DNA of 32,993 nt, from the NCBI GenBank assembly GCA_017550315.1, contig JAFZPN010000035.1:1-32993 (forward strand). Direction: 5' to 3'. The stretch's first letter is position 1. Every line of letters begins with the position of its first letter. Both the position numbers and the translations under genes were made by a program. Origin of the DNA: Clostridia bacterium. Its GTDB lineage: Bacteria; Bacillota; Clostridia; Oscillospirales; CAG-272. Below the pieces are notes generated by a model, which made no database searches, was not told the DNA's origin, and was given only the letters and a program-made list of their open reading frames with translations. Below, in pieces: positions 1 through 32,993 of the stretch.

Positions 1-1851
1 CAGGGACGGATCTTTCAACACGAGCAGCATGGGGAACGTATGCAGGAATTCAAAGGAGGAGATCTGCCGCAGATACCCGACGGCTGCCTCACGGTACGGG
101 GTATAGGGATTGACGGCAAGGACCGAGAGATAGATCGGATTTTTCGCGTCTTCCGCGATCAGGGGGGCCGCCGTCAGCAATCGATAGGGTGTCTGATGAT
201 TGAACTCGTTTCTGCGCCATGAGTACAGCGGGATCCCGTCGCTCCCTCCCGTCTGCACAAGTCCTTCGTCCGCCATTTGGTAGTAAGCGGTCAGCGCTTT
301 TCTAAGGTCTTCCCGGCGGTCCTCCACCTCTCGTTTTTCGTAGTTGCAGTAATTGCTCAGGTAGGAAATAGCCATCGAAGCGTATTTCCAGTCGTCGATC
401 AGGAAAAAGTCTTCGACCCCCGCTTCATCCGCCTTTGCTTTCAGCCCGCGTCCCCATTCGAGCGTCTCCTCCCATGTCATGGGTTCGGCGGGAAGTTCTT
501 CGCCGAGCTGACCGAGCAGTTCTTCGTTGACGCTGTACACTTCAAGATTGAACCAGTATTTTACCGGAACGCCGCAGAGAACGTCTCCGATCATACAGAG
601 ATCTTTCACCCCGTCGATCATGTTGCCGAAATTCTCTTCGATGACCTCGTCGCCGGACAGATCGATCAGTGCGTTGACGGAGGCATAATAGGCAAGGCTT
701 TCGGGCACGATGCCGTAAAGGTCGAAATCCGTATCTCCCGAAAGGAGCTTGAGGCGGATCTTCGCATCTTCGGATAGGCTGTCAAACACCGTCAGGCGCA
801 CCTTCGTCCCGAGCAACTCTTCCACCGCGTCCATCATGGGCTCGAAGGTCGTCGCCTGCATCCCGAGCATCAGGATATTCAGAACATGGCCGTCGTCCGA
901 ATCCGCCTCCCCCGTCCCGACCGGAGCCTCGGACAACTCATAGATCATGCCGCTGTCCACGCTTACGGCATACAGCCGATCCTTCAGGGGGAACAGTCCG
1001 TTCAGGATGTACGAGCCCTCCGCGGACTTGACCATATCCGGCCCGATGTGGTAAAAAACGCCGCTTTCATTCTTTGAGAGGGAAACATACGAGATCTTCC
1101 CGTCGCTCAGGACCCAGACCAGATCCCGTTCCGCGTCGTACTGGATGTTCACGGCGTCGGTCGCATCGGTCAGCCGGCAGACTTCAAGGGAGATCTTTCC
1201 GTCGTAAGGGTATATGTTTCCGCTGTTCAGGCCAGAGGCGCCGCTCAGAAGAAGGACGTCCTTTTCCCGAACGGTCCCGGCCCGAAACTCGAAGTCCGAC
1301 ATATCGCTCAGAATCTGCGCTTCGCCTTCGGACAGGTCGATGCAGACGAACATATTCCCGATGGAATACTGCCCGCGGTCGTTCAGTCTGACACTGCGCA
1401 GGGAAATCAGGACATAGGTTTCGCAGACGTCCAGCTTGAACACCCGGAAGCCCTCCGGGATCTCGGGAATCCCATATTCCCGCACCGCCGTCCCGAGGGA
1501 AAAGTTTTTGTACGACCGGACGCTCAGACGGTTTTCCGACAGAAGATAGATAAAGCCGCCGCGGATTTTCATGCCGACGGTTCCCTCCGGGAGAGGCACC
1601 GGCCGGCTCGCGGAAGGCGGATCGGAGGGATCGAGGACGGTCAGCCCCGCGTCCGACAGAACGACAAACTTTCCGTCAGCGAAATCGACCGCTCTCACGG
1701 AGGAAATGCCGAAATCCGAAAGCGAGGTTTTTTTCAGGGAAACGCTTTCTGCCTCAAGGAGATCCTTCCTCTGCTGACAGCCGGAGAGCAGGGGAAGCAG
1801 TCCCGTACAGAGAATAATGAGGAACAGAGCTGCGGAAATCAGTCTTTTCAT
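1..1851 (-). CDS. Large lipoprotein with C-terminal solute-binding domain (3' end outside window)
   Basis: Reading from the ATG at 1849-1851 towards base 1 gives 617 open codons; the C-terminus lies outside the window. A lipoprotein signal peptide is clear: MKR, a hydrophobic stretch, then the lipobox LLSGC with the lipidated cysteine at residue 25. Residues about 30-315 are beta-rich with short repeats of the kind seen in propeller proteins (for example VVLSDAGLTVLD). From about residue 320 the sequence turns into a solute-binding fold (NILMLGMQATTFEPMMDAVE, then DFDLYGI, and the MTWEE element). The layout matches the three lipoproteins at 8090-15188. It has a consensus promoter at 1977-2006 and an RBS (AGAGGTG) ahead of the start. 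I infer a surface-anchored binding protein; the ligand is unknown. No ABC permease is visible. Confidence 0.85.
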   Translation of the reverse strand, partial: MKRLISAALFLIILCTGLLPLLSGCQQRKDLLEAESVSLKKTSLSDFGISSVRAVDFADGKFVVLSDAGLTVLDPSDPPSASRPVPLPEGTVGMKIRGGFIYLLSENRLSVRSYKNFSLGTAVREYGIPEIPEGFRVFKLDVCETYVLISLRSVRLNDRGQYSIGNMFVCIDLSEGEAQILSDMSDFEFRAGTVREKDVLLLSGASGLNSGNIYPYDGKISLEVCRLTDATDAVNIQYDAERDLVWVLSDGKISYVSLSKNESGVFYHIGPDMVKSAEGSYILNGLFPLKDRLYAVSVDSGMIYELSEAPVGTGEADSDDGHVLNILMLGMQATTFEPMMDAVEELLGTKVRLTVFDSLSEDAKIRLKLLSGDTDFDLYGIVPESLAYYASVNALIDLSGDEVIEENFGNMIDGVKDLCMIGDVLCGVPVKYWFNLEVYSVNEELLGQLGEELPAEPMTWEETLEWGRGLKAKADEAGVEDFFLIDDWKYASMAISYLSNYCNYEKREVEDRREDLRKALTAYYQMADEGLVQTGGSDGIPLYSWRRNEFNHQTPYRLLTAAPLIAEDAKNPIYLSVLAVNPYTPYREAAVGYLRQISSFEFLHTFPMLLVLKDPSL

Positions 1852-1867
1852 TTTAGCATATCACCTC

Positions 1868-1933
1868 TTAAGAATACTCCATTTGGCACAGAAGCAAGAG
1901 GATCGAAGCGAGAACGGTGAAGAGCCTTTTCAT
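1868..1933 (-). CDS. Tiny 21-residue leader-like ORF resembling a lone signal peptide
   Basis: It begins ATG at 1931-1933 behind a GGGAGG RBS with 9-base spacing and ends TAA at 1868-1870, 16 bases before the start of the lipoprotein gene. The product starts MKRLFTVLASILLLLC and has six more residues. It looks like a lipoprotein signal sequence with a cysteine at residue 16 and nothing after it, and it parallels the MKRLISAALF start of the next gene. It could be a translated leader, a remnant of a duplicated lipoprotein start, or chance. It would lie in the 5' leader of the transcript from the promoter at 1977-2006. Confidence 0.4.
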   Translation of the reverse strand: MKRLFTVLASILLLLCQMEYS

Positions 1934-1976
1934 ACGGCAAAACCTCCCGGCGGCAAGAGAACATTCAATTGAAACA

Positions 1977-2006
1977 ATTATACCATTCGGACGAATACCG
2001 TGTCAA
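1977..2006 (-). promoter_or_regulatory. Vegetative promoter for the lipoprotein at 1-1851
   Basis: On the minus strand TTGACA (2001-2006) is followed after 18 bases by TATAAT (1977-1982). Both boxes match the primary sigma consensus perfectly. Transcription would begin near 1970, before the mini-ORF at 1933. Confidence 0.85.
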
Positions 2007-2060
2007 TACCGGCCTGTGTGCGGGAGCAATAAGAGCAGGTCGGTTTTCTTTTTCATAGTG

Positions 2061-2276
2061 TTATCCCTTCAGCTTGTAAACAAACTCTTCGCACAGGATC
2101 TCCGCGCAGTCCGCTGCGATCATTTCGCCCTTGCAAAAATTCTTACTTACATTATACAGGACGTGACAGTATTTGTCAAGCGAAATCATTCTCGGAAGAA
2201 GTCTGTCTGCACAGATGGCACAAGCTCCGCAGAGGAAACAGAATTCTTTCGTTTTTGCTTCGCTGGATACCTCCAT
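2061..2276 (-). CDS. Possible small cysteine-rich protein, unknown
   Basis: This 71-residue reading frame lies in a 450-base gap between two promoters. It is rich in cysteine (CFLCGACAICAD near the N-terminus, then four more) and ends EEFVYKLKG. There is no good RBS upstream of the ATG; the only GGAGG lies just inside the frame. The composition is more AT-rich than the neighbouring genes. It may be a real small protein, the remnant of one, or chance. Apart from this frame and the flanking promoters I see nothing else in 2007-2395. Confidence 0.3.
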   Translation of the reverse strand: MEVSSEAKTKEFCFLCGACAICADRLLPRMISLDKYCHVLYNVSKNFCKGEMIAADCAEILCEEFVYKLKG

Positions 2277-2395
2277 GCATAAAAACGAACGTCGGGCCGG
2301 TTTGTTACAGCGATTTTTGAAATAATCTCCCGCAATTCATTGCATGACGAAAGAATATTTGGTGAATATGATTACGGGCGGTACGCGCGGAGGCC

Positions 2396-2424
2396 TTGCA
2401 ATCCGATCCCGTGCGTGGTATAAT
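2396..2424 (+). promoter_or_regulatory. Promoter for the iorAB-ligase operon
   Basis: TTGCAA (2396-2401), a 17-base spacer and TATAAT (2419-2424). The predicted transcript starts near 2431, which rules out any in-frame start upstream of that point. Confidence 0.85.
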
Positions 2425-2461
2425 ATTGAGAAACAGCGATTTCAGACAAGCGGAGACTTTT

Positions 2462-4981
2462 ATGCATAAAGAATTTCTGATGGGCAACGAAGCCATCGCC
2501 CTCGGCGCGCTCGCAGCGGGCGTTCAGGTGGTCGCCGGATATCCCGGCACGCCGTCGACCGAAGTGCTCGAAACCGTCGCGCGGCGCTCTCCCGGCGGCG
2601 TTTACATCGAATGGTCCGTCAACGAAAAGGCCGGACTCGAGGTGGCGGCAGGCGCGGCGTATGCGGGGGCGCGGTCCCTCGTGACGATGAAGCAGGTTGG
2701 CCTCAACGTCGCGTCCGATCCGCTCATGAGCCTTGAATATATTGGTGTCAAGGGCGGCATGGTCATCCTGGTCGCGGACGATCCCGGCCCGATCTCCTCG
2801 CAGACCGAGCAGGACACGCGCACCTTCGGAATGTACTCCAAAATCCCGGTCTTCGATCCCTCCTCGGTCGCGGAAGCGTACGCCATGATCGGCGAAGCCT
2901 TCGCGCTCTCCGAAGAGATCCATTCCCCCGTGATCCTGCGGCCGACCACGCGGATCGACCATGGGTACGCGGACGTCGAGGTGAAGGACGAGGACGAATA
3001 CGAGCGGCACACGCCGGAGGGATTCGTCAAGGATTCCTCGAAATGGGTGATCTTCCCCCGTCTCTCCGTCGTCAATCACGCGAAGATCGAGGCGCGGAAC
3101 CGGGAGCTCTCCGACGTCTTCTCGCACAGCGCGGCCAATCCGCTCCTGCCCGAGACCGGCGCGTTCCGCGGGAAAAAGATCGGCATCGTTTCACAGGGCA
3201 TCAGCTGGACCTACGTCCTCGATGCGTTTGGGGACGACGACCATCCGCGGCTCTTGCGCATCGGGACGCCCTTCCCCTTCCCGGAGGAGCTCGCGGCGCG
3301 GTTCCTCGAAGGCCTCGATGAGGTCCTCGTGATCGAAGAGCTCGACCCGGTGATCGAACGCGCGCTCGTGTATCTCTGCGGGCGGCGCGGCATCCGGGTG
3401 ACGATCCGCGGCAAGGAAGACGGCACCGTCAAAACCGCCGGGGAAAACACGGTCGGCGAGGTCGCGGCGCTGCTCTCCGCCTTCTGCGGGATAGAGAAAA
3501 CGGCAGGTAATGCGACCCGCGGCGATCCCCTCCCCGCCCTTCCGATCCGTCCGCCGGTCCTCTGCGCGGGATGTCCGCACCGGGCGTCCTTCTACGCGGT
3601 CAAAGAGGCGATGAAGGGCCGCAAGACGATCTTCTGCGGCGACATCGGGTGCTATACGCTCGGCAACGCGAAGCCGCTCGACATGTGCGACACCTGCCTC
3701 TGCATGGGCGCGGGCATCAACATCGCGCAGGGCGTCTTCCACGTGGAGCCCGACACGAAGGCCTTCGCGTTCGTCGGGGATTCGACGTTCTTCGCCTCCG
3801 GGATCACCGGGGCGCTCAACGGATTCTACAACCAGGCCGACATGACCCTCGTGATCCTCGACAACTCCACGACGGCGATGACCGGGCATCAGCCCCACCC
3901 CGGCACGGGCCGCACGGTGATGGGCGAGGCGGTCGATCCCGCGGACATCGAATCGATCCTGCGGGGCGTCGGCGTGAAGACGGTCGAGACGGTCGATCCG
4001 CTCAATCACAAGGCGGCGGTCGAGACGGTCCGGCGCGTCGCGGAGGAGGACGGGCTGAAGGCGATCATCTTCCGCTCGCCCTGCGTGGTGAAATGGAAGC
4101 CGAAGGGCGTCCGCGCATCGGTCGATCCGGATAAATGCGTCGGGTGCAAACGCTGCATCCGCGAGCTCGGGTGTCCCGCGCTGCTCCTCCGGGACGGCAA
4201 GGCGGCGATTGACGAGACGCTCTGCACGGGATGCACGCTCTGCGAACAGGTCTGCCCGTTCGGCGCGATCGGCGGCGGATCCGTTCCCGCGGCTCCGAAG
4301 CAGGACGAGGCGTCCGCGTCGGCGAAGAAATCCGCGCCTGCGGTCGTGACGGCGGGAACACCGATCGATCCCGCGGCGTTCGGTCAGCACAGCATCGTGC
4401 TCGCGGGCGTCGGCGGTCAGGGGACGATCCTCGCGTCGAAGCTCGTGGCGGCGGCTGCCATGCGCGCGGGACTGCCCGTAAAGACGGCCGAGACCATCGG
4501 CATGGCGCAGCGCGGCGGATCGGTATTCAGCCATCTGCGGGTCGGGGACGGGATCCATTCCCCGCTCATCGGACCCGGCGAGGCAGATCTGATCCTCGGG
4601 TTTGAACCGGCGGAGGCCGTGCGGATGCTGCCGTATCTCAGGGAAGGCGGGACGGTCGTGACGAGCACGCGGCCCATCCAGCCGGTCAGCGCGATGATCG
4701 GCGGCACGCCCTACGATCCCGGCGACATGCTCGCCTATCTCCGGTCGCACGCCGGACGGATGGTGACGGTCGATGCGGACCGGGCCCTCGCACAGATCGG
4801 AAACGACAAGGTACTCAACGTGCTCCTGCTCGGGATCGCCGCAGAGACCGGCGCGCTCGGGTTCGACGCACAGCAGCTCGCGGACGCGGTGAAAGCCGTC
4901 CTGCCCGCGAAGCTCCATGAAATCAATCAAAAAGCCCTCGCATACGCACGCGAGAGCATGACGGGAGGATTCGGATCATGA
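2462..4981 (+). CDS. iorA: Indolepyruvate:ferredoxin oxidoreductase, alpha and beta subunits fused
   Basis: The enzyme oxidatively decarboxylates aryl pyruvates from aromatic amino acids to aryl-acetyl-CoA and passes electrons to ferredoxin. The 839-residue chain contains in order: a pyrimidine-binding domain (GYPGTPSTEV, then EWSVNEKAGLE); a thiamine-diphosphate domain (GDIGCYTLG near 393, GDSTFF near 439 followed by DNSTTAMTGHQ); two 4Fe-4S clusters (C559, C562, C565, C571 and C588, C591, C594, C598); an Ala/Lys-rich linker; and from about 643 a complete beta subunit (LAGVGGQGT, KTAETIGMAQRGG). In most organisms alpha (about 600 residues) and beta (about 190) are separate genes. The start at 2462 has GGAG six bases upstream and lies downstream of the promoter. 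It overlaps the ligase gene by ATGA. Cytoplasmic and oxygen-sensitive by family. Confidence 0.95.
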   Translation: MHKEFLMGNEAIALGALAAGVQVVAGYPGTPSTEVLETVARRSPGGVYIEWSVNEKAGLEVAAGAAYAGARSLVTMKQVGLNVASDPLMSLEYIGVKGGMVILVADDPGPISSQTEQDTRTFGMYSKIPVFDPSSVAEAYAMIGEAFALSEEIHSPVILRPTTRIDHGYADVEVKDEDEYERHTPEGFVKDSSKWVIFPRLSVVNHAKIEARNRELSDVFSHSAANPLLPETGAFRGKKIGIVSQGISWTYVLDAFGDDDHPRLLRIGTPFPFPEELAARFLEGLDEVLVIEELDPVIERALVYLCGRRGIRVTIRGKEDGTVKTAGENTVGEVAALLSAFCGIEKTAGNATRGDPLPALPIRPPVLCAGCPHRASFYAVKEAMKGRKTIFCGDIGCYTLGNAKPLDMCDTCLCMGAGINIAQGVFHVEPDTKAFAFVGDSTFFASGITGALNGFYNQADMTLVILDNSTTAMTGHQPHPGTGRTVMGEAVDPADIESILRGVGVKTVETVDPLNHKAAVETVRRVAEEDGLKAIIFRSPCVVKWKPKGVRASVDPDKCVGCKRCIRELGCPALLLRDGKAAIDETLCTGCTLCEQVCPFGAIGGGSVPAAPKQDEASASAKKSAPAVVTAGTPIDPAAFGQHSIVLAGVGGQGTILASKLVAAAAMRAGLPVKTAETIGMAQRGGSVFSHLRVGDGIHSPLIGPGEADLILGFEPAEAVRMLPYLREGGTVVTSTRPIQPVSAMIGGTPYDPGDMLAYLRSHAGRMVTVDADRALAQIGNDKVLNVLLLGIAAETGALGFDAQQLADAVKAVLPAKLHEINQKALAYARESMTGGFGS

Positions 4982-6213
4982 GAATCAACGACGAACAGCT
5001 GAAACAGGTCGACCGGCAGATCAAGCGTCTGATCGCGGCGAACAATTTCTACGGCAAAATGCTGAAGGACGCGGGAGTCGACGGCGTCGCCACCGCGGAG
5101 GACTTTGAAGCGCTTCCCTTCTCGCAGAAGCAGGATCTGCGCGACGCATACCCCCTCGGACTCTCCACCGTTCCCGACGAGGAGATCGTCCGCATCCACT
5201 CCTCCTCCGGCACGACCGGTGTCCCGGTCATCATCCCCTACACGAAGAAGGACGTCGAGGACTGGGCAAAGATGTTCGCGCGGTGCTATGAGTTCGCGGG
5301 GATCACGAAAAAGGACCGCATCCACATCACGCCCGGCTACGGTCTCTGGACCGCGGGCATCGGCTTCCAGGCCGGCTGCGAATACCTCGGATCGATGGCG
5401 ATCCCGATGGGTCCCGGCAACACGGACAAGCAGCTGCAGATGATGCAGGACCTCGGTTCGACCGTGCTCTGCGCGACCTCGTCCTATGCGCTGCTCCTCG
5501 CGGAGGAGATCGAGAAGCGCGGGATCCGGCAGAACATCAAGCTGACGAAGGGCGTCATCGGCTCCGAGCGCTGGGGCGAGAAGATGCGCGCGCGGATCCG
5601 GGAGATCCTCGGGATCGAGCTCTACGACATCTACGGGCTGACCGAGATCTACGGGCCCGGCATCGGCATCAACTGCAAGTACGACACCGGCATGCACATC
5701 TGGGACGACTATCTCTACCTCGAGATCATCGATCCGGAGACCGGGAAGACCCTTCCGGACGGCGAATGGGGCGAGATTGTCCTCACGACGCTCGTGAAGG
5801 AAGGCGCACCGCTGATCCGCTACCGGACGCATGACATCAGCCGCATCCTGCCCGGCGAGTGCCCGTGCGGGAGCACCTACCCGCGGATCGACGTGATCGC
5901 GGGCCGGAGCGACGACATGATGAAGATCAAGGGCGTGAACGTGTTCCCGAAGCAGATCGAGGAAGTCCTCGCATCGTTCCCCGAGCTGTCGAGCGAATAC
6001 CAGATCCACATCTCCCACCTCGACGGGCGCGACACCATGCGCATCTACGTCGAGACGAACGGATCGGTCGATTTCGCCGAAATGGCGAAAAAGGTCGCGG
6101 AGCGTGTGAAGTCGAAGATCGGATTCACGCCGCTCGTGAAGGTCGTTGAGATCGGCGTCCTGCCGAGAAGCGAAAAGAAGAGCAAGCGCGTATTCGACGA
6201 ACGGTACGACTGA
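4978..6213 (+). CDS. paaK: Arylacetate (phenylacetate)-CoA ligase
   Basis: This is a 411-residue AMP-forming adenylate enzyme of the phenylacetate-CoA ligase family. It shows the phosphate loop SSSGTTGVP (75-83), YGLTE (219-223), RYRTHD (281-286) and the hinge GRSDDMMKIKG (309-319). Length is close to the usual 430. The start overlaps the iorAB stop by four bases and has GGGAGG nine bases upstream, so the two are translationally coupled. Next to indolepyruvate oxidoreductase the likely role is with phenylacetate, 4-hydroxyphenylacetate or indoleacetate: either releasing the acid from its CoA ester with energy conservation, or making the CoA ester for reductive synthesis of aryl pyruvate. The direction cannot be read from sequence. 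No other phenylacetate degradation genes are present. Confidence 0.92.
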   Translation: MRINDEQLKQVDRQIKRLIAANNFYGKMLKDAGVDGVATAEDFEALPFSQKQDLRDAYPLGLSTVPDEEIVRIHSSSGTTGVPVIIPYTKKDVEDWAKMFARCYEFAGITKKDRIHITPGYGLWTAGIGFQAGCEYLGSMAIPMGPGNTDKQLQMMQDLGSTVLCATSSYALLLAEEIEKRGIRQNIKLTKGVIGSERWGEKMRARIREILGIELYDIYGLTEIYGPGIGINCKYDTGMHIWDDYLYLEIIDPETGKTLPDGEWGEIVLTTLVKEGAPLIRYRTHDISRILPGECPCGSTYPRIDVIAGRSDDMMKIKGVNVFPKQIEEVLASFPELSSEYQIHISHLDGRDTMRIYVETNGSVDFAEMAKKVAERVKSKIGFTPLVKVVEIGVLPRSEKKSKRVFDERYD

Positions 6214-6244
6214 TAGATAGATTGATTGATGGAAGAACAGCAAA

Positions 6245-6283
6245 ATCCCGGGTTCTCCGTATGGGGATCCCGGGATCTTTTTG
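6245..6283. terminator. Convergent intrinsic terminator
   Basis: ATCCCGGG (6245-6252) pairs with CCCGGGAT (6269-6276) and is followed by a T-run on the plus strand. On the minus strand the hairpin is followed by TTTTG. It serves the ligase gene and possibly the oxidoreductase gene ending at 6294. Confidence 0.8.
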
Positions 6284-6293
6284 TTCTGGACAC

Positions 6294-7163
6294 TTATCTC
6301 GGAACGGCGAACCATTCGTCGGGGCGGGTGCGGGCGGTCCGTGCGGTCTCGATCACGGAGACGATCTCGAGCGTCTCTTCCCTCGGCACGGGACTGACGC
6401 CCGCGGAGAAGAAGTTGATGATCGCGTTCATGAGGTTGCGGTAGAAATTCCGGTCGTCGCTCACGAGGCGTTTGCCGTTCATGCCGCATCCGTCCGGCGT
6501 CACCATGAAATTAAATTCCGCCCACGGCTGCGGCGTCTGCATGAAGGAGGCGAGGCGTCCGTCCCCGTAGTCGAGGATGAGCTGGGTCACGCCCTCCCCT
6601 GCCGCGAACGCCTTGAGCCGCCGGATGCCCGCTCCCATCAGCGCTTCGATCACCTCGAGCTGATGGACGGCGTAGTTGTCGAGCGAATGCGGGCCGACTG
6701 TCGAGACGAAGAGCGGCTTATCCGGATGCTCTGCCCGGTAGTCGATCACATCCTGGCAGTACCGCTGGGCGGAGGAGGAAAAGACGGGCGTCCCGTGCGC
6801 ATCGGCGAGGGCGTACATCCTTTTTGCCGCGGCGAGGTTATAGGCGAAGGTCTTGTCGACGAAGCAGGGCTTTCCCGACGAGAGGGGGATCCGCGAGACC
6901 TCCTCGTGTGTGCGGGAATCGTCCGCAGCGATCACCATGACGGCATCGACCGACGCGACGAGCTCCTCCATGCTCCCGCAGGGGATCATATCGCGCTCGC
7001 GGCACCAGTCCTCGTTCGTCACCTCGGACGGTGCGGTCTGCATCCCGTAGGCATGGGTGACTTCCATGTCGAGACCGCGCGCACGGATCGCATCGCGCAG
7101 GAAGCCGGGATAGTAGTTGCAGTGCCAGTTGTCAAGATAATAATCAGCGAATCCGATCTTCAT
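6294..7163 (-). CDS. Gfo/Idh/MocA-family oxidoreductase
   Basis: The 289-residue protein has a Rossmann-like N-terminal half in which a DAVMVIAADDSRTHEE segment is followed by the GKPCFVDKTFAYN segment that corresponds to the conserved EKP region of the Gfo/Idh/MocA family, here with Asp-Lys-Thr. The C-terminal half (VGPHSLDNYAVHQLEVIEAL and on) fits the alpha/beta dimer domain with a His-x-x-Glu. The usual GxGxxG fingerprint at the N-terminus is not recognisable (KIGFADYYLDNWH), so NAD(P) binding may be altered. Start at 7163 has GGGAGGAGGAG upstream and overlaps the preceding gene by ATGA. The likely substrate is a sugar or cyclitol, but nothing in the window fixes it. Confidence 0.75.
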   Translation of the reverse strand: MKIGFADYYLDNWHCNYYPGFLRDAIRARGLDMEVTHAYGMQTAPSEVTNEDWCRERDMIPCGSMEELVASVDAVMVIAADDSRTHEEVSRIPLSSGKPCFVDKTFAYNLAAAKRMYALADAHGTPVFSSSAQRYCQDVIDYRAEHPDKPLFVSTVGPHSLDNYAVHQLEVIEALMGAGIRRLKAFAAGEGVTQLILDYGDGRLASFMQTPQPWAEFNFMVTPDGCGMNGKRLVSDDRNFYRNLMNAIINFFSAGVSPVPREETLEIVSVIETARTARTRPDEWFAVPR

Positions 7164-7399
7164 GTGCGCTCCTCCTCCCGGATCCTTGTCCCGTGCTCGT
7201 CCGCCTCGCGCAGCCGGAAGGCGTCGGAGGTCAGGCGGGCATAATAGGCGTCCGCGGCGGTGAGGGCGACGGCGAGGACAAAGCGCGCCTGCTTCACGGT
7301 CTCGGGATCGTGTCCGAAGAGCGTGTCGAAGTTCCCGCCGGGCCGGAAGAGCTCTTCTTCCGTCGTTTTCATGAGGGACGCGAGATCAAACCGATTCAT
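7160..7399 (-). CDS. Small conserved-looking helical protein, unknown
   Basis: A 79-residue product starting MNRFDLASLMKTTEEELF. The start is set by AGGAGC six bases upstream of the ATG at 7397-7399; frames reaching further upstream overlap the promoter. It has no signal peptide, membrane span or metal motif; the central part (VKQARFVLAVALTAADAYY) is predicted helical and the C-terminus is highly charged. It is first in an operon with the MocA-type oxidoreductase and coupled to it by a four-base overlap. I do not recognise the family. Confidence 0.75.
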   Translation of the reverse strand: MNRFDLASLMKTTEEELFRPGGNFDTLFGHDPETVKQARFVLAVALTAADAYYARLTSDAFRLREADEHGTRIREEERT

Positions 7400-7436
7400 T
7401 CTGTGCTCCTTTTTCCGTTTTCTTCTATTTGGCACT

Positions 7437-7465
7437 ATTCTATCATACAATGCACCGGCTGTCAA
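7437..7465 (-). promoter_or_regulatory. Promoter for the 79-residue protein/oxidoreductase operon
   Basis: TTGACA (7460-7465), a 17-base spacer and TAGAAT (7437-7442) on the minus strand. Confidence 0.85.
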
Positions 7466-7557
7466 TCCGCGGGAGGCGGTAATCGGCAAGTTTTGACAAT
7501 TATTTCTCCGAAATCATCGGAATTTTATGCCATGTTCACAACAAGATCACAATTCTA

Positions 7558-7566
7558 TGCTAAAAT
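7558..7566 (+). promoter_or_regulatory. Probable extended -10 promoter for the CBS protein
   Basis: TGCTAAAAT fits an extended -10 (TGn followed by TAAAAT) 29 bases before the start codon. No good -35 sits at 17 bases; TTCACA at 7535-7540 is 20 bases away. A second TTGACA at 7493-7498 has no -10 at the right distance. Confidence 0.45.
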
Positions 7567-7595
7567 AACATTGCAATGAAGATCGGAGGCACACC

Positions 7596-8015
7596 ATGAA
7601 CGTACTGATGCTGCTGACCCCGAAGAGCGAGGTCCGCTATCTGAAAGACTCCGCGACCGTCCGCGCCGCGCTGGAAACCATGAAGCACCACGGCTACACC
7701 GCGCTCCCGGTGGTGACGAAGGAAGGCGCGTATGCGGGAAGCGTGAGCGAGGGGGATTTTCTCCGCTACATTGTGGAGCACGACGTGCCGGAGGAATGGG
7801 AGAAGGTACGGCTGCGGGAGATCCTGCGTCCGGACTTCCATCCAGCGGTGACGGCGTCGGTCACGACGGAGGAACTGATCCGCCGGGCCGAGAATCAGAA
7901 CTTCATTCCCGTGACGGACGACCGCGGCACCTTCATCGGGATCGTCACGCGCAAGACGGTGATCGAGACCTTCTGCGAGCCGCAGATCGACCGGGAGAGC
8001 CGGATGCGGGCGTGA
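7596..8015 (+). CDS. Two-CBS-domain protein
   Basis: A 139-residue soluble protein made of two CBS motifs: residues about 5-60 (GYTALPVV then GSVSEGDFLRYI) and about 78-128 (NFIPVTDDRGTFIGIVTRKTVI). Such stand-alone pairs bind adenosine nucleotides or similar ligands and regulate partner proteins. There is no attached catalytic or transport domain. RBS GGAGG about seven bases upstream of the ATG. It is a single-gene unit between divergent and convergent neighbours, so context gives no partner. Confidence 0.9.
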   Translation: MNVLMLLTPKSEVRYLKDSATVRAALETMKHHGYTALPVVTKEGAYAGSVSEGDFLRYIVEHDVPEEWEKVRLREILRPDFHPAVTASVTTEELIRRAENQNFIPVTDDRGTFIGIVTRKTVIETFCEPQIDRESRMRA

Positions 8016-8058
8016 GTTGAGGGATGAAGGAAAAAGTCAGAAGTAAGAAGTGAGAAAG

Positions 8059-8084
8059 AAAACCGCCTTTTTGAGGGCGGTTTT
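8059..8084. terminator. Bidirectional terminator between CBS and lipoprotein genes
   Basis: AAAACCGCC (8059-8067) pairs with GGCGGTTTT (8076-8084). It can end the plus-strand CBS gene (T-rich tail after 8084) and the minus-strand lipoprotein whose stop is at 8090. A closely similar hairpin stands at the same place after the lipoprotein ending at 10573. Confidence 0.85.
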
Positions 8085-8089
8085 CGATT

Positions 8090-10405
8090 TTATTGGTGTT
8101 CGGCGAGCCAGATCGACACGCGGGACTGGATCTTCTTCGCACAGTCTTCGGCAGACCCGACACCGCCGAGGTAAGCGGAGATCTCTTCCTGTATAATGGC
8201 GGCGATCTCTTCATGGACGGATAGGGTATAGGGATAGCCGCAGCGGTTGTCGAGATAATCCATGATGAAGGCGGCGTCCGCTTCCGTGAACTCCGTGACG
8301 ATCCCGGGCTTATCCAGCGTCGAGGTGGTGATCGGGTGATCGGGATCCTTCTCCCCGACCACCTCCCAGCCGTCGAAATAGAAGGTGAAGACACTGTCGC
8401 GGTATTCCTCCGCTTTCCACTCGAAGTCCGTTTTCAGAACGGGCAGGCTGTCCCCCGGAAAACCGTCCGGATCGATGATGAGCGAGCGGATCACGTCCCA
8501 CGCGATCTCCGGGTTTTCGCAGAAGGAGGTCATGATGCAGACATCCCAGACGGTGATCGGCTGTCTCCCGTTTTCTGACGATACCGGCTGCCCGATCAGT
8601 CTGTAATCCTTCGTCCCGAATTCGATCTCCAGCGAGAGGAATTGGTTGAGGCTGTGGAACCACTTGTTCTTCAGCGCGACGCCTCCCGTCCAGTAGAACT
8701 GGTACTGCTCCTCCCTGCCGAGCCCACTCAGGGGATTCTGCGGCAGGCTGCGGGCTTCCTTCGCCGTGGCCGGAAGGGATTTCAGAAACGTGAGATACCG
8801 GATGAAGACGGGATCGGTGAAGTCGCAGGTCCCCGACTCCGCATCGATGAACGCCCCATATCCCTCCGATCCGAACAGCAGCCGCGCGGCATTCTCCTGC
8901 GCAAGCTCATCCATCAGGAACCTGTCGGACGGCAGGGAGGCGGCGTAATCCAGAAAGTCTTCCACCGTCCAGCTTGTCCGGTCCGCGTATTTCCCGAGCA
9001 GTTCCGCGGCCGAGAGGACGGAGCGGATCTCGTAGTCCCGCGCCAGTCCCCAGAGCCGCCCGTCCTTGTCGGAGAGCGTCCGCCGTACGCATCCGAAGAG
9101 GTTCTCGTCGTTCACGAGCGCGTCGTTTTTCGTGTAGGTCCCGAGGTCGACATAGAGACCGGACCGGACTGCCTGCTCGATATAGGGCTCGTCGATCATG
9201 CCGACGAGGATATCCGGGCGATACAGCCCCGTCACGAGGTCCATCGCCAGCTTTTTCCTTGCCGTGCCGATATCCCCGTCTCCGGCGGTATCGATATAAT
9301 CGCGGGTCACGATCTGCACGTCCGGATGCTCCGCGTTGTATCTCAGGATCTTCTCATTGAACATCGACATAAACGAACCGACGTGGGCAAGCTCGATGAC
9401 CGTCTTCTCACCGGGATCGTAGTCCTTCGCCCGCCGGTACAGCAGGGGGATCCTGTATCCGTCCTCATCCGCTTTCGAGAAAAACATCGTATTCTCATCC
9501 AAAACGCAGAACAGGGACGCGAGATAGAGCCGCGAGGAGGAACAATCCAGCAGCTGTTCCGTGCGGAGTTCTCCGTCAAACAGACCGTCCGCGCACCAGA
9601 CGCCGCCGCTTGTCGCGTAGTACGCCTCGTGATCCTCGCCGAACTGAAAGGCCGTGATCCCGTCGGGAAGGGCTGTACGATCCGAGAAGTCTTTCCCTGC
9701 GGGATCGATTTTCATCAGAACAGTGCCGTCTCCGGTGTTTACACAAGCAACTGCCGCGCCGTCCCCGTCCGTGCACAGGGCGAAGATCGGATCCTGGGAC
9801 GTCAGGGAGAACAGCGGGAGAAATCCGTCGCCGAAGCAGACGATTTCGTTGTCCGACGCGGCATAGATCCTGCCCGCTCCGTCGATCGCAACAAAGGAGA
9901 CGGCGAAGAACGGATCGCGATCGGCGAGGGCAAAGCAGTCCGTCAGCCCGCCGCTTCTGTCCGTTTCTCCGGCGGACGGGCGGAAGGTGTTCAGAGCATA
10001 TTCCTTCTGCCGGTCGGTTTCGGACCAGTTCACGCTCAGGAAGGCAAAAACGTCGTCCCGGATCGCCCCGCCGATGATGTTCTCCCCTTCCGTTACGGGG
10101 ACGGGGATATCCTCTGTCACGGATTCCGCGCCTGTGGTGAGGAGATGAAACTCCGTCCGTTCGTCTGCGTCCCGCTCGGCGAGGAAGGTGAGAAGGCCGC
10201 TCTCCCGGTCGTACCGCGGCGTCACGGTGCGGACAAGACGGTATTCCGCGGGAAACGGTACGGACTCGCCGAGATAAACCGACGGCGCGGCCGCCTCCGT
10301 CTTCTGTACGACGGGATCATTCAGAACGGTCTGCTGTTTCTTTCCGCATCCGGTCAGAAGAAGCGGGATCAACAAATAAATCAGAAAGCGTTTCCGTGTT
10401 TTCAT
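8090..10405 (-). CDS. Large lipoprotein: beta-rich N-terminal region plus solute-binding domain
   Basis: 771 residues. Lipoprotein signal with lipobox LLLTGC (Cys20). Residues about 45-325 are beta-rich with propeller-like repeats (VAIDGAGRIYAASDNEIVCF; TDGDGAAVACVNTGDGTVLM). From about 334 (KTVIELAHVGSF, then ILRYNAEHPDVQIVTRDY) it is an extracellular solute-binding domain, ending in the family signature AEDCAKKIQSRVSIWLAEH. An ordinary solute-binding protein has 430-500 residues, so the N-terminal 310 are an extra module. RBS GGGGAGG with nine-base spacing to the ATG at 10405. A TATAAA stands at 10446-10451 but no clear -35. It is the downstream-most of three paralogues. Ligand unknown; no permease or ATPase adjoins. 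Confidence 0.88.
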   Translation of the reverse strand: MKTRKRFLIYLLIPLLLTGCGKKQQTVLNDPVVQKTEAAAPSVYLGESVPFPAEYRLVRTVTPRYDRESGLLTFLAERDADERTEFHLLTTGAESVTEDIPVPVTEGENIIGGAIRDDVFAFLSVNWSETDRQKEYALNTFRPSAGETDRSGGLTDCFALADRDPFFAVSFVAIDGAGRIYAASDNEIVCFGDGFLPLFSLTSQDPIFALCTDGDGAAVACVNTGDGTVLMKIDPAGKDFSDRTALPDGITAFQFGEDHEAYYATSGGVWCADGLFDGELRTEQLLDCSSSRLYLASLFCVLDENTMFFSKADEDGYRIPLLYRRAKDYDPGEKTVIELAHVGSFMSMFNEKILRYNAEHPDVQIVTRDYIDTAGDGDIGTARKKLAMDLVTGLYRPDILVGMIDEPYIEQAVRSGLYVDLGTYTKNDALVNDENLFGCVRRTLSDKDGRLWGLARDYEIRSVLSAAELLGKYADRTSWTVEDFLDYAASLPSDRFLMDELAQENAARLLFGSEGYGAFIDAESGTCDFTDPVFIRYLTFLKSLPATAKEARSLPQNPLSGLGREEQYQFYWTGGVALKNKWFHSLNQFLSLEIEFGTKDYRLIGQPVSSENGRQPITVWDVCIMTSFCENPEIAWDVIRSLIIDPDGFPGDSLPVLKTDFEWKAEEYRDSVFTFYFDGWEVVGEKDPDHPITTSTLDKPGIVTEFTEADAAFIMDYLDNRCGYPYTLSVHEEIAAIIQEEISAYLGGVGSAEDCAKKIQSRVSIWLAEHQ

Positions 10406-10540
10406 ACTCGTAAGCCTCCCCGATACAAAATTCGAGACTCTCTATTTTATAAAACGGAGCAGGCATGCCTATTTGTGAAGGTGTTTCAATCTTTCTCAAA
10501 AATTTTGGATATGTAATGGTTAATGAAAACGCACGATGAG

Positions 10541-10567
10541 AAAACTGCCTTTACGCGAGGCGGTTTT
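10541..10567 (-). terminator. Terminator of the middle lipoprotein
   Basis: AAAACTGCCT (10541-10550) pairs with AGGCGGTTTT (10558-10567), allowing one G-T pair. The hairpin and the six bases between it and the stop codon resemble the terminator at 8059-8084. Confidence 0.75.
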
Positions 10568-10572
10568 CGGTT

Positions 10573-12837
10573 TTATTGGTGCTCAGCGAGCCATATCGAC
10601 ACGCGGGATTGAATCTTTTTTGCGCAGTCTTCCGCGGTGCCGACGCCGGCGTAGTAGGCAGACGCTTCTTCCGTTACGATATCCAGAACGGGCTCCGGCG
10701 TGATGCCGAGGATGGGGGAGCCGCCCTCGTCGAACAGCCGGATCAGACGGTCATAATACTCCTCGCCCATCGTGTCTGCGAGCGGCTGTCCGTCCTCCTC
10801 TTCGGCCATTTTCACAAGAGCTGGCTTCCACGCGAAGATCGGGATGGGACGCGCGGAGTTCCGGTAGAGCTCCGGCATGAACAGCGTTTTGAGAAAATCA
10901 AAGCAGACGTCGGGGTATTCGGTGAAGGATGTGATCATCCAGAGATTGTCGGCAAAAAACCGCGTGCCGCTGCCATCCTCCGCCGGATATCCGATCGGTA
11001 CGCCGCCCCCGGAGTCTTCCTCCTCCCAGACCGCTTTGATCTCATGGTAATTCTGCCACGAGAAGGTGTATTCCATCCGGAAGAGCAGCTTCCCGCTCCG
11101 GAAGGCGTCCTGTTCAAATGTCGCCTCGTCGATGGCGGTGACACGTTTCCATTCCTCGAAATCCGCCGGGACCGATTTCATGTACTTCATGAAACGGATG
11201 AAGAGATCCGAATCGAACGAAGCGTTTCCGTCCCTGACAAACGGGCCGAAGCCGTCTTTCAGATACGGCAGAAAGCCGATCTGCCGCGACTGCCGGAACA
11301 TCACGTCCACGCCGTCGGGCAAATCTTCGACACAATCCAAAAACTCGTCGAGGGACCAGGTTCCCTTTGCCCGGCAATCCTCGGACAGGTACGTCGGATT
11401 CGCCACCAGCGTCTGTACATAGAAATTCGTCGTGATGCCCCACATGCCGCCCTCTCCGTCGTCGAACATGCGCGGCACGCATCCGAAGAGGCTGTCCGTA
11501 TTGACGGTATCGTCCGCGGCAAGGAGGGGCGCGAGGTCAAGATAAAGCCGACGGCCCGTGAGATAGCGGGCGGCCGACCTCTCCGAAAGGCTGATACGGG
11601 GCGTGGCAGTGAAGATCATATCCGGGCGGAAGCCGTTGTTTGCCATGTCGAAACAGAGCTTCGCTTCTCCGCCGTACGGATCCTCCTCCGTCGTAGCGTC
11701 GCTGTAATCCGCGACCTGGATGTTCACCTCCGGATGGTCGCGGTTGTAATCCCGCAAGGCGGACACCGCGCCAGGAAGCAGAGGCGTCGTAACGGCGACG
11801 GTCAGCGTGGGGATGTATTCCGTCCGATCCGTCCGGGCGCACAGAAGCGGAGAGGCATTCCGGTCCCCGTCAAATTCCACCGCGAGCAGAAGATCGTCCC
11901 GCAGCATGAGGGCTGGATAGAATCCCGCGCGGCTGCCCAGAAAGTCGAGACGCCCGCACAGTTCCCGGATGCCCGACGCGTCGAGATCGAGGAGCTTGTC
12001 CTCGTACAGTTTGCCGTTTTCCGCCTCACGCACGCCCCAGATCCCTTCGCTGTCACAGCAAAGGAAGAGGTACTCCCCGCCCGCGGAGGCAAGCAGGGAC
12101 CGCGGACTGTGCGACGAGCGGACAAAGAAGACAGGATCGCCGATGCGCCGTTCCTCTATCCGCATCGCATAGTATCCGTTTTTGTCTCCGGCATACGCCC
12201 AGACAGAGCCGTCCGACCCCGGCGCCATCGAGAGGATGGGCGAGCGGAATTCCGTCGTAAACTGCACGGCCAGGGAGGAATCCATCGCGATGAGGGTCGT
12301 GCCGTCGGTGCAATAGATCGTTCCCGCGGCGTCCGCTGTCAGGTGAGCGAGCGGCGCGGGCAGCATGCTGCCGATCTCCTGTGTATGTGTGACCTGACCG
12401 CTTGCGCGGTCGATCCTGTGGATCACGCATTGATCCCGGGATTCGTCCGTTGTGTACAGGGCATCGGAAGTCAGAATGCCGTGATCGGGAAATGCGGCCT
12501 CTCCCGGCAACGACAGCGTTGTTTCGGATAAAAGCTCTCCTCCATAAGAGAGTTCGCGAATCGAGACGGATGCGTTTTCCCACCCTTCCGCGGCATTTTG
12601 CAGGTTCACAAAAAGGACCGAAATCCGCTCTCCGTCCGTGGCGGGCAGGATGTACGGAAGCATGATGTCGCCTTCGCCCACGGCCACCTTCTGCTGTGAA
12701 AAGCGAAATGCCTCCCCGGCCGTATCTTCGGCAGCGCCATCCCCCGGAGAAGTCTGCGCTTTTCGGCACGAGCAGAACAGCGCGAAAAAGGCCAGCAGCA
12801 AAAGCATGATTCTCATCTTCCCTGTTCCGGATTTCAT
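10573..12837 (-). CDS. Large lipoprotein: beta-rich N-terminal region plus solute-binding domain
   Basis: 754 residues from the ATG at 12835-12837, chosen for its GGAGGT five bases upstream and the lipoprotein signal that follows (FALFCSC, lipid Cys24); earlier in-frame ATGs lie at or before the promoter. Residues about 45-335 are beta-rich (TADAAGTIYCTDGTTLIAMD; PGSDGSVWAYAGDKNGYYAM). From about 342 (YIPTLTVAVTTPLLPG, then NRDHPEVNIQVADY) comes the solute-binding domain, ending AEDCAKKIQSRVSIWLAEHQ. The last 65 coding bases before the stop are almost identical to those of the upstream paralogue, although the rest of the proteins has diverged widely. A vegetative promoter at 12880-12908 serves it. 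Ligand unknown. Confidence 0.88.
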   Translation of the reverse strand: MKSGTGKMRIMLLLLAFFALFCSCRKAQTSPGDGAAEDTAGEAFRFSQQKVAVGEGDIMLPYILPATDGERISVLFVNLQNAAEGWENASVSIRELSYGGELLSETTLSLPGEAAFPDHGILTSDALYTTDESRDQCVIHRIDRASGQVTHTQEIGSMLPAPLAHLTADAAGTIYCTDGTTLIAMDSSLAVQFTTEFRSPILSMAPGSDGSVWAYAGDKNGYYAMRIEERRIGDPVFFVRSSHSPRSLLASAGGEYLFLCCDSEGIWGVREAENGKLYEDKLLDLDASGIRELCGRLDFLGSRAGFYPALMLRDDLLLAVEFDGDRNASPLLCARTDRTEYIPTLTVAVTTPLLPGAVSALRDYNRDHPEVNIQVADYSDATTEEDPYGGEAKLCFDMANNGFRPDMIFTATPRISLSERSAARYLTGRRLYLDLAPLLAADDTVNTDSLFGCVPRMFDDGEGGMWGITTNFYVQTLVANPTYLSEDCRAKGTWSLDEFLDCVEDLPDGVDVMFRQSRQIGFLPYLKDGFGPFVRDGNASFDSDLFIRFMKYMKSVPADFEEWKRVTAIDEATFEQDAFRSGKLLFRMEYTFSWQNYHEIKAVWEEEDSGGGVPIGYPAEDGSGTRFFADNLWMITSFTEYPDVCFDFLKTLFMPELYRNSARPIPIFAWKPALVKMAEEEDGQPLADTMGEEYYDRLIRLFDEGGSPILGITPEPVLDIVTEEASAYYAGVGTAEDCAKKIQSRVSIWLAEHQ

Positions 12838-12879
12838 CCCGCACCTCCCGGATTCTGTTTCGTTTACTCTCATAATCCT

Positions 12880-12908
12880 ATCATACCACATTTTCCGAAC
12901 GATGTCAA
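12880..12908 (-). promoter_or_regulatory. Vegetative promoter of the middle lipoprotein
   Basis: TTGACA (12903-12908), 17-base spacer, TATGAT (12880-12885) on the minus strand. It sits in the short gap next to the stop codon of the upstream paralogue (12912). The -35 begins 66 bases upstream of the start codon at 12837. Confidence 0.85.
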
Positions 12909-12911
12909 TGC

Positions 12912-15188
12912 TCAGCGATGCTCTGCCAGCCATATCGACACGCGGGACTGAATCTTTTTTGCGCAGTCTTCCGCGGTGCCGACGCCGGCGTAAAATGCGG
13001 AGGTCTCTTCCAGAACGATGTCCGACACCTCCTCAGGGACCATGTCGATCCGCGGCGTCCCAGCGATGGTGTCCATCAGCCCGATTAGCCGCTCAACGTC
13101 GTCCTCGCCGAGTCTGCACACATATCCCGGCTCGTTCAAGTCCTCTGCCGTTCCCTTCTCAATTCCTGTAGAGAACACCAAGACATGATCGACCTTCGTC
13201 TCTTCCATGAGCGCTTCTCGCAAGAGGTCTTTCCGCACGGGGAGCGTTTTTCCGGAGTCCTGATTCAATTCCTGACAAATCCATTCCCATGCGAGGGAGG
13301 GGGCTTTGCAAGAGGATGTCATGAGATAGCAGTGTCTTGCCGTGAGGGGTGTGCCGTTGCGACCTTGTGCCGGATAACCGATCATGACCCAATTCTTTGT
13401 CCCGAATGTGGTTTCAAGACGCGAAAGCCCGTTTACGGCAGACATGCTGAAATGCGAGAGCGCAACACGGTTATTGTAGAAGTAATCGTACCGTTCCGCC
13501 CCGTCCGCCCGGCCAAGCTGCGAAACACTTACGTATTCTGTCCGATCTGTCGGGAGTGAGCTTGTAAAATTCAGAAATCGGACAAACAGCGGGCTGTCAA
13601 ACGAACAGACGCCGGTTTTCTGATCGAGAAAGACGCCGAGCACCTCTCTCCAGCTGTTGCCGGAAAAGGAGGTTCTTGTCAGATTGTCCTGCAGAAAAAC
13701 GTCCTCCGGAAGGTTTCCGGCAAAATCAAGATATTCCGCGAGAGTCCATCCGGATTCTCCGCGACCGGCATAAGTTCCGAGCATTTCTTCCGTGGAAAGG
13801 AGCGTCTCGAACGAAAAGCACGACGTGATGCCCCACATGCCGCCGTTCTCCGAGGCGAAATACCGTTGGACCGCGCCGATGATATTGTCCCGGTTCACGG
13901 TATCGTCCGTATCGAGAAACGGCGAAAGATCTTTGAGAAGACCGCTGTTTAACATCGTGAGCACCACCTCGTCCTGCGGAGACATGAGGATCAGGTCCGG
14001 TTCATAGAGTCCGTTCTGCATCTCCGTCATGAGCTTCCGCATTCCGCCGTCAGGGTTCTCCTTCGTGTTGTATTCCGTGTAGTCCTTGAGGATCAGGCGA
14101 GCATCAGCGTGATCCTGATTGAACGCCGCAATGCTGTTCTTCAAGAGCCGCGTTTCCATGTATTGATCCGCGCCGAGAACATCCGCGATCTCAAGAGTTA
14201 CGATCTCGTCGAGCGTGATATCGTTCCCCTGTTTATACAGCACGGGCCAGGAATCGGACCGGGAATCCCGATCCATGTCTTCATAGAAGAGGAAGTCTCC
14301 GTCTTCGGTCATCCCCCAAAGCCTGACGTTACTCGCGGCAACGTCGGAATTCGCATAGTCCATGAGAAGCGTCCGCGCAAATCCCTCTTCCGTTTCTGTC
14401 ACGCCGTACAGCCCGTCCGCAGACGCGTATCCGAACAGATAGCCGTCCGGAAAGAAGACCGCGAATACGCGCTCGCCGAGGCTGATCGTTCGGGCGGCCT
14501 TTTTGTTGTCCTTCTTCCAGATCTGCACGCCGTCGGATGTCGGGCTCCACACCGTTCCGTCCGGTGCCGGAAAAAAACCGTTCGCCGATCCGTTCAGCGT
14601 GTTGATGCGGAGAAAGTCGGAATCGAGCACGAGGATTTCGTTCGGCGCGGCAAGCCAGGTATTCCCTTCCGCGTCAACGGCTAGCGCCAGGATTCCTTCG
14701 ACAGTTCCGTTCTGATAAAGAGGGGACAGATCCTCGCTCGTACGCGTCATACCGGTATCGGCATCGAAAACGGAGAGACAGCAGCTCCTCCTGTCTCCGT
14801 CCCGGATCGTGAAGTAATAGAAAAGGTTGTCCCGGATTGCGCCGCGGAAATACTGTCCATCCGTAAGCGGAACGTCCGTCGTCTTCACAACGCCCTCACC
14901 GAGGCGTAGCTGGATGAACCGGCCGGTATCAGGGGTGACCGGATCATAAGCAAAGCAGTGCAGTGTTTTTGCGTCGGGATCATAGTAAGGCACAGTCGTG
15001 CCTGCGATCATGAGATCCTCATCCGTGTACGTACAGCGGATAAAAACGCCCGTGAGCAGGTCGGTCTTCTCCTCTGGCTGCTGTTCCGAAGCCCCGTTTT
15101 TGTGACAGGAAACCAGCAGAGGAAGGAGGAAGAGGATGGGCAGAAGCAGAAGGAAAACCCTTCTCTCTCGTCTGTCAAATTTCATCAT
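12912..15188 (-). CDS. Large lipoprotein: beta-rich N-terminal region plus solute-binding domain
   Basis: 758 residues. The N-terminus MMKFDRRERR leads into a hydrophobic stretch and the lipobox PLLVSC (Cys28). Residues about 45-325 are beta-rich (ALAVDAEGNTWLAAPNEILV; PAPDGTVWSPTSDGVQIW). From about 330 (TLEIADVLGADQYMETRLL, then NQDHADARLILKDY) it is a solute-binding domain that ends AEDCAKKIQSRVSIWLAEHR. GAGG lies eight bases before the first ATG. Codon use is slightly more AT-rich than in its neighbours. Its upstream region holds an ECF-type promoter element (15297-15331) shared with the sigma gene at 24055 and a weakened copy of the sister gene's vegetative promoter. No terminator separates it from the next lipoprotein, so some read-through is likely. 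Confidence 0.88.
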   Translation of the reverse strand: MMKFDRRERRVFLLLLPILFLLPLLVSCHKNGASEQQPEEKTDLLTGVFIRCTYTDEDLMIAGTTVPYYDPDAKTLHCFAYDPVTPDTGRFIQLRLGEGVVKTTDVPLTDGQYFRGAIRDNLFYYFTIRDGDRRSCCLSVFDADTGMTRTSEDLSPLYQNGTVEGILALAVDAEGNTWLAAPNEILVLDSDFLRINTLNGSANGFFPAPDGTVWSPTSDGVQIWKKDNKKAARTISLGERVFAVFFPDGYLFGYASADGLYGVTETEEGFARTLLMDYANSDVAASNVRLWGMTEDGDFLFYEDMDRDSRSDSWPVLYKQGNDITLDEIVTLEIADVLGADQYMETRLLKNSIAAFNQDHADARLILKDYTEYNTKENPDGGMRKLMTEMQNGLYEPDLILMSPQDEVVLTMLNSGLLKDLSPFLDTDDTVNRDNIIGAVQRYFASENGGMWGITSCFSFETLLSTEEMLGTYAGRGESGWTLAEYLDFAGNLPEDVFLQDNLTRTSFSGNSWREVLGVFLDQKTGVCSFDSPLFVRFLNFTSSLPTDRTEYVSVSQLGRADGAERYDYFYNNRVALSHFSMSAVNGLSRLETTFGTKNWVMIGYPAQGRNGTPLTARHCYLMTSSCKAPSLAWEWICQELNQDSGKTLPVRKDLLREALMEETKVDHVLVFSTGIEKGTAEDLNEPGYVCRLGEDDVERLIGLMDTIAGTPRIDMVPEEVSDIVLEETSAFYAGVGTAEDCAKKIQSRVSIWLAEHR

Positions 15189-15230
15189 GGTCCCGGCCTC
15201 TGTTTTTGCTTGGTTTGTTCATGCGGTTTT

Positions 15231-15259
15231 ATCACGCCGCGCTTTCCTGTAGATGTCAA
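15231..15259 (-). promoter_or_regulatory. Weakened vegetative promoter, homologous to 12880-12908
   Basis: TTGACA (15254-15259) lies in the same ten-base context (gatgtcaatg on the plus strand) and starts at the same 66-base distance from the start codon as the box at 12903-12908. At 17 bases the -10 reads CGTGAT instead of TATGAT, so the two most important -10 bases are lost. It is probably weak or dead. Confidence 0.5.
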
Positions 15260-15296
15260 TGGTTTTGCCCTCCTGATTCAGCTATTGCGGTTTCAC

Positions 15297-15331
15297 CTCT
15301 TAAAGACGTAAAAACGGGCAGAATATTTCGC
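15297..15331 (-). promoter_or_regulatory. ECF-type promoter element (copy A)
   Basis: On the minus strand GCGAAA (15326-15331) is followed by GTTTTTACGTC, ending with CGTC at 15305-15308. The 35-base block is identical at 29 positions to 24094-24128 upstream of the ECF sigma gene. GAAA/CGTC with a spacer of about 16 is the usual form of ECF promoters. It points into the lipoprotein at 15188. The rest of 15189-15503 holds the boxes at 15231-15259, three more GCGAAA hexamers at 15357-15410 and a terminator, but no gene that I can support. Confidence 0.75.
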
Positions 15332-15462
15332 GCGAATTGTTAAGAAAGTGTAAATCTTTCGCGTTTTGCGCTTTTTCAGCGGATTATACGGTTGTTTTCG
15401 CGTTTTTCGCCTCTGCTTTCATCCCGGACAGGCGAGACGGTATGTTTCAAACAAATGGAAAA

Positions 15463-15483
15463 CCCGCCGAAGGATCCGACGGG
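15463..15483 (-). terminator. Terminator of the six-gene operon
   Basis: On the minus strand CCCGTCG pairs with CGGCGGG around a seven-base loop (15463-15483), followed by TTTT, 21 bases after the stop codon at 15504. Confidence 0.8.
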
Positions 15484-15503
15484 CTTTTGTTGATGCGGTT
15501 GGC

Positions 15504-16748
15504 TTATGCCTGTTTTTCCGCGGTGAGGATCACGGCGGCGTAGGGCGGGAGGGTGACGCGGAGACGGTCTCCGACGACCTCCACCTCACAGCCGTCCGTG
15601 CTCGCGGCGTAAGAGATCTCGTATCCCTCGGCGAAATCGACCGTCAGGGTGCGGGACATGCCCTCTCCCGTAAACGCCGAATCCGATACGTCGGCGAGGA
15701 AGAGCGCGCGTCCGTCGCCTTCCCGGGCTGTCATCTCGCCCGCGAGGAACAGCCCGCCGTCCTCCGGCTTCACCTCGGTGAACACCGGATCGGCGTAGGT
15801 ATCGGCGATCTCCACGCCGGAGGCGGAGGCGGGTTCGTCCGGCCGGCCGAGGAAGACCGTGCGGACGTTCCGATGCGCCATGTACGGCTCTTCCAGCCGG
15901 CGGACTTCCGCGTTGACGGCTTTGAGCTTTTCGTACTGCTCGGTCTTGTTGCCCTCTTTATCGAGAACCTCGTTGTGCCACCATCCGGCGGTCCAGCAGG
16001 CCCAGTTCAGCGAGACCGCGCCGAACGCGAGGCAGGAGAACGCCTGATGTCGGAGCATGTCCTCGGAGAGCCAGACATCCGGCTTGCTCGAATTGACCTG
16101 GATCACCATCCAGAAGTCACGCCCGTCCGCGCGGCACGCATTCGCCGCGATGCGGAGGTTGTCGTAGAGCTTCGCCGTCCCCGCCGCGAATTCGTAGTTG
16201 TCGAGGCAGAGGTAGTCGGTCTTCACCTCTTCGATGTAGCGGTCGATGTACGCCTGATAGGTCGGCGTCCCGAGCTGGGAGCGGACCTGATTCGACGAGT
16301 TCTCCGCAACCGAGGCATAGTTCGGGTAGAGGTTGAGGTAGATGAGCTTGCCCGGGAAGAGCTCCTCGGCGAGCTTGATCAGCCGGCCGTAATGCGGGTA
16401 ATCGAGCGCGCTCGGCTCATCCCCGGCGTCGATGCCCCAGATCGCGGGGTGATCGACGAACTTCGCCGCGGCTTCGCGGACTCTCTCGAGCGGGATCGCC
16501 TCTTCCATCTTCCCCGCGTTGTCGCCGTCGCCTCCCCACCATCCGGGGAGAATGCCCGTCGCCACAACGCCGATGCCGTATTTCGCGCAGTTGTCGAGCA
16601 GTTCCGGGTCGGCGGGCGCGGCGGTCAGAAAGTCGATGCCGCACTCCTTCATCTCGCGGACATGCACCTCGTCGCGGGCATACTTGTCGATGCAGTAGGT
16701 CCCGATGTTCAAACGTGTGCGGTCAAATCTGGTCTCTCGTTTTTCCAT
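15504..16748 (-). CDS. TIM-barrel glycoside-hydrolase-like protein
   Basis: 414 residues from the ATG at 16746-16748, which has AGGAGG five bases upstream. The sequence follows a TIM-barrel pattern: IGTYCIDKYARDEVHVREMK, WWGGDGDNAG, then WGIDAGDEPSALDYP with a likely acid/base glutamate at 111, YLNLYPNYASV, DYLCLDNYEF, and a small C-terminal beta domain (residues about 340-414) ending LPPYAAVILTAEK. The DEP and NLYP elements are typical of a broad class of poorly characterised glycosidases related to family 42-like enzymes. No signal peptide is present, so it should be cytoplasmic. It is last in the phosphoesterase-ThuA operon, after a 40-base gap. Substrate unknown. Confidence 0.75.
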   Translation of the reverse strand: MEKRETRFDRTRLNIGTYCIDKYARDEVHVREMKECGIDFLTAAPADPELLDNCAKYGIGVVATGILPGWWGGDGDNAGKMEEAIPLERVREAAAKFVDHPAIWGIDAGDEPSALDYPHYGRLIKLAEELFPGKLIYLNLYPNYASVAENSSNQVRSQLGTPTYQAYIDRYIEEVKTDYLCLDNYEFAAGTAKLYDNLRIAANACRADGRDFWMVIQVNSSKPDVWLSEDMLRHQAFSCLAFGAVSLNWACWTAGWWHNEVLDKEGNKTEQYEKLKAVNAEVRRLEEPYMAHRNVRTVFLGRPDEPASASGVEIADTYADPVFTEVKPEDGGLFLAGEMTAREGDGRALFLADVSDSAFTGEGMSRTLTVDFAEGYEISYAASTDGCEVEVVGDRLRVTLPPYAAVILTAEKQA

Positions 16749-16788
16749 GATGTCCTCCTTTGGCGGATATGGCAGAATTTGTTCGGAT

Positions 16789-17625
16789 TTATACAAGCAC
16801 CCCGCGGCCGTCGTAGTCGCGCGTTCGCACAGTGTCGCCCGTCGCCGCCCATTCGCAGGAGCGGACGAAGATCTGACGCAGCGCGCGCGGCGCAAACGAC
16901 CGCATGGTGTTCTCGCCCATGCCGTGCATCGTGTAGAACGGCCAGACGTGTCCGAGGACCTGATTGACCGTTCTTCCCTGCCCGTACTGTCCCACGAGGA
17001 CCACGGGCTCCTCCTCTCCCGTGCCGGGCTGACCGTGGCGGGAGATCACGGCTTTATCGGAATACGCCGTGGCAAGCGTGTGCGCGGGAACGCCCCAGAC
17101 ATTTTTCATGCGGCAGAAGAGCTCGTCGCGCGTGTCGAAATCGCCGAGGCCCGCGGTGATCGGGTGCGCATGATCCCGGATCGTCACGTGACAGTCGCCG
17201 TAGTCCCCGTGGGAGGTCGGCTCGCGCCACATGAGCATCGCCATCTTCTCGATCTCGGGAAACGGCTTCATGCCGACCTCAGCCCAGTAGCACGGGTGGT
17301 CGCCGTGAAGAAAGACGAATCCGACGCCGCCCGCCACCGCCTCCGTGAGGATCTTCTGCTCTTCGGGCGTATTGAAGCGATAATTGCCGCAATTGAAGAC
17401 GATCACGTCCGCGCCGTCGATCATGCCCCGGCGGAAATACTCCGCAAACGTCACGTCCGAGATCGGTTCCGGGGAAAACGGCGTCATTTTCGTGTCGCAG
17501 ACATAGGTCAGATCGAAGCCGCCCGCCTCGCGCAGAAGGACGCGCAGATTCGCGGCGACCCGGTGGACGTCGTGTCCGCCCCGGTGAACGTCGCCGATGA
17601 GATAGTGCAGCCGTATGGGTGCCAT
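16789..17625 (-). CDS. ThuA-like (trehalose-utilisation-type) protein
   Basis: 278 residues starting MAPIRLHYLIGDVHRGGHDV behind GGGAGGGACAC. It has the flavodoxin/glutamine-amidotransferase-like layout of the ThuA family: DGADVIVFNCGNYRFNTPEE, then GGVGFVFLHGDHPCYW, HPITAGLGDF, and YGQGRTVNQVLGHVWPFY near the end. The family is common in sugar-catabolic operons, but its reaction is poorly defined. It has no signal peptide. It sits 13 bases after the degenerate phosphoesterase and 40 bases before the glycosidase-like gene, which supports a joint role in breaking down a carbohydrate. Confidence 0.8.
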   Translation of the reverse strand: MAPIRLHYLIGDVHRGGHDVHRVAANLRVLLREAGGFDLTYVCDTKMTPFSPEPISDVTFAEYFRRGMIDGADVIVFNCGNYRFNTPEEQKILTEAVAGGVGFVFLHGDHPCYWAEVGMKPFPEIEKMAMLMWREPTSHGDYGDCHVTIRDHAHPITAGLGDFDTRDELFCRMKNVWGVPAHTLATAYSDKAVISRHGQPGTGEEEPVVLVGQYGQGRTVNQVLGHVWPFYTMHGMGENTMRSFAPRALRQIFVRSCEWAATGDTVRTRDYDGRGVLV

Positions 17626-17638
17626 GTGTCCCTCCCTC

Positions 17639-18517
17639 TCAGTTCCGGATTCTCCGGATGGATAGTGCCGTGCCGTCGGTCGTGACGAGCCATGCGCCGC
17701 AGGCAAGTGCGGGCAGAACCCCGAGCGTCATCCCGGCCCAGGTCCCGAAGTAGTCGTTCGTCTCCTCGTGCCCGCAGAGGATCGCCGAAACGTCCCGGCT
17801 CTCCGCCGCCGCGCAGCCGATCCCGCCGTTCACGGTCTGACAGCGCGAATCCTCGCGGAAGACGCCGTCGAAGCGGCATGCGGCCTGATTCAGGGGGATC
17901 TCGGCGTGCTCGGGCGTCGGGGTGTGGAAGACGAAGAGTTCGCGGAGCGCGTGTCCGGCTTCTTTGGAACGGCGCGCGTGATCCTCGTCGAACCACGCCG
18001 TCTGACAGAAGCGGACGCCGTCCATGTAGTGATGCGAATAGAGCGGATACGGCAGGCGCGAGCGTCCGGGAGATCCGTAGTCCCGCTCGTAGCCCGTGGT
18101 CTCGCGGTGCGTGTCGAAGAGGCGGATGAGGAATTGCACAGTACCTTCCGCGATCATCGGGATCACCGCGTTTGTGATGCCGTCGATCCCCTCTGCACGC
18201 TCGCCGACGATGCATCCGGGGACGGAGGAAAAGATCCGGTCGAGTGCACGGGGATCGGTCCCGCATTTGTACTCGCCGTCGCCGAAGGTGTAGGTCCACG
18301 GCAGACCGGACAGCGGCACGAGAAACGCGTCTAACAGCGCGCGCGGATCGGCAGCGGGGGATGAAATCGTGTCGCCGTCGAGGATCACAAGATCGGGAGA
18401 GGCGGAGGCGATCATCGCGCCGAGCCTTGCGGAGGTTTCCTCGACCGTCTCCGGGGTGAGGCGCGCGGAATGCAGGAGCAGGATGCGGCACTCCCCTTCA
18501 AAGTGCAGTTCAGTCAT
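17639..18517 (-). CDS. Degenerate metallophosphoesterase paralogue (probable pseudoenzyme)
   Basis: 292 residues from the second of two adjacent ATGs, chosen because GGGAGG is then six bases away. It aligns along its length with the three phosphoesterases upstream but has lost most metal ligands. Motif I is LHSAR where the paralogues have SDxH (Asp to Ser17, His to Arg19). Motif III is FGDGE where they have GNHD (Asn to Asp80, His to Gly81). Motif V is GHEE where they have GHDH (second His to Glu252). The Asp of motif II (D49) and the His of motif IV (H198) remain. The frame is intact and the start overlaps the upstream gene, so it appears to be maintained, perhaps as a binding or regulatory partner. 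Catalysis by the usual two-metal mechanism is unlikely. Confidence 0.8.
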   Translation of the reverse strand: MTELHFEGECRILLLHSARLTPETVEETSARLGAMIASASPDLVILDGDTISSPAADPRALLDAFLVPLSGLPWTYTFGDGEYKCGTDPRALDRIFSSVPGCIVGERAEGIDGITNAVIPMIAEGTVQFLIRLFDTHRETTGYERDYGSPGRSRLPYPLYSHHYMDGVRFCQTAWFDEDHARRSKEAGHALRELFVFHTPTPEHAEIPLNQAACRFDGVFREDSRCQTVNGGIGCAAAESRDVSAILCGHEETNDYFGTWAGMTLGVLPALACGAWLVTTDGTALSIRRIRN

Positions 18518-19520
18518 CATGGCCCTCCCGGAACAGGAAATCCGCCGCGCCCGGACAGTTTTTCAGATAAACATGCTCCGAAGCAAACGCGCGCACATCG
18601 TTCTCGCGGAAGGTGAGGAGCCGTCCGCCGCGCAGATGATCCGAGCCGTACACATCGTAGCCGAGGGAGCCGTCCTCCGAGAGCTCGATCCCCATGTACC
18701 GCCCGGCGAAGGTGTTGATGTGGTCGTGACCGGCGACGACGGCGAGGATGTCCCCGCGCTCGTATGCCGCGGCAAACAGTCCCGGATTGACCGACGGGAT
18801 CCCGCAGGACTCCTCGAGCTCGCCCGTCATGCCGGTGAGGGAGGGATTGGTCGGGATCAGCCGGTGCTCCGTCAGCGGGATATGCATGAGCATCACGCCG
18901 GGGATCCGATGTCCGAAGGTCTCCTCGATCCGGCGGTCGGTCTGCCAGTACCAGAGCGCCTGACGGTGCAGGACGCCGCCTCCGTGATCAAAGCCCGTGG
19001 TCTGCGAGCGGAACTCCCACGGCTCCGGGATCCCGCATTCCCAACCCCACACACCGCCCCGGTGCGAGTCGAACGCCCAGAGCAGGAGCGCGGGTTCGTC
19101 CCCGCCGTCTGACGGATAGACGGGCAACAGATACGTCCCGTATCCCGGCAAATCCGCCGGACCGCGGACCGAGAGACAGTGCGGATGCGCGCCGAAGACT
19201 TCGGTCGGGATCCCCTCCTCGCGGTCGTGATTCCCCGGGACATGCGCCCACGGGATCCCGCGCGCCTCCATCGGTCCGGCGATGGCTGCGGCGTAACGGA
19301 TCAGCCGATCGCGGGAATCGAGCGCGCCGTTGTGCGTCAGATCGCCGAGGATCATGAAGAGATCCGGGTGTACGGCATCGAGCAGGACTTCCTCCGCCCG
19401 GATCAGCCGCTCGTCCCAGTCCCGGTCTTCGGGCGCGTGATAATCCGAAACGCAGAGCAGCCGAAATTCTCCCCGCCCGTCAAACGACAGCCGGATTTTG
19501 GATTCTTCAAACAGTTCCAT
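18510..19520 (-). CDS. Metallophosphoesterase (third paralogue)
   Basis: 336 residues, calcineurin-like phosphoesterase fold with all five motifs: SDYH (D26, H28), GD (D60), GNHD (N97, H98), MHIPLTEH (H213) and GHDH (H265, H267). The HIPLxE and W-H-x-x-GNHD settings resemble the Dcr2/purple-acid-phosphatase-29-like group. No signal peptide, so cytoplasmic. A segment of about 20 residues around 150-180 (SHRGGVWGWECGIPEP) differs from the paralogues and may shape the substrate pocket. The gap to the upstream gene is 15 bases and the gene overlaps the downstream paralogue. Likely a phosphomonoester or phosphodiester hydrolase; substrate unknown. Confidence 0.88.
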   Translation of the reverse strand: MELFEESKIRLSFDGRGEFRLLCVSDYHAPEDRDWDERLIRAEEVLLDAVHPDLFMILGDLTHNGALDSRDRLIRYAAAIAGPMEARGIPWAHVPGNHDREEGIPTEVFGAHPHCLSVRGPADLPGYGTYLLPVYPSDGGDEPALLLWAFDSHRGGVWGWECGIPEPWEFRSQTTGFDHGGGVLHRQALWYWQTDRRIEETFGHRIPGVMLMHIPLTEHRLIPTNPSLTGMTGELEESCGIPSVNPGLFAAAYERGDILAVVAGHDHINTFAGRYMGIELSEDGSLGYDVYGSDHLRGGRLLTFRENDVRAFASEHVYLKNCPGAADFLFREGHDD

Positions 19521-19535
19521 GCTTCCTTCTATCCA

Positions 19536-20579
19536 TCATGTGTTCAGGTCCCGGATGTAGTACTTGTCGCCGCCCTCGAAGAAGGCGGGATTGCGCATAC
19601 ATTTCTCGCCGACGAGATCCCAGAGGCGCACCTGCCGCGTCATCATCGAGCCGTCGTCCCGGATGTCGATGATCCGGCCGCCCCGCATGTCGTCGTGCGC
19701 GCTCATGTCGTACCCGACGCAGCCGTCGTAGGCCAGCGTGATCCCGCAGTATTCGCCCTGGAAATCGCAGAGGTGCTCGTGACCGGCGAAGATGCCCCGC
19801 ACATCGCCGCGCTCGAGGCACGCGAAGAATAGGCCGCAGTTCATTTCCGAGCAGGCCACGCCCTCGCGCTTGCGTCCGATGAAGCCGACCTCTTCCGGAT
19901 TGCGGTAGAGCAGGCAGAATTCGAGCAGCGGCACGTGGAGGAACATGAGGGCCGGGATCTTCCTACCGTGCGCGGACTCAGCGGTTTTTGAGTGGTTGTA
20001 GTACCACATCACCTGGTCAAACATCGGCGTCGCCTGCGGGTGTCCGTCGCTGAAATGCTTCGGGAGGACAAAGCGCGTGTCCGCCGGGAGGCCGAATTTC
20101 GCGACGTAGTCCCGCACTTCGGCATGGGAATCGAGCGCGTAGAGCGAATAGGCGACGTCATCGCCGTCCTTGGCGTACACGGGCAGGCAGTAGTTCCCGA
20201 CGCCCGAGATCTCAGCGGGTCCGGCATCCGAGAGGCAGAGCGGGAACGCCTCGTAGACGGGCTCCTGCTCCTCCTTCGTCATCGGCTCCTCCGCGTCGTG
20301 ATTCCCGAAGATGTGCGCCCAAGGGATCCCGCGGCGGTTCATCGGATCGGTCACATCCGTGAGGAAAGCGCGGAGCAATTCCGGGGTGATCCCGACGAGC
20401 TGGTCGCCGCCGAGCATTACGAAATCGGGCTTTGCGTATTCCACAAGCGTCTCGATGGCCCAGGGCAGCTTGGGGTTGTAGTCCGGCTTTCCGTGAAAGT
20501 CGGAGATCATCAGGATGCGGAAGCCGCCGTCCTCCCGGAACCGGAGCACGGGCTTCCCTCTTTCGTCCGCGGTCCTCAT
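19536..20579 (-). CDS. Metallophosphoesterase (second paralogue)
   Basis: 347 residues from the ATG at 20577-20579, which overlaps the upstream stop (ATGA) and follows a GGGGGA sequence. All metal motifs are intact: SDFH (D27, H29), GGD (D59), GNHD (N93, H94), LHVPLLE (H215) and AGHEH (H267, H269). The C-terminal 70 residues carry the paralogue-specific CGITLAYDGCVGYDM and MRGGRIIDIRD segments, also present in the first paralogue. There is no signal peptide. It belongs to the same operon and is most like the gene upstream. Likely a cytoplasmic phosphatase or phosphodiesterase of unknown substrate. Confidence 0.9.
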   Translation of the reverse strand: MRTADERGKPVLRFREDGGFRILMISDFHGKPDYNPKLPWAIETLVEYAKPDFVMLGGDQLVGITPELLRAFLTDVTDPMNRRGIPWAHIFGNHDAEEPMTKEEQEPVYEAFPLCLSDAGPAEISGVGNYCLPVYAKDGDDVAYSLYALDSHAEVRDYVAKFGLPADTRFVLPKHFSDGHPQATPMFDQVMWYYNHSKTAESAHGRKIPALMFLHVPLLEFCLLYRNPEEVGFIGRKREGVACSEMNCGLFFACLERGDVRGIFAGHEHLCDFQGEYCGITLAYDGCVGYDMSAHDDMRGGRIIDIRDDGSMMTRQVRLWDLVGEKCMRNPAFFEGGDKYYIRDLNT

Positions 20580-21595
20580 CCGACGCTGTCCCCCGCATGT
20601 CCCATAATGTCGCGTATCTTCACCGTGCGGGTCGTGAACGCCGCCGGATCGGACGCCCGGAAGTCGATCACGCGGCCGCCGCGCAGTTCGTTGATCTGGC
20701 AGGCGTGATAGCTGAGCGAGGCGTCGTAAGCCATGCGGATGCCCATATAGGTGAGATCGAAGTCGTTCAGGTGATCGTGACCGAAGAAAATGCCGCACAC
20801 GTCCCCGCGCTCGAGACAGGCGCGGAACAGACCGGAATTGAGCGAAGTGCAGGCGACGTCCTCCCACTGGATCCCGCGGATCCCCACCTCGTCCCGGTGC
20901 TTCGCCGCTTCGTGCATCTCCGGCAGGGGGATGTGCGTGAAGAGGACGGCGGGGATCTTGCGGCCCGCCTCACGCTCGATCCGCCGGGAGGTCTCGTAGT
21001 ACCAGAGAACCTGATCGACGTTGACCGTATCGTAGTCTCCGCGGCTGCCGACGTCGGGCGGCAGAGGCCTCAGGGAGGGATCGAGCCCCCAGCGTTCGGT
21101 CCATTCCCTCATGCCGGCGTGGGAGTCGAGGGCGAAAATGTTCAGAAGCAGCGTCTCCCCGTCGGCGGAATATACCGGGAGGACGTAGTTCCCGACGCCG
21201 GAGATCTCTTCCGGTCCGGCTTCGGAGACGCAGTGCGGATAGGATTCGTAGATCTTCTCGGCCTCTTCGTTCGGCAGGCCGTAGTTGTCGTCGTGATTGC
21301 CATAGACGTGGCACCACGGGATCCCGGCCTCCTCCATGGGCGCGGTGAGGCCGTCGAGCATGTCGCGGAGTTCTGCGCCGTTTTCGATGTGGATGACGCC
21401 CGGGCCCGCCGTGTCGCCGCCGAGGATGACGAGATCGGGGTGCTCCGCTTTGAGCAGAGCGTCAAGTGCGGCGACGGTCTTCTCGCGGTTATAGCCGACG
21501 CCGCTGTGGATGTCCGAGACCATCAGGATGCGGAAGGTGCCGTCCGAAGTGAACCGGAGCGGGATTTTCGCGGGAGGTGGGAATGTCTGTGCCAT
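20576..21595 (-). CDS. Metallophosphoesterase (first paralogue)
   Basis: 339 residues and first in the six-gene operon, directly behind a consensus promoter (21630-21658) with GAGG five bases before the ATG. Metal motifs are complete: SDIH (D28, H30), GGD (D61), GNHD (N100, H101), THIPLPEM (H221) and GHDH (H273, H275). The GVGNYVLPVYSADG segment and the C-terminal AYDASLSYHACQ are shared with the second paralogue. No signal peptide or membrane span. With two more intact copies and one inactive-looking copy downstream, it probably arose by tandem duplication, and the copies may act on related phosphorylated compounds. Confidence 0.9.
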   Translation of the reverse strand: MAQTFPPPAKIPLRFTSDGTFRILMVSDIHSGVGYNREKTVAALDALLKAEHPDLVILGGDTAGPGVIHIENGAELRDMLDGLTAPMEEAGIPWCHVYGNHDDNYGLPNEEAEKIYESYPHCVSEAGPEEISGVGNYVLPVYSADGETLLLNIFALDSHAGMREWTERWGLDPSLRPLPPDVGSRGDYDTVNVDQVLWYYETSRRIEREAGRKIPAVLFTHIPLPEMHEAAKHRDEVGIRGIQWEDVACTSLNSGLFRACLERGDVCGIFFGHDHLNDFDLTYMGIRMAYDASLSYHACQINELRGGRVIDFRASDPAAFTTRTVKIRDIMGHAGDSVG

Positions 21596-21629
21596 GGCGT
21601 CCTCGCTGGAAACGATTTCTTTTTGTTCA

Positions 21630-21658
21630 TTATAACCAATCCGGGCAGGATAGTCAAG
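21630..21658 (-). promoter_or_regulatory. Promoter of the six-gene phosphoesterase operon
   Basis: TTGACT (21653-21658), a 17-base spacer and TATAAT (21630-21635) on the minus strand, 35 bases before the first gene. Confidence 0.88.
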
Positions 21659-21740
21659 ATGAAATCGTGAAAAATCGCGGTGCGGAGGGAAAAGAAGAGA
21701 GCCGCCCGGTTTATGGAACGGCCCGTCTTCGGTATTTCGG

Positions 21741-23441
21741 TTATTCCGTGATGTCGTTCACCGCGCCGGCAAGCAGGACCGTTCCGTCCTCCGCGGTGAT
21801 GAGGACGGCGAACGGGCGGTTGAAGATCACCGAGGCGCCCGGAGTTCCCCGCCGGATCTCCTCCTTCGATGCGAGCGAGGTGATGCTGTACGCGGCGGTC
21901 TTGACCCCTGTCTCGTCCACCGCCAAGCGTATCGGATGCTTCACGTGCGTGACGGCGTATTTCCTTTCCGTCGCCGCATCGTCCTCCGCCGTCTCCCGGA
22001 TGAGACGCAGGCGGTCATCCGCGCGATCCCGCTCGCTCTCGATGACGGATCCGAGCTTTTCCATGATTTCGCGGATACGGTCCTCGTCTTCGGGACGCGA
22101 CGCGCCTGCTGCGGAAACGGCGGCGAAATAATCCTCCGTCTTCGTCACGATCTCGTCGACGCAGTCCCGGATGCCCGTCAGGATATCCCGGTGGAACTGC
22201 ACTTCGCTCTCCGTCTCAAAATCCGTTTCATCCGTCCCGAAGAACGGGGAGAGGTTCGCCTCGCCGGGGGTAAAGGCCTTGTCCGCGCCGAGCGCCGTGA
22301 AGAGATCCTTCAGATCGACCTCCGACGCGACGCTGAACCGCGGGACGGCTGCGGCGGTCTGGGTCCCTTCGTTGCCGGATCTCGCCGCCGAGAAGAGAGC
22401 GCCCGCGGTGAGCAGGTCTTCCGGCGTCGTCCCCTCGTCCGGGAGCGCAAGCCAGAGATCCCCGCCCACGAGCAGCGGGATGCGCACGGCGGAAAAGCCC
22501 TCTCCTCTCACCGAATAGACCTCCGGCGCGACGATATACTCAGCGTCATACGCACCGGACTTGCCTGTAAACGTCGATATGCGCTTCTTCGAGAGGTCCG
22601 GGGCATTTTTGAACGCGGTGCGGATGTAGAGATAGCGGTCAAGCTCGATGCGGTCTTCCGGGCCGTATTCCCGCACGATAGATTCAAAGCCGAACCCAAA
22701 CGTCTTTTTTCCGCCCGACGGGCCGATGCCCCCGCCGACACCGCTGACGAAACGGATGAAGCCGAACGGGAACGGATCGCCGTTTTGGTATCAGCGAAAC
22801 AGGGGATCGAGTTTCTCCGCTCCTGCCGCCATGTCATCGGCCGGAAAATAGAAATGATAATACAGGTTCCCCTCCGTTCTGAGGACGGTGACCGCATCTC
22901 CGCGCGTGATCGTCCGGTAGTGCTCCGTCATCCGCTTCTCGAAGTCCGTGAGATCGGTCTCCCCGGCGAGATCGAGCAGCTGTGTGCGGGTGCTCCCGGC
23001 TGTCATATCCGCGAGCGAGACCAGACTGAGTTCTGCGTTATAAGGCGAATAGAAGAGGTTGCCGCCTTCCGACACGCCGAAAAGCGCTGCCACGGACCGC
23101 TCTGCAAAATCCCCGTCCGGCATCAGATCCGCGACCCGCTCATCGGTCTTCTCCCGCCACGCGAGATAGTCCTCGACGGTGAATTCCTCGAGATTCGGAT
23201 AGACGTTCGTGGCGGCGCAAGAGGGTTCCACCGGGTAGGTGGCGTAGGTCACCTCGACGCGGTGCGTCCAGCCGTAGAGGACGCCGCCCGCCGCGATGAG
23301 GATGGCTGCCGCGAGCGTTCCCCATCGGCGCACGAATGCGCGGAACGGCTTTTTGCGGGGCGTCTCCCGGACGGCTTCGGTTTCCGCGAGGATGCCGTCG
23401 TCGAGTTCCCCGATGGCTTCATGTATTTTTTCGGGTTTCAC
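21741..23441 (-). CDS. Membrane-anchored serpin / putative anti-sigma factor, interrupted by in-frame TGA
   Basis: One reading frame of 566 codons with a single internal TGA (22791-22793, codon 217). The start is GTG, overlapping the sigma factor stop by four bases. Residues 1-38 are cytoplasmic and begin KPEKIHEAIGELDDGIL, as in proteins cotranscribed with clostridial sigma factors. Residues about 41-58 are the membrane span. The outside part is a serpin: NLFYSPYNAELSLVSLADM (about 128-146), RFSVASEVDLKDLFTALG (about 368-385), hinge ETGVKTAAYS (510-519), and FNRPFAVLI (540-548) before the last strand. A charged helical stretch of about 90 residues (about 405-500) is inserted just before the hinge. 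The part after the TGA has no RBS of its own. It could be a recent pseudogene, a sequencing error, or read-through. Other genes here end in TGA, so it is not a sense codon. Confidence 0.8.
22791..22793 (-). other. In-frame TGA splitting the serpin gene
   Basis: Codon 217 reads TGA in the context CTG TTT CGC TGA TAC CAA. The frame stays open on both sides and serpin homology continues without a shift, so a single base change (from CGA or TGG, for example) explains it. Confidence 0.85.
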
Positions 23442-24055
23442 AGATCAAATCCCTCCTGTTCAAGATAGGTTTTCAAACCGGTCCTTGCGCGGAACAGCGC
23501 GCTGCGCACTTTCGATGACGTGCAGCCGAGGCGGGACGCGATCGTCTTCATATCCTCGCCGTAGAAATAGCGCAGGACGAAGATGATCCGGGCGTCGGAG
23601 GAAAGGCCGGTAAGGTAAGCGTTGATCGCCCGGCTCAGTCGCCGCCCCTCCGCCTCGTCCTCGGGACCGGGCGATCCTGAGACGATCTCGGCAAGCTCGT
23701 CGTAGGGCTCGGTCAGGTACGCCGGGATCCGCTTCCGGGCCCGGAGGTTCCGCAGAAGATCGACGGCGGCGGTGCGGGTGAGACGCGCGAGAAAGAGCCG
23801 CAGGGCGTCCGGGCGTTTCGGCGGGATCAGGTTCCACGCGCGCCAGTAAGTTTCGCTGACGCATTCTTCGGCGTCCTCTTCGGTCGGAAGCAGATTCCGG
23901 GCGACGGTCATGAGATACGGTCCGTACCGCGCGGCGCAGTCGGCGATGGCTCGCTCGTCGCGGTCCCAGAAGAGGCCGATGATCCGCTGATCCTCCCGCT
24001 CCCCGGCGTCGGGCTGCGGCAAGTCGGACCCGTGGACGGCAAGTTCCGGTTGCAT
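23438..24055 (-). CDS. ECF-family RNA polymerase sigma factor
   Basis: 205 residues from the ATG at 24053-24055, with AAGGAG seven bases upstream. Region 2 spans about 25-90 (RYGPYLMTVARNLLPTEEDA, then ECVSETYWRAWN) and region 4 spans about 140-200 (SDARIIFVLRYFYGEDM, then TIASRLGCTSSKVRSALFRA, the recognition helix). There is no region 1 or 3, as expected for a group 4 sigma factor. The gene is coupled to the membrane serpin by a GTGA overlap, the standard arrangement of a sigma factor with its anti-sigma factor. The promoter element at 24094-24128 has the form recognised by ECF sigma factors, so it is likely autoregulated. Confidence 0.92.
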   Translation of the reverse strand: MQPELAVHGSDLPQPDAGEREDQRIIGLFWDRDERAIADCAARYGPYLMTVARNLLPTEEDAEECVSETYWRAWNLIPPKRPDALRLFLARLTRTAAVDLLRNLRARKRIPAYLTEPYDELAEIVSGSPGPEDEAEGRRLSRAINAYLTGLSSDARIIFVLRYFYGEDMKTIASRLGCTSSKVRSALFRARTGLKTYLEQEGFDL

Positions 24056-24093
24056 GTGGGTTCTCCTTTCGATGGGGTTCTGAGACGTCTCTG

Positions 24094-24128
24094 CCCTTAA
24101 TGACGTAAAAACACGCAAAATGTTTCGC
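24094..24128 (-). promoter_or_regulatory. ECF-type promoter element (copy B), likely autoregulatory
   Basis: Minus strand: GCGAAAC (24122-24128), spacer of 16 bases after GAAAC, then CGTC (24102-24105), about 47 bases before the sigma gene. It matches 15297-15331 at 29 of 35 positions, including GTTTTTACGTC exactly. Confidence 0.8.
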
Positions 24129-24174
24129 TGTTTTTGAAAAAAGCTCAAATATTTTTGCTCTCCCGGAATACAAA

Positions 24175-24199
24175 AGACCGCCTGCGGGAGAGGCGGTCT
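24175..24199 (-). terminator. Terminator of the MATE-NUDIX operon
   Basis: AGACCGCC (24175-24182) pairs with GGCGGTCT (24192-24199). On the minus strand the stem is followed by TTTTG. It is 11 bases after the NUDIX stop codon. Confidence 0.8.
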
Positions 24200-24209
24200 C
24201 AAATTGTCT

Positions 24210-24737
24210 TTACTTCCAGTCGTAGATCGAACCGTGGTCGAAGTGGAAAAACAAAAGCTCGATCAGGGCGGGATAATAGGGGATGAAGGTCTTTTCGCGG
24301 ATCAAGGCGAGAATCTCCTCCCGCGTTGCCCACCGTGCCTCGGCAACCTCGGATGCCTGCAGAACAAGATCCTCTGCCGGGGTGTCCGAGCGGGCGATGT
24401 AATAGTCGTCGAAGCCGTCGCGGAAGTTCACCGTGAACACGGCGCGCCCGTTCTTCAGCGCATCGAGATCGAGCCCAACCTCCTCCCTGACCTCGCGCCA
24501 GACGGCCGTCGCGCTGTCTTCGCCTGCCTGGGCGCTGCCGCCGCAGGTGATGTCCCAGAGCCCCGGGAAGATCGCCTTCCACGGCTGACGCCGCTGGATG
24601 AGCATCTCCCCGCGGGAATTGAAGACCGCCGCGTGAACGACGACGTGATAGCGGCCCGGCGGGATCGGATCCCCGTCCCGGAGGGCAGTCTCTCCGGTTT
24701 TGATCCGGTTCTGATCGTATAAATCCCAGAGTTCCAT
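24210..24737 (-). CDS. NUDIX hydrolase (Idi/YfcD-like)
   Basis: 175 residues. The Nudix box is complete: GGSAQAGEDSATAVWREVRE followed by EVGL (about residues 66-89), fitting Gx5Ex7REUXEEXGU. The N-terminus (ELWDLYDQNRIKTGE, HVVVHAAVFNSRGEMLIQRR) and the C-terminal region resemble the isopentenyl-diphosphate-isomerase-like YfcD group, which hydrolyses nucleoside-diphosphate derivatives or has unknown substrates. It lies 10 bases after the MATE gene, whose stop codon overlaps the GAGG RBS, so the two are cotranscribed. Cytoplasmic. Confidence 0.9.
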   Translation of the reverse strand: MELWDLYDQNRIKTGETALRDGDPIPPGRYHVVVHAAVFNSRGEMLIQRRQPWKAIFPGLWDITCGGSAQAGEDSATAVWREVREEVGLDLDALKNGRAVFTVNFRDGFDDYYIARSDTPAEDLVLQASEVAEARWATREEILALIREKTFIPYYPALIELLFFHFDHGSIYDWK

Positions 24738-24747
24738 ATCGATCCTC

Positions 24748-26106
24748 TTATCCGTGTATATAGTCTTCCTGTTTCAGCCGATGCAGCTTGATCCCGTAAA
24801 CAACCGAATGCGCGAGCGTGGTGACAAGCCAGGAGATCGGGTAGGAAATATAGAGCATGAAGAGCGTGTGATGCGCGGCGAAGACCGTGGCGATCCACAC
24901 GATGCGCAAGAGGCACGACCCGACGAGCGCGTTGATCATCGGGATGAACGACAGCCCCATGCCGCGCTGCCCGCCGACCATCGTCTCCATCATCCCGCAG
25001 AGGAAGTACGGCAGGACGAGGTAGGACATGCGGATCTTCCCGTAGGCGACGGCGTCCGGCGCGTCGGGGAGGTAGACCGACAGGATCGGATCGGCAAGGA
25101 GATAGCTGACGACGCCGAACGCGAGGCCGATGACCGTGACGATGATGAGGCAGCGGAAGACGACTTTATTGATCCTGTCAAACCGGCGCGCGCCGACGTT
25201 CTGTCCGACGAAGGTCAGGGACGCGTGATAGACGGAGTTCATCGCGATGTAGGTGAAACCCTCGATGCTCGCCGCCGCGCCGTTTCCGGCCATGACCAGC
25301 GCGCCGAAGGAATTGACGGAGGACTGGATGATGACGTTCGAGATCGAGAAGACGGTCCCCTGAAGCCCCGCGGGCAGACCGACCGTGACGATCTTTTTCA
25401 GCTTGTCCGGATGGATCCGCAGTTTCTTCCACTCAAAGCGGAAACACTCGCGGCTCCGCATCATGTAGACGATCACGAAAATTGCGGAGAGGAACTGCGA
25501 GATGACGGTCGCCCATGCCACGCCCGCGACGCCCATGTGAAAGGCGATGACGAAGATCATGTTGAGGATCACGTTGACAAGGCCGGAAATCGAGAGGAAG
25601 TACAGGGGGCGGCGCGTATCCCCGACGGAGCGGAGCACGGATGCGCCGAAATTGTAGGCCATGTTGGCAGTCGTGCCGATGAAATAGATGCGCAGGTATT
25701 TCGTCGAGAGCGGCAGGACGGCGGGATCCGACTTCATCCAGATGAGGAACTGTCGGGAGAAGATCATGCCGATCGCGGAGACGAAGAGCCCGCCGAGGAA
25801 GCTCACGAGATAGGATGTGTGGACCGTGCGGGAGACGCCTTCGTAGTCCTTCGCGCCGTAATCGTGGGCGACGGCGACGGACGTTCCGACGGAGAGACCC
25901 ATGAAGAGGTTGACGAGGAGATTGATGAGCGATCCCACGGAGGTGACGGCGGCGAGGGCGTTCGTGCTCTCCCAGCGCCCCACGACGATGCTGTCCGCGG
26001 CGTTGTAGAGCAGCTGCAGGACACCGGTCGCCATGAGGGGCAATATGAACCGGATGATCTGCGGGGTGAGCGGTCCCTCGGTGAGGTTCCCTTTTCTGGA
26101 ATTCAT
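24748..26106 (-). CDS. MATE-family multidrug/solute antiporter
   Basis: 452 residues and about 12 membrane spans in two halves of six. It matches the MATE family: GPLTPQIIRFILPLMATGVL, LLYNAADSIVVGRW, GASVLRSVGDTRRPL in the first half and GLPAGLQGTVFSISNVIIQS, AGNGAAASIEGF in the second. These proteins export cationic drugs or metabolites using a Na+ or H+ gradient. An in-frame ATG at 26163 has a fine RBS, but it coincides with the -10 box of the promoter at 26162-26190, so the transcript would start after it; I therefore use the ATG at 26106, although its RBS (AAGGG, 12-13 bases) is weak. First gene of the operon with the NUDIX hydrolase. Confidence 0.9.
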   Translation of the reverse strand: MNSRKGNLTEGPLTPQIIRFILPLMATGVLQLLYNAADSIVVGRWESTNALAAVTSVGSLINLLVNLFMGLSVGTSVAVAHDYGAKDYEGVSRTVHTSYLVSFLGGLFVSAIGMIFSRQFLIWMKSDPAVLPLSTKYLRIYFIGTTANMAYNFGASVLRSVGDTRRPLYFLSISGLVNVILNMIFVIAFHMGVAGVAWATVISQFLSAIFVIVYMMRSRECFRFEWKKLRIHPDKLKKIVTVGLPAGLQGTVFSISNVIIQSSVNSFGALVMAGNGAAASIEGFTYIAMNSVYHASLTFVGQNVGARRFDRINKVVFRCLIIVTVIGLAFGVVSYLLADPILSVYLPDAPDAVAYGKIRMSYLVLPYFLCGMMETMVGGQRGMGLSFIPMINALVGSCLLRIVWIATVFAAHHTLFMLYISYPISWLVTTLAHSVVYGIKLHRLKQEDYIHG

Positions 26107-26161
26107 GGTCGGGGCGTTCCCTTTCTGACGGTTTGGCGGAGTGCGTGGCTTTCCGGTCTCC

Positions 26162-26190
26162 ATTATACGCCTCCCGTCTCCGGAATGCAA
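26162..26190 (-). promoter_or_regulatory. Promoter of the MATE-NUDIX operon
   Basis: TTGCAT (26185-26190), 17-base spacer, TATAAT (26162-26167) on the minus strand. Confidence 0.75.
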
Positions 26191-26217
26191 GAGGAGCGAG
26201 AAAATTTGTCGCGGGCA

Positions 26218-26246
26218 TTGCAAAACGCGCGGAAATGGTTTATAAT
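26218..26246 (+). promoter_or_regulatory. Promoter of the AviRa-like methyltransferase
   Basis: TTGCAA (26218-26223), 17-base spacer, TATAAT (26241-26246), diverging from the MATE promoter 27 bases away. Confidence 0.88.
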
Positions 26247-26288
26247 GGACTTGTATTCCATGCAGGACAGCGGAAGGAGGCGGGGCCG

Positions 26289-26996
26289 ATGCAGTACCGG
26301 TACGCGGAACGGGAAGACTATTCGTATCTCGCGAGCGGGAACGTCCTCAAGCACTTCACGGGCATGCCCTGCTTTCCGGTCCGGCTGACGCTCGAACTCT
26401 TCGGACGCGCGCGGGAATTCACCGGACGGGAGCGGCTCCGCGTATACGACCCCTGTTCGGGGAGCGGATTCAGTCTCTCGGCCATGGGGATCGCGAATCA
26501 GCGGCAGATCGCCGCGCTGTATGCCTCGGACGTCGATCCCACCTGCGTCGAAGCGACGGAATGCAACACCTCCCTGCTCTCCCGCGAAGGTCTCGCCCTT
26601 GCCAGGGAACGGCTGGCGGAGCGCGGCGCATCGGATGAGCGGCTCGCACAGTTTGACGACGCAGCCGCGAAGATCCTGCCGATGCTTAAGAAAACGCCGC
26701 CGCCCGTGAGCGTCTTCCGCCACGACATTCTTTCGTCCCCGCCCTCCCTGCCGGAGCCGGTCGATTTCGTCTTCGCCGATCTTCCCTATGGGATCATGAC
26801 CGACTGGAAGAGCGACGACGGCACAGCCGATCCGACAGAACGCTTTTTCGAGAACATCGCCCCGGTCCTCGCCCCGCACGGCGTCCTTGCCGTCGCCGGA
26901 CGAAAGGATTTACGTCCGCCCCGGGAAGGATTCCGCCGTCTCGAGCGGATCAGCGCGGGACACCGGCTCGTGTGGCTGCTCACGCCCGCCGAATAG
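26289..26996 (+). CDS. AviRa-like 23S rRNA methyltransferase
   Basis: 235 residues from the ATG at 26289, with GGAGG upstream and the promoter at 26218-26246. It is a class I SAM-dependent methyltransferase: SAM loop DPCSGSG (54-60), acidic residue in ASDVDP (79-84), catalytic-type motif DLPYG (164-168). The N-terminal SGNVLKHFTGMPCFPVRLTL and the DPCSGSG-SDVDP spacing closely follow AviRa, the avilamycin-resistance enzyme that methylates a guanine in 23S rRNA. Homologues in Firmicutes may have a housekeeping role or give intrinsic resistance to orthosomycins. Substrate is inferred from resemblance only. Confidence 0.8.
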   Translation: MQYRYAEREDYSYLASGNVLKHFTGMPCFPVRLTLELFGRAREFTGRERLRVYDPCSGSGFSLSAMGIANQRQIAALYASDVDPTCVEATECNTSLLSREGLALARERLAERGASDERLAQFDDAAAKILPMLKKTPPPVSVFRHDILSSPPSLPEPVDFVFADLPYGIMTDWKSDDGTADPTERFFENIAPVLAPHGVLAVAGRKDLRPPREGFRRLERISAGHRLVWLLTPAE

Positions 26997-27056
26997 ACCG
27001 AATAGATTTGTACGAATCCCACTGCCAATAAACCCGACCTGAAAGGAGTCAGAATC

Positions 27057-28526
27057 ATGAAACGAATGCTTGCCCTTCTTCTTGCCGCGCTTCTCCTTTT
27101 CGCCTCCTGCGCGAACGGCACGGATACGTCCGGGGAAAACGGCGGAACTGACACGCCGACCGATCCTTCGGCCGCGACGGAGACCGTCCCGGAGACCGAG
27201 GCCCCTCTTCCCGAACCGGATCTGCCGGCGGACCTCAATTTCTCCGGCGCGGCCTTCACCTTCGGCGTCGTGGACAATCCGAACGCGAAGAACGCCATCG
27301 TCATGGAAGAGGTCACCGGCGAGGTACTGAACGACGCGCAGTATGACGCGATCAATCTGGTGAACGAAACCCTCGGCGTGACGGTCGGTGAATACGTCAT
27401 GACCTCCGGCTATCCGGCGCTCAACTCGCTCACCCCGATCATCACCGCCGGCGACGACGCGATCCAGGTTGCAAACGTCTTCTGCGTCGACGCGACGGGG
27501 CTGCTCTCCGGCGGTTACGTCCTCGGCTACGAGAACATCCCCTACATCGATCTGTCGAAGCCCTGGTGGGATCAAGGCGCGAACGAGTCCCTGACGCTCG
27601 CGGGGATCCGGTACGCGGCCATCGGCGACCTGTCGATTTCCACGCACGACCTGACCTACGTTCTGCTCTTCTCCTCCGCCCTCATCGATCAGAATTCTCT
27701 GGAGAATCCCTATTCCCTCGTCTTTGAAGGCAAGTGGACCATGGACAAGATGAAAGCCATGTGCGAAACGGTCCTGCTCGACGCCAACGGTAACGGTAAG
27801 CGCGACAAGGAAGACGTATTCGGCTATCTCTCCGCCCGGAAAATGGTCCTGCCGTCCTTCTGGATCGGCGCGGGCGTGAAGTCCATGGAATTCGACGAGA
27901 CCGGGACACCGGTGCTCACGATGGGGGACGAAAAGTTTGAATCGGTCTTCCAGAAGATCTTCTCGATGACCTACGACAACGAAGCGTGGTTCCTCGTGAA
28001 TGAAGATCTGGACGTCCCGACGGATAACCTCAACATGTTCTCCGCCAACCAGAGCCTGTTCCTCGACTGCTCCCTGTTCTACGTGGCAGCGCTGCGCGAG
28101 ATGGAGACCGATTTCGGCATCATCCCCTACCCGAAGTACGACGAGAGCCAGCAGAACTACTGCGCGCGGATCAGCTACTACATGCCGCCCATGATCCCGA
28201 AGACGAACCAGAATCTCGAACTGGTCGGCGCGGTGCTGGAGGAAGCGAACTATCAGGCGAAGCGCCTCATCACGCCGGCGTACTACGACATCGCCCTGAA
28301 GGGCAAGTATGCGCGCGACAAGGAGAGCATCCAGATGCTGGATCTGATTTTCGACTCCCGCGTGATCGACCTCGGCGACACCCTGTTCTGCTCGCAGGTC
28401 CGCGACGGCTTCGTCGCCTCGATGTTCTCCTCGAACAACCGCGACCTCGCCTCGACCGTCGCGAAGAACGTCAAGGTCATCAACAAGCAGATCTCGAAGA
28501 TGGTCGAAGCCATAGGCGGCAACTGA
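27057..28526 (+). CDS. Extracellular solute-binding lipoprotein
   Basis: 489 residues. Lipoprotein signal MKRMLALLLAALLLFASC (lipid Cys18), then an acidic Thr/Pro-rich linker to about residue 58. The solute-binding domain includes GEVLNDAQYDAINLVNETLG, PWWDQGANESL and FEGKWTMDKMKAM. An EF-hand-like loop DANGNGKRDKED (242-253) is of the calcium-binding type often found in such proteins. RBS AAGGAG. The start lies 60 bases after the methyltransferase with no clear promoter between, so it may be cotranscribed with it or have an unrecognised promoter. It lacks the N-terminal beta-rich module of the four large lipoproteins. No permease is nearby; ligand unknown. Confidence 0.9.
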   Translation: MKRMLALLLAALLLFASCANGTDTSGENGGTDTPTDPSAATETVPETEAPLPEPDLPADLNFSGAAFTFGVVDNPNAKNAIVMEEVTGEVLNDAQYDAINLVNETLGVTVGEYVMTSGYPALNSLTPIITAGDDAIQVANVFCVDATGLLSGGYVLGYENIPYIDLSKPWWDQGANESLTLAGIRYAAIGDLSISTHDLTYVLLFSSALIDQNSLENPYSLVFEGKWTMDKMKAMCETVLLDANGNGKRDKEDVFGYLSARKMVLPSFWIGAGVKSMEFDETGTPVLTMGDEKFESVFQKIFSMTYDNEAWFLVNEDLDVPTDNLNMFSANQSLFLDCSLFYVAALREMETDFGIIPYPKYDESQQNYCARISYYMPPMIPKTNQNLELVGAVLEEANYQAKRLITPAYYDIALKGKYARDKESIQMLDLIFDSRVIDLGDTLFCSQVRDGFVASMFSSNNRDLASTVAKNVKVINKQISKMVEAIGGN

Positions 28527-28542
28527 TAAGATTTTGCTGCGG

Positions 28543-28570
28543 AAAGCCTCCCTCGCGGGGGCTTTTCGTT
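28543..28570 (+). terminator. Intrinsic terminator after the first small solute-binding protein
   Basis: A nine-pair stem (28543-28551 with 28557-28565, one G-T pair) around the loop CTCGC, followed by TTTCGTTTT. Confidence 0.85.
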
Positions 28571-28631
28571 TTGCCGCCGTTTTCCGGCATTGTCCCCAAA
28601 TCCGCGCGCGTTTTTTCGTCATTCCGCTCGC

Positions 28632-28660
28632 TTGCGGGGAGACCGGTTTCGTGCTATAAT
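28632..28660 (+). promoter_or_regulatory. Promoter of the second small solute-binding protein
   Basis: TTGCGG (28632-28637), 17-base spacer, TATAAT (28655-28660) with an extended TGC just ahead of the -10. Confidence 0.85.
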
Positions 28661-28723
28661 ACTTCTTGAAATAAAGAAAATCGGGACGCAGGGGAATCTC
28701 CCGCTCCCGGAAAGGATCTGACC

Positions 28724-30181
28724 ATGAAGAAACACCGGATCACCGCGATTCTGCTTGCCGTGCTGCTGCTCCTGCCCGGCCTTGTGTCCTGTGCGGAAGA
28801 CAAGACCGAGACGCCCGAGGTGACCGCTGCCGATCCCACAGCCGATCCCGGCGCGGTCGAACCGGAGGAAGCGGAAGAAGAGGACTCCTATGCGCCGGAC
28901 GATCTCGGAGAAGCGGATTTCGGCGGGGCGTCCTATGTCATCGCCGGGCTCTCCAACCGCACCACGACCGCCGTCACGTCCTCCGAGCTGAACGGCGAGG
29001 TCATCAACGACGCGCAGTACAACTCCGCACGCACGGTCGAGGACCGCTTCAATGTCGCGATCTCGTATGAGGATCTGGCAAACGACGACGGCGGCATGGC
29101 GACTGCGATCCGCAACATTGTCTCCTCGGGTGAGGAAAAATACGCCGTCACCTTCAGCCAGGACACCAACGCCATCACGCTGGCCACGTCCGGACACTTC
29201 CACAACCTGAAGACGATCCCGGAATTCAATTTCGATCAGCCGTGGTGGATCGCCTCGACCGATACCATCGGCGTGGGGCAGAAGTCCTACGTCGCGTCCT
29301 CCTATCTGTCCTACTACTGCCTCTACTACATGCGGATATTCGTCATCAACAAGGGCATGGCGGCGGATCTCGGCATCGAGATCCCGTATCAGAAGGTCTA
29401 CGAGGGAACCTGGTATCTGGACGACGTGATCGCGATGGCGGAGGCCGCGACGAACGATCTCGACGGCGACGGAAAAATGACCGCCACAGACCGCTACGGC
29501 TTGACCTACGAAGTTTTCTACACGCTGCAGAACTCCCTCGGCGTTCCCGTGATCTCGAAGGATGCGGATAACATGCCCTTCATCAACTTCGATGTGGAAC
29601 GTGCCGCTTTGTATCTGGAAAAGATGGAGAACCTCACCGAGAACTACGGCTATTATGAGAGCAGCTACGGTGCGAATATGTTCGCGAACGGGCTCTCTCT
29701 CATGTGTTACTGCAACCTGCGCGAGGTGTGCAACATCATCCGCGACACGGATCTCGACTACGGCTTCCTGCCCGCGCCGAAGCTGGACGAACTGCAGGAG
29801 GATTACATGACAGTCGCAACGGACGTGTACTGGGGCATCCCGATCTCCTGCGTCTCGCAGCTGACAATGATCGGTACGATCACGGAAGCCCTCTCCTGCC
29901 AGCATTTCAACTATGTGCGTCCGGCCTTCTTCGAGACGACTATGAAAACAAAACTCTCCGGCACCGAAGACGACACGAAGATGCTCGACCTCGCGGCATC
30001 CAAGCTGAGCATCGACTTCGGATATGCGTATCAAAACGCCCTCTCCGGCATGAGCAATCTGGACGATCTGGTGCGGGACGGCGTCAAGCACGACACCGTC
30101 GCTTCCACCTTCCAGAAGGTACAGAAGTCCATGAACAAGGGCATGGAAAAGCTGCTCCAGAAATACGAGGAGCTGCCGTAA
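28724..30181 (+). CDS. Extracellular solute-binding lipoprotein
   Basis: 485 residues. Lipobox PGLVSC (Cys23), acidic linker to about residue 62, then a solute-binding domain paralogous to the gene upstream: GEVINDAQYNSARTVEDRFN corresponds to GEVLNDAQYDAINLVNETLG, PWWIASTD to PWWDQGAN, YEGTWYLDDV to FEGKWTMDKM. An EF-hand-like loop DLDGDGKMTATD occupies 245-256. RBS AAAGGAT about seven bases upstream of the ATG. It has its own promoter and terminator and is therefore expressed separately from its paralogue. It is surface-anchored; the ligand is unknown and no transporter genes adjoin. Confidence 0.9.
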   Translation: MKKHRITAILLAVLLLLPGLVSCAEDKTETPEVTAADPTADPGAVEPEEAEEEDSYAPDDLGEADFGGASYVIAGLSNRTTTAVTSSELNGEVINDAQYNSARTVEDRFNVAISYEDLANDDGGMATAIRNIVSSGEEKYAVTFSQDTNAITLATSGHFHNLKTIPEFNFDQPWWIASTDTIGVGQKSYVASSYLSYYCLYYMRIFVINKGMAADLGIEIPYQKVYEGTWYLDDVIAMAEAATNDLDGDGKMTATDRYGLTYEVFYTLQNSLGVPVISKDADNMPFINFDVERAALYLEKMENLTENYGYYESSYGANMFANGLSLMCYCNLREVCNIIRDTDLDYGFLPAPKLDELQEDYMTVATDVYWGIPISCVSQLTMIGTITEALSCQHFNYVRPAFFETTMKTKLSGTEDDTKMLDLAASKLSIDFGYAYQNALSGMSNLDDLVRDGVKHDTVASTFQKVQKSMNKGMEKLLQKYEELP

Positions 30182-30210
30182 ACGCTGCGCGATTCGCGTA
30201 AAAAAGCAAT

Positions 30211-30247
30211 CCCCCGGGTTCCCAAAACGGGATCCGGGGGCGTTTTT
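30211..30247. terminator. Strong convergent terminator
   Basis: CCCCCGG (30211-30217) pairs with CCGGGGG (30234-30240), with further pairing inside, followed by a T5 run. On the minus strand a T6 run follows the stem, so it can also terminate ileS. Confidence 0.88.
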
Positions 30248-30259
30248 GTTCCGATCGGA

Positions 30260-32993
30260 TCAGAGCTTCGCGACGGTGATGGTGCAGGCCTCGCCGTTGA
30301 TGTCCCAGTCCTTTGCGTATCCTTCTGCCGGCTCAAAAACGAGCTCGTCGCAGAGAGTCGCGGACTTCATCTCGTCGGGAGAGGCGGTGAGGAGTTCTTT
30401 CAGTTTTTCGCTTCCCGTGACAGAGACGCGGATGTGGTCGGTGACAACGAAATCCGCTTCCTTGCGCATCGTCTGGACCTTGGAGATCACCTCGCGGATA
30501 TACCCTTCGGCGATCAGCTCGTCGGTGAGGTTCGTGTCGAGCGCGACGGAGACGTTGTTCTCGGAGACGGTGAAATAGCCGGGCTTCTGCTTGACCTCGA
30601 TGAGGAGATCGTCCTCGCCGAGATCCACGGGCGCGCCGTCAAAGTCGAAGTGCAGCTTGCCGTTCGCCCGCAGCTCTGCCATTGCGGCATTTCCGTCGAA
30701 GGCTTCATCCTGCAATGTCGAGCGGATCTTTCCGAGGAGCTTGCCGTATTTCGGGCCGACCGTCTTGAGATTCGGCTTGAAGCTGTAGGAGGAGAGCGCG
30801 CTCATGTCGTCGACGAAATTCACCTCGCGGACGTTGAGCTCGTCGCGGATGATGTCGGAGAGGTTCGCATCCGGCGTGACGTCGGAGCGGACATAGAGGG
30901 CGGAGAGCGGCTGGCGGTTCTTGAGGTTCGCGCCGTTGCGGGCCGCGCGTCCGAGCACCACGATGTCGATGATGGCGTTCATCTGCTCCTCGAGATCCTT
31001 GTCGATCCGGCTTTCGTCGACGTCGGGATAGGCGCAGAGATGCACGGATTCGGGCGCCGAGGGATCCACGGAACAGACGAGGTTGCGGTAAATATCGTCC
31101 GCCATGAAGGGGATGAACGGGGCTGCGATCTTCGCGACCGTGACGAGCGCGGTCCAGAGGGTCATGTAGGCGGCGATCTTGTCGTCCGACATGTCGGGAC
31201 CCCAGTAACGCTCGCGGGAACGGCGGACGTACCAGTTCGAGAGCTCGTCGACGCACTCGTACAGCGCCTTCGCGGCCTCGGGGATGCGGTAGTTCTCGAG
31301 GTGATCGTCGACCGCTTTCACGGCGGAATTCAGGACGGAGAGGATATAGCGGTCCATCACCGTGAGCGCGCAGTCGGAGAGGGTGTATTTCGTGGGATCG
31401 AACTGATCGATTTCCGCGTAGAGGACGTAGAAGGCGTAGGTGTTCCAAAGCGTGCCGAGGAATTTGCGCTGGCCCTCCTGTACGGCCTTGCCCGAGAAGC
31501 GGGACGGCAGCCACGGGGCGGAGTTGGTGTAGAAATACCACCGGATCGCGTCCGCGCCGTAGGTGGCGAGCGCCTCGAACGGGTCGACCGCGTTGCCCTT
31601 GGACTTCGACATCTTTTGCCCGTTTTCATCCTGCACGTGGCCGAGGACGATGACGTTCTTGTACGGCGAGCAGTCAAAGAGCAGTGTGGAGATCGCCATG
31701 AGGGAGTAGAACCAGCCGCGGGTCTGGTCGACGGCTTCGCTGATGAAGTCCGCCGGGAACTGTGCCTTGAACTTGTCCTCGTTCTCGAAGGGATAGTGAT
31801 GCTGGGCGAAGGGCATGGAGCCGGAATCAAACCAGCAGTCGATGACCTCGGGGACGCGGTGCATCTCGCCGCCGCATTCCGGGCAGGTGATCGTCACGGC
31901 GTCGATATAGGGGCGGTGCAGCTCGATGTCATCCGGGCAGTTCTTCGACATCGATTTGAGCTCTTCGACCGAGCCGACGGCGTGACGGCATCCGCAGGAG
32001 CATTCCCAGATGTTGAGCGGGGTCCCCCAGTAGCGGTTGCGGGAGATCGCCCAGTCCTGCACGTTCTCGAGCCAGTCGCCGAAGCGTCCCTTGCCGATGG
32101 ATTCGGGGATCCAGTTGACGGTGTTGTTGTTCCGGATGAGATTGTCGCGCACGGCGGTCATCTGGATGTACCACGATTCGCGCGCGTAATAGATCAGGGG
32201 CGTGTCGCAGCGCCAGCAGTGCGGGTAGTCGTGCTCGAACTTCGGCGCGGAGAAGAGCTTCCCTTCCTTTTCGAGATCGGTGAGGATGACCGGATCGGCT
32301 TTCTTCACAAAGATCCCGGCGTAGGGTGTCTCCGCGGTCATGTTGCCGGCGCCGTCGACGAACTGCACGAACGGCAGATCGTACCGCCGTCCGACGCGGG
32401 AGTCGTCTTCACCGAATGCGGGCGCGATGTGGACGATGCCGGTGCCGTCGCCCATCGTGACGTAGCCGTCGCAGGTGACAAAGTGGCCTTTCTTCTTCTG
32501 CTTGGCCGCCGCCTCCGCCGTGCAAGTCCAGAGGGGTTCGTATTCGCGGTATTCGAGCGCGGAGCCGGGCATCTCCTCGAGGATCTTGTAAGCCTCCTCC
32601 CCGTCCTTTGCGAGTTTGCCGAGGACGGTGTCGCAGAGGGCTTTCGCCAGATAGTAGACATAACCGTCGGCGGCCTTTACGCGGACGTAGGTCTCCTCCG
32701 CGTTGACGCAGAGCGCGACGTTGGACGGCAGGGTCCACGGAGTCGTGGTCCATGCGAGGAAGTACGCGTCCTCGCCCTTCACCCGGAAGCGCACGATGGC
32801 GGAGCGTTCCTTGACGGTCTTGTAGCCCTGCGCGACTTCCTGTGCAGAGAGCGGCGTGCCGCAGCGGGGGCAGTACGGGACGATCTTGAAGCCCTTGTAG
32901 AGCAGGCCCTTGTCCCAGATCTGCTTGAGCGCCCACCACTCGGATTCGATATAGCTGTTTTCATAGGTGACGTAGGGATGCTCCATGTCCGCC
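30260..32993 (-). CDS. ileS: Isoleucyl-tRNA synthetase (5' end outside window)
   Basis: The frame is open from the window edge to the TAA at 30260 (911 codons) and lacks the N-terminal part with the HIGH motif. The visible sequence starts ADMEHPYVTYENSYIES, just after that motif. It contains the editing domain (CPRCGTPLSAQEVAQGYKTV, TTPWTLPSNVALCV, GTGIVHIAPAFGEDD), VIDCWFDSGSMPFAQ, and KMSKS within GQKMSKSKGNAVDPFEAL. The C-terminus ends DINGEACTITVAKL, without the CxxC zinc finger of the common bacterial type, which points to the type 2 (eukaryote-like) form found in many Clostridia and naturally less sensitive to mupirocin. It charges tRNA-Ile in the cytoplasm. Confidence 0.97.
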   Translation of the reverse strand, partial: ADMEHPYVTYENSYIESEWWALKQIWDKGLLYKGFKIVPYCPRCGTPLSAQEVAQGYKTVKERSAIVRFRVKGEDAYFLAWTTTPWTLPSNVALCVNAEETYVRVKAADGYVYYLAKALCDTVLGKLAKDGEEAYKILEEMPGSALEYREYEPLWTCTAEAAAKQKKKGHFVTCDGYVTMGDGTGIVHIAPAFGEDDSRVGRRYDLPFVQFVDGAGNMTAETPYAGIFVKKADPVILTDLEKEGKLFSAPKFEHDYPHCWRCDTPLIYYARESWYIQMTAVRDNLIRNNNTVNWIPESIGKGRFGDWLENVQDWAISRNRYWGTPLNIWECSCGCRHAVGSVEELKSMSKNCPDDIELHRPYIDAVTITCPECGGEMHRVPEVIDCWFDSGSMPFAQHHYPFENEDKFKAQFPADFISEAVDQTRGWFYSLMAISTLLFDCSPYKNVIVLGHVQDENGQKMSKSKGNAVDPFEALATYGADAIRWYFYTNSAPWLPSRFSGKAVQEGQRKFLGTLWNTYAFYVLYAEIDQFDPTKYTLSDCALTVMDRYILSVLNSAVKAVDDHLENYRIPEAAKALYECVDELSNWYVRRSRERYWGPDMSDDKIAAYMTLWTALVTVAKIAAPFIPFMADDIYRNLVCSVDPSAPESVHLCAYPDVDESRIDKDLEEQMNAIIDIVVLGRAARNGANLKNRQPLSALYVRSDVTPDANLSDIIRDELNVREVNFVDDMSALSSYSFKPNLKTVGPKYGKLLGKIRSTLQDEAFDGNAAMAELRANGKLHFDFDGAPVDLGEDDLLIEVKQKPGYFTVSENNVSVALDTNLTDELIAEGYIREVISKVQTMRKEADFVVTDHIRVSVTGSEKLKELLTASPDEMKSATLCDELVFEPAEGYAKDWDINGEACTITVAKL

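Follow-up and report, generated by a model that had tools for sequence, protein, structure and literature searches.

SigV-RsiV of Bacillus subtilis is among the closest described relatives of the locus analysed here. According to the available part of PMC5014341, RsiV is at once a receptor and an inhibitor of lysozyme, and once signal peptidase and RasP have cleared it, SigV is released and activates its own operon. The locus lies in a stretch of 32,993 nucleotides (the window) and would share with that system an ECF sigma factor, an anti-sigma factor with one span and an outer domain that both detects and blocks a host-type enzyme, and an operon of sigma and anti-sigma that is switched on by that sigma (PMC5014341, same part). 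RsiV as described there, however, binds lysozyme rather than a protease and has neither a serpin nor an irreversible trap. On the outer part of the window protein, Pfam gives only Serpin.

Two further systems resemble parts of the arrangement. In Bifidobacterium breve, SerRK/SerU provides protease-induced serpin expression with a serpin-dependent positive loop (PMC7822027 and PMC8012564, in the portions available). Induction by protease and serpin-dependent autoregulation are thus the points of likeness; however, SerRK/SerU is, in those portions, a two-component system with a separate serpin and has no sigma factor or serpin-regulator fusion. SigI-RsgI of Clostridium thermocellum also combines a sigma factor with a membrane anti-sigma factor whose outer domains are exchangeable, but SigI belongs to another sigma class, and the outer domains named in the accessible text are for polysaccharides (PMC3990059). 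Siropins, serpins of gut Eubacterium that inhibit human proteases, likewise come from a gut Firmicute; PMC5127057 contains neither "operon" nor "transmembrane", and in the part consulted "sigma", which occurs 4 times in the text, is the name of the reagent firm, with no link to a sigma factor told.

A serpin joined to a sigma or anti-sigma factor was not found described in the titles, abstract openings or passages of the mostly open-access papers listed by full-text searches, and the available portions of PMC6718151, PMC5127057, PMC8233489, PMC3573020 and PMC3990059 describe no sigma-serpin pairing. Within that scope, ECF switches with membrane anti-sigma sensors are known, and a serpin as the sensor part appears to be new.

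The locus and its interrupted frame

The elements of the locus, all on the minus strand, are as follows.

24102 to 24126, minus strand: GAAAC-N16-CGTC, a promoter-like element of the ECF type, 46 nt upstream of the sigma start (pattern match)
23438 to 24055, minus strand: ECF sigma factor gene, 205 aa, coordinates with the stop codon (Pfam and NCBIfam)
23438 to 23441, minus strand: GTGA, shared by the sigma stop and the beginning of the serpin frame (sequence)
21741 to 23441, minus strand: frame for tail, membrane span and serpin domain, with one interruption (sequence; orthologs uninterrupted)
23322 to 23441, minus strand: cytosolic tail, residues 1-40, presumed anti-sigma domain (tail profile)
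23262 to 23321, minus strand: single membrane span, about residues 41-60 (hydropathy of three orthologs, alignment)
21744 to 23105, minus strand: divergent serpin domain with the stop read through, about residues 113-566 (Pfam, hhalign)
22791 to 22793, minus strand: in-frame TGA, codon 217 (sequence)
21963 to 22232, minus strand: charged helix-like insert of about 80-90 residues, borders approximate (template gap and alignment)
21861 to 21914, minus strand: reactive loop, P17 (Glu 510) to P1' (alignments)

Read on the minus strand, the sigma gene runs from an ATG at 24055 to a TGA stop at 23440-23438. Its product is an ECF sigma factor: it is short (205 aa), has regions 2 and 4 (Sigma70_r2 at 37.8 bits and Sigma70_r4_2 at 46.2 bits, both above the Pfam cut-off), and matches the NCBIfam sigma70-ECF model at 76.9 bits (cut-off 42.9). 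The serpin frame opens with GTG at 23441-23439 and shares GTGA with the sigma stop, so that the coordinates of the two frames bear out the overlap given in the initial annotation. The frame is 566 aa long and ends at 21741; translation with table 11 yields two pieces. The short N-terminal tail (about 40 residues) and the one span are present as that annotation had claimed, the borders of the span being taken from alignment and the hydropathy being computed on three orthologs.

Among the 24 other genus genomes, three (G011, G015 and G023) were found to carry an uninterrupted ortholog behind the same sigma gene, the proteins being L035, L036 and L037 of 581, 576 and 565 aa. All have the sigma gene in front with the same overlap as in the window, the G015 sigma gene being cut by the edge of the retrieved stretch. 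Because the genus genomes are drafts, absence of the ortholog from the others means little.

It is nearly an even call whether the window copy, taken alone, is a broken locus in which sensing was lost through the stop, since what remains in front of it is the tail, the span and about 150 outer residues. The in-frame TGA at codon 217 speaks for such a loss, as does the splitting of L038 in G020 into two overlapping frames; L038 is distantly related to the window serpin and likewise follows an ECF sigma gene preceded by the same promoter-like element. Against it, the changes behind the stop look as constrained as those between intact orthologs (N/S ratio 0.39-0.46 for the window versus the three orthologs, 0.36-0.57 among the orthologs), and in a draft genome of 231 contigs the TGA may be an error or a minority variant. 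There is thus no sign of relaxed constraint downstream of the stop, which points to a break that is recent or polymorphic, or else an artefact of assembly. If the TGA is neither such an artefact nor a minority variant, the shortened sensor would make the window copy a deaf stub or a decaying locus. A recoded TGA was ruled out, because TGA also terminates the sigma gene where the serpin starts.

Compared with the G015 ortholog, the frame at 21741-23441 shows mosaic divergence, as if pieces had been exchanged. Several 15-codon bins (for example, codons 376-420) have zero base changes, the bins at codons 241-270 have 20 or more, and the loop region is among the strongly diverged stretches.

Directly downstream of the serpin frame lies a run of calcineurin-like phosphoesterase genes (Pfam Metallophos; 18510-19520, 19536-20867 and 20576-21595, minus strand), and the reading frame at 17639-18520 resembles them without a Pfam match. 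A neighbour scan of 118 of the 140 collected frames revealed no conserved neighbour of sigma-serpin loci, each of the listed top 25 of 161 families occurring in at most 5 members, and none of these 25 families was a conserved protease. In 24 of 52 loci, the nearest downstream gene has the same orientation, and in 10 it lies within 150 nt.

Sigma-serpin pairing and the tail in gut Clostridia

The genome of the window has five serpin genes: three are lipoprotein-like and stand without a sigma gene (L001-L003), one is the window gene, and one (L004) forms a second sigma-serpin pair, which is intact. A serpin is present in 22 of 25 genomes of the genus. A family search with a profile of sigma-linked serpins, in which five candidates per genome were scored and the presence of sigma was checked in retrieved loci only, gave matches in 208 of 295 genomes; in at least 33 genomes among the matches listed, the match starts within the first 10 profile positions and so includes the tail. 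Named genomes were scanned with serpin-domain patterns, and the relatives were ranked by the whole tail-bearing protein. The best 80 of 198 relatives are gut MAGs (Clostridia, Oscillospiraceae, Lachnospiraceae, Blautia, Roseburia and others) and two isolate-like records, Cuneatibacter sp. NSJ-177 (L109) and Flavonifractor sp. AGMB03687 (L172). Through these cultured relatives, the idea can be tested independently of this draft genome.

An ECF sigma gene lies directly upstream, on the same strand, of 90 of the 165 distinct serpin frames in the retrieved loci, a fraction that is not a prevalence because the relatives were ranked by the whole tail-bearing protein and the starting alignment was sigma-linked. 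The sigma factor is of the window's subtype in 84 pairings and of another in 6. All of these counts are of distinct sequences, many of them related, rather than of independent events, and most of the genomes are MAGs. Among the 86 sigma-linked serpins seen with the first sigma profile, the frame overlaps the sigma gene in 77, and in 63 of these the overlap is four bases long; both counts are favoured by the choice of the serpin start nearest the sigma stop. Lack of a conserved pairing in relatives had been set beforehand as a refutation; the pairing is instead present, in the three orthologs and more widely among the 90 frames. Judged by gene order, sigma-serpin pairing is widespread in gut Clostridia. 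In a phylum-wide draw, the profile matched in 77 of 398 genomes; among 29 loci besides our own, 4 (L230-L233, three of them with yet another tail) have a sigma gene before a membrane serpin and 25 do not.

Tandem serpin genes occur at L085, L117, L145, L146, L147, L160 and L161. These loci include tail-less second serpins behind a sigma-serpin pair, and L160 consists of two consecutive sigma-serpin pairs.

The tail follows the sigma gene closely. Since a start chosen near the sigma stop would make the comparison circular, serpins were scored with a tail-plus-span profile, and sigma was found upstream of 72 of 79 matching serpins versus 1 of 67 non-matching ones, after exclusion of 17 rows that had served for training and of two split frames, L005 (the window's own) and L038. 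Of the 7 matching serpins that lack a sigma gene, six have, by eye, only a short positive stretch and the span, among them three tandem second serpins (L145, L146 and L161), and the seventh, L141, has what looks like a full tail. In all of the sigma-linked serpins scored (84 of 84, with two rows omitted), the segment preceding the span carries more positive charge than the one following it. Six loci (L104, L113, L124, L145, L146 and L161) have a sigma factor of the other ECF subtype and a differing tail.

In the window's own genome, the tail profile marks five places (E<=3.2e-6), each immediately downstream of an ECF sigma gene. Two of them are the sigma-linked serpins, which are training rows of the profile, and the other three are non-serpin proteins (L195-L197). 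Six weaker matches (E 0.013-0.67) were left unused. This occurrence on non-serpin proteins agrees with the earlier assignment of the N-terminal tail to a sigma-associated type. The tail looks like a modular anti-sigma domain; the serpin protein, with its gene directly behind sigma, a predicted cytosolic tail and one predicted span, has the layout of a membrane anti-sigma factor, and an anti-sigma role is likely. L195, L196 and L197 are tail-bearing membrane proteins with other outer domains, behind three more ECF sigma genes. Pfam gives no match for L195 and L197, and the three proteins may be other sensors, of unassigned kind, on the same tail module.

The genus also has lipoprotein serpins (L001-L003, L045 and others), which belong to the same superfamily; those of the L045 kind have the hinge and an N-terminal segment in common with the sigma-linked serpins. 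Unlike the sigma-linked ones, the lipoprotein serpins carry a lipid-anchor signal in place of tail and span, and no ECF sigma gene lies upstream in the retrieved DNA. On a serpin tree (FastTree, 160 rows), the state with or without sigma changes 21 times by parsimony over weak forks, while the first tail type needs 20 changes versus 53.7 in shuffles and the starred branches force only 6. Such changes suggest that sensor and switch were joined or parted repeatedly.

The serpin domain and the presumed promoters

Serpins are metastable proteins that change shape irreversibly when cut, and as spring-loaded protease traps they are familiar from blood. The window frame, read through, matches Pfam Serpin at 68.6 bits in two stretches (cut-off 27), and the relatives L004, L109 and L172 score 179.5, 228.9 and 219.4 bits. 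An hhalign comparison of the window protein and its three orthologs with eight canonical-type serpins gave a probability of 99.85 (E 9.1e-31, 395 columns), and the serpin recognition of the initial annotation thus stands. In phmmer searches against solved serpins, the ortholog L100 has only a weak match (conserpin at 2e-6, over part of the domain) and the isolate serpin L109 finds an engineered conserpin at 4.1e-39. The strong profile match together with the weak single-sequence match argues that the window serpin belongs to a divergent class of real serpins. This class has a long branch on the tree and a large insert near the loop; the insert, of 80-90 residues, precedes the strand that leads to the reactive loop and is restricted to the window class. 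No RsiV-type outer domain was found by Pfam on the window frame, L004, L109 or L172, and no NCBIfam model matches L109, L100 or L004.

The hinge of the sigma-linked serpins appears compatible with loop insertion. Positions P14, P12, P10 and P8 are all small in 72 of 85 sigma-linked rows, and 10 of the remaining 13 have Ile at P8 or P14; in the window these positions are Val, Thr, Ala and Ser. A literal match to the classical hinge ExGTEAAAA is absent. Most sigma-linked rows have a bulky residue (Tyr/Phe) at P9, and at P14 they have Val or Cys in place of the classical Thr. Across 26 disjoint close pairs of sigma-linked serpins, the hinge is 95.0% identical, the bait loop (P7-P4') 64.3% and the remainder of the domain 76.2%. 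Hinge identity exceeds that of the remainder in 25 of these pairs, and bait identity falls below it in only 15 (in 104 of 140 when all pairs, which overlap, are counted). Serpins without sigma show a similar hinge pattern (22 pairs; hinge 93.6, bait 71.9 versus rest 74.0), and the pattern therefore speaks for trap function generally and not for sensing. By these features, the sigma-linked serpins look like working traps.

The serpin could alternatively be the receptor of an anti-sigma factor for a ligand other than a protease, so that binding and not attack on the loop is the signal, as the hormone-carrying serpins bind ligands. The evidence for an anti-sigma role would be identical, and the unusual loop and core of the window class, with its insert, would suit a receptor. 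We nevertheless regard this as unlikely: as in traps, the hinge is the most conserved part and is insertion-compatible in most rows, and the bait is more variable.

By the 17-residue rule, P1 of the window serpin is Lys 526, and the three orthologs have Arg, Lys and Arg. P1 is Ala, Gly or Ser in 63 of the 85 sigma-linked rows, and the sole three rows with Lys or Arg are the window's orthologs. That the target protease of the window class is trypsin-like is a guess with some support, made because of the Lys or Arg at P1 in the window and its orthologs.

Upstream of the sigma gene, the element GAAAC-N16-CGTC is the only match in the window (0.01 expected from shuffles, with a pattern written from the site itself); it is the same before sigma in G011 and G020 and has one change in G023. 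Across the 25 genus genomes there are 9 sites versus 8 for the reversed control, and the site count is therefore no evidence for targets of the window sigma. At other sigma-serpin loci, the motif occurs in 1 of 80 regions versus 0.9 in shuffles. A palindrome, GAGACGTCTC, lies at about 24081-24090 between the promoter-like element and the sigma start, and is also present in G011 and G023.

In G011, two motif sites precede lipoproteins by 42-43 nt; in G020, a single site stands 32 nt upstream of the longest reading of a third lipoprotein, about 107 nt before its likelier Met. These three lipoproteins are homologous; they are not claimed as targets of the window sigma, because the family is common, with three members in this window alone. 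The window members are large lipoproteins of one family (8090-10405, 10573-12933 and 12912-15188, minus strand), homologous to L188-L190 (E down to 6e-174); relatives in G011 and G020 stand behind copies of the window-sigma motif. They have weak solute-binding-protein matches and beta-propeller-like text. The stretch 1-1851 is perhaps a fourth member, with a solute-binding match below the cut-off only.

A second motif, (T/C)GTCA-N16 or 17-GCGAC, was found through frequent word pairs at sigma-serpin loci and then scanned; it marks a group of 13 loci. The loose pattern fits 14 of 83 regions, one of which, L129, seems to be coding sequence. Across the 13 genomes of the group, 14 sites in 12 genomes match the short motif, versus 6 for the reversed control; 12 of the sites are the sigma-serpin promoters from which the motif was derived, and 2 are others. 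The longer motif, with up to 3 mismatches, gives 11 sites in 10 genomes versus 3 in the control, and 10 of the 11 are sigma-serpin promoters. The strict motifs, which leave room for other targets, revealed no further target beyond the group's own operon; self-regulation of the sigma-serpin operon would therefore be the simplest reading for these 13 loci.

A serpin as the proposed sensor of a sigma switch

The reading that we consider on balance probable is an ECF sigma/anti-sigma switch in which an inhibitory-type serpin serves as the outer protease sensor, with a loop that replaces the spent serpin. At rest, the tail would hold sigma at the membrane, as its family and the gene order suggest. 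A protease outside, the presumed trigger, would attack the reactive loop; the loop would insert, and the serpin would be spent, either cleaved or locked to the protease, as the hinge and loop pattern implies. Removal of the spent serpin would follow, the simplest route being stepwise proteolysis in which an RseP-like site-2 protease makes the last cut; alternatively, the serpin would pass its change to the tail. Either way, sigma would be freed and would transcribe its own operon from the element in front, which is seen in two groups of loci. The serpin would be remade until intact serpin is again in excess, and would thus be both gauge and shield. An M50 protease is encoded in the genome of the window, as it is in all 14 control genomes.

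This switch would account for the coupling of tail to sigma (72 of 79 versus 1 of 67), the tail on three non-serpin proteins, the positive-inside span, the pattern of identity in hinge and bait and, in one group, a presumed promoter found almost only at its own operon. Against it stand the interrupted window copy, the bulky P9, Val or Cys at P14, a bait less conserved than the remaining domain in just 15 of the 26 pairs, the insert near the loop and the long branch of the window class, and the strictness of the motif searches. The precedents of RsiV and SerRK/SerU make the mechanism plausible by analogy; here one protein would do both jobs.

Another possibility, which we rate as improbable, is that the serpin guards the anti-sigma factor by inhibiting a protease that cuts between serpin and membrane. 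The loop would then send no signal, and sigma would be freed only once the protease overwhelms the serpin. The same anatomy and the presumed self-regulated operon fit this arrangement, which differs from the protease-sensing switch only in the site of the decisive cut; nothing specific points to it, and the top 25 families of the neighbour scan hold no conserved protease. That the protein is a plain protective membrane inhibitor, no anti-sigma factor but a partner in the operon of an autoregulated sigma, is very improbable: closely related tail-less serpins do exist as lipoproteins and parsimony puts 21 changes of fusion state on the tree, whose forks are weak, but the tail tracks sigma and also occurs on non-serpin proteins behind ECF sigma genes.

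A more general principle can be put forward only tentatively, as it is rather more doubtful than the switch itself: the serpins would act as fuses, one-shot gauges spent by protease, each freeing a sigma factor whose main or only target is the operon that makes the gauge. If so, these bacteria would in effect tally proteolytic attacks while their membrane carries a protease shield that renews itself, and the bait loops would shift along with the proteases met in the niche. A serpin placed on the outside of an anti-sigma factor would be a direct, one-way protease sensor.

The protease-sensing switch would assign a role to a large set of so far unassigned gut-clostridial serpins. It raises testable questions, namely, what bacterial serpins are for and whether the springing of a serpin can signal across a membrane. 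Many gut bacteria pair an ECF sigma factor with a serpin-headed membrane protein, and they may sense proteases by letting the trap spring.
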